Of a DNA stretch of 64,000 nt, positions 1 to 64,000 are shown piece after piece. The stretch spans positions 1 to 64,000 of the forward strand of contig CANFUT010000013.1 of assembly GCA_947450325.1 (NCBI GenBank), written 5' to 3'. The notes under the pieces were generated by a model. It saw only the letters and a program-made list of their open reading frames with translations, did not search any database and was not told the DNA's origin. Made by a program: the position numbers and the translations under genes. The stretch is from Flavobacteriia bacterium. GTDB taxonomy: Bacteria; Bacteroidota; Bacteroidia; Flavobacteriales_D; Crocinitomicaceae. The first letter of the stretch is position 1. Every line of letters starts with the position of its first letter.

Positions 1-23
1 ATCTGCAATCTGCAATCAACGAT

Positions 24-137
<114 letters not shown>

Positions 138-142
138 TTTAT

Positions 143-178
143 AAATCCCGTACATTCAATTGTACGGGATTTTTTTTT
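143..178 (+). terminator. Rho-independent terminator of the rRNA operon
   Basis: A perfect 12-bp stem, AAATCCCGTACA with TGTACGGGATTT, closes a 6-base loop and runs into a T tract. It lies directly after the 5S gene. Confidence 0.92.
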
Positions 179-241
179 ACCCATTATTTTTTGAAAATCA
201 AAACGACTTCGCTTCTATGTGCAAACGAAACTTGTTTATGC

Positions 242-249
242 TATCTTTG
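242..249 (+). promoter_or_regulatory. Bacteroidota -7 box (TATCTTTG) abutting a start codon
   Basis: TATCTTTG matches TAnnTTTG exactly and ends 4 bases before the ATG of the pseudouridine synthase. The expected transcription start therefore falls on or next to the ATG, which suggests a leaderless mRNA. No clear TTG is seen at the usual -33 distance. Confidence 0.55.
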
Positions 250-253
250 AAGC

Positions 254-1141
254 ATGATAATTATTGCAACTCATAACGTTTTAAGTATTTCTGAAAGACA
301 ACGACTTTCTGATTATTTGATTGGCAAATTTGAAGAAATTCCAACCAGAAAAGGAATCAAAAAAGCCATTTTGAATAATCAGGTTTTAGTAAATGATAAA
401 CTTGGAGTTACTGCTCAATGGGTAAATTTAGGAGACAATATTCAGTTGATTGAAAAAAAATCAGCGCCACCACAAGATTTTGACATTGTTCTTGAAGTCC
501 CATTTGAAGATGATTTTCTTGCAGTAGTTGTTAAACCAGCGGGAATTCCTGTTAGCGGTAATCTTTTTAAAACTCTATACAATGCTTTAGGAGAAAATTT
601 GAAACAATCTTCGCAGCAAGATAAACTCAGATGGCCATTACCAATTCATCGCTTAGATACTGCAACTTCTGGTTTAGTGATTATAGCTAAAACTCATTCC
701 GTGCGTGTTGAATTGGGTAGAATGTTGGAAAATAAAACAATTCAAAAAAGATATCGGGCAATTCTCCAAGGAACATTGACAGGAAACGGAGTAATTGAAA
801 CTCCCATCGGAGAAAAAACTGCGGTTTCAAGATTTGAAGTTGTTGAAAATATCACAACCTTGAAGGATACATCTTTAACGCTTGTTGACTTTTATCCTAT
901 CACCGGTCGTACGCATCAATTAAGAATTCACGCGAGTTCTATTGGACATCCAATTGTTGGAGATAAATTGTATAAAGAAGATACTGCAATGAAAACCGAC
1001 AAAGGACTTTTTCTTTGTGCAGTCGAAGTTCAATTTATGCATCCAATAACCCACGAACTTTTAAAAGTTGAAATTAATCAACCGGCTAAATTTGATAGTT
1101 ATTTGGAACGAGAAAAACGTCGAGTGAAAAAGTATAGTTGA
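254..1141 (+). CDS. RluA/RluD-family RNA pseudouridine synthase
   Basis: This enzyme converts specific uridines of rRNA or tRNA to pseudouridine in the cytoplasm. Residues about 5-70 look like an S4-type RNA-binding domain, with the RKGIKKAILNNQVLVN pattern. The catalytic domain follows from about residue 80. The family signature HRLDTATSG is at residues 132-140, with Asp135 the catalytic aspartate, and the later GRTHQLRIH motif is present. At 295 residues it is slightly shorter than RluD. The ATG at 254 is the first possible start and sits just after a promoter box. The exact target position in RNA cannot be told from the sequence. It converges with the next gene, leaving one base between the stop codons. 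Confidence 0.9.
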   Translation: MIIIATHNVLSISERQRLSDYLIGKFEEIPTRKGIKKAILNNQVLVNDKLGVTAQWVNLGDNIQLIEKKSAPPQDFDIVLEVPFEDDFLAVVVKPAGIPVSGNLFKTLYNALGENLKQSSQQDKLRWPLPIHRLDTATSGLVIIAKTHSVRVELGRMLENKTIQKRYRAILQGTLTGNGVIETPIGEKTAVSRFEVVENITTLKDTSLTLVDFYPITGRTHQLRIHASSIGHPIVGDKLYKEDTAMKTDKGLFLCAVEVQFMHPITHELLKVEINQPAKFDSYLEREKRRVKKYS

Positions 1142-1142
1142 A

Positions 1143-2150
1143 CTATAGGAATAATTTCTTGTCTAACTTCAACCATTCCAAAGTAGCATTCGCAAACAAA
1201 TCTTCTTGCACTTGCTGAGACAAATCACTTTCTTCAATAAATTTACCAATTTCCAAATCTCCCAAAGGGAAGGGATAGTCTGTTCCAAAACAAATCTTTG
1301 AGCTCCCTTGCATCTTTAAAATATATTTTAGTAAATCTATATCATGGGTAATACTATCGACCCAAAATTTACCAACGTAATCTCTAGGATTAATAGGATT
1401 GTCTATCGCAACTAAATCAGGTCTACAATTAAATCCATGTTCTACACGTCCTAAGGTGGTTAAAAATGAACCTCCAGCATGCGAAAAACAAACACGAAGA
1501 TTCGGCAACCTTTCCAATATTCCTCCAAAAATCATTGAACAAGCTGCTCTTGAAGTTTCTGCTGGCATTCCAACCAACCAAGGCAACCAATATTTTCTCA
1601 TACTGTCTTCACCCATCATTTGCCAAGGATGAACCATCACTGACATTCCTAATCGCTCACAAGCTTCAAAAATGGGGAAAAATTCTGGCTCACTTAAGTT
1701 TTTATCATTGATGTTACTTCCGATTTGAATTCCAACCAATCCGATAGATTTACATCTTTCTAATTCTTGAATAGCTAACTCAGTATCTTGCATCGGAATC
1801 GTACCTAAACCAATGTAGTTTTTTGGATATTTGGCAACTAAATCCGCAATGTGATCATTTAAAAATTTGGAAATCTCTAAACCATCTTTTGCTTTTGCCC
1901 AATAAGAAAATAGCACTGGAATAGTACAAACAACTTGAGTTTGAGTGGCAAAATTTTCATATTCCTCGATGCGAAAGTTTTCATCCCAACAATTTTCTAG
2001 GATGCGTCTGAAAAACTTTCCTCCTTGCATCATGTCTGCTGATTTATCTTCATTGTGATTCAAAAAGATAAAGTCACCATATCCAAACTTTTTTGTCCAA
2101 TCTGGTAAGTGTTTTGGGATGATGTGGGAGTGCATATCGATTTTAAGCAT
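1143..2150 (-). CDS. 2-amino-3-carboxymuconate-6-semialdehyde decarboxylase (ACMSD), amidohydrolase family
   Basis: ACMSD removes CO2 from aminocarboxymuconate semialdehyde in the kynurenine branch of tryptophan breakdown, competing with quinolinate and NAD formation. The ATG at 2150 gives a 335-residue protein starting MLKIDMHSH, the usual family length and start. An ATG 10 codons upstream is unlikely. Metal ligands are visible: the HxH pair (H7, H9), MVHPW near residue 177, CFSHAGG near 228 and the FGTDYPFP aspartate near 294. No other kynurenine-pathway genes are in the window, so it stands alone. A TATCTTCG box at 2175-2168 on the minus strand may be its promoter. Confidence 0.9.
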   Translation of the reverse strand: MLKIDMHSHIIPKHLPDWTKKFGYGDFIFLNHNEDKSADMMQGGKFFRRILENCWDENFRIEEYENFATQTQVVCTIPVLFSYWAKAKDGLEISKFLNDHIADLVAKYPKNYIGLGTIPMQDTELAIQELERCKSIGLVGIQIGSNINDKNLSEPEFFPIFEACERLGMSVMVHPWQMMGEDSMRKYWLPWLVGMPAETSRAACSMIFGGILERLPNLRVCFSHAGGSFLTTLGRVEHGFNCRPDLVAIDNPINPRDYVGKFWVDSITHDIDLLKYILKMQGSSKICFGTDYPFPLGDLEIGKFIEESDLSQQVQEDLFANATLEWLKLDKKLFL

Positions 2151-2167
2151 AGCAATTAGTTTTTGCG

Positions 2168-2175
2168 CGAAGATA
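2168..2175 (-). promoter_or_regulatory. Putative -7 box of the ACMSD gene
   Basis: On the minus strand the bases read TATCTTCG, one mismatch from TAnnTTTG, 17 bases upstream of the ATG at 2150. The position fits, but the match is imperfect. Confidence 0.35.
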
Positions 2176-2242
2176 AGCATTTGTTAGTTTATTCCCTGCA
2201 TTTAATTCGTCTTTCAGATTGATTCTACTTCGCTACTTTTCG

Positions 2243-2250
2243 TATCTTTG
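2243..2250 (+). promoter_or_regulatory. Bacteroidota promoter of hisS
   Basis: TATCTTTG is a perfect TAnnTTTG -7 box, 20 bases before the hisS ATG. A TTG at 2219-2221 lies 21 bases further upstream, the expected -33 spacing. Confidence 0.65.
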
Positions 2251-2270
2251 CAACCTAAAATTCAATTCAA

Positions 2271-3644
2271 ATGGCGCAGAAACCATCGATTCCTAAAGGA
2301 ACCAGAGATTTTTTACCAAAAGAAGTAGCTCGAAGATCTTATATTTTTGATACAATTAGAAATGTGTTCAAAAAATATGGTTTTTCACCCATTGAAACCC
2401 CTTCGTTTGAATTATCACAAACGCTTTTGGGGAAATATGGAGAAGAAGGAGATCGTTTGATTTTTAGAATCCTAAATTCAGGAGAAAAACTAAAGAAAGC
2501 GGATCTGGATGCCTTGACAAACGAAAACTTACCTCGATTTGCCAATTCTTTGTCTGAAAAAGCGTTGCGTTACGACTTAACAGTTCCTTTCGCACGTTTT
2601 GTTGTGCAACATCAGAATGAAATTTCATTTCCTTTCAAAAGATATCAAATTCAACCAGTTTGGAGAGCAGATCGTCCGCAACACGGTAGATACCAAGAAT
2701 TTTATCAATGCGATGCTGATGTTGTTGGAAGTAAATCTTTGCTTTATGAAGTTGATTTCGTACAAATTTTCGACGAAGTTTTGACCTCATTTCAAATTCC
2801 AAGCTTTACCATCTTAATCAATAATCGTAAAATATTGTCTGGAATCGCAGAGGTTTCTGGTCAACAAGATAAATTGATCGATATCACAGTTGCTATCGAT
2901 AAATTGGACAAAATCGGTCAGGAAGGTGTTGAAAAAGAATTGCTTGAAAAGGGAATTTCTGAATCAGCGATTGAAATCATTCGTCCACTGTTCAATTTAA
3001 CGGGAAACAATGAGGAAAACCTGGTTCAAATGTCTCAGTTTTTAGCGTCTAGCGAAATAGGCTTAAAAGGAATTGAAGAATTGAAATTCGTACTTGACCA
3101 AACAATTGAATTAGGATTAGAAAAAGCCGAATTGAAATTTGATGTCACCTTAGCAAGAGGTTTGAATTATTACACAGGTGCCATTTTTGAAGTCAAAGTA
3201 AACGACATCAAAATGGGTAGTATTTGTGGCGGTGGAAGATACGACGACTTGACAGGTTTATTTGGCATGTCAGATGTTTCCGGTGTTGGAATTTCTTTCG
3301 GTGCTGATCGCATTTATGATGTGCTAACCGAATTAGAATTGTTTCCAACTGATACAGACAAAGGATTGAAATTGTTGTTTGTGAACTTTGGAGAAAAGGA
3401 ACAATTGCACTGTATGAAATTGGTCAAAGAAATTCGTCAAAATGGAATCGATTGTGAGTTGTATCCGACAGCCGCGAAAATGCAAAAGCAAATGAAATAT
3501 GCGAACGATATTAGAGTTCAGTATGTGGCATTAGTTGGTGAAAATGAAATGAATGAAAACTTGATTCAATTGAAAAACATGGAGTCAGGTGAACAAGAAG
3601 AAATGAGTTTAGAAGAGGTGATTTTTCACCTTGGTCAAAAATAG
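2271..3644 (+). CDS. hisS: Histidine--tRNA ligase
   Basis: This class II aminoacyl-tRNA synthetase charges tRNA-His. The catalytic core spans roughly residues 1-340. Motif 2 is around [20 protein letters not shown], the histidine-binding block is [14 protein letters not shown], and motif 3 is [11 protein letters not shown]. The C-terminal anticodon-binding domain starts near residue 365 ([12 protein letters not shown]). The length of 457 residues is normal. The ATG lies 20 bases after a perfect promoter box. It is followed 47 bases later by hutH on the same strand, so the two may be co-transcribed. Confidence 0.97.
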
Positions 3645-3691
3645 TTGCGAGTTGATTCAAATTATCAATAGCAAATAAAAAGCATTACACT

Positions 3692-5182
3692 ATGAGTACA
3701 TTTACGATTACAAGCGAGTGGATTTCATTGGAAACACTTGAACACATTTTAGACAATAACTTGAAATTAGAGTTGTCTGAAAATTCAAAAAAACAAATAT
3801 TGAATTGCCGTCAATATTTAGATGACGTCATGAAAAATGAAGATAGAATTATCTATGGAATCAATACTGGTTTTGGATCGTTGTGTGACACTGTTATTCC
3901 GAAGTCGGATTTAGAACAATTGCAAACCAATCTCGTCCTTTCACATGCATGTGGTGCTGGAGAAGAAGTACCTTTACATTTGGTAAAACGCATGTTGTTA
4001 TTGAAAGTGTTGGGACTTTCACACGGTCATTCTGGTGTACAACTAGAAACTGTTGAGCGACTGATATTCTTTTTTAACAACGAAATTCTTCCAGTTGTAT
4101 ATCAACAAGGAAGTTTGGGCGCATCTGGTGATTTGGCTCCATTGGCACATCTGTCTTTGCCTTTGATTGGTGAAGGAGAAGTTTACTTTGAAGGCGCAAA
4201 AATCGCTGGAAAAGACTTAGCACAAAAATTCAATATCAAACCAATCGTTCTGCAGTCAAAAGAAGGTTTGGCGTTGTTGAATGGAACACAGTTCATGAGT
4301 AGTTATGGTTCATACGCTGTTGCTGCTTCACGTAAATTATGGAAACAATTCAACCAAGTTGCTGCGATTTCTTTGGAAGGATATGATGGCAGAATTGAAC
4401 CTTTTAGTGTTTCTGTAAACGAAATTCGCAAGCAAAAAGGTCAAATCAAAACTGCTGAAATTATACGTGGTTTATTGGCAGGAAGTGAAATTGTCGCGCA
4501 ATCAAAAGCGCATGTGCAAGATCCTTATTCTTTCCGTTGCATTCCGCAAGTGCACGGTGCAAGTTATGATGCGATCGAATATTCTGCAGGAATCATTGAA
4601 AATGAAATCAATGCAGTAACTGATAATCCAACGGTTTTTCCAGACGAGGACTTGGTTGTTTCAGCGGGTAATTTTCACGGTCAACCTTTGGCAATTACCA
4701 TGGATTTCTTGGCAATCGCCATGGCTGAAATGGGTTCTATTTCTGAACGGAGAGTGTATAAATTGATTTCAGGAACAAGAGGTTTACCAGCATTTTTAGT
4801 CGCTAAACCTGGATTAAATTCTGGTTTCATGATTCCGCAATATACTGCAGCTTCTATTGTGAGTCAAAACAAGCAATTGTGTATGCCTGCAAGCGTCGAT
4901 ACGATTGATTCATCGAATGGTCAAGAAGATCACGTGAGTATGGGTTCAAATGCAGGAACAAAATTATACCGAGTGCTTGAAAATTGTTTCACGATTCAAG
5001 GAATTGAATTAATGAATGCATGTCAAGCGATAGAATTTAGAAAACCATTGAAAACCAGCAATCAATTGCAAGAAATAATCACTGAATATCGAAAAATTGT
5101 TCCTTACTTTGAGCAAGATTGTTACCTTCATCCACATATCAGTGCAAGTAAATCGTTTGTAAAAAGCAAAACATGGAAATAG
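3692..5182 (+). CDS. hutH: Histidine ammonia-lyase
   Basis: The enzyme deaminates L-histidine to urocanate, the first step of histidine breakdown. The triad Ala144-Ser145-Gly146, in GSLGASGDLAPLAHL, cyclises autocatalytically to the MIO electrophile. Other family blocks are visible: YGINTGFG near residue 50, LLNGTQ, DNPTVFPDEDLVVSAGNFHGQP, and QEDHVSMGS. The length of 496 residues is typical. No hutU, hutI or hutG is nearby, so any remaining Hut enzymes must be elsewhere. Its last 10 bases overlap the next reading frame. Confidence 0.95.
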   Translation: MSTFTITSEWISLETLEHILDNNLKLELSENSKKQILNCRQYLDDVMKNEDRIIYGINTGFGSLCDTVIPKSDLEQLQTNLVLSHACGAGEEVPLHLVKRMLLLKVLGLSHGHSGVQLETVERLIFFFNNEILPVVYQQGSLGASGDLAPLAHLSLPLIGEGEVYFEGAKIAGKDLAQKFNIKPIVLQSKEGLALLNGTQFMSSYGSYAVAASRKLWKQFNQVAAISLEGYDGRIEPFSVSVNEIRKQKGQIKTAEIIRGLLAGSEIVAQSKAHVQDPYSFRCIPQVHGASYDAIEYSAGIIENEINAVTDNPTVFPDEDLVVSAGNFHGQPLAITMDFLAIAMAEMGSISERRVYKLISGTRGLPAFLVAKPGLNSGFMIPQYTAASIVSQNKQLCMPASVDTIDSSNGQEDHVSMGSNAGTKLYRVLENCFTIQGIELMNACQAIEFRKPLKTSNQLQEIITEYRKIVPYFEQDCYLHPHISASKSFVKSKTWK

Positions 5183-5676
5183 AAAACCAAAATGAACCAA
5201 TGAAAAGACCAACTTTTTTAGTTGTTTTATCTGTATTTAGCTTAATATCTATTTCTTCGGGACTGTTAAGTAGTATTTTGGGATTGATTTCTGGTCCATT
5301 ACAAGATTATCAAATCGACGAGATAATTGCTCAAAATATATCGGGGGTTACCCAATTGCAAGAAATGGGAGAAGTATATTGGTCGGAAATTACGATGAAA
5401 ATTTTGAATCTAATTAAATACACAAACGCCAATTTCTACATGGATAGATTGATTAATTTTGGTGCTTATGCAATCGGTTTAAACGGTGTAATTTTCATGT
5501 GGAAAGGAAGAAAATTAGGTTTTCATTTGTATATAGTCTACAATTTAATCGCTTTAATTAGCATATACGCAAGTGCTCCAGCAAGTGAAATTCCAAGTTT
5601 CTATTTCATCCTATTTGGAATTATTTCTTCGCTCTTCATTTTCATGTACAGCAGGAATTTGAAATTTATGAAGTGA
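5173..5676 (+). CDS. Small multi-pass membrane protein of unknown function
   Basis: I do not recognise this family. The 167-residue protein has a hydrophobic segment at about residues 13-36 (TFLVVLSVFSLISISSGLLS), a central hydrophilic stretch, and two or three further membrane spans between about 85 and 162. It ends in a short basic tail. The ATG at 5173 lies inside the end of hutH (10-base overlap); an alternative ATG at 5200 would avoid the overlap. The overlap suggests translation coupled to hutH, but nothing in the sequence indicates a histidine-related role. Confidence 0.6.
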   Translation: MEIENQNEPMKRPTFLVVLSVFSLISISSGLLSSILGLISGPLQDYQIDEIIAQNISGVTQLQEMGEVYWSEITMKILNLIKYTNANFYMDRLINFGAYAIGLNGVIFMWKGRKLGFHLYIVYNLIALISIYASAPASEIPSFYFILFGIISSLFIFMYSRNLKFMK

Positions 5677-5680
5677 AACA

Positions 5681-5971
5681 TTAAGCTTTATTTTCTTCAA
5701 ATAGTTGATCAATTTTTTGGGCAAGTTCAATATCTAATTCTGTGACAGCAGATTGATCATGAGTCTCTAAACAAATCAGTAATTGATTGTAATTGTTGGT
5801 CCATTTTGGATGGTGATTCATTTCTTCACAAACAAGTGCAACCTTAGTCATAAATTCAAACGCAGTTTTGAAGTTCTTGAATTGAAATTTTTTTTCAATC
5901 GAATTGCCAATATACTTCCATCCTGATACTTTTTCAGCGATTTCCTGTTGACTTACTAATCTTGCTTCCAT
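5681..5971 (-). CDS. 4a-hydroxytetrahydrobiopterin dehydratase (pterin-4-alpha-carbinolamine dehydratase)
   Basis: This enzyme dehydrates the carbinolamine formed by aromatic amino acid hydroxylases, recycling the pterin cofactor. The 96-residue protein is the size of PhhB/DCoH and shows the active-site block EEMNHHPKW, with the His-His-Pro of the family, followed by YNQLLICLETHD and a C-terminal helix DIELAQKIDQL. A minus-strand TACCTTTA at 5989-5982, 11 bases upstream of the ATG, is a likely promoter box. No phenylalanine hydroxylase gene is in the window. Confidence 0.9.
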   Translation of the reverse strand: MEARLVSQQEIAEKVSGWKYIGNSIEKKFQFKNFKTAFEFMTKVALVCEEMNHHPKWTNNYNQLLICLETHDQSAVTELDIELAQKIDQLFEENKA

Positions 5972-5981
5972 CTTTTTATTT

Positions 5982-5989
5982 TAAAGGTA
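5982..5989 (-). promoter_or_regulatory. Putative -7 box of the pterin dehydratase gene
   Basis: TACCTTTA on the minus strand differs from TAnnTTTG at the last base and sits 10 bases upstream of the start codon. Confidence 0.35.
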
Positions 5990-6073
5990 GTTTTTAATGA
6001 TTTAGCTTTTACTTGAATACAAAAAAGAACTTCTTTTTTACAATTTTTTAGCGAAAGTTGTTACTTTTAGTTT

Positions 6074-6664
6074 TTGTTGTATTTAACCTACAAAAGATCG
6101 AAATTGTTTAGTAAAAAGAAAAATAAAAGTGTCTATTCTGAAAGTGAATTGATTCAACTTTCAAAAAGCAATCATCAACATTTTGGTGCGCTTTACGAAA
6201 AGTATTTTGATACCATTTTTCGGTTTGTTTTCAAACGTTTAAGCGGAGATGAAGCTGTTGCTGGTGATTTGACCCAGCAAACTTTTATGAAAGCGATGGT
6301 CAATATTCAAAAGTATGAAGACCGCGGTTTTCCATTCAGTTCTTGGCTTTTTCGCATTGCACAGAATGAAGTCAATTTGTTTTTCAGAAGTCAAAAAACA
6401 CAAAAGTCTGTCGAAATAAATGAAAATCAGCTCAAAACGGTGATGGATGAAGTGGATTCGTCGTCGAACATGAGCATGGAGGATCAAGAAAAATTGATTC
6501 AATGCATTAACAACTTAGATTCTGATCAAACAGATTTAATTGAATTGCGTTTTTTTCAAGAAATGAGTTTCAAAGAAATTGCTGATATTTATGATATTAC
6601 TGAAGCCAACGCAAAAATGCGCATTTATCGTTTGTTGGAAAAGATTCAAAAAAATTGGAAATAA
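6074..6664 (+). CDS. RNA polymerase sigma-70 family (ECF-type) sigma factor
   Basis: The protein shows a region 2 block (FGALYEKYFDTIFRFVFKRL through FPFSSWLFRIAQNEVNLFFR) and a region 4 helix-turn-helix (RFFQEMSFKEIADIYDITEANAKMRIYRLL). These are the two conserved domains of small alternative sigma factors. There is no ATG before region 2. Possible starts are TTG at 6074 or, more likely, TTG at 6104, which gives about 186 residues beginning LFSKKKNKS. The start is therefore uncertain. The next gene, 3 bases after its stop, encodes a small membrane protein. No recognisable anti-sigma factor follows. Confidence 0.88.
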   Translation: MLYLTYKRSKLFSKKKNKSVYSESELIQLSKSNHQHFGALYEKYFDTIFRFVFKRLSGDEAVAGDLTQQTFMKAMVNIQKYEDRGFPFSSWLFRIAQNEVNLFFRSQKTQKSVEINENQLKTVMDEVDSSSNMSMEDQEKLIQCINNLDSDQTDLIELRFFQEMSFKEIADIYDITEANAKMRIYRLLEKIQKNWK

Positions 6665-6667
6665 AAA

Positions 6668-6868
6668 ATGAGAAAGTTTAAAATCAATACGAACAAATCA
6701 AATCTTGAACCGACACAGGAACAAATCTTGCGTTACAAGAACTTCAATGAGCTGTCTCAAAATCACAAAAAACTATCTAAAAGACCTAAAAAGCCTTTAT
6801 ATAAAGATCCGAAAATGTTTCTGTTTATCGTACTTTTAGGATTGATTGCCCTTTTGTTGTTTGCTTAA
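6668..6868 (+). CDS. Small C-terminally anchored membrane protein (66 aa), unknown function
   Basis: A basic, hydrophilic N-terminal part of about 47 residues is followed by one membrane span at the extreme C-terminus (residues about 50-66, MFLFIVLLGLIALLLFA). It starts 3 bases after the sigma-factor stop, so the two are almost certainly co-transcribed. Its job is unknown. A role tied to the sigma factor is possible from position only, and it has no anti-sigma domain that I can see. Confidence 0.65.
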   Translation: MRKFKINTNKSNLEPTQEQILRYKNFNELSQNHKKLSKRPKKPLYKDPKMFLFIVLLGLIALLLFA

Positions 6869-6940
6869 AATTTTTTCCAATTTTCGTTTTCATCGATTCT
6901 TAAGAGATTTTTTTATATCTTCATATTCTAAAAAGTTGTC

Positions 6941-7942
6941 GTGAAGATTTTTTACCTGTTTTCTTTGTTGTTTTTGACTGCATTCTCTGCGGTTGCTCAA
7001 GATATACATTGGTCGCAGTTTAATGACAATCCCATTTTTCAAAATCCTGCCAACAGCGGTCGTTTCAAGGGCGATTATCGAATTCACGGAAATTATCGAG
7101 ATCAATGGAGAAGCGTAACCGTTCCGTTCAGCACATTCTCTTTTTCGGGAGACACGAAATTTTCTGCTTTGCCAAAATTGGGACTTGGCGCACTCTTTTT
7201 CCATGATCAAGCTGGTGACGGAAAGTTTAAAACCGTTGAATTGCAAATTTCTCCTTCCTATCAATTCAATTTGACGAGCGATTCTGTGCATATACTGCGT
7301 GCTGGGGTGCAACTAGGAATGAATCACCGTCAAGTAAACATGGATAAATTTTCGTTCGATGCTCAGTTTGATGGAACAATTTACAACAACAGTTTGCCTA
7401 CAAATGAAAGCTATGTAAACCAAAAAAACACCAATTTTTCACTTGGAACAGGATTGGTTTATGAATGGTATAAATCTGATAGAAAACGCATCAGTGGTGG
7501 TTTGGCTCTCTTTAATGTCAATAAACCAAATCAAGGATTTTACGGTTTGAAAGTGCAAAGAGACATGCGTTTCAATCTTTTTGCGAAAGGCCAATTCGAA
7601 TTGAATTATGATTGGGATTTATTGCCCACTTTTCAGCTAAATTTTCAAGGAAAATACAAAGAATTAATACTCGGTTCAAGTGTGAGATACATATTGATTG
7701 ACCGAATGGGAGAATATCGAGCAGTTTATTTTGGTGCTTTTTACCGCAACAAAGATGCAGGATATCTGAGCGCCGGAATAGACTATCAAAATTGGTATGC
7801 AGGATTAAGTTACGATGTGAATTTTTCAAAATTAATGCCTGCAAGCAATGTCAGAGGTGGAATTGAGCTGAGTGTTCGATACATTATTACCCGTTTCAAA
7901 CCGAAAAAAGTTTTACATCGCGTATGTCCAGATTATATTTAA
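6941..7942 (+). CDS. PorP/SprF-family type IX secretion outer-membrane protein
   Basis: The protein has a signal peptide (MKIFYLFSLLFLTAFSAVAQ) directly followed by the family's DIHWSQFNDNPIFQNPANSG start. The rest is an outer-membrane beta-barrel of about 310 residues with many alternating aromatic strands. PorP/SprF proteins support T9SS function, and individual paralogs often serve particular cargo. The start is GTG at 6941, fixed by the signal peptide. It overlaps the next gene by 19 bases, and together they form the usual PorP plus OmpA-like pair. The window also encodes T9SS cargo (10710 and 21903). Confidence 0.9.
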   Translation: MKIFYLFSLLFLTAFSAVAQDIHWSQFNDNPIFQNPANSGRFKGDYRIHGNYRDQWRSVTVPFSTFSFSGDTKFSALPKLGLGALFFHDQAGDGKFKTVELQISPSYQFNLTSDSVHILRAGVQLGMNHRQVNMDKFSFDAQFDGTIYNNSLPTNESYVNQKNTNFSLGTGLVYEWYKSDRKRISGGLALFNVNKPNQGFYGLKVQRDMRFNLFAKGQFELNYDWDLLPTFQLNFQGKYKELILGSSVRYILIDRMGEYRAVYFGAFYRNKDAGYLSAGIDYQNWYAGLSYDVNFSKLMPASNVRGGIELSVRYIITRFKPKKVLHRVCPDYI

Positions 7943-10164
7943 TATGCACTTTCATTTTCATTTCGCTTTTTTCATTTGGACAAAATGATTTGTCAAATTA
8001 TTTGAAATTTGCTGAAGCGCAATATAAAAAGGGCGACTACGTGTATGCTTTAGAATATTATCAAAAAGCATTGGCGCTAGATTCTCAAACCGTAAATATT
8101 TTATGGAACTATGCAGAAACGTTGAGGGCTTACAAAGATTATAGAAAAGCTGAATTTTACTACGAAAAGGTCTATAACAAAGAAGAAGCTTCACTTTTTC
8201 CTTCAAGTTTGTTGCAATTAGGTTTGATGCAAAAACAAAATGGAAAGTACGATGTAGCAATCGAAACTTTCAAGAAAGCAAAAAAGAAATACGCGAAAGA
8301 CAAAAAAGACTATTTGTATTTGAAGTCGAAAAGAGAACTGGAATCTTGTCTTTGGGCAAAAACGGCCATCAAAGATTCAACGGAATACATAATCAATCAA
8401 TTACCAAAAACGGTTAATTCTCCAAACTCTGAATTTGGACACAATATTTACAATGGTAAACTTGTATTTTCTTCTCTGAGAGGCGATTCGATTCACAGCA
8501 ACGAAGAAGTGTATTCAACAGAATACAAGACAAGACTTTATGCCTCTAAATATGAAAATCAGAATTATACGAAAAATGAAATTATCAAAGATTTAGTTGT
8601 CGAAAAATTCAATACAGGAAATGGTGCTTTTTCCCTTGACGGAAATCGATTTTATTTCAGTTTATGCAAAGATGAGGGATATAATTACAAGTGTAAAATC
8701 ATGGTTGCCAACTACAAAAATGGCAAATGGTCTTCTATGGATACTTTAGGCGACATCATCAATCAACCAGGGTCAAACACGAGTATGCCTTCAATAGGGA
8801 AAATTGATGGTGAAGAGGTTTTGTTTTTCTCATCAGATCGCAGTGGAGGCGAAGGTGGAATGGATATTTATTACAGTTTTATCAAAAATGGAAATCAATT
8901 TGGTAAAGTTAAAGTTTACAAAGTAGGAAACTCACCTGATAATGAATTGAGTCCGTTTTATGATGAGAAATCTAAAAACCTCTATTTTTCGTCTTCTTGG
9001 CATGATGGTTTTGGTGGCTATGACGTATTTTCTGCTAAATTGGAAAATGGAAAATTTGCGCAACCTGTGAATGTCGGATTGCCCACAAACAGTCCTGCAA
9101 ATGACACCTATTTCTTTATTCACGGCGACACCAATTATGTTTCAAGTAACCGTTTAGGGGTTTATTACAGTAAAAATCCTACTTGTTGTAGCGATATTTT
9201 TTCACTTACTAGACCGGTCAAAATATTTCCACCAACTCCAAAGGAAACTTTGGCCGAATTGAATAAAAGACTTCCAGTAACCTTGTATTTTCACAACGAT
9301 TGGCCAGATCCAAAGACATTAGCCACAACCACGAAGATTAATTATATAGATAATTACCATGACTATATTGCATTAATTCCAACCTATAAAAAGGAATATT
9401 CAACTGGTTTATCAGGAAATAGGGCTGAAGATGCCAAAGAGGATATTGAGAGTTTTTTTACTGAATATGTAGATCAAGGCGTCAAAGATTTGGAATTATT
9501 TCGTGATTTGATGTTGGAAGAATTACAAAAAGGAACTTCTTTAGAATTGACAATCAAGGGTTTTGCGAGTCCACTAGCGAAAACTGAATACAACGTAAAT
9601 CTGACAAAACGAAGAATTGCATCGCTGGTTAATTATTTATCAGAGTATAACAACGGAATTTTTAAACCGTATTTGAATGGAACTGCAGCCAATGGGGCAA
9701 AAATTTCAATAAAAGAAGTTCCTTTTGGAGAATATACCGCAGATAAAATTGTAAGTGATAATCCAAATGATCAGAAAAATTCAGTTTACTCAAGAGCTGC
9801 GTCATTGGAGAGAAAAATCGAAATCCAAAGTATTAGTATTTTATCTCAAGATTCTGTCAGTGTTTTGAAAGCTGATTTGCAAATACAAGACTTGGGTAAA
9901 ATCAATGCACAAGCTATTCAAATTCGACTTTTCAAGGTTAAAAATACAAGTGATAAAGTTGTTCAATTCTTGTCTAGTGATATTCCATGTAGTTGCAACA
10001 AAGTAGAGATTTCTAAAAATACTCTACAACCTGGAGAAACTGCAGATGTGAAAGTTTCTTTTGACCCTAAAGGTTACTCAGGGAAAGTGGTGAAATCAAT
10101 CTATTTAAACACCAAAGAATCTATTCAAAAAACTAGACTGGTGTTGACTGCTGAAGTTTATTAA
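7924..10164 (+). CDS. TPR / PD40 propeller / OmpA-like / DUF1573-like envelope protein
   Basis: After a signal peptide ending near SLFSFGQ, TPR repeats occupy about residues 20-145 (YKKGDYVYALEYYQKALALD). PD40-type propeller blades occupy about 160-420 (VLFFSSDRSGGEGGMDIYY, NLYFSSSWHDGFGGYDVF). An OmpA C-like region follows at about 535-640, ending SRAASLERKIEI. The final 100 residues resemble DUF1573, with a CSC pair (DIPCSCNKVEI) and LQPGETADVKVSFDP. The architecture resembles PorE-like peptidoglycan-tethered partners of PorP. It overlaps the PorP/SprF gene, which supports a shared complex in the outer membrane or periplasm. Confidence 0.85.
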   Translation: MSRLYLICTFIFISLFSFGQNDLSNYLKFAEAQYKKGDYVYALEYYQKALALDSQTVNILWNYAETLRAYKDYRKAEFYYEKVYNKEEASLFPSSLLQLGLMQKQNGKYDVAIETFKKAKKKYAKDKKDYLYLKSKRELESCLWAKTAIKDSTEYIINQLPKTVNSPNSEFGHNIYNGKLVFSSLRGDSIHSNEEVYSTEYKTRLYASKYENQNYTKNEIIKDLVVEKFNTGNGAFSLDGNRFYFSLCKDEGYNYKCKIMVANYKNGKWSSMDTLGDIINQPGSNTSMPSIGKIDGEEVLFFSSDRSGGEGGMDIYYSFIKNGNQFGKVKVYKVGNSPDNELSPFYDEKSKNLYFSSSWHDGFGGYDVFSAKLENGKFAQPVNVGLPTNSPANDTYFFIHGDTNYVSSNRLGVYYSKNPTCCSDIFSLTRPVKIFPPTPKETLAELNKRLPVTLYFHNDWPDPKTLATTTKINYIDNYHDYIALIPTYKKEYSTGLSGNRAEDAKEDIESFFTEYVDQGVKDLELFRDLMLEELQKGTSLELTIKGFASPLAKTEYNVNLTKRRIASLVNYLSEYNNGIFKPYLNGTAANGAKISIKEVPFGEYTADKIVSDNPNDQKNSVYSRAASLERKIEIQSISILSQDSVSVLKADLQIQDLGKINAQAIQIRLFKVKNTSDKVVQFLSSDIPCSCNKVEISKNTLQPGETADVKVSFDPKGYSGKVVKSIYLNTKESIQKTRLVLTAEVY

Positions 10165-10181
10165 ACTAAATTGACCCCTTT

Positions 10182-10583
10182 ATGAAACAATATTTTTTCG
10201 TCTTTTTTATAATTTTTTCAAGTGGTGTTTTTGCACAGAATGCTGAATGCGAGAAAATTTACGAAGCAGAAAATCTAACGAAAGAAGCAGTCTTTTCAGG
10301 TACTAAATCTCAATTTATGAAATTAATGATGGACAGTGTTTTAAGTGATTTAAAGTTAACCGCATCCGATGTTCTGCCAACCAGCTTAAAGGCAAAAGTA
10401 ACGATTGACTCTAAAGGCCATATTATTGACAGTTTCATATTAACTGAGGAATTTGAACAAAAAGATAAAGAACTAATCAAAAAGAATTTGTTGAAATTGG
10501 ATAATTGGGTGCCTGCAGAAATTGAAGGACAAGCAGTTTGTTCGTATTATTACATCGTAATTAGTTGTATATTTTGGAATTAG
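10182..10583 (+). CDS. Small secreted protein with a TonB C-terminal-like fold
   Basis: A 133-residue protein with a clear signal peptide (MKQYFFVFFIIFSSGVFAQ). The second half, AKVTIDSKGHIIDSFIL followed by LLKLDNWVPAEIEGQAV and a final hydrophobic strand, looks like the TonB C-terminal beta-alpha-beta fold, without the membrane anchor or proline-rich linker of a true TonB. It follows the OmpA-like gene by 17 bases and probably belongs to the same unit. Its function is unknown. Confidence 0.6.
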   Translation: MKQYFFVFFIIFSSGVFAQNAECEKIYEAENLTKEAVFSGTKSQFMKLMMDSVLSDLKLTASDVLPTSLKAKVTIDSKGHIIDSFILTEEFEQKDKELIKKNLLKLDNWVPAEIEGQAVCSYYYIVISCIFWN

Positions 10584-10662
10584 TTTTTTTGAGAAATATT
10601 TCAATTATTACTATAAATGCATTTTTCTGTTAAATTTTTCTTAAGCCTTAAGAATAAATAAA

Positions 10663-10670
10663 TATCTTTG
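10663..10670 (+). promoter_or_regulatory. Bacteroidota -7 box before the T9SS cargo gene
   Basis: TATCTTTG matches TAnnTTTG exactly, 39 bases before the ATG at 10710. A TTG start codon that would lengthen the gene (10668) lies inside this box, which argues for the later ATG. Confidence 0.6.
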
Positions 10671-10709
10671 TTTAAAACAAAAAAAACTCAAGTTATTAAT
10701 TTCGTGTCT

Positions 10710-13274
10710 ATGAAAAAATTAATACTCTCATTTATTGCCATTATCAATTTTGTATTTATTGGTAATTCAACTGTTTGTCCAAGTGCTGAAATCATACCTG
10801 CAGCACCGACATTGCCTTATACACAGTCATTGATTTGTGGATCGACTAACGACATTACATCTTCAAATTCGGCAGCTGGAACTGGTGGACTCTATTTAGG
10901 TGGCCAAGAATCAGTTTACACATGGACACCGACTTCAAGTTATTCAGGTGTTACAATCGCATATACTGGTCAAACTTGGTCAGGGATTTTTCTTTATTCA
11001 GGATGCCCTACTTCTGGAGGAGGATTGGTTGGCTTTGTAACCTCAAGTGCTAGTTCAAAAACGCTAACTGTTACTGGAAATATTAATTCTGGAACTACAT
11101 ACTACATCGTTTTTGATACTTGGCCAACTCCAAATAGTCCTTGTGCAGGTTCTTTTACGTTAAACGGTACTGAATTGCCTTATTGTTCTGGCATTCCTTC
11201 ACCAGGAAATACCCTTTCTACAGTAACTTCAGCTTGTCCGACAGTTCCTTTTACTTTGTCGTTGCAAAATTCTCCAGCTTTAAGTGGTTATGCTTTCCAA
11301 TGGCAAATTTCAACTGACGGTTCTTCTTATACTGATATCGCTGGAGCAACAGGTTCAACTTATTTGGCAAATCAATCTGCTAGTAATTTTTATCAATGTA
11401 TTGTGACTTGTATTTCCGATGGAACGCCAGTTACTTCCACACCAGTTCAAGTTGGAATTAATGGTTTCAACAGTTGTTATTGCACACCTGGCCCAACGAG
11501 CACGGATGGATCAGGAATCACAAATGTTGTTTATGGAACAGTAAGTAACCCAACTGCAGGCGAACCTGGCGGATATGCTGATTATTCAAGTCTTTCTTCA
11601 GATTACAGTCAAAATGATGTGGTTACGTTGGATTTAACTTACTCAACTGGTTATACATACAACACCAAAATATGGGTCGATTGGAATAACAATGGGTCTT
11701 TCGCTGATGCTGGTGAGGAAATGTATTCAGGAGTTTCAACTGCAGCCAACCCAACAACATTGAATACAACTTTTACAATTCCTGCAAATGCTACCGCAGG
11801 AATTCACAGAATGAGAATTGGAGGATGTGATATTGCAACGCCAATTCCATGTTACACAGGCTCATGGGGAACTTATGAAGATTATTCTTTAAATATCCTT
11901 CCTAGTTGCAATCCAATTAGTATCGTGAATCCTGGAAGTCAATCTGTTTGTTCTTCTTACACATTACCAGCAATTGCTGAAGTTACTCCATCTGGAAATG
12001 CGGATTTAACAATGAATTACTTTGACGGCCCAAATGGTACGGGAAATGTAGTAGTCGGACCAATTACTTCGACACAAACAATTTATGCTTTTGGAACTGC
12101 CGCTTTGGGTGCGTGCGTTGACGATGAAGTTTTTACCATCACTGTGAATTTCCCAAATACAGGAATTGATGTGCAACATGCTTGCGGTCCATACACTTGG
12201 ATTAACGGGGTAACGTATACTTCTAATAACAATACAGCGACGCATACTTTGACAAACGTTGCTGGTTGTGATTCAATCGTAACTTTAAATCTTACAGTTG
12301 GAGCTCCAAATACTGGAATCGATGTTCACCATGCTTGTGGACCTTACACTTGGATTGATGGAATTACTTATCCAACAAGTAACAATACAGCAACTTTTAC
12401 TTTGACAAATGTTTCAGGTTGTGATTCTATTGTAACATTAAATTTAACAGTTGCGTCTGCATCTATTTCTCCAAATGGAAATACTACTTTTTGTCAAAGC
12501 CAAAATGTTGTTTTATCTTCTTCATCTACAAATGGAAATATTTGGTCTAATGGATTAAATGCACCGGTAATTACAGTTACAAGCTCAGGTGCATACTATG
12601 TAACTGTCACAGATGCTTTTGGTTGTGTTACAACTTCTAATACAATCAATGTTGTAGTTAACCCATTACCAACAGTTCAAGCTGGTTCTGATCAAACTTT
12701 TTGTAGTGGAATGCCAATTACATTGTCTGGTGGCGGCGCACAGAACTACAGTTGGAACAACGGAATTGTTGACGGACAATCATTTTCACCAACTTCAAAT
12801 TTGAATTGCATTGTAACAGGAACTGATGCTAACGGTTGTACGGATACTGATACAGTTTTTATTACCGTGAATCAACCAACTTATTTGACAATTATTGGTT
12901 CTGCGATAAATTCGTTTTCTTTGAATGGTCAAACCTATAATCAAACGGGTGTTTATACGCAAACTATTCCAAACGCTGCTGGTTGTGACTCAATTATTAC
13001 GCTCGACTTGTCAATGGATTATTTAGGATTATCAGAAAGTGAACAAGCAACCTTTAGTGTTTATCCTAATCCTGCAAACGATGTATTAAATGTTCAATTT
13101 ATAGGTGACTTAACAAATTCATCTTATGAAATAATTGATTTACAAGGAAGAATAGTTTTGGAAGGTAATCTAGAATCAACAATATCAAGTGTGAATTTAA
13201 GTGAAATAAAAGCAGGGAACTATTTTTTGAAATTGAGTATTTCTAGTAGAAAAATTCAATTTTTGAAATTATAG
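10710..13274 (+). CDS. Large secreted protein with GEVED and repeat modules and a T9SS type A sorting domain
   Basis: The signal peptide begins MKKLILSFIAIINFVFIG. Next come an N-terminal domain rich in Ser, Thr and Gly, an Ig-like segment near residue 190, and a GEVED domain (TKIWVDWNNNGSFADAGEEM). Two tandem 51-residue modules with HACGPYTW and GCDSIVTLNLTV follow, then further Ig-like repeats and a degenerate third module near the end. The last 75 residues are a T9SS type A sorting domain (FSVYPNPANDVLNVQF ... GNYFLKL), so the protein should cross the outer membrane by T9SS and be anchored or released. No catalytic motif is visible. A structural or adhesive role is an inference. The ATG at 10710 is chosen over an upstream TTG. 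Confidence 0.85.
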   Translation: MKKLILSFIAIINFVFIGNSTVCPSAEIIPAAPTLPYTQSLICGSTNDITSSNSAAGTGGLYLGGQESVYTWTPTSSYSGVTIAYTGQTWSGIFLYSGCPTSGGGLVGFVTSSASSKTLTVTGNINSGTTYYIVFDTWPTPNSPCAGSFTLNGTELPYCSGIPSPGNTLSTVTSACPTVPFTLSLQNSPALSGYAFQWQISTDGSSYTDIAGATGSTYLANQSASNFYQCIVTCISDGTPVTSTPVQVGINGFNSCYCTPGPTSTDGSGITNVVYGTVSNPTAGEPGGYADYSSLSSDYSQNDVVTLDLTYSTGYTYNTKIWVDWNNNGSFADAGEEMYSGVSTAANPTTLNTTFTIPANATAGIHRMRIGGCDIATPIPCYTGSWGTYEDYSLNILPSCNPISIVNPGSQSVCSSYTLPAIAEVTPSGNADLTMNYFDGPNGTGNVVVGPITSTQTIYAFGTAALGACVDDEVFTITVNFPNTGIDVQHACGPYTWINGVTYTSNNNTATHTLTNVAGCDSIVTLNLTVGAPNTGIDVHHACGPYTWIDGITYPTSNNTATFTLTNVSGCDSIVTLNLTVASASISPNGNTTFCQSQNVVLSSSSTNGNIWSNGLNAPVITVTSSGAYYVTVTDAFGCVTTSNTINVVVNPLPTVQAGSDQTFCSGMPITLSGGGAQNYSWNNGIVDGQSFSPTSNLNCIVTGTDANGCTDTDTVFITVNQPTYLTIIGSAINSFSLNGQTYNQTGVYTQTIPNAAGCDSIITLDLSMDYLGLSESEQATFSVYPNPANDVLNVQFIGDLTNSSYEIIDLQGRIVLEGNLESTISSVNLSEIKAGNYFLKLSISSRKIQFLKL
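12153..12458 (+). repeat. Tandem duplication of a 153-bp (51-residue) module inside the T9SS cargo gene
   Basis: Two copies, 12153-12305 and 12306-12458, encode near-identical 51-residue modules starting PNTGID and ending GCDSIVTLNLTV. A diverged third copy lies near 12872-13020. The exact period keeps the reading frame. Confidence 0.85.
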
Positions 13275-13300
13275 TATTTATTTCAAATTCATTTTACAGA

Positions 13301-13332
13301 AAAGAGTGCTTTCAAAAGCGCTCTTTTTTTTT
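13301..13332 (+). terminator. Rho-independent terminator after the T9SS cargo gene
   Basis: AAAGAGTGCT pairs with AGCGCTCTTT (one G-T pair) around a 6-base loop, followed by a run of T. It closes the 10710-13274 transcript. Confidence 0.88.
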
Positions 13333-13400
13333 TGAAAAAAGGAAGCATTCATACTTAAATTCAGTTTTAAACTGAATTTCTTGTAATTTTACATTTCTAT

Positions 13401-14804
13401 ATGGAAAAGCCAAAGAGAATTTTATTTTTAGACTTGATGCGTGTCTTGGCGCTCTTCATGATGATTCAAGGACATACGACGTATGATTTTTTAGATTTAT
13501 CAATCAGAGAGGGTGGAAGTGCAGGAATTAAACTTTGGACAAGTTTTAGAGGTTATACAGCTCCCTTTTTCATGCTTGTGTCTGGCGCCGTGTTTACTTT
13601 TTTAATGCTTTCTCAAGAAAAACCAGATGGAACAAATCCACGAGTAAAAGCTGGGGCAAAAAGAATTGTAACATTATTGTTTTGGGGTTATTTTTTGAAT
13701 TTCCCAATCTATGTAATCGGTAAAATTTTCACTAAAGATGGTTTGGATCAATTTTTAAATGTTGGTATCGGCGAAACTCTATCTACTATTTTTGGGGTAT
13801 CAATCATTCTTCTAGTCTACAAGACATTGACAGCAGAAAAAGAAGCTACCCGTCAAGGACTATTGAAACGAATTTTTAGAGAAGGCGCTTTAAAACATAC
13901 CAATTTTAGAGAAGCACTTTTTAATAAAGAATTTTTTCAAGAAGAAGAACGCAAGAAAAGACTTTATTCGTCTTTCTTCTACGGGGTTTTGATAAGTATT
14001 CCATTCTTGGTGATTTCTAATTTGTTGACGATCGAAGAAAAACAAAGAGCACTTAGAGTGGATGTATTGCACATTATTGCTGTTGGGCTTTTGACTGTAA
14101 TGTTTGTTTATTTTATTTCCAGACACATCAAGGGAATCATGGCTTTCTTGTTTTTTGCGTTAATGATAATTATCATTACTTCATATCCGATGTTGCACAA
14201 TGTAGATTTGTCAGAATTGCCAATTTTTGTTGCTCCTTTTTTAAATGATTTTGGCACCAAATCTATGTTTCCGCTTACACCTTGGTTGGCTTATATCTTT
14301 GCAGGGGCTTTATTAGGAATTTGGTTATCTGTTGAAATTAAAAAAGAAAATTTTGAAAGAGCAATTGGTTTTAAATTAGGAGCAATCGGTTTGAGCTTTT
14401 TATTGCTCTCAAGGCTTGGAAATGAATTTGAAATTTATCTGTATGGTAGAAGTTATTTTTGGCATGACAGTCCAAATTTGATTTACCATAGAATTGGCGT
14501 TGTCTTGTGTGTAGGAGCTGTGATGGCTTTTTTAAGTTTAGTGGTGAGAGACCTACCAAAATTCATGAAGCAAATGAGTAGAAATACGCTTTGGTTATAT
14601 GTTGGGCACTTAATTGTGATTTACCAAATTGTAAAACCCATTATTGGTTACAATACCCGTTTCAGTTTACCAATCACTATTTTGTGCGTGATTACGATGT
14701 TCATTTTGATGTACCTTCAAACCAGAATCATTATTTTTATTCAAAATAGGGGTGGTTACATCGCTTGGCTGAAATCTTTGTCAACCAAAAAGGGTAAAGT
14801 ATAA
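13401..14804 (+). CDS. Multi-pass membrane acyltransferase-like protein (DUF1624/HGSNAT-like or Acyltransferase-3-like)
   Basis: The 467-residue protein begins with the arrangement typical of membrane acyltransferases: basic, then LFLDLMRVLALFMMIQGH (His25 in the first span), then TAPFFMLVSGAVF. About ten membrane spans follow, with a charged cytoplasmic insert near residues 140-195. This suggests transfer of an acyl group across the membrane to a glycan. The family assignment between DUF1624/heparan-alpha-glucosaminide N-acetyltransferase and Acyltransferase-3 is not certain. A TAATTTTA box at 13384-13391 lies 10 bases before the ATG. It is followed by the GT9 gene, which fits a role in envelope glycan decoration. 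Confidence 0.7.
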   Translation: MEKPKRILFLDLMRVLALFMMIQGHTTYDFLDLSIREGGSAGIKLWTSFRGYTAPFFMLVSGAVFTFLMLSQEKPDGTNPRVKAGAKRIVTLLFWGYFLNFPIYVIGKIFTKDGLDQFLNVGIGETLSTIFGVSIILLVYKTLTAEKEATRQGLLKRIFREGALKHTNFREALFNKEFFQEEERKKRLYSSFFYGVLISIPFLVISNLLTIEEKQRALRVDVLHIIAVGLLTVMFVYFISRHIKGIMAFLFFALMIIIITSYPMLHNVDLSELPIFVAPFLNDFGTKSMFPLTPWLAYIFAGALLGIWLSVEIKKENFERAIGFKLGAIGLSFLLLSRLGNEFEIYLYGRSYFWHDSPNLIYHRIGVVLCVGAVMAFLSLVVRDLPKFMKQMSRNTLWLYVGHLIVIYQIVKPIIGYNTRFSLPITILCVITMFILMYLQTRIIIFIQNRGGYIAWLKSLSTKKGKV

Positions 14805-14851
14805 CGTTGATTCGAATTTTGTTGTCAAATAACCAATTTTAAATATTTTTT

Positions 14852-15823
14852 GTGAAGAGAATTTTAATTATTCAGACTGCTTTTTTAGGTGATGTAATTC
14901 TGGCAACGCCGGTAATTTCTGAATTATCTAAACTTTTCCCAAGTTGCAAGATTGATGTTTTAGTTAGAAAAGGAAATGAAAGTTTGCTTTCAAATAATTC
15001 AAAAATTAGTGAAGTATTGATTTTAGATAAGAAAGCTCCTAAAATTCAAACATTAAAAAATCTTATTAAAATAATTCGCTCCAAAAAATATGATGAAGTG
15101 ATCAATCTTCATCGATTCGCCAGTACTGGAATATTGACTGCATTTTCAGGTGCAAAATCCAAAGTCGGTTTCGATAAAAATCCTATGTCATTTGCTTATT
15201 CCATCAAAATAAAGCATTCGATGACTGGTAAGCACGAAGTAGAACGAAATCTTGAATGTATTGCTCACCACGGCGCAAGTTCATTTGTAAAGCCAGGATT
15301 AGTTCCAAGTGAATCAGATTTTCAAAAAGTATTGCCTTTTTCAAAAGAGAAATACTATTGCCTTGCGCCTGCATCCGTTTGGTTTACAAAACAATTGCCT
15401 ATTCCAAAATGGATTGAACTAGCAAATCAGCTTTCGAAGGAAGGAAAAGTTTACCTTCTTGGAGGTCCAGGAGATAGAAAATTATGCGATTCAATTCTTG
15501 AAAAAATTGATAGTTCAAATGTTGAAAATTTAGCTGGGAATTTTTCTTTTTTGGAATCTGCTGCTTTGATGAAAAATGCAACAAGAAATTATGTCAATGA
15601 TTCTGGACCGATGCACATTTGCTCAGCAATGAATGCTCCAACAACAGCTTTTTACTGTTCAACAATTCCAAATTTTGGTTTTGGTCCGCTTGCTGACGAT
15701 TCTGAAATTAAAGAAACCACACTTGATTTGAGCTGTAGACCTTGTGGTTTGCACGGTTTTAAAAGTTGTCCTAAAAATCATTTCGATTGTGGAAATTCCG
15801 TTATATTGAATGTTAAATTTTAG
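14852..15823 (+). CDS. Glycosyltransferase family 9 (heptosyltransferase-like)
   Basis: This is an ADP-heptose:LPS heptosyltransferase-type enzyme that adds sugars to the LPS core on the cytoplasmic side. The N-terminus RILIIQTAFLGDVILATPVI is the classical GT9 start. The C-terminal half has the acceptor/donor block YVNDSGPMHICSAMNAPTTAFYC and the Cys-rich end CRPCGLHGFKSCPKNHFDCG seen in this family. The start is GTG at 14852. At 323 residues it is of normal length. The donor sugar cannot be told from the sequence. Confidence 0.9.
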   Translation: MKRILIIQTAFLGDVILATPVISELSKLFPSCKIDVLVRKGNESLLSNNSKISEVLILDKKAPKIQTLKNLIKIIRSKKYDEVINLHRFASTGILTAFSGAKSKVGFDKNPMSFAYSIKIKHSMTGKHEVERNLECIAHHGASSFVKPGLVPSESDFQKVLPFSKEKYYCLAPASVWFTKQLPIPKWIELANQLSKEGKVYLLGGPGDRKLCDSILEKIDSSNVENLAGNFSFLESAALMKNATRNYVNDSGPMHICSAMNAPTTAFYCSTIPNFGFGPLADDSEIKETTLDLSCRPCGLHGFKSCPKNHFDCGNSVILNVKF

Positions 15824-15937
15824 TTTATTAACAATTTTATTGACAAATTAAAAGTTTAAAGTATTCATTTTTAATTATTTAATTTTTACGTCTTGCCATT
15901 GTCCTGAAAAAATGAAACCTTAAGTTGTTAAAATGCG

Positions 15938-15945
15938 TAAATTTG
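15938..15945 (+). promoter_or_regulatory. Promoter of the exopolysaccharide-secretion operon
   Basis: TAAATTTG is an exact TAnnTTTG box in the 175-base gap before the TolC-like gene. The predicted transcription start near 15950 leaves only a short leader before the first codons of the signal peptide. No TTG at the -33 spacing was seen. Confidence 0.55.
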
Positions 15946-15998
15946 CAGACATTTAAAATTACAACGTTATCAAAAATTTTAAAATTTACTTATTACTG

Positions 15999-18056
15999 AT
16001 GTTGCTAGGTCAAGCTAACTTATCGTTTGCGCAACCTCAAAATGAGCAGAAAGTAGCTGCCACTATTAAGACGCTTCAAAAAATATTTGAAAACGAAGAA
16101 GCTAAGTTAAGCGAAGAAAAACCAATTTCCAGAGATTCTTCAGTAATTACTTTTTTAAGCAGATTATCAATTCAACACAAAGACTCTTCTTATAGTTATG
16201 ATAATTATTATGAAGCATATGAGAAGTTGTTAAGAAAGCAAACTGGACTTGCAGTTAATATTGATGCACTTCAAAATTTCAATCAATCTCAATCTGATGT
16301 TGAAGAAGGAATTCTTTATCAAAGAAGAGCGCAAGCAGGAATTGAATGGAATATCTTGAACGGCGGTTATTTTGATACTAGGGCTCAACTTAAAACGCTT
16401 CCAGCTGAAAGAAATTATTTCAACAATCTTGCAAGCAATGAATCCAAAGACGATTTTGGAATCAAAATGAACGAATGCATCTATTGGTTCAATGAGCACA
16501 AAAAAAGTTTATTAGTTGAAAGAGAGAGAATATTAAATCGTCAAATTAAATATTTGGAGGACTTATACTTTGCGAAAAAGATTGACAAAGAACAATTGTT
16601 GCGTTCTCAAACAAGAATTGCAGAAATCAATGGAATGAAAGGGATTTTTAATTCTTACAATCAACACATTGATTCTAAATTTGACAGTACGCTTTTGGCG
16701 GCAGAAGTTCCTTTGTTTGATTTGAATTATGATTATTTCTTTGGGATTTTAAACACACAAGAATTGGCTGATTCAATGCGTTTATTTTTGGAGGAAAATT
16801 TAACGAGACAAAATGCTTGGTACAATGAGATTAAACTTAGAACTTATGCAAGATATAATATTTATGATCTGTTAACAACAAATCCCTCTTACAGAAGATT
16901 TTTCAGTGTAGGTGTTTCTGTTGGAATTCCAATTCCATTTACAAACAAAGAACAAGCTGCTGTAAATAAATATAAAACGCAAAAACAGCTTTATACTTTA
17001 GATACTGATTTAAAAAATCAAAGAATTGAATTGTTGAATTTGGCTTATGAATTCAGATATCAATTGAAACAATACATTATTTTTCATCAAAAAAGAATTT
17101 TGGCTAATGAAGCAATCAGAAGAGAGCGCGTTAAAGCGAAAATGTTAGATGCTGATTTTAATCCTCTACATGGATTGGAATTGATTGATAATCTATTGCA
17201 GATTGACATTGAGTTGTTAGACTTAAAACAAAATTTGTACATCAAATTATTGAGAATTCATTCTAAACAAAACAACTTACCACTTGATTCTATGATAGTT
17301 CAACTAGATCTTCCAAATTATTTTGATTTCGAAGACGAAACAGAAAGAGGAGTTTATGTTTGGAGCAAAATTTTCGAAACTCAAAACCCATCATTTATTC
17401 AAGAATACATAGTATATAACCAGTTTGATGAAGCTTATATCGCCGTATCTGAAAATGACAAACAAATCTCTGCTAAAACAGCATTAGTGAAATCATTAAA
17501 CAAAAGCGAAATAGATGTTTATCCGATGGTTGGTCAAAACAAGTTATTAGATTCTGATGATTTTAAAGGAGACTTACAGAATTTATTAAAACCATTTAAC
17601 GGTTGGAAAATTGCTGGAATTCATTTGGATATTGAACCACACGTTAGAGCTGATTGGAAATCGAACAAGGCTGAATTAATGAGTAAATATTCAGAAATTA
17701 TTGATCAAGCCAAGATAATATGTGATTCTAAAAGTTGGAAATTATCGATTGATATTCCAATAAATATGGACACTAATTATGTAAATTCGATGTTTTCAAA
17801 AGTGGATATGATTCGCTTTATGTGCTACGAAAATGTGAAACTTGAATATTTAGTCAGAAAATTAAGCGCTTACAAAGAGCACAATAATAAAATAATGATT
17901 GCTTTAAGAACGGAAGATTTTAAAACAAGAGATGAAATGGAACTTTTTGCGAAAGCTTTATACAAAGAAACAGGAATCAAATGTTTTGGTTTTCATGATT
18001 TGTATAGATTGATTGAGATGGACAAAAAAACAATGACGGAAAATGAAAAACATTAA
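15999..18056 (+). CDS. TolC-like outer-membrane channel fused to a C-terminal glycosidase-like TIM-barrel domain
   Basis: Residues about 20-420 are long helices with the pattern of outer membrane efflux (TolC) proteins (IEWNILNGGYFDTRAQLK; RRFFSVGVSVGIPIPFTNKEQ; long coiled regions). From about residue 435 to 675 the sequence changes to an alternating strand/helix domain beginning GVYVWSKIFE and including AGIHLDIEPH, with Asp544 and Glu546 resembling the DxE of GH18-like barrels, and MIRFMCYEN. The ATG at 15999 gives an abnormally short signal sequence. The frame is open upstream to 15957 and encodes IKNFKIYLLL just ahead of it, so translation probably starts at an unusual codon near 15969. 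It overlaps the next gene by 14 bases. I infer an exporter that also trims glycan in the periplasm. Confidence 0.72.
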   Translation: MLLGQANLSFAQPQNEQKVAATIKTLQKIFENEEAKLSEEKPISRDSSVITFLSRLSIQHKDSSYSYDNYYEAYEKLLRKQTGLAVNIDALQNFNQSQSDVEEGILYQRRAQAGIEWNILNGGYFDTRAQLKTLPAERNYFNNLASNESKDDFGIKMNECIYWFNEHKKSLLVERERILNRQIKYLEDLYFAKKIDKEQLLRSQTRIAEINGMKGIFNSYNQHIDSKFDSTLLAAEVPLFDLNYDYFFGILNTQELADSMRLFLEENLTRQNAWYNEIKLRTYARYNIYDLLTTNPSYRRFFSVGVSVGIPIPFTNKEQAAVNKYKTQKQLYTLDTDLKNQRIELLNLAYEFRYQLKQYIIFHQKRILANEAIRRERVKAKMLDADFNPLHGLELIDNLLQIDIELLDLKQNLYIKLLRIHSKQNNLPLDSMIVQLDLPNYFDFEDETERGVYVWSKIFETQNPSFIQEYIVYNQFDEAYIAVSENDKQISAKTALVKSLNKSEIDVYPMVGQNKLLDSDDFKGDLQNLLKPFNGWKIAGIHLDIEPHVRADWKSNKAELMSKYSEIIDQAKIICDSKSWKLSIDIPINMDTNYVNSMFSKVDMIRFMCYENVKLEYLVRKLSAYKEHNNKIMIALRTEDFKTRDEMELFAKALYKETGIKCFGFHDLYRLIEMDKKTMTENEKH

Positions 18057-19143
18057 CTTCAAAAGAAACGAATCAGTCTTAAAAGGTCTTGAAATTCAGA
18101 CAAAAGGAAAGACTAAAGGGAAGGTTAACTGGGACAGGATTATTTATTTTGTGTTGCTGGGTATCATTCTACTATTCTTTTTTAGATATCTGATTAATGA
18201 ATTATTCTTTATTGAAGGTGATGGGCAAGTTCGATTTGAAAATATCTCTATTAGAAACACAGACGATTGTCGAGTTATTGACATTTTAGTTGCAGAAGGT
18301 GATGAAGTAAAAATTGGTGATTCGTTGTTTAGCTATATGGCAGATGATGACAATGCTGATGGAAACAATGGTGGTGGATATGGATCTGCCGGTTTTGCTC
18401 TGAATTCTAAAAAGCAAGGGGATGTTTCCTGGTCTGAAAAAGAAATTTTTAAAGTGCAAGAAGATATCAAGGTGAACAATTTTTTGATTGCTGAAAAAGT
18501 TAAGCTGAAAAATTTATATTCTGCAGAGCTACAACGGATTAGAAATGAAGTGATGTTGGATGTTTTGCCGAGAAATAAATTAGATGATCAATTGGCTAAA
18601 ATTAATCAATTGAATTTTGATATTCAATCGTTGAGAGGTAAAACTGCCATGCTTTCAGCCAGTTTAAATCAATTGGAAGGAATGAAAAGAGATTTAAGCT
18701 CTACTTCAACTTATGCTGGTAAAGGTCTCGGCGGCGGTGGAGGCGGAGATGATTCTGGACTAAAAGTTTTTTATTCACCACTGACAGGAACGATCACGAC
18801 AATCACAAAAAATGAGTTTGAGGTTGCCCTGAAAAGTGAAGAAATCATGTCAATTCACAGACCAGAAAACATTTCAATTCGAGGGTTTTTTGACCAACAA
18901 GATTTGGCTTCAATCAAAATTGGTGACCGTGTAGATTTACATTTTCCTGATGGATCTGAAGGTCGTGGAATCATAAAAAGATTTTATTTCGCAACATATA
19001 GATTGCCAGAGGAATTTCAAAAGAAATATGAACCAACAACTAGATCGTTGACTGTAGACATTTATCCTGAGACAAAACACGATTTAAAATTGTGGAAAGC
19101 ATACTGGAAAATGGCAGTTAAAATCACTAAAACTAAATATTAA
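18043..19143 (+). CDS. HlyD-like membrane-fusion / periplasmic adaptor protein
   Basis: The 366-residue protein has a short basic cytoplasmic N-terminus, one inner-membrane span at about residues 31-55 (IIYFVLLGIILLFFFRYL), then a split lipoyl-like barrel (RVIDILVAEGDEVKIGDSLF). A helical hairpin follows at about 130-215, then a Gly-rich linker near 228, the second lipoyl half (VFYSPLTGTITTITKNEFEV) and a beta-barrel domain ending near 360. This is the architecture of adaptors such as HlyD, EmrA and Alg44's periplasmic part. It overlaps the TolC-like gene by 14 bases and the next gene by 1 base, so it should bridge the GT2 synthase to the TolC-like channel. Confidence 0.82.
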   Translation: MKNINFKRNESVLKGLEIQTKGKTKGKVNWDRIIYFVLLGIILLFFFRYLINELFFIEGDGQVRFENISIRNTDDCRVIDILVAEGDEVKIGDSLFSYMADDDNADGNNGGGYGSAGFALNSKKQGDVSWSEKEIFKVQEDIKVNNFLIAEKVKLKNLYSAELQRIRNEVMLDVLPRNKLDDQLAKINQLNFDIQSLRGKTAMLSASLNQLEGMKRDLSSTSTYAGKGLGGGGGGDDSGLKVFYSPLTGTITTITKNEFEVALKSEEIMSIHRPENISIRGFFDQQDLASIKIGDRVDLHFPDGSEGRGIIKRFYFATYRLPEEFQKKYEPTTRSLTVDIYPETKHDLKLWKAYWKMAVKITKTKY

Positions 19144-20561
19144 TGGCCTTAGAAAACGTAAAAATAAACGCACTCAAAGGTACAATTAAGTACTCGAGCA
19201 GAACCTATGTTTATATTTCGGCAAGTCGAAAAATTAAATTAGAAAGTTCATCTACTTATGCTGGAATTATTATCGAAGGCAGAAATGTTGAGTTTGTGAG
19301 AATGGTTTTGAGAAGAATTCGTGGAAGTCATAATCCTGATGTCTATTTGAAGCCTGTTTTTTTAATGAATGGAAATGCGCACAAAGATCCGTTGGTTGCA
19401 AAATTAATTGATGGTGTATTAAATTCTTTTGATCAAATCCCATTGATTCATGATATTACTGAATCTATCAATCAACGTAAGTCTGAATTAACTTTTATCA
19501 ACTCAATTTCATTTGAAGCACAAGTTATTTCAAAGTTGATGTGTTATATGTTTACACGTGATGAAAAAGAATTCGAACCAGTTCCATATGCGCTTTCAAG
19601 TACGAATTATTCATTCCCATTTTTAGCATGTAATTACGAACCAAGTGATGAATACCAAATTTTTGATTTATTAAATACAGCTGTTAGCGAGGGATTATTT
19701 TCCGCTGAGTATTTAGATCGAGTTTATTTATGTGCAAATTGTAAATCTTCACATTTAAGTTACCGTGAAACTTGCACAAAATGCAATTCAACAAATACCG
19801 ATTCATTCGATATTGTGCATCATTTTCCATGCGCGTATGTAGGTCCAATTACGGATTTTACAAATGACATAGATGATAAATTGAACTGTCCAAAATGTTC
19901 TAAAACTTTAAAACATATTGGAATTGACTACGATAAACCATCAGTTTTACACGTTTGTAAAAATTGTAACCACAGATTTCAGGATTTCAACGTGTTGGCG
20001 AAATGTATGAGCTGTACACATGATAATCCCGTTGAGCAACTAGTTTCAAAGGAAATTTTTACCTACACGATGAGTAAAAAAGGAGAAGATGTTGCCTTGA
20101 GAGGTTATTCTTCAACTCCTAAAGACATTGAGGAAATAATTGGTACGGTTAAATTTGAGACATTCAAAACGGTTGTGAAATACGAAGTTGAACGAATTCG
20201 TCAAACAGAAGGAAGTTCAAATGTTGTTGCTGTAAATATTGTGAACGCAGGCCAGTTTTATGCCAAAGTGGGAAGTAACGGACAACAAGCATTCTTGAGA
20301 GATATCGTTGCAGAAATTCGTTCTTCAATCAGATCTTCTGATATGATTACATTTTACTCTTCAGAGATTATTTTGATTACGATGAATGATATTCCAAGTA
20401 AAATCGTTTCAAGAATTTTAAGTGATATTTTGGATTTGTTGAAAAAGTTAATTGAGAACAATTTCAAGGACTTGGCGATAGATATTAACGGTAAAGCACT
20501 TCAGTTGAATTTAGAAACAACATCTGAACTTCAAGTTAATGAATTGATCAATAGTTTGTAA
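19143..20561 (+). CDS. TackOD1-like zinc-ribbon protein with degenerate GGDEF domain, putative regulator of the synthase
   Basis: Three parts are visible. Residues 1-110 resemble a pseudo-receiver (AGIIIEGRNVEFVRMVLRRI). Residues about 190-300 carry repeated CxxC pairs, starting C197/C200 and C211/C214, then an HHFPC block, CPKC, CKNC and CMSC. This spacing fits the TackOD1 zinc-ribbon output domain as I recall it. Residues about 345-470 look like a GGDEF fold (NAGQFYAKVGSNGQQAFLRDIVAEIRSSIR), but the active-site loop reads YSSEII (405-410) instead of GG[D/E]EF. No signal peptide or membrane span is seen, so it is cytoplasmic. Its start and stop each overlap a neighbour by 1 base. I infer c-di-GMP-related or metal-linked control of the GT2. 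Confidence 0.7.
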   Translation: MALENVKINALKGTIKYSSRTYVYISASRKIKLESSSTYAGIIIEGRNVEFVRMVLRRIRGSHNPDVYLKPVFLMNGNAHKDPLVAKLIDGVLNSFDQIPLIHDITESINQRKSELTFINSISFEAQVISKLMCYMFTRDEKEFEPVPYALSSTNYSFPFLACNYEPSDEYQIFDLLNTAVSEGLFSAEYLDRVYLCANCKSSHLSYRETCTKCNSTNTDSFDIVHHFPCAYVGPITDFTNDIDDKLNCPKCSKTLKHIGIDYDKPSVLHVCKNCNHRFQDFNVLAKCMSCTHDNPVEQLVSKEIFTYTMSKKGEDVALRGYSSTPKDIEEIIGTVKFETFKTVVKYEVERIRQTEGSSNVVAVNIVNAGQFYAKVGSNGQQAFLRDIVAEIRSSIRSSDMITFYSSEIILITMNDIPSKIVSRILSDILDLLKKLIENNFKDLAIDINGKALQLNLETTSELQVNELINSL

Positions 20562-21865
20562 TGAATTTAAACGAATTCTTTGAATACTTATCTGCGATGG
20601 GCATCAGCCGATTTGCTAGGGTATTCTGGTTTTTTGTGTTCTTTGAGCTAATTAGATATGTCGTCGTAGATTTTATCTCATTAAATTCAGCTTTCATGAA
20701 AAAGCGCTTTACAAGAAATTTAAGAGAGGAAGCGACTTATCGTTTTAAATTGGAACAACCTTTAGTTTCAGTAATTATTCCGGGGAAAAATGAAGGGAAG
20801 CACATTTACAAATTAGTAATGTCGCTTCGCGAGCAAACCTACAAGAATATTGAAATAATTGTTGTAGACGATGGTTCTGACGACGACACTCCTTTTATTG
20901 GAAAGGATATGGAAAGAAATGGTTTCATTGATAAATTTATTCGAAATGAATTCAGAGGTGGTAAAGCTTCAGCGGCCAATTTAGCATTGCGTTTTTCTAC
21001 GGGGAAGTTTGTAGTGCACATGGATGCTGATTGCAGTTACAATCGAGACGCTATTTTTGAAATTATTGTACCATTTTATGAAGACGATAGAATTGGAGCT
21101 ATCGGTGGAAATGTAATGGTGAAAAACTACAAGGACTCCTTAGTGACTACAATTCAGGCGATTGAATATTATGATACCATTTCGATTGGTAGAATTGTAA
21201 CTAGTCATTTGGGGATCTACCGTGTAATTTCCGGGGCATTTGGCGCTTTTAAAATGGAAGCCATGCAACAAATCCAAGGCTGGGATATAGGACCAGGTTT
21301 GGATGGAGATATTACAGTGAAAATTAGAAAAGTGGGGTATTTAATCAAATTTGCTCCAGATGCTGTTTGTTTGACAAATGCACCAAATACTTTTCAAAAA
21401 CTGGCAAAACAGCGACTTCGTTGGGATAAAAGCTTGATTCGTTTCAGACTTCGAAAACACAGAGATGTTTTCTTTCCAAACCAACATTTTAATTTTCCTA
21501 GTTTTATTTCATTTTTAGAAAATATCACCTACAACTTGATTCTAAACGTCAAATGGTATGTCTATGTAATTGATATGTTAGTCAATTTTCCATCGGAATT
21601 GAAATTTGTAATTTATACAAATATATTATTGTATACAACCGTGAATTACTTCAAATTTCTCCTTTTCTCGTTGTTTAGAAAATACAAAAATGCTCCTGTT
21701 AGTTATTTTTTGATATACATCCCATTAATGGTTGTCTATTTTGGTTATTTTTTGAGATTTGTAAGAACGATTGCATACATCCAAGAATTTTTCTTTAAAA
21801 AATCATACGATGATCCTTGGAATCCACCAAAATCATCTGCGCAAGCAAAGAAATTAGGGATTTAA
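20561..21865 (+). CDS. Processive family 2 glycosyltransferase (exopolysaccharide synthase)
   Basis: This is a BcsA/PgaC/hyaluronan-synthase-type enzyme that polymerises a nucleotide sugar and threads the chain across the inner membrane. It has an N-terminal span at about residues 17-38, the UDP-binding Asp103-Asp104-Gly105, the DxD metal motif Asp155-Ala156-Asp157, a GLDGD block supplying the general base (Asp250 region), and the processivity motif Q284-R-L-R-W288. Two or three C-terminal spans lie at about 322-405. The length of 434 residues is close to PgaC. No PilZ domain is fused to it. It overlaps the upstream regulator gene by 1 base. The polymer is unknown. Confidence 0.9.
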   Translation: MNLNEFFEYLSAMGISRFARVFWFFVFFELIRYVVVDFISLNSAFMKKRFTRNLREEATYRFKLEQPLVSVIIPGKNEGKHIYKLVMSLREQTYKNIEIIVVDDGSDDDTPFIGKDMERNGFIDKFIRNEFRGGKASAANLALRFSTGKFVVHMDADCSYNRDAIFEIIVPFYEDDRIGAIGGNVMVKNYKDSLVTTIQAIEYYDTISIGRIVTSHLGIYRVISGAFGAFKMEAMQQIQGWDIGPGLDGDITVKIRKVGYLIKFAPDAVCLTNAPNTFQKLAKQRLRWDKSLIRFRLRKHRDVFFPNQHFNFPSFISFLENITYNLILNVKWYVYVIDMLVNFPSELKFVIYTNILLYTTVNYFKFLLFSLFRKYKNAPVSYFLIYIPLMVVYFGYFLRFVRTIAYIQEFFFKKSYDDPWNPPKSSAQAKKLGI

Positions 21866-21889
21866 TTTTTGATTTTGATATTATTGATT

Positions 21890-21897
21890 TAATTTTG
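21890..21897 (+). promoter_or_regulatory. Bacteroidota promoter directly before the CotH-like gene
   Basis: TAATTTTG matches TAnnTTTG, with a TTG at 21869-21871, 18 bases upstream. The box ends 5 bases before the ATG at 21903, so an RNA from this promoter would have almost no leader. It may be an internal promoter added to read-through from the upstream operon. Confidence 0.5.
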
Positions 21898-21902
21898 TTG
21901 AC

Positions 21903-24900
21903 ATGAACATATACATTACCTTATTATTGACCTTTTTTATATCTGTAAATTCGTTTTCTCAATTAAAGATAAACGAGGTATTATTTAAACAAAATGGCGT
22001 ATATTACGATTTTGAATCAGACTGCGCTTCCATTGTAGAATTGATAAATATTTCAACATCAAGTGTAAATGCATCAAACTACTTTTTATCCGACGTTGAA
22101 ACAAATATTTTGAAATGGCAATTGCCTAATATTTCAATTGCTCCAAATGCAAAATTGATAGTCTTTTTAAGTGGGAAAGGATTATATACGCCAGAGAATC
22201 ATACTAATTTTAGAATTGGAGCAGGAGATAATTTGATACTTTCAACTTCAACTACTATAGTTGATGAAATTTCAACTTTAAATCAATATCTAAATTACAG
22301 TTATTCAAGATTCCCGGATGGAACAGGTGCGTTCGTTTATTCAATTCCAACTTTAAATGCTACAAACAGTAATGGAGTATCAGTTTTTCCGTCACAACCA
22401 GGAGTAAACTTAGTCCCTGGAGTTTACCCAGTTAATTCGGTTATTAGTTTTAATTCAAGTCCTTTAACAGTAAGATATACTTTGAATGGTTCGGAAGTTA
22501 AAAGTACTTCACCAACTGCTCCATCTGCTATCGTTCTTACAAATCCGAATCTAAGACCAAATAATTTTTCTGAAATTCCTACAAATCCAGAAGATAATGC
22601 ACCGATTGGTCAATATTCTCAAGCAAGAGCGGACAATCGTGGTTGGGTAGAACCTTATGGGAATGTTTCGAAAGCTTTTATTTTGAGAACGAAATCATTT
22701 TCTACGAATGGAATTGAATCTGAAGAAAAAGCTTACACTTATTTTACCTCCTTGCCAACATATAATCTACCAATCATCTCTATTATTACCGACAGCATTG
22801 GTTATTTTGACAATGAAACGGGTATTTACGTATACGGGAATGATCCAAACGGAAATTATGTGAATTTAGGTAGGAAATACGAAAGACCAGCAATCGTTCA
22901 ATTTTTTGATTCATTAGGTGTTTTCGAAAAGGAAATTACGCTTGGTACCAGAATTCATGGAAATGGATCAAGACATTCTGCACATAAATCTTTGAGATTA
23001 TACAGTAGATTCGATTATGATACTACTAAATTTGAATTGCCCAATGGGGACAATTTAGATGTTGCAATCTTGCGTAACGAAGGTCATAGTCCATTTTGTA
23101 TTGGAAGAGATTATCTTTCAAACCAATTTGTGAGCGATATGGATATGGATCATGCTAAAGCTTTTCTTTATGCTGTTTATTTAAATGGAGAGTTTTGGGG
23201 GATTAATGATTTAAGAAGTAGGTTAGATGCTGAATATTTCTCGGATAGATATGGTATAAAAGATGATGGCGTGGCAGTATCTGATTTTACATATGGAATT
23301 ATTGATGGTCAACTTGATAATCCCAATGAACTTGATGAAATCACAATTTTTGCTGAGAATAATGATTTGACAATTCAATCCAATTTCGACTATATCACAG
23401 AAAAGGTAGATGTTAATTTATTAATGGATTTATTTTGTTCTGAGATTTTCTTAGGAAATGCTGATTTCCCGAGAACAAATATTGGGTTTTGGAAATATAA
23501 AGACGCCAAAGCTGAATCAAAATGGAGACACTATATTTTTGATGTAGACGCTGCTTTTGGAGGTTCTTGTGATACCGTTTATAAATCGTTCAATGCGCTA
23601 GATTATTATTTACAAGAAACAACTGCTGATTTTAAGAAAGCGAATCGTTTACTACGAAAAATGTTAATGAACCCAAGCTTTAAAGCTTTGTTCATTAATA
23701 GAATGGCGGATTTGATGAATACAGAATTTAAAGCAGAAGTACTACAACCAAAATTTACTGAGTATAAAAATGACATTCAAGATATTAGAGTAGACCATGT
23801 GAATCGTTGGAGATATCCTTCCACAAGTTCAACGCTTGCTAACAGACAAACGGAGGTACCGTCGTTGAATAAATGGAATCTTTTGCATACTGGCTTTGGA
23901 ACTTATTTTAGTGATAGACAACGAAACGTTAGAAATCACTTTAACGCTAAATTTACAATTGCTGATAGTGTTAGGATCACATTAAATGTCAACAATGTAA
24001 ATCAAGGGTTGATAAAAATCAATGAATTGTACATTTCAAAAGCTGTTTCTGGTGTAAATGACTTAGTACCATTCCCTTGGACAGGTCAATATTTTGCTTC
24101 AATCCCGTTCCCTGTTACTGCAATTTCAAAAAGAGGTTATAAATTCGATAGTTGGTCGAATGTTCCTTCAAATACTTATTCTGCAACGATTAATACAACT
24201 TCTGATTTGAATATTTCTGCAAATTTCATTGCTGATCCAAATTTCATTGAGCCAATGATTAATGAAGTATTAATCAATAATGAATACAACTGGCCGGACG
24301 AATTTGGACAGTTTGAGGATTGGATTGAAATTTATAATAAAAACAATTATCCAATTACAATTGAAGAATATTTCCTAACAGACGATATTACTTTACCCAC
24401 GAAATACAGATTGAAGCCTAAAAATGCAAGTGTGATCCCGGCAAATGGCTACCAATTGTTTTTTGCGTCCGATGAAAGAAATAGAGGCGCAGCGCACACC
24501 AATTTTAAATTGAGTGCAAATGAAACACTTTTCTTATTTGCGCCGGATAGTACTACCATCATTGATGAAATTGATTTGCCAGCTTTGGATGTTGATTTCT
24601 CGTACGGAAGCTCTCCAAATGGAAGCACAAACCGTGTTGTTTTTGATAGTCCAACACCATTGAATAACAATGATTTGTCATCAATTCTAGAATTGGAAAA
24701 AATCAAAAAGACTTTTACGGTTTATCCAAATCCAAATGATGGAACGATTGTTTATACTTCCATTTCAAATGATTACAACGTTTACAATATGCAAGGTTCA
24801 CTTATTTTGAAAGCAACAAACACGAACCAATTGCCAATTGCAGGTTTACAAAGTGGAACCTATTTGGTTGTAAACAAAGAAGGTTCAACGCAATTATTGG

Positions 24901-24914
24901 TAGTTAGTAAATAA
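21903..24914 (+). CDS. CotH-kinase-family surface protein with lamin-tail domains and T9SS type A sorting domain
   Basis: The signal peptide is MNIYITLLLTFFISVNSFSQ. A first lamin-tail (LTD) domain spans about residues 22-155 (KINEVLFKQNG). A chitobiase-C-like segment (YTLNGSEVKSTSPTAPS) precedes a CotH domain at about 290-680, with TRIHGNGSRHSAHKSLRLYSR, LNGEFWGINDLRSRLDAEYF and YIFDVDAAFGG (Asp547 and Asp549 fit the metal-binding DxD). A second LTD is at about 780-915 (PMINEVLINNEYNWPDE) and a T9SS sorting domain (FTVYPNPNDGTI) closes the protein. CotH proteins are atypical kinases or nucleotide-dependent modifiers. It follows the GT2 gene by 37 bases. I infer a surface protein that modifies or holds the exported polymer. 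Confidence 0.85.
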   Translation: MNIYITLLLTFFISVNSFSQLKINEVLFKQNGVYYDFESDCASIVELINISTSSVNASNYFLSDVETNILKWQLPNISIAPNAKLIVFLSGKGLYTPENHTNFRIGAGDNLILSTSTTIVDEISTLNQYLNYSYSRFPDGTGAFVYSIPTLNATNSNGVSVFPSQPGVNLVPGVYPVNSVISFNSSPLTVRYTLNGSEVKSTSPTAPSAIVLTNPNLRPNNFSEIPTNPEDNAPIGQYSQARADNRGWVEPYGNVSKAFILRTKSFSTNGIESEEKAYTYFTSLPTYNLPIISIITDSIGYFDNETGIYVYGNDPNGNYVNLGRKYERPAIVQFFDSLGVFEKEITLGTRIHGNGSRHSAHKSLRLYSRFDYDTTKFELPNGDNLDVAILRNEGHSPFCIGRDYLSNQFVSDMDMDHAKAFLYAVYLNGEFWGINDLRSRLDAEYFSDRYGIKDDGVAVSDFTYGIIDGQLDNPNELDEITIFAENNDLTIQSNFDYITEKVDVNLLMDLFCSEIFLGNADFPRTNIGFWKYKDAKAESKWRHYIFDVDAAFGGSCDTVYKSFNALDYYLQETTADFKKANRLLRKMLMNPSFKALFINRMADLMNTEFKAEVLQPKFTEYKNDIQDIRVDHVNRWRYPSTSSTLANRQTEVPSLNKWNLLHTGFGTYFSDRQRNVRNHFNAKFTIADSVRITLNVNNVNQGLIKINELYISKAVSGVNDLVPFPWTGQYFASIPFPVTAISKRGYKFDSWSNVPSNTYSATINTTSDLNISANFIADPNFIEPMINEVLINNEYNWPDEFGQFEDWIEIYNKNNYPITIEEYFLTDDITLPTKYRLKPKNASVIPANGYQLFFASDERNRGAAHTNFKLSANETLFLFAPDSTTIIDEIDLPALDVDFSYGSSPNGSTNRVVFDSPTPLNNNDLSSILELEKIKKTFTVYPNPNDGTIVYTSISNDYNVYNMQGSLILKATNTNQLPIAGLQSGTYLVVNKEGSTQLLVVSK

Positions 24915-26639
<1,725 letters not shown>

Positions 26640-26657
26640 TAATTCAATTTTTTGTTG

Positions 26658-27320
26658 ATGAAAGGATTTGAAGAATTTTTGGCACCAACAAGTTTTTTAG
26701 ATTTTAATGCGCCTGTCTTTGATGGATTTTTTGAGAATGTTCCAGAACATTTTACATCAAAAGAAATTGCTGTTTGGTTATATAATCAGATAAGAGATGG
26801 GTTTATTTATGATCCGTATCACTTAGATTTAAAATCTGAAAGTCTAAAAGCAAGTTATATTTTCACGAAAAACCGTGCTTGGTGCGTTGAAAAATCTATT
26901 GTCCTTGCTGCATTGGCTAGAAAGGTTAATATTCCATCAAAATTGGGTTTTGCAGTTGTCACAAATCACATTGGAGTCGAAAAATTGACTGAATATTTAA
27001 AACGACCAGAAATTGTCTTTCATGGTTTTGTTTCACTATACATTGATGGTAAATGGGTAAAATGCACACCCGCTTTTGATAAAAGAATTTGCAGAATCTC
27101 GAAAGTTGACCCCTTGGATTTTTATGGAAATGAAGATTCACTTTTTCAACCTTTTGTAAGTGGGAAAAAATTCATGGAATATCTTCATTTTTATGGTGAA
27201 TTTAATGACTTGCCCATTGAATTGATGCACAAAGAAATGGAAAGATATTATCCGCATTTGTTTGAAGAAGTGTACGATACTAAAATATTCTCATTCAAAT
27301 ACGATTCTCGTTTTTTATAG
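26658..27320 (+). CDS. Transglutaminase-like domain protein
   Basis: The 220-residue soluble protein has the order of the transglutaminase/cysteine-protease-like fold: NRAWCVEKSIVLAALARKVNIPSKLGFAVV (nucleophile-position Cys near residue 75), then VFHGFVSLYIDGKWVKCTPAFD (His and Asp of a possible triad). No signal peptide is present, so it is probably cytoplasmic. ATG at 26658 is preferred over TTG at 26652, which adds only two residues. It follows the ABC-F gene by 18 bases and may be co-transcribed. Its substrate is unknown. Confidence 0.75.
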   Translation: MKGFEEFLAPTSFLDFNAPVFDGFFENVPEHFTSKEIAVWLYNQIRDGFIYDPYHLDLKSESLKASYIFTKNRAWCVEKSIVLAALARKVNIPSKLGFAVVTNHIGVEKLTEYLKRPEIVFHGFVSLYIDGKWVKCTPAFDKRICRISKVDPLDFYGNEDSLFQPFVSGKKFMEYLHFYGEFNDLPIELMHKEMERYYPHLFEEVYDTKIFSFKYDSRFL

Positions 27321-27333
27321 AATTATCCACTTT

Positions 27334-28608
27334 TTAAGCTGCATTGGCTTTTCTTCTAGAAGATAGTAGATAGTAAAAACCAATCATTAGCGCAGTAATA
27401 ACAGCGAAACTGATGATGATTATTCTACCTCTACCTTGTTCTATGTGCACATTATTCTCAATTTTATCTTCCCGTTTTTTTTGCTTTAAAGATTGTTCTT
27501 CACGCTCAATTTCATAGATTGTTCTCTGTAAATCGAATTCTGTAGTTCGATTTCTTTTATAATTTTCAGCTTCAACTTCTTGATATTTTCGCGCATATTC
27601 TAATGATGTTTTATAATCACCTTTTGATTCATAACACATCGAAATTTTATCTAGCGCATCCGCAATTTCTCGGTTTAGATTATTTTCTTGCGCTTTGTTT
27701 AACGAAAGTTGATAATAACTCAATGCTTCATCATACTTTTCTTGAAAAAAATTCCAATCTCCTAGATTATAATAACTTTCAGCGATTTCTTGAGGTCTTC
27801 CTAATTTTATTCTTAGTTCTAATGCTTTCTTAAAATATTGATATGATAAATCAAGTTTATCTGTTGCAAAATGAGCGATGGCAATATTGTTGAATGCAGA
27901 AGCCCGTCCTAAAATGGACTTATCTTTCATTGCCAGTTGAAGCGCTTTTTCGTAATAATAGATTCCTAAATCAACATTATTTCTTTGCATATTGATTTTA
28001 GCTAAACAATCATAGCCTTTTTTTAATCCATTGTTCGCGTTTATTCTTTTACATTTTTCAATAAATGACTTTGCTTCAACTTCAGCTAGGTCAAGTTTTT
28101 CTTCTCGTATGTATACTTCGCTTAAATTAAGTTGAGCAATAAATGACTCGGTGCTTTCATCCAGTTTTTCTGAATTTTTTATTGACTTCACAAATGAATT
28201 TGCAGCACTATTATATTGTCCTGCATAGATATAGGCGATGCCTAACAAATTTTGAGCGTCTGCTAACCTTTCAATATTTCCGTTTTTCTTGTAGTAAATA
28301 ATGCAATCATTCAGATTTCTAATACTGATCTCAGTCTTGCCATTCAAATTATAAAAACTTGACAATACAAGTTTCCCATACATAACAACAGGTAGATTTT
28401 CATCTTTTAAGCCTGCCTGAATTAAATATGTACCCAAGTTAAAAAGGGAATCAGTTGCAAAAGCTGCATAGTGTTTTCTCAAAATAGCCGCATTTTGAAT
28501 GCGTGTTGTCGGGTTTTCCTTTAACTCCTGTTCGATTTTTTCTATATTTTGTCCGAAGTAAAAATGGATCGAAAAAGTAATGAAAACGATAAGTAAAAGT
28601 TTTTGCAC
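27334..28608 (-). CDS. TPR-repeat protein with C-terminal membrane span
   Basis: A signal-like N-terminus (VQKLLLIVFITFSIHFYFGQ) leads into about eight TPR-type repeats over residues 20-350 (e.g. DLGIYYYEKALQLAMKDKS, EALSYYQLSLNKAQENN). A charged helix follows (EREEQSLKQKKREDKI), then one membrane span (IIIISFAVITALMIGFYYLL) and a 9-residue basic tail. This is the sensor half seen in many Bacteroidota TPR histidine kinases or HTH proteins, but no output domain follows. I prefer GTG at 28608 as the start: an upstream TTG lies in a stretch resembling a promoter box (AAAATTTG). It converges with the transglutaminase-like gene. Confidence 0.75.
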   Translation of the reverse strand: MQKLLLIVFITFSIHFYFGQNIEKIEQELKENPTTRIQNAAILRKHYAAFATDSLFNLGTYLIQAGLKDENLPVVMYGKLVLSSFYNLNGKTEISIRNLNDCIIYYKKNGNIERLADAQNLLGIAYIYAGQYNSAANSFVKSIKNSEKLDESTESFIAQLNLSEVYIREEKLDLAEVEAKSFIEKCKRINANNGLKKGYDCLAKINMQRNNVDLGIYYYEKALQLAMKDKSILGRASAFNNIAIAHFATDKLDLSYQYFKKALELRIKLGRPQEIAESYYNLGDWNFFQEKYDEALSYYQLSLNKAQENNLNREIADALDKISMCYESKGDYKTSLEYARKYQEVEAENYKRNRTTEFDLQRTIYEIEREEQSLKQKKREDKIENNVHIEQGRGRIIIISFAVITALMIGFYYLLSSRRKANAA

Positions 28609-28747
28609 GTTGAAAGTTTTCGTTAAAATAGCAATGTTAAACGAATTCTGCAAATTTTCTATTTAAAATACAGTTCTCTAGTACAATAGATTAGCAAGAT
28701 TATTTTAATTGATAGATTTTATAGTCTCTTTCGTCATATTAATTCAT

Positions 28748-28755
28748 TAATTTTA
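28748..28755 (+). promoter_or_regulatory. Weak -7-like box before the P5C dehydrogenase gene
   Basis: TAATTTTA, one mismatch from TAnnTTTG, lies 17 bases before the ATG. The same octamer occurs before 13401 and 38890. Confidence 0.3.
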
Positions 28756-28772
28756 TACCAAAATTATTTAAT

Positions 28773-30401
28773 ATGTCAAATTCGATTTCAACAGTTCCTG
28801 TTGCGGTGAATGAGCCAGTAAAAGCATACGCTGCTGGTTCTCCGGAACGTGAATCCTTATTGTCAACTTACAACCAAATGTATAATCAGGCGCCAATTGA
28901 CATTCCGATGTATATTGGTTCTGAAAAAGTTTTTACATCAAACAAAAAATCTTTGACTCCGCCTCACGAGCATGCAAAAGTGCTTGGAACATATAATCAA
29001 GGGGATAAATCACATGTTGAAAAAGCAATCGAAGCTGCTTTGAATGCAAAGGAAGCATGGGCGAATTTGCCTTGGGAAGATAGAGCTGCTGTATTTTTAC
29101 GTGCTGCGGATTTATTAGCTGGACCTTTTAGAGCAAGAATGAATGCCGCTACGATGTTGGCGCAATCTAAAAATGTTTTTCAAGCTGAAATCGACGCTGC
29201 GTGCGAATTGATTGATTTCTTTAGATTCAATGTGCAATATATGACGCAAATCTATAAAGAGCAACCTGAATCTTTACCTGGAATGTGGAATCGTTTGCAG
29301 TATAGACCTTTGGAAGGTTTTGTTTTTGCATTAACACCTTTTAATTTTACTTCTATTGCTGCGAATCTTTCTGCTGCTCCTGCGATGATGGGAAATGTGG
29401 TAGTTTGGAAACCTGCTGAAACACAAATTTATTCAGCACAAGTAATTATGGAATTGTTCCAAGCTGCAGGTTTGCCTGACGGTGTAATCAATATGGTTAC
29501 GGTGAGCGGAAAAGATGCTGGTGACGTGATTTTCAAACACAAGGATTTTGCAGGATTGCACTTCACAGGTTCAACTGGTGTTTTCCGGGATTTATGGAAA
29601 GGAATTGCAAATAATATTGAAAATTTCAAAAGTTATCCTAGAATTGTTGGCGAAACTGGTGGAAAAGATTTTATCATGGTGCATGAATCTGCAAATGCTG
29701 CTGAAGTTGCGACAGCAATGACACGTGGTGCTTTCGAATTCCAAGGTCAAAAATGTTCTGCTGCTTCTCGTGCTTACATTCCTTCAAACCTTTGGAATGA
29801 TGTAAAAAGAATAGCTGTTGAACAAGTAAATTCCATGAAAATGGGTTCTCCTGAAGATACTAGTAATTTTGTTAATGCGGTAATTAGCGAGAGAGCTTTT
29901 GATAGAATTGCGGCATATATTGATGGTATCAAAGCTTCTTCAGATGCTGAAATTATTGCAGGAGGAAATTATGATAAATCTAAAGGTTATTTTATCGAGC
30001 CAACATTGGTTGTGACTTCCAATCCAAAATTCAAAACGATGTGTGAAGAGATTTTTGGACCGGTTTTGACAATTTATGTTTACGAACCAAAAGATTTCGA
30101 AGCTACATTGACCATTTTGGATCAAACTTCAGATTATGCTTTGACAGGTTCAATTATCGCAAATGACCGATATGCAATTAATTTGGCGACTAAAAAATTA
30201 GAAAATAGCGCTGGAAATTTCTATATCAACGACAAGCCAACAGGAGCAGTTGTAGGTCAACAACCATTTGGCGGTGCAAGAGGTTCAGGCACGAATGATA
30301 AAGCCGGTGCTTCAATGAATTTGTTGCGTTGGGCTTCTGCTAGAACAATCAAGGAAACTTTTGTTCCAGCAAACGATTATAGATATCCATTTTTAGGTTA
30401 A
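28773..30401 (+). CDS. pruA: L-glutamate gamma-semialdehyde (1-pyrroline-5-carboxylate) dehydrogenase
   Basis: The enzyme oxidises glutamate semialdehyde to glutamate with NAD+ in proline and arginine breakdown. The 542-residue length and N-terminal NEPVKAYAAGSPERESLL fit the P5CDH subfamily. Visible are the cofactor block GFVFALTPFNFTSI with GNVVVWKPAETQ, the glutamate motif GETGGKDF, and the catalytic cysteine in FEFQGQKCSAASRAYIP. The C-terminal QQPFGGARGSGTNDKAG is also typical. It is monocistronic, with a terminator just after it. No proline dehydrogenase gene is nearby. Confidence 0.93.
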   Translation: MSNSISTVPVAVNEPVKAYAAGSPERESLLSTYNQMYNQAPIDIPMYIGSEKVFTSNKKSLTPPHEHAKVLGTYNQGDKSHVEKAIEAALNAKEAWANLPWEDRAAVFLRAADLLAGPFRARMNAATMLAQSKNVFQAEIDAACELIDFFRFNVQYMTQIYKEQPESLPGMWNRLQYRPLEGFVFALTPFNFTSIAANLSAAPAMMGNVVVWKPAETQIYSAQVIMELFQAAGLPDGVINMVTVSGKDAGDVIFKHKDFAGLHFTGSTGVFRDLWKGIANNIENFKSYPRIVGETGGKDFIMVHESANAAEVATAMTRGAFEFQGQKCSAASRAYIPSNLWNDVKRIAVEQVNSMKMGSPEDTSNFVNAVISERAFDRIAAYIDGIKASSDAEIIAGGNYDKSKGYFIEPTLVVTSNPKFKTMCEEIFGPVLTIYVYEPKDFEATLTILDQTSDYALTGSIIANDRYAINLATKKLENSAGNFYINDKPTGAVVGQQPFGGARGSGTNDKAGASMNLLRWASARTIKETFVPANDYRYPFLG

Positions 30402-30420
30402 TCAAATAGAATTTTTCTGA

Positions 30421-30455
30421 AGCCAAGTTTCATTTTTGAAGCTTGGCTTTTTTGT
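30421..30455 (+). terminator. Rho-independent terminator after pruA
   Basis: AGCCAAGTTTC pairs with GAAGCTTGGCT (one T-G pair) around a 6-base loop, followed by a T run. Confidence 0.9.
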
Positions 30456-30492
30456 TTTATTAATTTTTTCATCGATTCAAGTTTATATTTCA

Positions 30493-30500
30493 TACATTTG
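30493..30500 (+). promoter_or_regulatory. Promoter of the TPP-riboswitch transcript
   Basis: TACATTTG is an exact TAnnTTTG box ending 3 bases before the riboswitch aptamer, so transcription should start essentially at the P1 stem. Confidence 0.65.
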
Positions 30501-30503
30501 TAC

Positions 30504-30582
30504 CATCTCTAAGGGGTGCCTCAAAAGGGCTGAGATTATACCCATTGAACCTGTCAGGATAATGCCTGCGTAGGGAAGATGA
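30504..30582 (+). ncRNA. TPP (thiamine pyrophosphate) riboswitch
   Basis: All THI-box landmarks are present in order: P1 CATCT pairing with AGATG, AGGGGTGCC, GGGCTGAGATTATACCC, then TGAACCTGTCAGGATAATGCC and GCGTAGGGAAGATG. The conserved CTGAGA and the CCTG..CAGGATAATGCCTGCG helix bind TPP. An inverted repeat downstream, GCTAATT at 30599-30605 with AATTAGC at 30620-30626, lies before the ATG at 30655 and may be part of the expression platform. No T run follows it, so control by masking translation is as likely as termination. Confidence 0.97.
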
Positions 30583-30654
30583 TACTTTAATATTAATAGC
30601 TAATTATTCACATTCAGAGAATTAGCCCCTTATTCTTGTTAAATTTTTAAAAAA

Positions 30655-33153
30655 ATGAAAACAAGGATTACCAAAATCACAACTTTACTCGCACTGGTAA
30701 CGTCTTTCAGTGCATTTGCTCAACACAATTTGAACGGGAAAGTCACCAATCAGGATGGAATTCCTATCGTTGGCGCCAAAATCAGTATCGAACAATCCTA
30801 TAACAGTTCGACCTGTGGAAAAGATGGTCTTTATCTTTTGAAAGGAATCAAAGATGATTCTATTCGAGTCATTGTTTCTTCTTTTGGATATGAAACGCAA
30901 TCGATGAAGTTACTCGTAAAAGGAAGTGATGTCGAGAAAAATTGGATTTTGACTCAGTCAGCATTTATGATAGAGGAAGTTCAAGTGGCTGCAGTTCGAG
31001 CAGATTCAAAAACTCCAACAACATACACGAATTTGAATGAAAAAGAAATTCAGCAAAACAATTTTGGGCAAGATTTGCCTTATTTGTTGCAATCAACTCC
31101 ATCAACAGTTGTCACTTCTGATGCAGGCGCAGGAGTTGGATACACGGGAATAAGAATTCGTGGTGTTGATCCCACAAGGACAAATGTAACAGTAAATGGA
31201 ATTCCATTAAATGACGCGGAATCGCACGGCGTTTTTTGGGTGAATATGCCGGATTTTGCTTCGTCTTCAGACAATATCCAAGTGCAACGAGGAGTAGGAA
31301 CATCAACGAATGGCGCTGCAGCTTTTGGTTCTAGTATCAATATCAAATCAGACAACATTCGCAAAGAATCTTATGTAGAATTGGATAATTCTGGAGGTTC
31401 ATTCAACACATTGAGAAATACTGTAAAAGTGGGTACTGGTTTGATAAACAATCATTTTGTAGTAGACGCTAGACTTTCTCGCATTGTTTCTGACGGATAT
31501 GTGGACCGCTCTAATTCCAATTTAAAATCGTTTTATCTTTCGGGTGCGTGGGTTGGAAAAAAATCGATTCTAAAAGCGAATGTTTTTGGGGGAAAGGAAG
31601 CAACCTACCAAGCATGGTATGGAATTCCAGAAGCCAAATTGAAAGGAAACAAAGATAGTTTATTGTCTCATTTCTACAATAATTATTATCCTGGCGGTAC
31701 TTATCAAACTGCACAAGATTCCTTAAATTTATTCAATTCAGATCCAAGAAAATACAACTATTACACTTACAAAAATGAAACTGATAATTACCAACAAGAT
31801 CATTTTCAACTGCATTTTTCTCATATTTTCAATCCGAAATTAGCTTTGAATACAGCCGCACATTTTACACATGGTGCTGGATATTATGAGCAATACCGGT
31901 TGAATCAATCGTTTTCAACCTATGGATTGACACCAGTGATTTATGGAAATGATACCATTACTAAAACCGATTTGATTCGACGAAGATGGCTTGACAATAA
32001 TTTTTATGGTGCTATTTTTTCATTGACTTACAATAATTTGAAAAATTTCAAAATGATTGTTGGTGGGGGAGCCAATCAATATGATGGAAAACATTTTGGA
32101 GAAATCATTTGGGCACGAACAGCCTCTCAAAGTGAAATCAATCAACATTATTATGACAACAAAGCAAATAAATTTGAGGCAAGTGCTTACGCAAAAGCGA
32201 ATTATCAATTGAAACGATTTAACTTTTTTGTAGATCTTCAAATCCGCCATATTGGTTACAAATACAATGGCGACGATCAATATTATGGTAATTTAATTCC
32301 CTTGACTCAGAATGTTCAGTTTACATTTTTCAATCCAAAACTGGGTTTGTCATTTGATTTGAATAGCAGAAATAATTTTTATGCATCTTTCAGTGTTGCC
32401 AACCGCGAGCCTGTGAGAGATGATTTTGTTCAAAGTTCAATCTATAGCAGGCCAAAACCAGAGCAACTGCAAAATGCAGAAGTCGGTTACAGATTTCATG
32501 CACGAAAAATATTTTTGAATGCCAATTACTATTTGATGAATTACAAAGATCAGTTGATTCTGACAGGACAAATTAATGATGTAGGCGCTTATAATCGTGC
32601 TAATGTAGCTAAAAGTTACCGTTCAGGAATTGAGGTTGAAGCAGGATATTTACTAACGAAAAAATTGAGTTTGACAGGTAATTTCACTTTAAGCATTAAT
32701 AAAATTCAAAATTTCACAGAATACGTTGATAATTACGACAATTATGATGTAAATGGAAACATGATTCAGACAGTGATTCAACATTCGAATACCGATATCG
32801 CATTTTCACCAAATGTGATTGCAGCATTGGGCTTACAATATGAACCTGTAAAAAACTTGACATTAAATTGGCAAGCAAAATATGTTGGCAAACAATATTT
32901 GGACAATACTTCAAACGAATCAAAAAAAATAACTGCCTATTTTACCAATAATTTGATTGTAAATTATTGCATCAAAATCAAAAGTATGAGAGAAATAAAT
33001 GTTGGGATTTTAGCTAACAATATTTTGAATACGATGTATGAAAATAATGGCTATACTTTTGGCTATATTTCAGGAGGAAAACGAATCAATGAAAATTATT
33101 ATTTCCCGCAAGCAGGAAGAAATTTCTTGTTAAGATTGACGATTAAAATTTAA
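30655..33153 (+). CDS. TonB-dependent outer-membrane receptor, probably for thiamine compounds
   Basis: The protein has a signal peptide ending SFSAFAQ, then a carboxypeptidase-regulatory-like domain (LNGKVTNQDGIPIVGAKISI) at about residues 25-105. The plug domain follows (PYLLQSTPSTVVTSDAGAGV, GYTGIRIRGVDPTRTNVTVN, VQRGVGTSTNGAAAFG) and then a 22-strand-type beta-barrel to the C-terminus, ending in an aromatic-rich strand. The length of 832 residues is normal. The only substrate evidence is the TPP riboswitch in its leader, which in Bacteroidota is known to control thiamine-uptake receptors. No inner-membrane transporter (such as PnuT) follows, because the next gene is convergent dnaK. Confidence 0.92.
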   Translation: MKTRITKITTLLALVTSFSAFAQHNLNGKVTNQDGIPIVGAKISIEQSYNSSTCGKDGLYLLKGIKDDSIRVIVSSFGYETQSMKLLVKGSDVEKNWILTQSAFMIEEVQVAAVRADSKTPTTYTNLNEKEIQQNNFGQDLPYLLQSTPSTVVTSDAGAGVGYTGIRIRGVDPTRTNVTVNGIPLNDAESHGVFWVNMPDFASSSDNIQVQRGVGTSTNGAAAFGSSINIKSDNIRKESYVELDNSGGSFNTLRNTVKVGTGLINNHFVVDARLSRIVSDGYVDRSNSNLKSFYLSGAWVGKKSILKANVFGGKEATYQAWYGIPEAKLKGNKDSLLSHFYNNYYPGGTYQTAQDSLNLFNSDPRKYNYYTYKNETDNYQQDHFQLHFSHIFNPKLALNTAAHFTHGAGYYEQYRLNQSFSTYGLTPVIYGNDTITKTDLIRRRWLDNNFYGAIFSLTYNNLKNFKMIVGGGANQYDGKHFGEIIWARTASQSEINQHYYDNKANKFEASAYAKANYQLKRFNFFVDLQIRHIGYKYNGDDQYYGNLIPLTQNVQFTFFNPKLGLSFDLNSRNNFYASFSVANREPVRDDFVQSSIYSRPKPEQLQNAEVGYRFHARKIFLNANYYLMNYKDQLILTGQINDVGAYNRANVAKSYRSGIEVEAGYLLTKKLSLTGNFTLSINKIQNFTEYVDNYDNYDVNGNMIQTVIQHSNTDIAFSPNVIAALGLQYEPVKNLTLNWQAKYVGKQYLDNTSNESKKITAYFTNNLIVNYCIKIKSMREINVGILANNILNTMYENNGYTFGYISGGKRINENYYFPQAGRNFLLRLTIKI

Positions 33154-33173
33154 ATTAAATACGCATAAATACT

Positions 33174-33204
33174 AAAGGCCGGGGATATTTCACTCCGGCT
33201 TTTT
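33174..33204 (+). terminator. Terminator after the TonB-dependent receptor
   Basis: AAAG-G-CCGG pairs with CCGGCTTT (one bulged G), loop of about 12 bases, followed by TTTTAGTTTT. Confidence 0.75.
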
Positions 33205-33211
33205 AGTTTTA

Positions 33212-33244
33212 AATAAAAAAAGCCGACTCCTGAGAATCGGCTTT
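33212..33244 (-). terminator. Terminator of dnaK
   Basis: On the minus strand AAAGCCGA pairs with TCGGCTTT and is followed by a TTTTTT tract, 18 bases after the dnaK stop codon. Confidence 0.82.
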
Positions 33245-33262
33245 GCTATAGTTTGATAGAAA

Positions 33263-35164
33263 TTATTTTTTCTCATCCACTTCTTCGAAGTCAACATCAG
33301 TAACTTCATCCGCTGGATTACCTTCTGCTTGTTGACCAGCACCAGCGTCACCTCCTTGAGGATTAGCTGCGTTATACATATCTTGAGAAGCTGCTTGGAA
33401 AACATTGTTTAATTTGTCCATTGCTGCGTCCATGTTTGCCATGTCTTTTGCTTCAAAAATAACTTTCAATTCAGCCAAAGCATCTTCGATTGGTTGTTTT
33501 TTATCTGCTGGGATTTTATCTCCGTATTCTTTCAATTGACGTTCAGTTTGGAAAATCAAGGAATCTGCTTTGTTGATTTTTTCAACTTCTTCCATTTTCT
33601 TTTTGTCTGCATCTGCATTCGCCTCAGCTTCTGCACGCATTCTTTTGATATCCTCATCACTCAATCCTGAAGAAGCTTCAATTTTGATTGATTGCTCTCT
33701 TCCAGTTCCTTTGTCTTTCGCAGAAATGTGCATGATACCATTTGCATCGATGTCAAAAGTTACTTCGATTTGTGGAACACCTCTTTGTGCTGGTGGAATG
33801 TCTGTCAATTGGAAACGACCCAAAGATTTGTTGTCATTTGCCATTGGACGTTCACCTTGAATCACATGAATATCAACTGAAGGTTGATTGTCTGACGCTG
33901 TAGAGAAAGTTTCAGATTTTTTTGTAGGAATTGTCGTGTTTGCTTCGATCAATTTAGTCATTACACCACCCATTGTTTCGATACCAACAGACAATGGAAT
34001 AACGTCTAATAGCAATACGTCTTTTACTTCACCTGTTAAAACTCCACCTTGAATTGCTGCACCAACTGCAACCACTTCATCAGGATTTACACCTTTAGAA
34101 GGCGCTTTTCCGAAGAAACGTTCAACTGCATCTTGAATAACTGGAATTCTTGTAGAACCACCAACCAAAATTACTTCGTCGATATCGCTTGTTGATAAAC
34201 CAGCGTTTTTCAAAGCTGAACGACAAGGAGCGATAGTTCTTTCAACGATAGAAGAAATTAATTGCTCAAATTTTGAACGTTGTAAAGTTCTTACTAAGTG
34301 TTTTGGAATACCATTCACCGGCATGATGTATGGCAAGTTGATTTCTGAAGAAGTTGTTGAAGAAAGTTCAATTTTCGCTTTCTCAGCAGCTTCTTTCAAA
34401 CGTTGCAATGCCATTGGATCTAAACGCAAGTCAATTCCTTCGTCATTTTTGAACTCGTCAGCCAACCAGTCAATGATTGTATTATCAACATCATCACCAC
34501 CTAAATGTGTATCTCCGTCTGTTGCTAATACTTCAAAAACGCCATCACCTAATTCTAAAATAGAAACGTCATGTGTTCCACCACCGAAGTCAAAAACAAC
34601 GATTTTTTGGTCAATTCCTTTTTTATCTAAACCGTAAGCCAAAGCTGCTGCTGTAGGCTCGTTGATGATTCTTTTGATTGTTAAACCTGCTATTTCACCA
34701 GCTTCTTTAGTCGCTTGACGTTGAGAATCGTTGAAATATGCTGGTACAGTTACAACTGCTTCAGTTACTTCTTGACCTAAATAATCTTCAGCAGTTTTCT
34801 TCATTTTTTGAAGAATCATTGCAGAGATTTCTTGAGGAGTATATGTTCTTTCGTCAATTTTTACTCTTGGAGTATTGTTGTCGCCTTTTACTATTTCGTA
34901 AGGAACTCTTCCTGCTTCCGCTTTCATGTCATCAAAAGATGAACCCATGAAACGTTTGATAGAGTTAATCGTTTTTGTTGGGTTGGTGATCGCTTGTCTT
35001 TTGGCAGGATCTCCAACTTTACGCTCACCTCCTTCAACAAATGCCACGATAGATGGCGTTGTTCTTTTTCCTTCTGAGTTAGCAATTACAACTGGTTCGT
35101 TTCCTTCCATTACAGAAACACAAGAGTTTGTAGTTCCTAAGTCGATTCCGATAATCTTTCCCAT
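33263..35164 (-). CDS. dnaK: Molecular chaperone DnaK (Hsp70)
   Basis: The N-terminal ATPase domain starts [21 protein letters not shown] and contains [33 protein letters not shown] and [14 protein letters not shown]. The substrate-binding domain begins after the linker [20 protein letters not shown], and a helical lid and a C-terminal tail, Gly/Ala/Gln-rich then acidic, end [14 protein letters not shown]. The length of 633 residues is typical. In [10 protein letters not shown] the usual Thr of GGGTFDVS is kept, with His replacing Phe. No dnaJ or grpE is adjacent and no CIRCE repeat was seen upstream. The gene is single and has its own terminator. Confidence 0.98.
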
Positions 35165-35400
35165 TATGTTTATTATTAAATTTTCAATTTGATTTCCTTC
35201 TCAAAGTCAATTTTTATGCCGTTGAAAAAAAAGAAGGATTTTATGACAAAATGGAAAGAGGAAGTCATTTCCTTCTTCAAATAAATGACGGAATGTCAGT
35301 TTTTGTATGACAAAAAGATTTTGAAAGGATGGAAATTAATTTTCTAGCTTTAAAATAGCTATTCAATCTTCATTTTGAATTTACTTTCTATTTTTACGGC

Positions 35401-36543
35401 ATGAATGTATTTAATGTAGCGGTAATTGGTAGTGGACCTTCAGGAGGTATGGCTGCCTATGAGTTGGCGAAACATGGATTTTCGGTTGCAATTTTAGACA
35501 AAGAAACGTTGCCAAGATATAAAACTTGCGGTGGCGGTTTGGTTGAGCGTGGAAGAAAATTGATTCCATTTGATATTTCAAGTGCGATCGAAGCTGAATT
35601 TTTTGCTGTCGATACATTCTTTCAAAAAAAGAACCTCAAACTCACAACTCACAGAGAAACGCCAATCATTTCAATGGTGATGCGTGACACTTTTGATTTT
35701 TTAATTGTCGAAAAAGCAGTTGAAAATGGCGCTAAATTGCTCCAAAATCATAAAGTTACTTCGATTGAATTGGGAGAGGTAAATCAAATTCATACTGAAA
35801 ATGGAATCGTTCAAGCCAAATTTATCATTGCTGCTGATGGTGCATTGAGTGCGACAGCAAAAATGTTGGGTTGGAAAGAAACTAGAAATGTTATTCCGGC
35901 GTTGGAATATGAAGTGGAAGTTTCACCAGCTGATTTTGAACGACTTTCGAAAGATGTGAGGTTCGATATCGACGCTGTTCCTGGAGGATATGGATGGTGT
36001 TTTCCGAAGAAAAATCATCTGTCGATTGGCGTAGGGGTTTTGAGAAAATCCAAAGACAATTTGAATTTGAAAGCATTTTATCAAGCTTATTTAAAAACCT
36101 TGGGCATTGAAAATATCATTTCGGAAGATGCGCATGGTTTTGTAATTCCCGTTTCTCCGCGAACAGATTATTTTGTGAAAAACAAAGTTTTCTTGACTGG
36201 CGATACTGCAGGTTTTGCAGATCCAATTGTTGCAGAAGGATTGTCAAACGCTATTTTGAGCGGTAAACTTTGTGCTGAAGCTTTGATTGAAAGTGATTTG
36301 GATGAAACAACGTCCGAAGAACTCTATAATCAAAAGTTGAATAAAAGCCTATTACCAGAATTAAAAACCGGCGTACTAATCGCCAAAATGTTTTACGAAA
36401 GTCAAACCATTCGAAACATGTTGCTTTCCAAATACGGTCAACTGTTTGCAGAAGCGATGACAGATGTTTTTACAGGAAAGAGAACTTATCCTGCAGATTA
36501 CAAAAAAGCTTTGCGTCAAAAGTTTAAAAAAATGATTTTCTAA
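35401..36543 (+). CDS. Geranylgeranyl-reductase-family FAD-dependent oxidoreductase
   Basis: A Rossmann FAD site opens the protein (VAVIGSGPSGGMAAYELAKHG), followed by the family-typical LPRYKTCGGGLVERG at about residues 40-54. Later are the conserved VPGGYGWCFPKKNHLSIGVGV and FLTGDTAGFADPIVAEGLSNAI, the second FAD-contact motif. Members reduce isoprenoid double bonds or act in quinone or lipid metabolism, and the actual substrate here is unknown. The length of 380 residues is normal. A TATTTTTA box at 35389-35396 lies directly before the ATG. It converges with the next gene with no spacer. Confidence 0.85.
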   Translation: MNVFNVAVIGSGPSGGMAAYELAKHGFSVAILDKETLPRYKTCGGGLVERGRKLIPFDISSAIEAEFFAVDTFFQKKNLKLTTHRETPIISMVMRDTFDFLIVEKAVENGAKLLQNHKVTSIELGEVNQIHTENGIVQAKFIIAADGALSATAKMLGWKETRNVIPALEYEVEVSPADFERLSKDVRFDIDAVPGGYGWCFPKKNHLSIGVGVLRKSKDNLNLKAFYQAYLKTLGIENIISEDAHGFVIPVSPRTDYFVKNKVFLTGDTAGFADPIVAEGLSNAILSGKLCAEALIESDLDETTSEELYNQKLNKSLLPELKTGVLIAKMFYESQTIRNMLLSKYGQLFAEAMTDVFTGKRTYPADYKKALRQKFKKMIF

Positions 36544-37791
36544 TTAAGCCACAAACCAGTGAAAAAGTGGTTTTGAAAGTGGTAAGTTTTTTAAGTCAAT
36601 CTTTTCAGTTTTGAGTTCAAAATAAAATCTGACAGGTTTTTTATCCACCAAATCTATTTCTTCCCAAGTGAAAAAATAAAAGTCATTGGCTTTATCAATG
36701 TGCACTTCTATTTGCTTTTTCGGCATATTTACAATCCATGAATTTTTAGCTTCATTGAAAGCAGTTGGAAAATCACGGAAATGCTCGTCTTGAAATTGCA
36801 AAATCAAATAGCCACGACGATGAATGAAAATTCTTTTGATAGAATCAATTTTTCCGAAATATTTTGAATCTGTTTTATACGCCATTGAGGTCAAGCCAAA
36901 GTTTGATTTTACCTGATAAGCACCATGAAATTTAGGTCTAGGCGTTAAATCGTCGTTGTAAATGTTGTTTTCTGCGAAAAAATACAAGGATTCAAAAAGC
37001 ATGGCCGCAATCAAAATCGCTTTGAATAGTTTTTGAAATCGATTTTTGATTGGATTGACATTTTCAAATGTAGGTCTTGTAAATCGTTCTTCTTGGCTGA
37101 AGAAAATACCATAAAGACTTTTTAGATAAGGCATTATTAAAATCAAACAAAGAATTAAAAGGTAAGAACTCAAGATTTTGACTGAAATATCAAAGCTGAA
37201 ATTGATTATTAACACATGTAACATCACTCCAAAGGCGATAAATGCGCCCAACAATCTTGTTTTTCTGTTGAGCAACAAAATCGCTGGAATGATTTCCAAA
37301 ATACCTGAAATCAAAGAATAGCTGTAGGAAGAACCAACAGTTGACCAAAACAAAATATCTTTCGACAAATAACCTAGCGGCGTGAAAAGTGTATTTGGTT
37401 CGGGAAAATAAAATTGAACTTTGAAAATTTTATCAACGCCATATTTCAGCAGAAAAAACGCTAAAATATAACTTGCTGAAACTTGTAAGAAATACAAAAT
37501 TTGATTGTCAGAAAATCGCAAAAACCATTTGGACCAAGCGAAACCTAACAACAATGAAATGAGCGATAAATGAAAATAATGAATATAAAGTCCAAGAGAA
37601 TCTGATTCAATGTTGGAGATGAATTTAAAGTTTACTCCAAAAATATGAGTCGCAGTAAATTCATTGATTGCTTGAAAAAAATCGCTGACTAAAAATCCAA
37701 ATGAAGGAAAAAAATGCATTGGAAAAGGCAGCGTAATTGCGAACAGCACAATAAACACCAACAAACTCCGATTGATCATTTTTTCAATCAT
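36544..37791 (-). CDS. Multi-pass membrane protein with C-terminal soluble domain (DoxX/HTTM-like), unknown function
   Basis: About seven membrane spans fill residues 8-275, including FLLKYGVDKIFKVQFYFPEPN, which resembles the DoxX/HTTM superfamily. A soluble, strand-rich domain of about 130 residues follows (YQVKSNFGLTSMAYKTDS to the end). I do not recognise a specific family. The start may be ATG 37791 or the Met four codons later. It lies 5 bases after a small secreted protein gene on the same strand, and three genes (38730 to 36544) look co-transcribed. Confidence 0.6.
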   Translation of the reverse strand: MIEKMINRSLLVFIVLFAITLPFPMHFFPSFGFLVSDFFQAINEFTATHIFGVNFKFISNIESDSLGLYIHYFHLSLISLLLGFAWSKWFLRFSDNQILYFLQVSASYILAFFLLKYGVDKIFKVQFYFPEPNTLFTPLGYLSKDILFWSTVGSSYSYSLISGILEIIPAILLLNRKTRLLGAFIAFGVMLHVLIINFSFDISVKILSSYLLILCLILIMPYLKSLYGIFFSQEERFTRPTFENVNPIKNRFQKLFKAILIAAMLFESLYFFAENNIYNDDLTPRPKFHGAYQVKSNFGLTSMAYKTDSKYFGKIDSIKRIFIHRRGYLILQFQDEHFRDFPTAFNEAKNSWIVNMPKKQIEVHIDKANDFYFFTWEEIDLVDKKPVRFYFELKTEKIDLKNLPLSKPLFHWFVA

Positions 37792-37796
37792 TTCAA

Positions 37797-38288
37797 CTAA
37801 TTTTTAGTTTCAGGTTTTTTGAAAAATTGAAGGACAAAAGGTGTTAAACTTCCGCCGAGAATTAAATACAATAGCCACAAGTTGTTGGTTTTTGTTTTAC
37901 TTTTTCCTTTGATTTTCTTTTGGGGTTCATTTTGCTTGAAAATAATGTAAGGCGGATAGTTTTCTTTAATTATTTTGGTGTCTGATCTGTAAATTGGATC
38001 AATTAAATTTGTGTCACTGTAATAGTAGTTTTTTCTTAAACTGTCTTGCAAAAGCTGATAATTTTCCATGTGCCAAACTTCCACATATTGACTGTCAGAT
38101 ATTACTTTCACTGTATCAAAAATTTTGATCATGTGCATCTCAGGAAAGTCTCCAAAATTGTCATTTTCCAAAGTGGCATCAAAATCAACTGGATTTCCTG
38201 AATGACTTTTAAAAGCAATGATTTTCGTTTGTGCAAATCCATAATTGAAAATCAATATCAGAAATAAAAAAAGAGTTAAGTGTTTCAT
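37797..38288 (-). CDS. Secreted or anchored small protein, paralog of its upstream neighbour
   Basis: A signal peptide (MKHLTLFLFLILIFNYGFAQ) is followed by TKIIAFKSHSGNPVDFDATLE. A hydrophobic span near the C-terminus (LWLLYLILGGSLTPFVLQFF) is followed by a Lys-rich tail, so the protein is probably inner-membrane anchored with a periplasmic body. It shares signal peptide, the QTKIIAxKSHSG start and the C-terminal anchor with the gene upstream, so the two are tandem paralogs. The function is unknown. Confidence 0.62.
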   Translation of the reverse strand: MKHLTLFLFLILIFNYGFAQTKIIAFKSHSGNPVDFDATLENDNFGDFPEMHMIKIFDTVKVISDSQYVEVWHMENYQLLQDSLRKNYYYSDTNLIDPIYRSDTKIIKENYPPYIIFKQNEPQKKIKGKSKTKTNNLWLLYLILGGSLTPFVLQFFKKPETKN

Positions 38289-38298
38289 TTTTAAAATT

Positions 38299-38730
38299 TT
38301 AATATTTTACTGATAAGTTTTTTCTCCATTGTGAAATAAAAACCCCAATCATAAGAATTCCAAACAAATATAAGCTTCCTTTGCGTGGTTTGGTTTTGAG
38401 TCCATTTGATTCTTTCCAATCTTTTTCAAAACCAACAAATTTGATTCTTGTATATTGTTTTTTGAGTTCCTCCAAAGTGATGTTTGGATTCAAGAATGAA
38501 GGATGTTCGAAAATTGTATCTCGACCACCAAAATTATCGATTTCAACGATGCATTTTGGACCAATTTTCACAACAGAATCAAGTTTTACGGGAGAAATTC
38601 CAAAATTACAATCAGTTTCATTATTCAAGAATTTCGAATCACCACTGTGACTTTTCAAGGCGATAATTTTTGTTTGTCCAAAAATGGAAATGTTCAAAGT
38701 GATAAATGTGATTAAAAGAAAGTTTTTCAT
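38299..38730 (-). CDS. Secreted or anchored small protein, first of a tandem paralog pair
   Basis: The ATG at 38730 gives a 143-residue protein starting MKNFLLITFITLNISIFGQ, a good signal peptide. An upstream ATG would put 14 polar residues before it. The mature start TKIIALKSHSGDSKFL matches the downstream paralog. A C-terminal span (LYLFGILMIGVFISQW) ends in basic residues. It has a cysteine-containing middle part (ETDCNFGISP; KIGPKCIVEID). It is separated by 10 bases from its paralog. I do not recognise a family. Confidence 0.6.
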   Translation of the reverse strand: MKNFLLITFITLNISIFGQTKIIALKSHSGDSKFLNNETDCNFGISPVKLDSVVKIGPKCIVEIDNFGGRDTIFEHPSFLNPNITLEELKKQYTRIKFVGFEKDWKESNGLKTKPRKGSLYLFGILMIGVFISQWRKNLSVKY

Positions 38731-38889
38731 TTGAGTTCGTTTTTTGTTGAATTGGAATACAGCCATGTTCAAGATTCGTTCAAAAAAAAGAAAAATTTGT
38801 AATTAACAACCCAACAATGATAAAATAACAACTTGCATCAAAATGGAGTGCTAATTGAAAGTAATTTTATACAATTAGAATTGTTTGGA

Positions 38890-39804
38890 ATGAAGTTAAA
38901 ACAACCACATAAAGTTGCTGAAATAGCTGAATTGATTGACGCTTCATTTGTTGGAGATGGAGATCAATTGGTTACTGGAATCAATGAGATTCACAGGGTC
39001 GAAATTGGTGATTTGGTTTTTGTGGATCATCCTAAATATTACCAAAAAGCGCTCAAAAGTGCAGCGACAATCATTTTGATTGACCAAGAAGTGGAATGTC
39101 CAGAAGGAAAATCTTTGCTTATATCCAAGAATCCTTTTGATGATTACAATCGCTTAACCAAGTATTTTTCGCCTTTCAAGCCACAATCAGAAATGATAGG
39201 TGAAGATTGTGAAATTGATGATTCTGCATTGATTTACCCAAATGTTTTTATTGGACATCGGGTGAAAATTGGTGCACATGTTACCATTCATCCAGGCTGT
39301 TATATCGGCGATGACACAGTGATTGAAGAAAACGCGATTATCGGACCAAATTCAGTTTTGGGACATTATGCATTTTATTACAAACAGAAACCCGAAGGCA
39401 GAGAAAGAATGCATTCATGTGGAAATGTTTGGATTGAGCGAGATGTGGAAATTGGTGCTTTGTGTTCAATTGACGCGGGAGTTTCCTCTACAACGAGAAT
39501 TGGCGCTGGCACTAAAATCGACAACCAAGTGCACATTGGACATGATACGATTGTCGGTAAAAACTGCTTGATGGCAGGACATACAGGTGTGGCTGGTTGC
39601 GTGACTATGGAAGACAATGTGATTTTGTGGGGCCAAGTCGGCGTTGCGAGTGATCTTGTTTTGGGCAAAGGTTCTGTTGTGTTAGCTCAATCTGGAATTT
39701 CTAAAGACTTAAAACCTGGGGTTACTTATTTCGGAAGTCCAGCGGGCGAAGTAAAAGAAAAATTCAAAGAAATGGCGGCAATTCGTCAATTGGCAAAGAA
39801 ATAA
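38890..39804 (+). CDS. LpxD-like UDP-3-O-acylglucosamine N-acyltransferase
   Basis: LpxD adds the second acyl chain in lipid A synthesis. From ATG 38890 the protein has 304 residues: an N-terminal uridine-binding-like domain (residues 1-95), then a left-handed beta-helix of hexapeptides (IGEDCEIDDSALIYPNVFIG through VILWGQVGVASDLVLGKGSVVLAQSG). The KIDNQVHIGHDTIVG block carries the catalytic-type His. A short insert (YYKQKPEGRERMHSCG) interrupts the helix. It is shorter than E. coli LpxD, and no lpxA, lpxB or fabZ is adjacent. It may be a second, divergent copy. The upstream TTG at 38833 is a poorer start. The next gene begins 3 bases after its stop. Confidence 0.78.
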   Translation: MKLKQPHKVAEIAELIDASFVGDGDQLVTGINEIHRVEIGDLVFVDHPKYYQKALKSAATIILIDQEVECPEGKSLLISKNPFDDYNRLTKYFSPFKPQSEMIGEDCEIDDSALIYPNVFIGHRVKIGAHVTIHPGCYIGDDTVIEENAIIGPNSVLGHYAFYYKQKPEGRERMHSCGNVWIERDVEIGALCSIDAGVSSTTRIGAGTKIDNQVHIGHDTIVGKNCLMAGHTGVAGCVTMEDNVILWGQVGVASDLVLGKGSVVLAQSGISKDLKPGVTYFGSPAGEVKEKFKEMAAIRQLAKK

Positions 39805-39807
39805 GAC

Positions 39808-41040
39808 ATGCAAGATAAACTGATTCAACATTTAGAGCATCAAATTTCGCTGCAAGAGTTTAAGTTAAATTCCTTGTTGGAAATTACCAATGCGATTAAT
39901 TCGAATCAGCCAGTCGATCAATTGACAAGAATTTTAGGCTTCATTTTAAAAGAACAGCTAGGATTCGATAAGTTTGTATTGTTTCACAAGCAAGATGAAT
40001 GGTTGAGTTTGTTGAAAGTTGGATTTAAAGGTAAAGTCAAAGACATCAATGTAAAAGAGGATTTATCTCGTTTCAAAGAAATTACGGTGATTGAATCATC
40101 ACCATCTAAAATTATTGATGAATTTGATGTGGTGGTTCCCGTTTTTCACAAAAATGAGCCATTGGCTTATTTGCTGGTAGCAGGTTTAGAGCATGAAAAG
40201 TTGAGGTTGACTGAAACGTTGACCAACATGACTTTTATTCAAACCTTGGCGAATATCATTGTAGTTGCTGTTGAGAATAAACGAATGACCAAATTGGGAA
40301 TCATTCAAGAGCGAATAAAAAAGGAGTTGGAAGTTGCTTCGGAAATGCAGAAATTGCTTTTTCCTTCTGACTTGCCTTCGAATCGAAAAATGGACATTTC
40401 AGCAAAATATACGCCTCGACATGAAGTTGGCGGAGATTATTATGATTTTATTCCTTTGGGTGAAGATGAATATATTATTTGCATTGCTGATGTTTCTGGG
40501 AAAGGAATCAGTGCGGCAATGTTGATGGCCAATTTTCAAGCGACAATTCGAACGTTATTTAGTTATCAGCGCTTTGAGCTTGATTTTTTGGTAGAAGAAT
40601 TAAATAAAAAAGTAATCAGGAGTGCTAAAGGCGAAAAATTCATCACATTTTTTGTCGCGCATTACAACGCTGTTACGAGAAAATTAAACTACATTAATGC
40701 GGGTCACAATCATCCGTTTATAACGAATGGTAAAAAAGTGCAAATGCTGGACCAAGGTTCCATTGGTTTGGGGATGTTAGAAGAATTGCCATTCATTAAT
40801 CCAGGAAGTTTGGAGTTGGGGCCGAATACGACTTTGGTAATGTATACAGATGGAATCATCGAATTGGAAAATGAAAAAAATGAATTTTTCGAGCTGGAAC
40901 GATTGATAAAATTGGTTCACAGTTATTACCCATTGAAAATGGAAGACATGAACAATTTGATTTTCTCCAAGCTCGACGAGTGGCGTGCCGCAAGGAATTT
41001 GGTTGATGATACTGCGATTTTTTCGTGTAGGTTCTTTTAA
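39808..41040 (+). CDS. GAF-like / SpoIIE-type PP2C serine phosphatase (RsbU-like)
   Basis: Residues about 20-165 look like a GAF-type sensor domain, followed by a helical linker with the family's IIQERIKKELEVASEMQKLLFP. The phosphatase domain (about 200-405) has the metal-ligand motifs YTPRHEVGGDYYDF, CIADVSGKGISAAMLMA, YINAGHNHPF, VMYTDGIIE and NLVDDTAIF. Such enzymes dephosphorylate anti-anti-sigma-type STAS proteins or other phosphoserine targets. It is not next to a STAS or kinase gene, so its partner is unknown. It follows the LpxD-like gene by 3 bases, which suggests co-transcription. Confidence 0.9.
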   Translation: MQDKLIQHLEHQISLQEFKLNSLLEITNAINSNQPVDQLTRILGFILKEQLGFDKFVLFHKQDEWLSLLKVGFKGKVKDINVKEDLSRFKEITVIESSPSKIIDEFDVVVPVFHKNEPLAYLLVAGLEHEKLRLTETLTNMTFIQTLANIIVVAVENKRMTKLGIIQERIKKELEVASEMQKLLFPSDLPSNRKMDISAKYTPRHEVGGDYYDFIPLGEDEYIICIADVSGKGISAAMLMANFQATIRTLFSYQRFELDFLVEELNKKVIRSAKGEKFITFFVAHYNAVTRKLNYINAGHNHPFITNGKKVQMLDQGSIGLGMLEELPFINPGSLELGPNTTLVMYTDGIIELENEKNEFFELERLIKLVHSYYPLKMEDMNNLIFSKLDEWRAARNLVDDTAIFSCRFF

Positions 41041-41083
41041 TTTTGCTTTATATATAAATCAAATTTAAAATCAATAGTTTTAT

Positions 41084-41091
41084 TAACTTTG
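41084..41091 (+). promoter_or_regulatory. Promoter at the head of the polysaccharide locus
   Basis: TAACTTTG is an exact TAnnTTTG box, 22 bases before the ATG at 41114. Confidence 0.55.
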
Positions 41092-41113
41092 AAAATTGAC
41101 AATTTAGAACAGT

Positions 41114-42553
41114 ATGGATAGAATATCCTTTTCATTTTTTGTATTTAATGATACAGCCAAAAGGCTGACTTTTTTTACAATTATTGATTTTGCCGTTTTG
41201 TTCATTTGGTTAATTTTAATTCTAGGATTTGCTTTATACAAAGTATCAAAAAATAGTGGAAAAGAGTATTACAAAGATTATTTAAAACATCTATTCTATA
41301 AAATTGGATTTGCGATCGTATTTTCATTGTATTATATTTTCTATGTGAAAGGTGGAGATTCCATTGCATTTTACGATATGGCGGGCTGTATGAATAAATT
41401 ATTTTTGAAATCGCCCGATTTATACTTGAATAATCTTTTGAACGATTTTAATTCGCCAGACTTTATGAATTTATATGATATAAATACAGGTTTGCCTCCC
41501 AGGTGGATTATGACTGAGAAGGAATCTTTTTTTGTTGGTAAGGTAGTTTCTTTATTTTCTTTTATTTCAGGGAATAGTTTTTTAACAATAGCAGTCCTTC
41601 TTGCTACAATTACTGCCAATGTAACTTGGCGATTTTATGAATTAGTATTGAAAGTTTTTCCAGATTCAAATCGTTGGGTTACTTACGCAATATTATTTAT
41701 TCCGTCTTTGAGTTTCTGGTGTACAGGGATTTCTAAAGATACTTTGGTTGTGATATCTATTTTTTCAATAGTAACCCATGTTTTTAGTTTGTTAATCGGA
41801 CATCAAAAGTCTAAATTAACCAGCTTTTTAATCATTGCCTTTCACATTTGGATGATGTATCATTTAAGATCTGTAGTGTTAATTTCATTGATGCTTCCTG
41901 TTTTTATTGCATTGAGTTCTAGGATATCAAATCGATTTAGTACCCCATTTATAAAAAGAACTGTTCAGTTTTTCATCGGAATAGTAAGTATTGGAGGTTT
42001 TTTTGCAGGAATTCAATCATATGGGAATGAAGTTTCAGTGGAGAAATACATCAAAGAAGCCGAAGTTCAAACCAAGGATTTTAACGAAAATAAATTATAC
42101 ACAGGCAAGAAATACAGCATTGAGGTAACTGACTATTCTCCCGTTGGTTTGATTAAGGTTTTCCCTGAAGCAATTTTAGCAGGATTATTTAGGCCTTATA
42201 TCTGGGAAGCATTGTCGGTTTCTTTGTTTTTAAATGGTATCGAGAGTACCATTTTAATTTATTTTGTCTATAAATTTTTTACCAAAGATCGAAAGCGGAG
42301 GATAAAAATGATTCGTGAAAATGAATTTTTACTTTTTAGTTTCTTTTTCATTTTGATATTTGGCTTTATCACTGGGTTTTCATCGATTATTTTTGGGGTG
42401 CTTGTCCGTTTGAGAGCCCCATTGTTGCCTTTCTTAGCAATTTTACTTGTCGTCGAGCCTAAAAATGGAGTAGAGTCAATTGAAATGATTGATAACGAAT
42501 CAGAAGATGAATTTATAAAAATCACTGAAATTAACTTATTAACCGGCAAATAA
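41114..42553 (+). CDS. Polytopic membrane protein of unknown function at the head of a polysaccharide locus
   Basis: The 479-residue protein has about ten to eleven membrane spans. A large extracytoplasmic loop follows the third span (AFYDMAGCMNKLFLKSPDLY ... PPRWIMTEKE), another lies near residues 300-345 (YGNEVSVEKYIKEAEVQTKD), and the C-terminus is acidic. The shape, spans with large outside loops, recalls polymerase/ligase-type or GT-C glycan enzymes, but no diagnostic motif is seen. It is separated from wzm by a 158-base gap that contains a second promoter. Its involvement in glycan assembly is inferred only from position. Confidence 0.6.
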   Translation: MDRISFSFFVFNDTAKRLTFFTIIDFAVLFIWLILILGFALYKVSKNSGKEYYKDYLKHLFYKIGFAIVFSLYYIFYVKGGDSIAFYDMAGCMNKLFLKSPDLYLNNLLNDFNSPDFMNLYDINTGLPPRWIMTEKESFFVGKVVSLFSFISGNSFLTIAVLLATITANVTWRFYELVLKVFPDSNRWVTYAILFIPSLSFWCTGISKDTLVVISIFSIVTHVFSLLIGHQKSKLTSFLIIAFHIWMMYHLRSVVLISLMLPVFIALSSRISNRFSTPFIKRTVQFFIGIVSIGGFFAGIQSYGNEVSVEKYIKEAEVQTKDFNENKLYTGKKYSIEVTDYSPVGLIKVFPEAILAGLFRPYIWEALSVSLFLNGIESTILIYFVYKFFTKDRKRRIKMIRENEFLLFSFFFILIFGFITGFSSIIFGVLVRLRAPLLPFLAILLVVEPKNGVESIEMIDNESEDEFIKITEINLLTGK

Positions 42554-42612
42554 TTATTTGAATTAGTTTGTTTTGTTAATCAAGTTTTCATGCATATTAT
42601 AAAAAAAAAATC

Positions 42613-42620
42613 TATTTTTG
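42613..42620 (+). promoter_or_regulatory. Putative promoter of the wzm-wzt gene run
   Basis: TATTTTTG matches TAnnTTTG exactly. It lies in the gap between the membrane protein gene and wzm and leaves a leader of about 85 bases. A weaker TTAGTTTG at 42683-42690 is an alternative. Confidence 0.4.
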
Positions 42621-42711
42621 TTCATAATTCAACAGATTAGATTCTTTGGGAATGTTGCCTTCTATAAAGTATTAAGAATGATTTAGTTTGACAAAATAGG
42701 ATTGGAAAAGT

Positions 42712-43563
42712 ATGAGTAAGGATGAAAATTGGTCGGAAATAATTCGACCTAAGCGACATTGGTTAGATATTAATTTAAAGGAACTTTGGAGATATAGAGA
42801 TTTAATTTTGCTTTTTGTAAGAAGAGATTTTGTTTCTGTATACAAACAAACTGTGCTTGGGCCTTTGTGGCTTTTCATTCAACCCTTGTTCACAACCATT
42901 ACGTTTTATTTTGTTTTCAGTAGAATCGCCAAAATTCCAACTGATAATGTTGACCCTATTTTGTTTTATTTATCAGGTATTACATTATGGAACTATTTTT
43001 CAGATTGTTTCAGTAAAACATCAAATACTTTTGTAGCAAATGCTGGAATTTTTGGTAAAGTATATTTCCCACGATTGGCTACACCTATTTCGATCGTCAT
43101 TTCCAACCTAATTAAGCTTGGAATTCAAGTTTTGCTATTTGTAGGAATAGCGCTTTACCGAGTTTATTTTCATGGCGCACAAATTAATATCAATGAAACT
43201 ATTTTATTATTACCTGTTCTGATATTATTGATGGCCATAATGGGATTAGGTTTAGGAATCATTTTTTCTGCCTTAACTACCAAATACCGTGACCTAAGCT
43301 TCTTGTTGACATTTGGTATTCAGTTATTAATGTATGCCACGCCAATTATTTATCCTTTGAGTTTTACCTCAGGGAAATTACATCAAATATTATCTTATAA
43401 TCCGATCACTCCAATAATTGAAAATTTTAGATATGCTTTTTTTGGAATTGGTTATTTAGATATTTCTGGCTTGATTTATACAACTATTTTTTCATTAGTA
43501 GTATTGATTTTAGGAGTCATTATTTTTAATCGAGTAGAAAAAAACTTCATGGATACTGTCTGA
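42712..43563 (+). CDS. wzm: Polysaccharide ABC transporter permease (Wzm-type)
   Basis: This ABC-2 family inner-membrane subunit exports a completed, lipid-linked O-polysaccharide to the periplasm. The 283-residue protein has the family start LWRYRDLILLFVRRDFVSVYKQTVLGPLWLFIQPL and about six spans, including LSFLLTFGIQLLMYATPIIYPLSF. The ATP-binding partner follows 34 bases downstream. Together they define an ABC-transporter-dependent rather than Wzx/Wzy-dependent pathway. Confidence 0.92.
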   Translation: MSKDENWSEIIRPKRHWLDINLKELWRYRDLILLFVRRDFVSVYKQTVLGPLWLFIQPLFTTITFYFVFSRIAKIPTDNVDPILFYLSGITLWNYFSDCFSKTSNTFVANAGIFGKVYFPRLATPISIVISNLIKLGIQVLLFVGIALYRVYFHGAQININETILLLPVLILLMAIMGLGLGIIFSALTTKYRDLSFLLTFGIQLLMYATPIIYPLSFTSGKLHQILSYNPITPIIENFRYAFFGIGYLDISGLIYTTIFSLVVLILGVIIFNRVEKNFMDTV

Positions 43564-43597
43564 TTTTCAGATGTCCAGAACATAACACATTTAGAAG

Positions 43598-44833
43598 ATG
43601 CCAGCCATCAAAGTAGAAAATTTATTCAAGCAATATCAATTAGGTCAGGTTAGTACAGGCACTGTTGCACATGACTTCAACCGTTGGTTGCACAAGATCA
43701 GAGGCAAAGAAGATCCTTATGAGAAAATTACTGGCGAAAATTCTCGCGAGGAAAAAGGTAATTCGAAATATGTCTGGGCAATCGAAGACATTAATTTTGA
43801 AGCTCGAAAAGGCGAAGTTTTAGGGATAATCGGTAGAAATGGTGCTGGAAAAAGCACATTATTAAAGATTTTATCAAAAGTAACTTCTCCTACAAAAGGA
43901 GAAATAAAAATCAAAGGTAGAATTGCATCTTTACTGGAAGTTGGTACAGGTTTTCATCCTGAATTGACAGGAAGAGAAAACATTTTCTTGAATGGAGCTA
44001 TTTTAGGGATGACAAAATCTGAAATCCGTTCTAAATTCGATGAAATTGTTGCCTTTTCAGGAGTTGAAAAATACATTGATACTCCAGTAAAAAGATATTC
44101 TTCTGGAATGTATGTGCGATTAGCTTTCGCGGTAGCAGCGCATTTGGAACCGGAAATTTTGATCGTTGATGAGGTACTTGCAGTGGGTGACGCCGAATTT
44201 CAAAAAAAATGCTTAGGCAAAATGAAAGACGTAAGTAGTCAAGGAAGAACTGTTCTTTTTGTAAGTCACAATATGGCTGCCGTAAAATCACTTTGTAATA
44301 GAGGGATTTTGATGGAGCGCGGAAAAGTTGTTTTTACTGGAAGCGCAGAGGAGACAGTTGAGCATTATATGAGAATAAATGCTCAAAATTTAAAGCAAAA
44401 GGTAACTTTTGAAACAAAAGAACTAGCTGTTGGAAATGAAAATATTAAATTAAAATCTGTAGTTGTTGTTCCTGAAAGTCCTTTTATTACAGAAGATATC
44501 TCAATTAAAATATCTTTTTGGAATCTTTCAGAATCAAAAATTGTAAAGGTTGCAATCGATTTTATTGATTTAAACGAGGATGTTGTTTTTGGATCAGGTT
44601 TTGATTTTCAAACGGATGAAAATGGCATAAGTTCGGGGACATGTATCATACCAAAAGATTTGCTAAATGATGGTGTGTATTCAATAAATATGTATTTCAA
44701 TTCACCTGAACTTAGACCACTTTGGAATGTTGACAATATTATTAACTTCGAAGTTGAAGATAAAGAACGAAACAGTGCCTATTTTGGAAAAATAAATGGG
44801 GCAGTTAGGCCTAAATTAATTTGGACAGTCTGA
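43598..44833 (+). CDS. wzt: Polysaccharide ABC transporter ATP-binding protein with carbohydrate-binding C-terminal domain (Wzt-type)
   Basis: The nucleotide-binding domain (about residues 1-250) has Walker A GIIGRNGAGKST, the signature YSSGMYVRLAFAVAAH and Walker B ILIVDEVLAVGD. A family-typical insert lies near residues 20-60. Residues about 270-411 form a separate strand-rich domain (KLKSVVVVPESPFITEDISIK) like the Wzt C-terminal domain, which binds the modified end of the finished glycan. This implies that chain length is set by a terminal modification. Its stop overlaps the ATG of the WbqC-family gene. Confidence 0.92.
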   Translation: MPAIKVENLFKQYQLGQVSTGTVAHDFNRWLHKIRGKEDPYEKITGENSREEKGNSKYVWAIEDINFEARKGEVLGIIGRNGAGKSTLLKILSKVTSPTKGEIKIKGRIASLLEVGTGFHPELTGRENIFLNGAILGMTKSEIRSKFDEIVAFSGVEKYIDTPVKRYSSGMYVRLAFAVAAHLEPEILIVDEVLAVGDAEFQKKCLGKMKDVSSQGRTVLFVSHNMAAVKSLCNRGILMERGKVVFTGSAEETVEHYMRINAQNLKQKVTFETKELAVGNENIKLKSVVVVPESPFITEDISIKISFWNLSESKIVKVAIDFIDLNEDVVFGSGFDFQTDENGISSGTCIIPKDLLNDGVYSINMYFNSPELRPLWNVDNIINFEVEDKERNSAYFGKINGAVRPKLIWTV

Positions 44834-45516
44834 TGAAAAAGGTGGCCATACTTCAATCTAACTACATTCCATGGAAGGGATATTTTGACATTATTCGTCA
44901 AGCGGATATATTTGTAATTTATGATGAAGTACAATACACAAAAAACGATTGGAGAAACAGAAATTTAATCAAAACACCAACGGGAAATCAATGGATAACT
45001 ATTCCCGTCAGTCAGAAAAATTTGAGTCAGAAAATTAATGAAACGGAAGTCTCACTTAAAAATTGGAATATTAAACATTGGAATACTTTAGTTGCAAATT
45101 ATGGTAAAACTTCTTTTTTTAAAGAATTTGGTCCCATATTTAAGGCCTTGTATTTGGAAATGGACACTACATTCTTATCTGAAATTAATCTCAAGTTTAT
45201 TAAACTAATTAATGAGATTTTAGATATTACAACTGAGATTATTGATTCAACTAGCCTTGAGTTAAACGGAGACAAAAACGAGCGTTTAATTGAAGCAATT
45301 GAGAAATTAAATGGTACGCATTACATCTCTGGTCCCGCAGCACAAAGTTACATGGATATGGATGCTTTTGCGGCTAAGAATATTACGGTTGAATGGATGG
45401 ATTATCAAAATTATCCTGAATATCATCAGCAACATCCACCTTTTTCGCATGGAGTTTCGGTGGTTGATTTGATTTTTAATGAAGGAGCAAATAGTAAAAA
45501 ATTTCTGATAAAATAA
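44833..45516 (+). CDS. WbqC-family protein
   Basis: The protein starts MKKVAILQSNYIPWKGYFDII, the typical WbqC N-terminus, and keeps the family's VIYDEVQYTKNDWRNRNLIKT and HYISGPAAQSYM blocks. The ATG at 44833 overlaps the Wzt stop (ATGA). A TTG four codons upstream is less likely. WbqC-family proteins occur in O-antigen clusters near amino-sugar genes, but their reaction is not well defined. The next two genes encode an acetyltransferase and an aminotransferase. Confidence 0.88.
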   Translation: MKKVAILQSNYIPWKGYFDIIRQADIFVIYDEVQYTKNDWRNRNLIKTPTGNQWITIPVSQKNLSQKINETEVSLKNWNIKHWNTLVANYGKTSFFKEFGPIFKALYLEMDTTFLSEINLKFIKLINEILDITTEIIDSTSLELNGDKNERLIEAIEKLNGTHYISGPAAQSYMDMDAFAAKNITVEWMDYQNYPEYHQQHPPFSHGVSVVDLIFNEGANSKKFLIK

Positions 45517-46151
45517 TGGAAAGACTAGCCATCATAGGATCTGGTGATTTAGGGCGCCAAATTGCTCATCTTGCATTGAATGGCAAACATTATTTGCCCG
45601 TTGGATTTTTTGACGATTTTGAGTTAAAAGGTCAACTGAAACATAACCTACCCATCCTTGGGAATATTCCTGATATTTCAGAAGTATTTCAGAATAATAA
45701 TTTTGATGTGTTGTTGATTGCTATTGGCTACAATCATTTTGACGAGCGGAAAGGGCTTTTTGAAAGATTTAAAAATGAAATTCCATTTGGAAAAATCATT
45801 CATTCCTCAAATATTATAGATGGCTCAGTTCATATTGGTCAAGGATCTGTTGTTTATGCCGGCGGAATTTTTGATATGAATGTTTCAATTGGTGAGAATG
45901 TGCTGATTTACAACGGTTGTAATTTTTCACATGATGTTACTGTAAAAAGTCATTCGATTATTTCGCCAGGAGTTCAAATTGCTGGATTTTGTAAAATTGG
46001 AGAAGCCGTTAATTTAGGAATAGGAACGGTTATTTCTGATAATATCGAAGTTACTAATGGAACTCAAACAGGTGCTGGAGCAGTTGTAACAAAAAATATA
46101 TTAAACTCTGGGGTTTATGTAGGAATTCCAGCTAAAAAAATACAAAAATGA
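45516..46151 (+). CDS. NeuD/PglD-like sugar O/N-acetyltransferase
   Basis: The N-terminal half is a Rossmann-like domain (LAIIGSGDLGRQIAHLAL) that binds the nucleotide sugar. Residues about 95-205 form a left-handed beta-helix (DGSVHIGQGSVVYAGGIFD, VTNGTQTGAGAVVTKNI). This two-domain form acetylates 4-amino sugars on UDP- or dTDP-carriers. It lies directly before a WecE-like aminotransferase (4-base overlap), so it probably acetylates that enzyme's product. The start overlaps the WbqC stop by 1 base. Confidence 0.85.
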   Translation: MERLAIIGSGDLGRQIAHLALNGKHYLPVGFFDDFELKGQLKHNLPILGNIPDISEVFQNNNFDVLLIAIGYNHFDERKGLFERFKNEIPFGKIIHSSNIIDGSVHIGQGSVVYAGGIFDMNVSIGENVLIYNGCNFSHDVTVKSHSIISPGVQIAGFCKIGEAVNLGIGTVISDNIEVTNGTQTGAGAVVTKNILNSGVYVGIPAKKIQK

Positions 46152-47281
46152 AGATTCCATTTAATAAGCCATTTTTGACAGGTAATGAGACTAAGTATAT
46201 CGAAGATGCTGTGAAATCCATGAAGATTTCTGGTGACGGTGTTTATACTAAAAAATGTCACGATTTTTTTGAGCAGAAGTATAATTTCAAAAAATGCTTA
46301 TTGACTACTTCTTGCACTGATGCGCTGGAAATGGCGGCTATTTTGATTGATACAAAAGAAGGAGATGAAATTATCATGCCTTCATACACTTTTGTTTCAA
46401 CTTCCAATGCATTTGTTTTGAGAGGCGCTAAAATAGTCTTTGCGGATTCAAAACCGAATCATCCAAATATTGATGTTTCAAAAATCGAAGCGCTGATTAC
46501 CCCAAAAACCAAAGCTATTGTTCCTGTGCATTATGGGGGAGTGGCCTGCGATATGGATGAAATTATGGCACTAGCCAAAAAATACAATTTATATGTCATT
46601 GAAGATGCAGCGCAAGCTATAGACTCTTACTATAAAGGAAAACCACTTGGTAGTTTTGGACATTTAGCTGCTTTTTCATTTCATGAAACCAAAAATATTA
46701 TTTCTGGAGAAGGTGGCATGCTAGTGATTAATGACGATCAATTTATTGACCGCGCAGAAATAATCAGAGAAAAAGGAACCAATCGGAGCAAGTTTTACCG
46801 AGGAGAGGTAGATAAATATGGTTGGATTGACATAGGGTCGTCTTTTTTACCTTCTGATATTATAGCTGCTTTCTTGTTTGCTCAACTTGAAAATCTGGAT
46901 GAAATTCAGAAAAAAAGAGTCGGAAATTGGAATCTTTTTCATGAGAAATTAATTCATTTACAAGAAAATGGTTGTTTTCAATTTTTAGATTTAGATGAAA
47001 ATCAAACAAATAATGGACATTTATTTGCTTTAATAATGAACAACTTGGAAGAGCGATCTGCGTTGATTGACTTTATGAGAAAAGAAGAAGTCATGCCTGT
47101 TTTTCATTATTTGAGTTTGCACAAAAGTCCTTATTATCAAGATAAACACGATGGCAGAGAACTAGATAATTGTGATCGATTTGCTGATACTTTGTTGCGA
47201 TTGCCATTTTACCATGACCTTTCAAAAGAAGATATTGAAAAAATCACTTCATTAGTTATTCGCTTTTTTGATGGAAAGTAG
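46148..47281 (+). CDS. dTDP-4-amino-4,6-dideoxy-sugar transaminase (WecE/RffA-like, DegT family)
   Basis: This PLP enzyme converts a 4-keto-6-deoxy nucleotide sugar to the 4-amino sugar. It starts KIPFNKPFLTGNETKYIEDA and has MPSYTFVSTSNAFVLRGAKIVF and VIEDAAQAID (the PLP-nitrogen-contacting Asp). Lys182, in SFHETKNIISGEGG, forms the Schiff base. Its 377 residues match WecE/RffA closely. The product is probably dTDP-Fuc4N or an epimer. The dTDP-glucose precursor genes (rmlA, rmlB) are not in the window. Confidence 0.9.
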   Translation: MKIPFNKPFLTGNETKYIEDAVKSMKISGDGVYTKKCHDFFEQKYNFKKCLLTTSCTDALEMAAILIDTKEGDEIIMPSYTFVSTSNAFVLRGAKIVFADSKPNHPNIDVSKIEALITPKTKAIVPVHYGGVACDMDEIMALAKKYNLYVIEDAAQAIDSYYKGKPLGSFGHLAAFSFHETKNIISGEGGMLVINDDQFIDRAEIIREKGTNRSKFYRGEVDKYGWIDIGSSFLPSDIIAAFLFAQLENLDEIQKKRVGNWNLFHEKLIHLQENGCFQFLDLDENQTNNGHLFALIMNNLEERSALIDFMRKEEVMPVFHYLSLHKSPYYQDKHDGRELDNCDRFADTLLRLPFYHDLSKEDIEKITSLVIRFFDGK

Positions 47282-48413
47282 GACAAAAATATTATTTATC
47301 GTTTCTGAATTTTATCAATCCGGAGCCAATAGATATACCTATGAAATTGATAAATCAATTGATAAAAACAAGATTGATTTGCAAATTTTATCTTGGCATC
47401 CGTTGAACAATAGTGAAATTTGGGACGATCATTATTACTATAAACATCAAGTCTTAGGTACCCCGATTTTTTTTGAAAATGAAATTAATCAATTAACTGT
47501 GCCTACTATCAAGGAAAGGCTTGCAAAAAAGATATTCAATAAGCCTTTGCCACTTGAACGTCAGATGTTTCATGATTTCTTGGCGAATTATTCAATAGTA
47601 GTTGTCATTGGGGAGTATTTATATCCATACGTTGCTAGGTTTATGAATGATGTCGAGTTAAACAAGACTTATATCTCGATCCATAACTCCATTTTTCAGC
47701 ACAAAGAAAATTACGATCGATATGATAAAACGAAATCTTATAGGTTTATATCTAGTTTTGAAGATGGGATGTATCAAAATGAATTGAATGAATTTGAACA
47801 ATACAGTCATCTGTTTTTCCCGCTTTCGATCAAAATTGAAAATACAGTTTTTAAAACTAACTACAGTTTGTCGGAACCAATCAAAATTGGAATTTTTACC
47901 CGTCTTTCACACACGAAACCACTAGATCCGTTTTTATATGCTTTTCAATTGATTCTTGAAAAATATCCAACTGCTGAATTTCATATTTACGGAAGTGGAG
48001 ATCCCGAAAAAGAGGGGGTTAATAGGATTGTAAAACAACTTAATTTAGAGAAAAGTGTAATTTTTAGAGGACATCAAGAAGATTTGATTGCATCAGCACT
48101 AGCAGATAATTTAAATTTAATCTGGTTGCATGGCTATTATGGGGTACCTGGAGGTTTTGCAGGATTCGATATTTGTACCACCAAAATTCCTCAGGTTTTC
48201 TGGGATTTTAGTGTTTCTAGTGATCAGTTCAGTGACGAAAGATTCCCCATGTTTCATCAATTATCGAAATTTGTAGCTAAATCACTTGAAATTATCGAAG
48301 ATGCTTCCAAGGCCAAAGAAATGGCAGAAGCTCAGTATAAATATATTGATGATGAAAAAAATATTCAAAAATTTATTCATATATTGGAATCTCTTTTTGA
48401 ACAAAAAAACTAA
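47271..48413 (+). CDS. Glycosyltransferase, GT4-like (GT-B fold)
   Basis: The 380-residue protein has the two-domain GT-B outline: an N-terminal domain with FIVSEFYQSGANRYTYEID and a C-terminal donor-binding domain (IKIGIFTRLSHTKPLDPFLYAF, AEFHIYGSGDPEKEGVNRI, VIFRGHQEDL). The usual GT4 EGxGxxxxE motif is replaced by GVPGGFAGFDICTTK. ATG 47271 overlaps the aminotransferase by 11 bases and is preferred over TTG 47268. The sugar is unknown. Confidence 0.8.
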   Translation: MESRTKILFIVSEFYQSGANRYTYEIDKSIDKNKIDLQILSWHPLNNSEIWDDHYYYKHQVLGTPIFFENEINQLTVPTIKERLAKKIFNKPLPLERQMFHDFLANYSIVVVIGEYLYPYVARFMNDVELNKTYISIHNSIFQHKENYDRYDKTKSYRFISSFEDGMYQNELNEFEQYSHLFFPLSIKIENTVFKTNYSLSEPIKIGIFTRLSHTKPLDPFLYAFQLILEKYPTAEFHIYGSGDPEKEGVNRIVKQLNLEKSVIFRGHQEDLIASALADNLNLIWLHGYYGVPGGFAGFDICTTKIPQVFWDFSVSSDQFSDERFPMFHQLSKFVAKSLEIIEDASKAKEMAEAQYKYIDDEKNIQKFIHILESLFEQKN

Positions 48414-48423
48414 TTGATTAGGA

Positions 48424-49242
48424 ATGAATGTAAAGTATAAATTAGGTGGTAAGGAAATTGAACTTGAATTGAATGGTTCTACTTTTGTTGGTTCTGATGA
48501 GGTCTTATTGTTACAAGATGAGAATTTAATTGAAAACACTACATGGAAAGAAATTGGCTATGATATTGTCGATTTTTTGAGTGAAGCTGATTTCGTAAAA
48601 ATTAAAGATGGTTTAAAATCGATAATCGGTGATTTAATTGTTGAAGCTGGCGGAAAAATTGATCAAAATTTTGAGCTTGAAAATTATCATATGTATGTAA
48701 ACAATGAAATTCACTTGAAACTAGCTAAAATGATTCAGTGGGGTTGGAATATCAGTGAATTTCCAGTGGATTTTAAGTTGATTAATGACAGAATTTCAGA
48801 GGTTGTTGGAATGCAAGTTTCAAGCAAGGCGAAACACATTGAGTTGAATAATTTTTTCTTGAGAATTGTTCGTCCACAAAATTTTCAAGATAACAATCCG
48901 CCGCACAGAGATGTATGGATTGATAGATTAAGAGATGCTGTTAACATCTATGCTCCGATTTGTGGCAGCAACGAAAACAGCTCTTTGGGATTAATTTCAG
49001 GAAGTCATTTGTTTAAAGAGTCTGAAATTGAACGAACTGCAGAAGGCGCCATTTTAAATGGGACTTCTTATACTGTTCCCTGCGTTATCTCGGTCAAAGG
49101 TGAGCAACCGATTTTGCTAAGACCAGACCCGAAAGAGAATCAAGTAATGCTTTTCTCTCCCTATATGGTGCACGGTGGTGGATATAATTTTAATGAAAAT
49201 ACAACAAGAATGTCTCTAGAAGTGAGATTTTGGAAAAATTAA
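48424..49242 (+). CDS. Phytanoyl-CoA dioxygenase-like Fe(II)/2-oxoglutarate oxygenase
   Basis: The core carries the facial triad of this fold: His161 and Asp163 in PPHRDVWID, and His250 in YMVHGGG. Arg262, in NTTRMSLEVRFW, is placed to hold 2-oxoglutarate. The segment between, GSNENSSLGLISGSHLFKESE, is typical of phytanoyl-CoA dioxygenase relatives. The first 60 residues are an extra strand-rich region. It lies between a glycosyltransferase and an epimerase, so hydroxylation or oxidation of a sugar, lipid or nucleotide-linked intermediate is likely, but the substrate is unknown. Confidence 0.78.
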   Translation: MNVKYKLGGKEIELELNGSTFVGSDEVLLLQDENLIENTTWKEIGYDIVDFLSEADFVKIKDGLKSIIGDLIVEAGGKIDQNFELENYHMYVNNEIHLKLAKMIQWGWNISEFPVDFKLINDRISEVVGMQVSSKAKHIELNNFFLRIVRPQNFQDNNPPHRDVWIDRLRDAVNIYAPICGSNENSSLGLISGSHLFKESEIERTAEGAILNGTSYTVPCVISVKGEQPILLRPDPKENQVMLFSPYMVHGGGYNFNENTTRMSLEVRFWKN

Positions 49243-49247
49243 GAAAA

Positions 49248-50177
49248 ATGAGAGTATTAATTACAGGAGGTGCAGGTTTTATTGGAAGTCATTTAACTGC
49301 TTTTTTAGCAGAACAAGGACATGAAGTAATTGTACTAGATAATTTATTGAGAGGGAATAAAATTGAGGATAATATCTTAAGCAAAATAACCTTCATTGAA
49401 GGAGATGTTAGAAATCAAGATTTAGTGATGCAGTTATCAGAAAATTGTGATCAAATTTATCATTTGGCTGCGATTTTAGGAGTAGATATTGTTGCTGATA
49501 ACCCTGTTGAGACAATGGAAACAGAAGTTGAAGGGACAAAAAACGTCGTATATGCTGCGCTTAAACATGGTGTTAAGAAGGTTATTTACGCTTCAACAAG
49601 TGGTGTTTACGGACATTCTGCAATAGAAAAAAGCGTCGATGAAGACATCATGATTGATCCTAGAACAAGTTATGCAATGGCGAAACGATATAATGAAATT
49701 TATCTGAAAGCTGTTTACGAAGAAAGAGGTCTTGAATCTATTTCATTGCGTTTCTTCAATGTTTATGGTCCTCGACAAGATGACAGAATGGTGATTCCTC
49801 GTTTTTTTGAACAAGCTTTGAAAAACGAACCAATAACTGTTTTTGGCAGTGGAAAACAAACGAGAGACTTTACAAGTGTCGAAGAAACAATAATTTCTTT
49901 GGTTAAATTATCAGAAGTTTCAACTGGAGCTGAAATCTACAACATTGCAAATGAAACAGAATTAAATATTTTAGAGTTAGCGGAGTATATTAAAGAAATT
50001 ACTAAGTCAGACTCTGAAATAAAATTAATTGATTCTCCTGCTAATCGATATGATTATGAAGTTGAAAGACGAGTTGGAAGTTCTGAAAAGTTACTAAAAG
50101 CCGTTGGATTCAAACCAAATACTGATATTCGATTGGGTTTAAAGAAATTACAAGAAAGCTTATATCAAATTAATTAG
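49248..50177 (+). CDS. NAD-dependent nucleotide-sugar epimerase/dehydratase
   Basis: This is an extended short-chain dehydrogenase: the NAD motif GGAGFIGSHL opens the protein, Tyr142 and Lys146 form the YxxxK pair (TSYAMAKRYN), and LRFFNVYGPRQDDRMVIPRF follows. The family includes GalE-, WbpP- and RmlB-like enzymes, and which one this is cannot be decided here. The ATG at 49248 gives the natural start MRVLITGGAG. TTG at 49230 would overlap the dioxygenase. The length is 309 residues. Confidence 0.9.
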   Translation: MRVLITGGAGFIGSHLTAFLAEQGHEVIVLDNLLRGNKIEDNILSKITFIEGDVRNQDLVMQLSENCDQIYHLAAILGVDIVADNPVETMETEVEGTKNVVYAALKHGVKKVIYASTSGVYGHSAIEKSVDEDIMIDPRTSYAMAKRYNEIYLKAVYEERGLESISLRFFNVYGPRQDDRMVIPRFFEQALKNEPITVFGSGKQTRDFTSVEETIISLVKLSEVSTGAEIYNIANETELNILELAEYIKEITKSDSEIKLIDSPANRYDYEVERRVGSSEKLLKAVGFKPNTDIRLGLKKLQESLYQIN

Positions 50178-50183
50178 TCTTGC

Positions 50184-51314
50184 ATGTCGAGCAAACAAAA
50201 AGTATTGATTCTACTTCCAGTTTTTGATTTAGGAGGTGCTGAAAAACAGGGGCTTTATATTGCTAAATCTTTGCAAGATTCTGGAATGTATGAAGTTGAA
50301 GTTTGGGCATTAGATCAAGGTTCTGGTAATTTATGTGAATTGCTTGATACAGCTAATTTGAAGTATTCCAATTTGAAAATACCATTTAATTCTTTTTACA
50401 ATAGAAAAAAGAGAATTGGTGTCTATTTGAAGTTCAGAAAGTCATTGAAAAAGGCTAGGATTAATTCGATTATTCCTTTTACATATCATTGCAATGTTAT
50501 GTCAGCTTCAACGTATAAATTTGCTGGAGTATCAAAATGCTTGTGGTTTCAAATTGCAATGGAGTTTCACATAACAATGAGCACGTTTGAGAAATTGGCG
50601 TTAAAATTTAAGCCAACATACGCTTCTAATTCTAGGGCAGCGGGAAACTTTATTGCTGAAAGACATGGTCAAAATGAAGACGAAGTTGCTTTTATTCCTA
50701 ATCCCTTTGAGAAGATTGAAATAAAAACGGAAAGAGCAGATTGGAGATCTAAACTTGGTATTGCAGAAGATGAAATCATGTTATTAATAGCAGCTAATTT
50801 TTTCCCAGAAAAAGACCATGAAACATTGATAAAAGGTTTTCAAATTGCGTTAAAACATAATCCAAAGTTAAAGTTGGTATTAGCAGGAAGTCAAAACAAT
50901 AAAGATAGGGTTAATCTAGTTAAATCGATTTGTTATGATTTAGGCTTAGATAAAAATCAGGTCAATTTTATCGGTGCTTCCGATGATGTATCAGGATTAA
51001 TCAACGCATCTGATATTTGTTTGTTAACAAGTGTGAGTGAAGGAAGTCCAAATGCTTTGATCGAATATATGGGGTATGGAAAGCCAATCATCGCTTCTTC
51101 AATTCCATCAATTGTTGAATTATTACAACCTTCATATCCATTTTTATTTGAACCAAGAAATTCTGAAGATTTAGCATTGAAAATTTTTCAATTAACTGAG
51201 ATTCTAAATTCTAAAGCTTGTCAAGAACTTGTTGAAATTAACGAGAATAGAGTTTTAACTGAATATACCATTGAATCAAATTTTAATGCTTTTCACCAAA
51301 TTTTATCCGCATGA
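50184..51314 (+). CDS. Glycosyltransferase family 4
   Basis: The N-terminal domain starts VLILLPVFDLGGAEKQGLYIAKSL, typical of GT4. The C-terminal domain has MLLIAANFFPEKDHETLIKGF, LVLAGSQNN and the donor-site block LLTSVSEGSPNALIEYMGYGKPIIA, with the catalytic-type glutamates. The length of 376 residues is normal. It overlaps the next GT2 gene by 4 bases. Confidence 0.9.
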   Translation: MSSKQKVLILLPVFDLGGAEKQGLYIAKSLQDSGMYEVEVWALDQGSGNLCELLDTANLKYSNLKIPFNSFYNRKKRIGVYLKFRKSLKKARINSIIPFTYHCNVMSASTYKFAGVSKCLWFQIAMEFHITMSTFEKLALKFKPTYASNSRAAGNFIAERHGQNEDEVAFIPNPFEKIEIKTERADWRSKLGIAEDEIMLLIAANFFPEKDHETLIKGFQIALKHNPKLKLVLAGSQNNKDRVNLVKSICYDLGLDKNQVNFIGASDDVSGLINASDICLLTSVSEGSPNALIEYMGYGKPIIASSIPSIVELLQPSYPFLFEPRNSEDLALKIFQLTEILNSKACQELVEINENRVLTEYTIESNFNAFHQILSA

Positions 51315-52123
51315 GTTCTCCTTTGGTCTCTTTTATTATTCCTTATTTCAACGCTGGAACGACGATTCAAGCAACGATTGATTCAATTTTTAATCAATCG
51401 TACAAAAAATTTGATATATGGATTATTAATGATGGATGTACCGATTTAGCTTCAATTGAAAAGTTGAAAGATTTTGAAGGACGAGAAAAAATAAAAATTT
51501 TGCATCAAGAAAACTCAGGCCCTAGTATAGCGAGGAATAAAGCAATATTACTGTCAAATGCTGAATTTATTATTCCATTAGATGCAGATGATAAAATTGA
51601 ATTAGATACAGTTTCAGAAAGTATTAAATCAATGAACGAAAACCCAAAAATTGGAATTGTATATGGTAATCTGCAATTTTTCGGAAATGAAAATAAAATA
51701 AAAATACAAGAGACTTTTAAAATTGAAAAGCAACTTTTATGGAATCAAATAGCAGTTTGCTGTTTGATTAGAAAAAGTGTATTTGAAGAAGTTGGATTAT
51801 ATGACGAGTTTTTAAGTAAGCTTGGACTAGAAGATTGGGAATTTTGGATTAGAGTAGGTTCTTCAAAGTGGGAATTTAAGAAAATTGAAAAAATTCAGTT
51901 TCAAATTAGAATTCAAACTTCATCACGAACTGTTGATGTTGCAAATAGAAATTTAGTAGAAATTAAAAAATATGTGTGTCAAAAGCATTCATTTTTATGG
52001 TTAGAAATGTATGAAAATATGTATTACCAAAATAAAATGACATCCGAAATGCCTGACTTTAAAATTGGAAGAATTGTTCTGGCGCCGTATAGATTTTTTA
52101 AGCACAAAATTTTAAATCGATGA
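51311..52123 (+). CDS. Glycosyltransferase family 2
   Basis: GT-A fold: VSFIIPYFNAGTTIQATIDSI, the nucleotide-binding INDGC, and the DxD-type LDADDK metal site near residue 95. It is short (270 residues) with no C-terminal membrane spans, so it is a single-addition enzyme rather than a synthase. It overlaps both neighbours by 4 bases. Confidence 0.9.
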   Translation: MSSPLVSFIIPYFNAGTTIQATIDSIFNQSYKKFDIWIINDGCTDLASIEKLKDFEGREKIKILHQENSGPSIARNKAILLSNAEFIIPLDADDKIELDTVSESIKSMNENPKIGIVYGNLQFFGNENKIKIQETFKIEKQLLWNQIAVCCLIRKSVFEEVGLYDEFLSKLGLEDWEFWIRVGSSKWEFKKIEKIQFQIRIQTSSRTVDVANRNLVEIKKYVCQKHSFLWLEMYENMYYQNKMTSEMPDFKIGRIVLAPYRFFKHKILNR

Positions 52124-53058
52124 GCGAATATCGAATAAAAAGAGTTTCCGAATCGAATTTAAAGGATCTTTTATTTATTTATAAGAGTGCTTTTGGGTAT
52201 GATTTAGATCTAACTGTATTTCTAAAAAAACAAAATACTTTACAATTTGGAGATGCTTTTGTTGGTTTCATTGCTTATGACCTAGAAAATAATCCAGCAG
52301 CTTTCTATGGTGTATATTCTTGTAAAATTGAATTTAATGGCAAATTATATTTAGCAGCTCAATCAGGAGACACCATGACACACAGTGACCACACTGGGAA
52401 AGGGTTGTTCACCCAACTAGCATTAGAAACCTATGAGTATTGTAAAGAAAATGGTTTTCATTGTGTTTTTGGTTTTCCTAATGAAAATTCTTTTCCAGGA
52501 TTTATAAAAAGACTAGGATGGTCGCATTTTGATGATATGACTCCCTTTTTAGTTCGTGTTAATTGTATTCCGTGGATCAGAATAAAAAATACTTTGAAGC
52601 TGTCTCAAAATTTACATAACAGATGGTGTCGTTTTCATTTGAATAAAATTAAGAAAGGTTCTCCTTTTAAAAGTTCCTCCTTAGATGCAGACATTCCAGT
52701 TGTTGATCATTCCAAAGATTTTTTTGATTATAAAACTTACAGTGAAAACTACTTGATAGAGGTTGATGGCATCAATGTTTGGGTAAAGTTTGATGAACTG
52801 TTTTTGTATATTGGCGACATAGAAAAATGCGACGAAGACACATTTATAACGACAATTAAAAAGTTAAAAGGTATTGCTTTTAGAATGGGGCTACCACATT
52901 TAAGATTCCAAACAAGTTCTGATACTTGGGGATTTCAGATGTTTCAAAAAATTGGTGTGAGTATGGAGACAAAATATCCGGTTGGTGGAATTAATTTCTC
53001 AAGCGAGATTCCGTTGGAAAAAATGAAATTTACAGGTGCTGATAATGACACTTTTTAG
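52120..53058 (+). CDS. GNAT-type acyltransferase
   Basis: The first 150 residues show an acetyl-CoA-binding GNAT core: YLAAQSGDTMTHSDHTGKGLFTQLALETYEYCKENGF with the pyrophosphate-loop-like HTGKG, then FGFPNENSFPGFIKRLGW. The remaining part (about 160-312) resembles a second, degenerate GNAT-like half. This suggests acylation of an amino sugar or of a glycan component. It overlaps the GT2 gene upstream by 4 bases. Confidence 0.72.
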   Translation: MSEYRIKRVSESNLKDLLFIYKSAFGYDLDLTVFLKKQNTLQFGDAFVGFIAYDLENNPAAFYGVYSCKIEFNGKLYLAAQSGDTMTHSDHTGKGLFTQLALETYEYCKENGFHCVFGFPNENSFPGFIKRLGWSHFDDMTPFLVRVNCIPWIRIKNTLKLSQNLHNRWCRFHLNKIKKGSPFKSSSLDADIPVVDHSKDFFDYKTYSENYLIEVDGINVWVKFDELFLYIGDIEKCDEDTFITTIKKLKGIAFRMGLPHLRFQTSSDTWGFQMFQKIGVSMETKYPVGGINFSSEIPLEKMKFTGADNDTF

Positions 53059-54122
53059 TGAGGTTAATTAATTCTATGATTAAAAACAACGTTTATTTAC
53101 CAAATGTAACTTTCTTTAGATTTATTGCAGCGTTGTGGATTGTTTTTTACCATTTTGGTGCAACATTGACTGATAATACAGTCCTGAATAGAGTTGTCAG
53201 TAATGGATTTCAAGCGGTATCTTTTTTTTACGTTCTGTCGGGCTTCATTATGGCTTATTTATATTACTCATCTTTTTTGAATAAGCAATTTCAATTTTTT
53301 CAATTTTGGAAAGCAAGATTTGCACGCATTTATCCTGCTTATTTTGTTGCGTTAATTTGTTGTTTGTTTTTCTATTTATATTGGGGAACTGATTTTAAAT
53401 TTTTGGATGGAATCGTTGAATTTTTATGCGTGCAAACTTGGACCTGGAGTTCTTTTCCTGGCTATAATTATCCAGACTGGAGTATATCAGTAGAATTCTT
53501 TTTCTATTTTATTTTTCCATTTTTGATGAAAAAGTTCGTAACCTTAAGCACAAAGCTAATTATTTGGATAGTTTTTCTATTTTGGTTGACTACACAAAGT
53601 CTCTACAATTTAATAGATTTTGATAGTCAGAAAATTTTTGAAGACTTTCCTTTGTTTCATCTTTCATCTTTCGTTTTCGGTGTATTCGGTGGAATTTTGT
53701 TTTTTCGATACAATAGTCTTTTGATGAAGCTCAATTTTACTAAGCTTTTCATTAGCATACTATCGATTTCAATCCTACTAATTTCTGTTCATTTCGTTTT
53801 TGATATTAAAGAGAATATTGGGTTGTATGCGCCTATTTTTTTAATGCTCATTTTTGTTTTAGTCATTGATAGAACTTTTTTTTCTACGCTATTTTCTAAT
53901 AAGATTGCTGACTATTTAGGGGAAATTAGCTTCAGTATTTATATTTTCCAATATCCTGTTTATATTTTATCCAAGATTATTGCTGGTAAATTTCAGGTGA
54001 ATATAAATAGCATATTTTTTCTATTTTCCTTTGTTTCTTTGTTGATTGTAATCTCAATGTTTACTCACAAGTTTATAGAGAAAAAGATTCGAAAATTAAT
54101 TTTAGAAAAAAGTGTGAGATGA
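53058..54122 (+). CDS. Acyltransferase-3 family membrane protein (O-acetyltransferase)
   Basis: About ten membrane spans, with the family start VTFFRFIAALWIVFYHFG (catalytic-type His in span 1) and FFYVLSGFIMAYLYY, then KARFARIYPAYF and YPDWSISVEFFFYFIFPF. These proteins move an acetyl group from the cytoplasm to glycans outside. The start may be GTG 53058, overlapping the GNAT stop, or ATG 53076 (MIKNNVYLPN). It overlaps the deacetylase gene by 4 bases. Confidence 0.88.
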   Translation: MRLINSMIKNNVYLPNVTFFRFIAALWIVFYHFGATLTDNTVLNRVVSNGFQAVSFFYVLSGFIMAYLYYSSFLNKQFQFFQFWKARFARIYPAYFVALICCLFFYLYWGTDFKFLDGIVEFLCVQTWTWSSFPGYNYPDWSISVEFFFYFIFPFLMKKFVTLSTKLIIWIVFLFWLTTQSLYNLIDFDSQKIFEDFPLFHLSSFVFGVFGGILFFRYNSLLMKLNFTKLFISILSISILLISVHFVFDIKENIGLYAPIFLMLIFVLVIDRTFFSTLFSNKIADYLGEISFSIYIFQYPVYILSKIIAGKFQVNINSIFFLFSFVSLLIVISMFTHKFIEKKIRKLILEKSVR

Positions 54123-55162
54123 ATTGGTTTGAACAAAAAATATTAGGCTTATTCGTAAAAACAAAGGGCAAATTATCTGCCAGAATTTTGGCAGGACAAG
54201 GATTGATATTCATGTTGCATAGGGTTTTGCCCGAGAACGAAAGAGAAAAATACACGTTAAACAGAGATTTGGCTATAACTCCTGAAAAGCTTGAAGAATA
54301 TATTCTTTTCTTCAAGCAGCACGACTATCACTTTATTTCTTTAGATGAACTATCGGATTGGTTGGATGGAAAAATCAAACTTAACAAAAAAATCGTTTGT
54401 TTGACTTTTGATGATGGTTATCGAGATAATTTAATCCATGGATTACCGATTTTAAAAAAGCACCAAGTACCAGCTACGATATATGTAACCAATTGTTTGC
54501 CTAATGGTACAGGCTTGTTGTGGTGGTATTATTTTGAAGAATTTGCAAATAAAGCCAATCGACTCATTTTAGATTCTTCAATCCGTAAAGTCGAGTTTTG
54601 TTGGAAAGATTCAAATGATGCTTTTTCTCAATTTCAGCAAGTGAGTGAGGCTATTAAGTCAATTCCTTCAATAGAACTTAGGCACGTATTGAAAAGTAGT
54701 TTTGGGTTGACCGATGAGGAAATGGAGAAACATTGCAGGGAGATTTCGTTGACTTGGGACGAAATTAAAGTTTTATCAGATGAAACAATGATTAACATAG
54801 GTGCACATACGATGAACCATGTTTCTGTGAAACAACAAGAAAGTGAGTTAGTTAAGGTGGAAATGTTGAATTCAAAACTTGAAATTGAAAGTAAAATTGG
54901 TAAAAAAGTGGCACATTTCGCTTACCCTTTTGGTGGCGAGTTTGATGTTTGTGAAAGAGATATAAAGATCGCATCATCCTTGGGGTTCAAAACTTCAACA
55001 TTGAATCAACCTGGTAACATTTTTAAAACCAATAAATCAAGGAAGCAAGCATTGGCAAGGATGCCACTTGGAAATAGAACAGAAGCGGAAAGAATGAATA
55101 ATTATATGAATGGAATTTATCATTTTTCTGTAAACGGATTTAAAAAGGAAAAATATTCTTGA
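54119..55162 (+). CDS. Polysaccharide deacetylase family protein (CE4-like)
   Basis: The NodB-type metal-dependent deacetylase motifs are present: TFDDGYRDN with Asp98/Asp99, and GAHTMNH with His230 and His234, which bind the metal with the Asp, then AYPFGGEFD. The length of 347 residues is normal. There is no signal peptide, so it should act in the cytoplasm, for example on a lipid-linked or nucleotide sugar before export. The ATG overlaps the acyltransferase stop by 4 bases. Confidence 0.88.
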   Translation: MNWFEQKILGLFVKTKGKLSARILAGQGLIFMLHRVLPENEREKYTLNRDLAITPEKLEEYILFFKQHDYHFISLDELSDWLDGKIKLNKKIVCLTFDDGYRDNLIHGLPILKKHQVPATIYVTNCLPNGTGLLWWYYFEEFANKANRLILDSSIRKVEFCWKDSNDAFSQFQQVSEAIKSIPSIELRHVLKSSFGLTDEEMEKHCREISLTWDEIKVLSDETMINIGAHTMNHVSVKQQESELVKVEMLNSKLEIESKIGKKVAHFAYPFGGEFDVCERDIKIASSLGFKTSTLNQPGNIFKTNKSRKQALARMPLGNRTEAERMNNYMNGIYHFSVNGFKKEKYS

Positions 55163-55163
55163 A

Positions 55164-56204
55164 ATGAATGAAGTAGAAATTGATATTTCAATAGTGATTG
55201 TAAATTACAAAACACCTGATCTAACAAGAGCTTGTGTAGAATCAATCATGGAGAATTGTTCAGGAATTAATGTGGAATTGATTGTTGTTGATAATAATTC
55301 TCAAGATGAATCTGAAGGATTGATTACCAACTTGTTTCCGGGATTAATTTGGATAAATACTGGCTACAATGCAGGATTTTCAAGGGCTAATAATGTGGGA
55401 ATCAATAACGCTTCAGGTAAATATATTTTGCTACTTAATTCCGATACAACTATTAATTCGGATACTCTACCAAATACCCTGAGGGATTATCAAAATCTTG
55501 AGAAAACAGGACAAAAGATTGGGTTTTTAGGTTGTCAACTAATAGACTTAAATGGTAACATTCAACATAATTCAAGACCTAAAATCAGAAATATTGAAAA
55601 AATTGTTGTTGCCCATCCATTGGTGATTTTGATTTCAAGAATTTTTAGTGTAAAGCCTGAAGATAAAGAGAAGACTCATAAAGAAATGGATGAATTACAC
55701 AAAATTTTTCATGAAACGGAATGGTTGGGTGGGACCTATTTGTTTTACAATAGAAAAATTTCATATGAATTGGGTCAATTCTTAGATGAAGACTTTTTCA
55801 TGTACGGAGAAGATACTGAGTGGTCACTGCGATTAAGAAGATTGGGATTTAAACATTTTTTCACTCCAAATGCAAGTATTATACATGCAGAGGGAGGAAG
55901 CTTCAAAATTAAAGCGTCAAAGTGGGTTCAAATTTCAGTTTCTGAATGGTTATTCATTATGAAATATTATGGAAAGTTTACTTACTTTTTTATTGCATTA
56001 TTTAATTTGACAGGTCTTCAATTAGATAATTTTTTCATAAAAAGAGCTATTAAAAAAAAATCAGATGTGGCGAATTATGAATTAGTAGAAGACTATGAAT
56101 TGCGTAAACAGGTAATTGTGTTGTTGAAAAAATATTTTTTTAAAATCCTTTTCAGTTTTAACCGAAAAACATCTTCTTCAAAGGATTATTTAAAAGTTTT
56201 CTAA
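55164..56204 (+). CDS. Glycosyltransferase family 2 (rhamnosyltransferase-like)
   Basis: The protein starts ISIVIVNYKTPDLTRACVESI, with VVDNNSQDES and the GYNAGFSRANNVGI and LLNSDT blocks typical of the WbbL/rhamnosyltransferase group. Later WLGGTYLFYNRK and DEDFFMYGEDTEWSLRLRRLG hold the acceptor-side acidic residues. A hydrophobic segment occurs near residue 275. It starts 1 base after the deacetylase stop. The sugar it transfers is not certain. Confidence 0.9.
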   Translation: MNEVEIDISIVIVNYKTPDLTRACVESIMENCSGINVELIVVDNNSQDESEGLITNLFPGLIWINTGYNAGFSRANNVGINNASGKYILLLNSDTTINSDTLPNTLRDYQNLEKTGQKIGFLGCQLIDLNGNIQHNSRPKIRNIEKIVVAHPLVILISRIFSVKPEDKEKTHKEMDELHKIFHETEWLGGTYLFYNRKISYELGQFLDEDFFMYGEDTEWSLRLRRLGFKHFFTPNASIIHAEGGSFKIKASKWVQISVSEWLFIMKYYGKFTYFFIALFNLTGLQLDNFFIKRAIKKKSDVANYELVEDYELRKQVIVLLKKYFFKILFSFNRKTSSSKDYLKVF

Positions 56205-56214
56205 AATATTGATA

Positions 56215-57279
56215 ATGGGAGTAAAGTATAGAATTAATAAAATTTTGGGAAGAAGCACAATCGATTTTGTAGATATTTCTTACTTATTAGAATCTGTAAA
56301 ATCAATCGCTAGAAGAGGAAGTAAAGTCGTAGCTATTTGTTTAGAAAACACTAATAGTTCTTTTTTAGGAGTTAAAAATGCAACGTTTAATTTATTTCCA
56401 GATAGTACTTTGGTTTTACCAGCTTATTACAGTAATATTAAATTAACTGAAAAGCAATTCATTGAGCTTAGCGAACTGATAGTTAGTGAAGGGTTTGAAC
56501 AAGTTGTTATTAGTACTTTGCCTTTATCGATGAACAAACTACTTGATTTACTATCGGATAAGATTTATGTGAAAGTTATTTTTCATGGAGCGCTGAGTGA
56601 ATTGTCAAACGAGGTCAATGAAAAGCAGTTTTTTAATATGATTCAGCTGGCTCAGAAAGGTAAAATCAAAAAAATTGGTTTTGTAAAATCGGGATTAGAA
56701 AACTGGTCAAGTCATTTATTTGAAATTCAAACAAATCAATTACAGTTAAGACCAATAAAACCGAACGTGAATCAAAAAATTAAAACTAAAAAAATAAATA
56801 TTGGGATTTTTGGAAATTCGACTTTTAATAAGAATATTTATAATCAAATCGCTGGAGCATTAGCGGTTGAAAATGTTATGATTCACACCTCCTTGAATAC
56901 TAAGTTTTCAGAAATCGGATTTAACGATAAAATTATAATCCATCCTTTTATGGACCATGAGACCTTTGTTCAATTGATTTCACAAATGGATATAAATTTA
57001 CATTTGTCATTTAGCGAAGGTATGGGAGGACAAGTTTTTACTGAATCTTTGGCACAAGGTGTACCTTGTTTAACTAGTTATAACAATGAATATTTAAGAC
57101 ATGATTTAGAATTATTAAAGTTATTGACGGTTGAACAATATGAAAATCCCTGGCAGATAACAAAAGCAATTGAGAAAGTATTAGCATTTGATAGAGAAAC
57201 TTTACGAACAAAATTATTTGATTATTCTTTTTTAATTGAAAAAGAATCTGAAATGTTACTTAATGCTTTTTTAAAATAA
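56215..57279 (+). CDS. GT4-like glycosyltransferase (C-terminal GT-B half recognisable)
   Basis: Residues about 195-330 show the donor-binding half of a GT-B enzyme (INIGIFGNSTFNKNIYNQIAG, INLHLSFSEGMGGQVFTESLAQGVPCLTS). The N-terminal half (YRINKILGRSTIDFVDISYL) is diverged and lacks the usual glycine loop. ATG 56215 is chosen; the frame can also start at TTG 56209. Activity is inferred from fold and position. Confidence 0.68.
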   Translation: MGVKYRINKILGRSTIDFVDISYLLESVKSIARRGSKVVAICLENTNSSFLGVKNATFNLFPDSTLVLPAYYSNIKLTEKQFIELSELIVSEGFEQVVISTLPLSMNKLLDLLSDKIYVKVIFHGALSELSNEVNEKQFFNMIQLAQKGKIKKIGFVKSGLENWSSHLFEIQTNQLQLRPIKPNVNQKIKTKKINIGIFGNSTFNKNIYNQIAGALAVENVMIHTSLNTKFSEIGFNDKIIIHPFMDHETFVQLISQMDINLHLSFSEGMGGQVFTESLAQGVPCLTSYNNEYLRHDLELLKLLTVEQYENPWQITKAIEKVLAFDRETLRTKLFDYSFLIEKESEMLLNAFLK

Positions 57280-57294
57280 TATATAATAGATTGA

Positions 57295-58461
57295 ATGAAT
57301 CAATTAGCTAATCAAGAAAGAATTTATTTTAAAGGAATTGACGGACTGCGAGCTATTGGAGCTTTAACAGTGGTCTTTGGTCATATTGAATTAACTAAAT
57401 CAGATTTTTCAATTCCAAATTTACTGCACATTCCATTTTATAAATATACGTCAGGACATTTGGGAGTAGTGTTATTTTTTGTATTAAGTGGTTTTTTGAT
57501 TACCTATTTGCTTCTGGAAGAAAAAGATAAATTTAAGACAATTTCAATTAAAAGGTTTTATTTCAGAAGAATCCTAAGAATTTGGCCAATTTATTATTTG
57601 ATTTTATTTCTTTTGCTTTTTTTATTTCCAAATATTATAAGTTTACCATACAGTGCCAAACCTAATTTGAGCAACTTTTCTGAATCCTATCCAACTTTAA
57701 TGATTTTCTTTTTGATGGCTCCCAATTTGATGCCTTTCGGTATTCCAGGTATTGTTGGCGGATTTCATTTAAGTTCAATTGGCACAGAGGAACAATTTTA
57801 TCTTTTTTGGCCGTGGTTAATTAAATGGTTCAAGAATATTATGATTCCATTGCTATTCATTTTTGTCTTCATAGCTATTGCACCAAATTTTTGTGATTAT
57901 TTGCTCAGTCATTTCTTTTTAAAAGGAAGTTTAGAATATGTTTTTATCGAAGATTTGAGACTTTTTTTTCAACTGTTTAAAATAGACTGTATGGCATTAG
58001 GTGGAATTTTTGCATATATTTATTTTAATAAGAAAACAAAATTGTTAAATTTTTTTTTCAATAAATACGTTCAGATTATTGCTCTTTTTTTTGGGTTTGG
58101 TTTTTGGATTATTGGTATAAGAGTACATTTTTTCAAAGATGAATTCTACGGTATCTTTTTTGCAATCATCATTTTAAATACCGCAGTTAATCCTAAAAAG
58201 CTTATTTCATTTGACTATAAATGGCTGAATTATATTGGTAAAATTTCATACGGAATATACGTTTACCATTGGATAATCATTTTATTCGTGTTGAATTTTA
58301 CGATTCATATGAAAGACAATTCAGTTCTATTTAATACCGTTTTTTATAGCGCTTCACTCGGATTAACATTACTCGTTTCACATTTTTCTTTTTTTAAATT
58401 TGAAAGTTATTTCTTGAAATTTAAAGATAAATTTGCACTCATTAAGTCTAATAAAATCTGA
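57295..58461 (+). CDS. Acyltransferase-3 family membrane protein (O-acetyltransferase)
   Basis: This is the second such enzyme in the locus. It has RIYFKGIDGLRAIGALTVVFGHIEL (the RxxxxxR/H pattern with a His in span 1), GVVLFFVLSGFLITYLLL, RRILRIWPIYY and LSSIGTEEQFYLFWPWL, with about ten membrane spans in 388 residues. It probably acetylates a sugar of the exported polysaccharide. Its stop lies 7 bases before the next start. Confidence 0.92.
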   Translation: MNQLANQERIYFKGIDGLRAIGALTVVFGHIELTKSDFSIPNLLHIPFYKYTSGHLGVVLFFVLSGFLITYLLLEEKDKFKTISIKRFYFRRILRIWPIYYLILFLLLFLFPNIISLPYSAKPNLSNFSESYPTLMIFFLMAPNLMPFGIPGIVGGFHLSSIGTEEQFYLFWPWLIKWFKNIMIPLLFIFVFIAIAPNFCDYLLSHFFLKGSLEYVFIEDLRLFFQLFKIDCMALGGIFAYIYFNKKTKLLNFFFNKYVQIIALFFGFGFWIIGIRVHFFKDEFYGIFFAIIILNTAVNPKKLISFDYKWLNYIGKISYGIYVYHWIIILFVLNFTIHMKDNSVLFNTVFYSASLGLTLLVSHFSFFKFESYFLKFKDKFALIKSNKI

Positions 58462-58468
58462 TGTATCA

Positions 58469-59605
58469 ATGAAAATAATCCACATCATACCCAATCTAAA
58501 AAAAGGAGGTGCAGAGCGAATTGTCATTGATATAATTCGCACTTTAAGCAAAAAAAAAGAGCTTGTCGTCAAGTTAATTCTTTTTGAAGATAAAATTGAG
58601 TATGATGTTGACGACATCCAACAGTTGATTGAAATTATTCCGAGTAAAGTATCGCTTTCAATCTCAAAAAAGCATGTTTTAAGTGTTACTCAATTGCAAA
58701 ATACATTTGATTTTTTTAAACCTGATATTATTCATTCTCACTTATTTGAAGCGGAAATCGTTTCTAGAAGTTGCTACTTTCCCAGTGCAAACTGGTTTTC
58801 TCATTCACATGACAGAATGCAGTCTTTGGAAAATCTTGGGCTTTTAAATATCAAAACAAAACGAGATTTGACAAACTTTTTTGAAAAACGATATTTGTTG
58901 AAACGATATCGAAAAAATGGAGGAAATCACTTTATTGCTATTTCTGAAGATATAGGACAGTTCTTAAAGTCTGTTTTGCCTCAGGATTTATCAAATGTAT
59001 ATTTGTTGCAAAATGCAATCGACGTTCAACGATTTTTAAAACCGAGTTATTTTATTAATGCAAAATTGGATGCAGCTTGTCAATTGATTTCGATAGGTAG
59101 ATTGGATAAAAATAAAAATCATCAATTTTTAATAGATGTTGTTGCTGAATTGGAAAATCGCAATATTCCGATATTGCTAACAATCATTGGAGAAGGAGCA
59201 GAGAGAGAAAATCTTGAGTCTAAGATTAGCTTACTTAAATTGGAGTCTAAAATTAAGTTACTCGGTCTGATTCACAATATTGAAACATACTTAAATGAAT
59301 CAAACGTTTATGTTCATTCTGCTTTAACAGAAGGTTTTGGGTTGACTTTAATTGAAGCGATGGCATCTGGACTTCCAGTCATTACTTTAGATGGAGGGGG
59401 GAATCGGATGTTGATTGAACAGGGAAAAAATGGATTTTTAGTCGAAGACAATTCAACAAAAACTTTTGCTGATAAAATAATTGAATGCACTTCAAGTAAT
59501 GAAAAATATAGTGTATATTCAAAATATGCAACTGAATTTGCTCACCAGTTTGACATAAATCACTATATTGACAAACTAATTGATATTTATCAAAAATCAC
59601 TTTAA
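58469..59605 (+). CDS. Glycosyltransferase family 4
   Basis: The protein starts KIIHIIPNLKKGGAERIVIDI and has the donor-site block HSALTEGFGLTLIEAMASGLPVITLDGGGN, with the EGFGLTLIE motif that gives the two GT4 glutamates. The ATG at 58469 is the natural start; upstream in-frame codons overlap the previous gene. The length is 378 residues. It lies directly next to asnB with no spacer. Confidence 0.92.
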   Translation: MKIIHIIPNLKKGGAERIVIDIIRTLSKKKELVVKLILFEDKIEYDVDDIQQLIEIIPSKVSLSISKKHVLSVTQLQNTFDFFKPDIIHSHLFEAEIVSRSCYFPSANWFSHSHDRMQSLENLGLLNIKTKRDLTNFFEKRYLLKRYRKNGGNHFIAISEDIGQFLKSVLPQDLSNVYLLQNAIDVQRFLKPSYFINAKLDAACQLISIGRLDKNKNHQFLIDVVAELENRNIPILLTIIGEGAERENLESKISLLKLESKIKLLGLIHNIETYLNESNVYVHSALTEGFGLTLIEAMASGLPVITLDGGGNRMLIEQGKNGFLVEDNSTKTFADKIIECTSSNEKYSVYSKYATEFAHQFDINHYIDKLIDIYQKSL

Positions 59606-61474
59606 ATGTGTGGAATAGCAGGAATTATTGATTTTGGTAGTAGTCTTCAAATTGATGAAAATTTACTTCGACAAATGGCGGAGCCGTTAAAGTTTCGCGG
59701 TCCTGATCAGGAAGGTTACACGTTTCAAAATCATTCTAATTTTAGTTTTGGTCTAGCACACAAACGACTAAGCATTATTGATTTATCGGATTCTGGACGT
59801 CAACCAATGTGGAGTAAAGATGGAAAGGTTGTCATCGTTTTTAATGGAGAGATTTACAATTATCAGGAAATTAAAAGAGAACTAGAAAAAATTGGACAAG
59901 ATTTTAGTTCGACATCAGATACTGAGGCTATAATTTATGCATACCAACATTGGGGAATTTCGAAAACCATTGAAATATTGGAAGGAATGTTTGCTTTTGT
60001 AATTGTTGACATCGAAAAACAAACGTCTTACATTGCTCGAGATCGATTTGGTGAAAAACCACTTTATTATCATTTTGATAGACAGTTTTTAGCCTTTAGC
60101 TCTGATATTCGCTCTTTTAAAGCTTTAAAATTAAAACAGACAATTGATATTCATGCATTGGGTTACTACTTTTCAGAAATGTCAACACCAGTAGAAAATT
60201 CCATTTTTAAAGAAATAAAAAAATTACCACCAGCCAATTTTATTGAGTTTGATAATAAAACCTTTCAAAAACATGAATATTGGCAGTTGAATTATAAAGA
60301 TAAAACGGAATTAACGTTATCAGAATCTATTGATCAGGCAGAGATTCTGATTGAAAAAGCGGTCCAGAATACACTTCTATCAGATGTACCTGTCGGTTGC
60401 TTTTTAAGTGGTGGATTAGATTCTTCGTTGATTTCTTTTTATGCCGCAAAAAATTACGGTTCGCAAATCAATACGTTTAGTGTTGGTTTTGAGTACGAAT
60501 CTTTCAATGAATTGCCATATGCGAGAGCAATTTCAGCGCAAATTGGCTCGAAGCACAATGAAATCATTTTGAATCCTAATGATTTGAATATTGTAGATGC
60601 GTTGCTTAAAGAATATGGAGAACCTTTTGCTGATTCATCAGCAATCCCAACATACTATGTTTCTCATTTTGCCGGCAAATCAGTCAAAGTTGTAATTGGT
60701 GGTGATGGTGGAGACGAGGTTTTTGCAGGTTACAGAACCTATAACCAAGGATTACGAATGCAGCAATGGTCGAATAGAAATTGGCTAAAACAACCAATGA
60801 AGTTGATTTCTAAATTGACTAAATTGGAAAAGGTAAATTATCTCTCTGGAGTAATGGAAAAGGACATTTCAGTGCTGGCAAGTGCCCTTTACAGAAATAT
60901 GGGGTTTTCACAAAGTGCTTTAAGAGAATTATTCGATGATGAGTTGTTTTATAATGCACCCAAAAAAGAGCACGAAGGCAAAATTTTAGACGCTTTACAA
61001 AATGATGATGCAGTTTTTGATGTTTTATTAAGTGCCTCAATGAAAACCAGACTTGTGAATGATTATTTGGTAAAAACTGACCGTGCAACCATGTTTAATT
61101 CGTTGGAGTTAAGAACGCCATTTATTGATAAATCATTGGTTGAATTTGCGAACACCTTGCCCTATGATTATATCATGCATGATGGAATTAATAAATACAT
61201 CACTAAAAAAATCTCTGAAAAATATTTCACCAAAGATTTGATTTACAGAGAAAAGCAAGGTTTTGGGATCCCTATTGGGCAATGGATGCGAGATGGCTGG
61301 AAAAAGCAATTTGCAGAGATAATACTTGATAAACAGGATGTTATTCCATTGAACTATAATTACATCGAAAAGATATGGAACGAACATTTGACTGAAATCA
61401 AGGACCATACTCACAAACTTTGGTGTGTTTATGTTTTTCATAAATGGATCAAAAGCGAATATTTATCAAAATGA
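59606..61474 (+). CDS. asnB: Asparagine synthase (glutamine-hydrolysing)
   Basis: The N-terminal glutaminase domain begins MCGIAGIIDF, with Cys2 the nucleophile, and has KFRGPDQEGY, HKRLSIIDLS and VIVFNGEIYNY. The synthetase domain has the ATP-pyrophosphatase motif FLSGGLDSSLISF and GGDGGDEVFAGYR. The length of 622 residues is typical. In a polysaccharide locus such enzymes may amidate a sugar acid instead of making asparagine; the sequence does not decide. The next gene overlaps it by 4 bases. Confidence 0.95.
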   Translation: MCGIAGIIDFGSSLQIDENLLRQMAEPLKFRGPDQEGYTFQNHSNFSFGLAHKRLSIIDLSDSGRQPMWSKDGKVVIVFNGEIYNYQEIKRELEKIGQDFSSTSDTEAIIYAYQHWGISKTIEILEGMFAFVIVDIEKQTSYIARDRFGEKPLYYHFDRQFLAFSSDIRSFKALKLKQTIDIHALGYYFSEMSTPVENSIFKEIKKLPPANFIEFDNKTFQKHEYWQLNYKDKTELTLSESIDQAEILIEKAVQNTLLSDVPVGCFLSGGLDSSLISFYAAKNYGSQINTFSVGFEYESFNELPYARAISAQIGSKHNEIILNPNDLNIVDALLKEYGEPFADSSAIPTYYVSHFAGKSVKVVIGGDGGDEVFAGYRTYNQGLRMQQWSNRNWLKQPMKLISKLTKLEKVNYLSGVMEKDISVLASALYRNMGFSQSALRELFDDELFYNAPKKEHEGKILDALQNDDAVFDVLLSASMKTRLVNDYLVKTDRATMFNSLELRTPFIDKSLVEFANTLPYDYIMHDGINKYITKKISEKYFTKDLIYREKQGFGIPIGQWMRDGWKKQFAEIILDKQDVIPLNYNYIEKIWNEHLTEIKDHTHKLWCVYVFHKWIKSEYLSK

Positions 61475-62631
61475 GTAAACAAAAGATTCTATACATTGCT
61501 AATGGCAATAGTATTCATGATGTAAAATGGATTTCTTTTTTTTCAAATCAAGGAGAAACTTTTTCGTGTTATTTGTTGTGCGATACATTGTGCGTTTTAT
61601 CAGAGCAAACCAAAAGAGAATTGGCACAAAAAAACATTGAAATTCTGCCGCAGATTCCACCTTTTTCTATTACAAATCCTCTAAGGACATACAAAGCAAT
61701 TAGACAATTTAGGAGAACGATTAAAGAAATCAAACCTGATTTGGTGCACGTTTTATTTGCAACGCCTAATGCTTTATGGTTAAATTTCACAAAAATTCCA
61801 TCGATAATTACCATGAGGGGATCTGATATCTTAATTGTGATACCAGATTTGTTGAGGAAAAGTGGAGTTAAGCGTTTGTATTTCAAATTTTTGTATAGAA
61901 TGTTTGAAAAAGCATTTCGCAAGTCAAAATCTGTCACTGGAACATCTTGGACACAAATTGATAGTGCAAAAGCGCTCTTTGAAGGGTCAAAATTAGCGCT
62001 CATTAGAACGGGTGTAGATGTTTCAAAAATAAATGAAATCAAACAAACAGAATTGATTCCTGATTCTTTGAGAGATAATGAATTTGTTTTTTCTCCTCGT
62101 TTTATGTCCCCAATTTATAATATTGAATTACAGATAGAAGCGATTTCTAAATTGAGAAAAGAGATATTAAATCGATATACTTTTGTATTTATAAGAGGTA
62201 AGCAGTTTGACCAGCATTATTACCAAGAGCAAAAGCAAAAACTTCAAGTGTTGAAAGAAGAAATTAATCTCAACTATATCATTTTTGATTACCTAGACCA
62301 ATCAAGTATGTGGATGTTTTTGAAAAAAGCGTCTTTATGTATGATGACGCCAATAAGCGACGGAACGCCAAACTCAGCATTGGAAGCGATGGCAGCTCAG
62401 TGTCCTTTAATTGTCTCAAATCTGAATTATGACAAAGATCTTTTTGAAGGAACTTGTATTAAATTGAAGACATCTGAATCATCTGAATTAGCAAAGACAA
62501 TTGAATTAGCGTTGGAAAATTATCCAAATGATTTTATAGAAAAAGGATATGTGCAAGTTTCAGCGCTCGGAAATCGAGAATTAGAAATGAAAAAATTAGA
62601 AAATCTATACAAAAGCTCAATTGTTGTTTAA
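61471..62631 (+). CDS. Glycosyltransferase family 4
   Basis: ATG 61471 overlaps the asnB stop (ATGA) and gives MSKQKILYIANGNSIHDVKW, a normal GT4 N-terminus. An upstream ATG at 61444 is possible but overlaps asnB by 31 bases. The C-terminal domain has SLCMMTPISDGTPNSALEAMAAQCPLIVSN, the donor-binding E...E block. The length is 386 residues. It is followed by a 168-base gap. Confidence 0.9.
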   Translation: MSKQKILYIANGNSIHDVKWISFFSNQGETFSCYLLCDTLCVLSEQTKRELAQKNIEILPQIPPFSITNPLRTYKAIRQFRRTIKEIKPDLVHVLFATPNALWLNFTKIPSIITMRGSDILIVIPDLLRKSGVKRLYFKFLYRMFEKAFRKSKSVTGTSWTQIDSAKALFEGSKLALIRTGVDVSKINEIKQTELIPDSLRDNEFVFSPRFMSPIYNIELQIEAISKLRKEILNRYTFVFIRGKQFDQHYYQEQKQKLQVLKEEINLNYIIFDYLDQSSMWMFLKKASLCMMTPISDGTPNSALEAMAAQCPLIVSNLNYDKDLFEGTCIKLKTSESSELAKTIELALENYPNDFIEKGYVQVSALGNRELEMKKLENLYKSSIVV

Positions 62632-62799
62632 AAAACGGACACATTATTAAAAAAGTCGGATTAAAATCATATTTTTAATTAACTTAGAAACCCGTAATAA
62701 AGCGAGACAATGTTTTCTTTTTTAGATAAAGGTACTTCAACAAATTAGTATCTAAAATGATTTTTCCTTGTTGATGTCGAAATATTAAATGTTTAAGTT

Positions 62800-64000
62800 T
62801 TGGAAAGTAAAAAAATACTAATATTAGCTTATGATTTCCCTCCTTATGTTTCTGTTGGAGGCTTGAGACCATACAATTGGTATAAGTATTTAAATGAATT
62901 TGGAGTTTATCCAATTTTGGTCACTCGTCAATGGAACAATGATTTTGGGAACGAATTAGATTACATTTCAGCTAGTCATAATGATCTGCCTATTTCTGAA
63001 AGAAACGATTTGGGTAAAATTATAAGAACACCTTATAAACCAAATTTGAGTAACCGTCTATTAATGAAATATGGACATGAAAGATTTGTGGTTGTAAGAA
63101 AGTCAATCACTGCTTTCTATGAATTGGCGCAATTTTTCTTTTCCGTCGGCCCTAAAGTACAATTATATAAGGAGGCAAAACGTTTTTTACGAGAAAATAA
63201 AGTAGATGCCATAATCGCAACAGGTGATCCTTTCATCCTTTTTGAATATGCATCAAAATTGAGTAAAGAGTTTAAAACACCGTGGATTGCAGATTACAGA
63301 GACCCGTGGTCTCAAAATAAATCAAATAAGTTAAATCATGGATTTAGTTTTTTAAATAAATTTCTTGAAAAACGTGCGCTTAAAAATGTAAAATGTATCT
63401 CTACTGTAGATCAAATATTTAAAACTAAAATTTCAAGTCTTTTACCAAATAAAAAATTTCATATTTTGCCAAATGGTTTTGACCCAGAAGCATTGGATAA
63501 AGTTAAACACATCGAGCAAGATAGTGAAATATTACAAATTGCTTTTGTGGGAACAATTTATGATTGGCATCCAATTAGAAGTTTTCTTGACGTATTGAAT
63601 AGATATGTCCTCCAATTTCCGAAAGCTAAAATTAGATTTAATTTATACGGGATTAATATTTCAAGTGAAATTAATTCAATGATTTCGAATGATTTTTCGT
63701 CACTAAAAAATTATGTTTCAATTACATCTAAATTGCCAAATAGCTTGTTGTTAGAAGAATTAGCGAAAAACAACGTGATGTTACTTTTCAATTATTACGC
63801 TTACACTGGAACAAAAATTTATGATTATATCGGAATAAGACGAAAGATTATAATGTGTTATTCAAACGATGAGGAAGCAAAAGTATTAAAGCAAAAATAT
63901 TATAATATCGAATCGAATTTACTTGTGAATGAGCAATTGCAGGAGAGAATAATACTTGATTCAAAATCAGGAATTGTTTTGGAAAATGCAACTAGTTTAT
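62800..64000 (+). CDS. Glycosyltransferase family 4, cut off by the window end
   Basis: An open frame of 400 codons runs to the window edge. It starts at TTG 62800 (stop codon 2 codons upstream; no ATG before about residue 88). The N-terminus KKILILAYDFPPYVSVGGLRPYNWYKYLNEFG is a typical GT4 start. DAIIATGDPFILFEYASKLS, PWIADYRDPWSQNK, ILPNGFDPEAL and QIAFVGTIYDWHPIRSFLD follow. The TG-TKIYDYIGIRRKII block near the end is the donor-side region. The 168-base gap upstream has no convincing promoter. The C-terminus is outside the window. Confidence 0.88.
   Translation, partial: MESKKILILAYDFPPYVSVGGLRPYNWYKYLNEFGVYPILVTRQWNNDFGNELDYISASHNDLPISERNDLGKIIRTPYKPNLSNRLLMKYGHERFVVVRKSITAFYELAQFFFSVGPKVQLYKEAKRFLRENKVDAIIATGDPFILFEYASKLSKEFKTPWIADYRDPWSQNKSNKLNHGFSFLNKFLEKRALKNVKCISTVDQIFKTKISSLLPNKKFHILPNGFDPEALDKVKHIEQDSEILQIAFVGTIYDWHPIRSFLDVLNRYVLQFPKAKIRFNLYGINISSEINSMISNDFSSLKNYVSITSKLPNSLLLEELAKNNVMLLFNYYAYTGTKIYDYIGIRRKIIMCYSNDEEAKVLKQKYYNIESNLLVNEQLQERIILDSKSGIVLENATSL

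Follow-up and report, generated by a model that had tools for sequence, protein, structure and literature searches.

For the polysaccharide exporters Pga, Pel, Bcs, and Alg, it is a standing question why they carry a cutter of their own product. The locus analyzed here raises it again, with the putative cutter covalently part of the exit channel: in the window, i.e., the whole stretch of 64,000 nucleotides of Bacteroidota DNA considered in this work, an ORF of 685 amino acids as listed (positions 15999–18056; all the window features given below lie on the + strand) encodes an outer-membrane channel with a barrel at its C-terminus. Is this fusion real, to which machinery does it belong, and what might the barrel do there?

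The channel half and the start of the gene

The fusion ORF is open throughout, and a search of its own genome retrieved it as a single copy. The motif GIHLDIEPH is indeed present in it, with Asp544 and Glu546 at the positions given in the original prediction. The codons immediately upstream of the listed ATG (15969–15998), in frame and reading IKNFKIYLLL, show only synonymous differences from those of a close relative (L020), the bases farther upstream being divergent, and they complete a normal signal peptide at the N-terminus of the protein; judging from these nucleotides, the true start of the ORF would probably lie upstream of the listed ATG. The first of these codons is ATC in both the window and L020, a possible AUC start codon.

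The first two thirds of the protein had been read as a TolC-type helical channel, which the structural data bear out. In the full-length model, residues 1–426 (approximately 1–425; 15999–17276) display the TolC topology, that is, two repeats in which a beta hairpin stands between long helices, the hairpins being at residues 84–94/109–117 and 279–288/300–311. Probing with this model, Foldseek retrieved AcrAB-TolC (5ng5_C, E = 1.4e-6) as the best match, followed by OprN, TolC, and OprM. Pfam OEP matched 20 of the 24 relatives (best 7.7e-12) and narrowly missed the window protein taken by itself (20.7 bits, cut-off 22). A profile search against PDB sequences gave no useful match for this part, the E. 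coli TolC sequence showed a short weak match and nothing more, and single-sequence searches of the whole protein against PDB and NCBIfam returned only chance matches. The TolC identity is based on the fold and on the Pfam matches of the relatives and, as modelled, the channel half is a TolC/outer membrane factor by its two repeats and two hairpins. The model itself (18 sequences, pLDDT 78.9, pTM 0.49) does not fix the seating of the barrel on the channel.

The barrel half and its motif

The C-terminal domain had been predicted to follow a strand/helix pattern at residues 435–675. Such a domain is present, with limits slightly later than those claimed: residues 449–681 (17343–18041). AlphaFold, run on the domain alone (20 sequences), gave eight strand-helix units with a pLDDT of 88.7, i.e., a (beta/alpha)8 or TIM barrel, as had been proposed. 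With this model, Foldseek placed the C-terminal hydrolase domain of E. coli PgaB first (1.7e-7) and GH18 chitinases next. VIA-align scored GH18 enzymes, chitinase-like lectins, and PgaB at Z 18–20, in effect tied, with an rmsd of 2.7–5.0 over about 214–232 residues for the GH18 type; when the full-length model was used, VIA-align matched only the barrel, and the TolC match came from Foldseek instead. A profile of the domain alone, a search that had also been suggested, matched a set of Bacteroidota GH18 proteins (E = 6.3e-9). Pfam Glyco_hydro_18 gave weak-to-moderate matches in six of 25 relatives (E up to 1; best 2e-6) and none, at E up to 1, with the barrel domain of the window; sequence comparison with E. 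coli PgaB gave no match. These data confirm that the fusion of a TolC-type channel to a barrel is real.

The DxE acid had been likened to that of GH18-type barrels, and strand positions and alignment agree in placing D544/E546 at about the end of strand beta4, the site of the catalytic acid in GH18. The two residues, candidates for catalysis, belong to the sequence HLDIEP (residues 542–547; 17622–17639), and a second motif, MCYE (residues 608–611; 17820–17831), at the end of strand beta6, resembles the MxYD of GH18. In the profile alignment, GIHLDIE falls on GH18 GIDIDWE, so that D544 and E546 correspond to the closing DxE of DxDxE, and MCYE falls on MTYD, M608 and Y610 corresponding to MxY. 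The barrel thus shares with GH18 chitinases the fold, the D-x-E on beta4, and the M-x-Y on beta6; it differs from them in being smaller, in not keeping SxGG, and in the replacement of the first two acids of DxxDxDxE. The complete motif is not found in the window, which reads A-G-I-H542-L-D544-I-E546, where D544 and E546 are the only acids kept and the first two acidic positions are taken by an A539-like residue and by H542 (the middle one). Because these two acids are lost and the Pfam GH18 matches are few and weak-to-moderate, the domain is GH18-like, not GH18.

The multialignment of 25 sequences, sharing 20–38% barrel identity apart from two close ones at 78–85%, revealed that the H, D, E, and P of HLDIEP and the M and Y of MCYE are invariant; the residues kept without exception across the relatives are H542, D544, E546, P547, M608, Y610, R637, D640, F641, and D667. 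The catalytic face, defined as the six residues at the C-terminal end of each strand (48 of the 230 positions), holds 18 of the 21 near-invariant barrel positions (at least 95% conserved in the 25 sequences; p = 2.5e-11), and the opposite face holds one of the 21. When the strand map was slid round the domain, 18 was reached at one of the 230 offsets, the true offset included. Between close relatives, the barrel dN/dS is 0.04–0.085, with dS near saturation, which speaks for strong constraint and no more.

D544, E546, and Y610 correspond to the residues that GH18 enzymes use for the substrate-assisted cleavage of N-acetylhexosamines, and we infer a hydrolytic activity of the barrel. The barrel could instead be a catalytically idle polymer-binding module guiding the chain into the channel, in the manner of the YKL-40/IDGF lectins or of the early view of PgaB: non-catalytic chitinase-like lectins (1jnd) are among its best structural matches, IDGF-2 and other chitinase-like proteins share the top ranks with GH18 enzymes (Z 18–20), and the GH18 motif has lost its first two acids here. 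However, lectin-like GH18 relatives typically lose the catalytic Glu, whereas E546 and D544 are invariant in 25 out of 25 sequences, including those from a different class; an idle module is, in our opinion, unlikely.

Relatives of the barrel that carry HLDVEP-type motifs also occur as stand-alone proteins (L080, 8120–9466; L081, 7777–9657; L082, 1631–3952), one of them T9SS-tailed. The best PDB sequence match of the profile is 10yv, a putative GH97 from Cellulomonas fimi (E = 0.0035), and they possibly represent an unnamed hydrolase family.

The operon, its distribution, and the loss of the barrel

Three genes follow the fusion ORF, and the four overlap by 14, 1, and 1 bases. The first codes for a HlyD-type periplasmic adaptor (18043–19143; Pfam HlyD_3, 4.6e-7), a conserved neighbor whose gene shares the 14-base overlap with the channel gene; the second for a cytoplasmic, probably regulatory protein with a TackOD1 domain and a degenerate GGDEF domain (19143–20561; Pfam TackOD1, 1.4e-48); and the third for a processive, PgaC/IcaA-like GT2 with the sequence QRLRW (20561–21865; NCBIfam PgaC_IcaA, 3.2e-47). 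The order channel-barrel, HlyD, TackOD1, GT2 is kept at every locus with a long enough contig, the TackOD1 protein being split in two in the operons of another class. The GGDEF signature is lost in all the relatives aligned, and for this reason a cyclase activity appears unlikely from the sequence. TackOD1 was named from archaea, in the context of archaeal signalling, with no function assigned there (PMC5847659); in Bacteroidota, this archaeal signalling domain is a marker of the fused-channel operon.

The QxxRW motif is present in the window GT2 and in all 27 relatives in the tree, and by its sequence the enzyme is a processive synthase of the kind found in synthase-dependent EPS systems. Its score against PgaC_IcaA (161 bits) is far under the equivalog cut-off of 422, which makes the identity of the polymer uncertain. 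A GT2, a HlyD adaptor, and a TolC-type channel in one operon fit polysaccharide export. HlyD and TolC proteins have roles in drug efflux and type I secretion as well, so that an efflux or protein-secretion TolC could adjoin a GT2 by chance, with the barrel serving something else; yet the conserved operon encodes neither an ABC, nor an RND, nor an MFS pump, and in both classes it is the GT2 that constantly accompanies the channel, which makes such a coincidence very improbable. No TPR protein is encoded in the conserved operon either.

Downstream of the GT2, the window carries a gene for a CotH-kinase-like protein that is secreted and has lamin-tail domains and a T9SS tail (21903–24914). This gene is a partner in some lineages only: in the window and in L034, L037, and L038, which cover the family of the window and one other, it lies 3' of the GT2. 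T9SS-tailed polysaccharide-deacetylase relatives adjoin the operon in five genomes from three families (L026, 3–2015; L031, 13756–15837; L034, 3213–5336; L035, 5359–7461; L037, 7758–9881), which suggests a deacetylation outside the cell after export; no such gene was found in the window itself.

Among 295 Bacteroidia genomes, 19 (the window included) gave a match, 18 with the barrel, two of these loci being cut by contig ends, and one with the barrel truncated. The TolC-barrel fusion is also harbored by five genomes of another class; plasmids did not yield any relative of the fusion protein. A Pfam TackOD1 search retrieved the 19 genomes of the fused channel and, in addition, G249, where the contig begins immediately upstream of the TackOD1 gene. 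The arrangement is kept across many Bacteroidota families, and the protein family appears to be unnamed. In five loci, a YCF48/BNR propeller segment precedes the channel at the N-terminus, recognized by Pfam PSII_BNR in L010 (1.2e-17) and L006 (2.7e-11) and by sequence likeness in L011, L013, and L014; Pfam did not bear out the SPOR domain that the N-terminus of L016 had seemed to carry.

Four operons of the other class (L119, L120, L121, and L122) lack the barrel. The channels of the first three are 423–429 amino acids long, and that of L122 (3313–4992) has 560, with a short extra tail that does not match the barrel profile. In genome G202 (L019/L039; 9898–11505 in L039), the channel, like that of L122 of intermediate length, keeps the first and last strands of the barrel and has lost the middle with D544/E546. 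All four barrel-less operons carry a nucleotide-sugar dehydrogenase gene 5' of TackOD1, the best model for which is the TviB-type UDP-GlcNAc 6-dehydrogenase, with a score under the model cut-off; in the stretch examined around each barrel-bearing operon, no TviB-like dehydrogenase gene was found. The barrel-less operons have two additional genes, for which a role as the hydrolase supplied separately was considered and rejected, since they encode this dehydrogenase and a DUF4114 protein. In the GT2 tree, the five barrel-less or eroded operons form one clade (100/97), a sister lineage, four of the five having the dehydrogenase gene, and genome G463 holds both operon types. A related dehydrogenase is encoded elsewhere in the G202 genome and likewise in the window's own genome (49% identity), for which reason only the operon linkage of this gene is informative.

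Since the barrel-less operons carry a dehydrogenase not found near the barrel-bearing ones, the barrel seems tied to the polymer rather than to export: it probably follows polymer chemistry and would be dispensable for export as such. We read this as one lineage having lost the barrel as the polymer became of a uronic-acid type, a correlation that amounts essentially to one evolutionary event. The polymer of the barrel-bearing operon would probably be of the HexNAc type. The same operons bear on the idea that the barrel is a peptidoglycan hydrolase, opening the wall for the assembly of a trans-periplasmic conduit. The GH18-fold cell-wall enzymes SleL and Cwp19 are among the best structural matches, and the barrel is expected in the periplasm; but a wall opening should be needed for any polymer, whereas the dehydrogenase operons have no barrel, and ordinary TolC pumps work without such a domain. 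We regard this role as quite unlikely.

A working model and its relation to known systems

The reading that we favor, with somewhat better than even confidence, is that the four-gene operon encodes a synthase-dependent machine for polysaccharide secretion, of a type seldom described, in which a TolC-type channel is the exit and a periplasmic hydrolase of the polymer is fused to it. The proposal that a hydrolase-like barrel is built into a polysaccharide exit channel is supported by the TIM barrel, the motif, and the operon, the activity itself being inferred. In this machine, the GT2 would polymerize a hexosamine-type polymer and move the chain across the inner membrane under the control of the TackOD1/degenerate-GGDEF protein, and the HlyD adaptor would link the GT2 to a presumably trimeric TolC-type channel across the periplasm and the outer membrane. 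In TolC, both termini are periplasmic and near the equatorial belt; by analogy, because both termini lie there, the C-terminal GH18-like barrel of each subunit would sit at the periplasmic belt, with three barrels round the tunnel. E546 may act as the acid, with D544 and Y610 holding the N-acetyl group, and the polymer would be cut, either in trimming the chain or in clearing polymer leaked beside the conduit.

The closest working scheme is XcsAB-TolC, a model for cyanobacterial cellulose secretion whose parts are scattered and whose proof is awaited (PMC12430437, citing Maeda 2018). As outlined there, Xcs resembles the window operon in combining a GT2 synthase, a HlyD-like adaptor, and a TolC channel with an associated glucanase; it differs in that its TolC is encoded elsewhere and its glucanase is separate, whereas in the window all lies in one operon, with the hydrolase-like barrel fused and the GT2 PgaC-like.

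The Pga/PNAG system (PgaABCD) is similar in its PgaC-like GT2, in the PgaB barrel (GH153), the top Foldseek match, and in having a periplasmic hydrolase at the outer-membrane exit. PgaA, however, is a TPR beta-barrel porin, and PgaB, which has a deacetylase domain of its own, is not fused to it. More generally, the exit of the canonical Pga, Pel, Bcs, and Alg systems consists of a TPR scaffold and a beta-barrel porin (PMC9384988), in contrast to the TolC-type channel and HlyD adaptor of the window. Partly deacetylated PNAG is a substrate of the PgaB barrel, whose probable catalytic residue is D474 (PMC5933820), and the activity of this barrel is raised in complex with the PgaA pore (PMC9384988); by analogy, the fused cutter could represent a PgaB-PgaA-like coupling made permanent.

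The statement that no family with this fusion is known holds in part. A hydrolase-pore fusion has a precedent in BcsZC, reported from the cellulose operons of Zymomonas, where a periplasmic cellulase is joined to the pore for cellulose (PMC7112194); that system, however, makes cellulose, its BcsZ part being a GH8 glucanase and its BcsC part a TPR beta-barrel pore. The TolC and GH18-like version appears to be undescribed: in the openly accessible literature, we found no description of a TolC-glycosidase fusion or of this operon.

A broader proposal, which we advance tentatively and with slightly less than even confidence, is that these operons form a distinct Bacteroidota secretion class, with an enzymatic TolC-trimer exit in which three belt hydrolases would trim the chain, the barrel being kept or dropped as the polymer shifts from HexNAc to uronic acid. 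For the question of why exporters carry such cutters, the family offers natural controls, with the barrel intact, truncated, or absent and with both operon types in one genome. It also provides a case, at the level of an operon, for the export of a polymer by TolC, HlyD, and GT2 together, for which cyanobacteria offer only a model with scattered genes.
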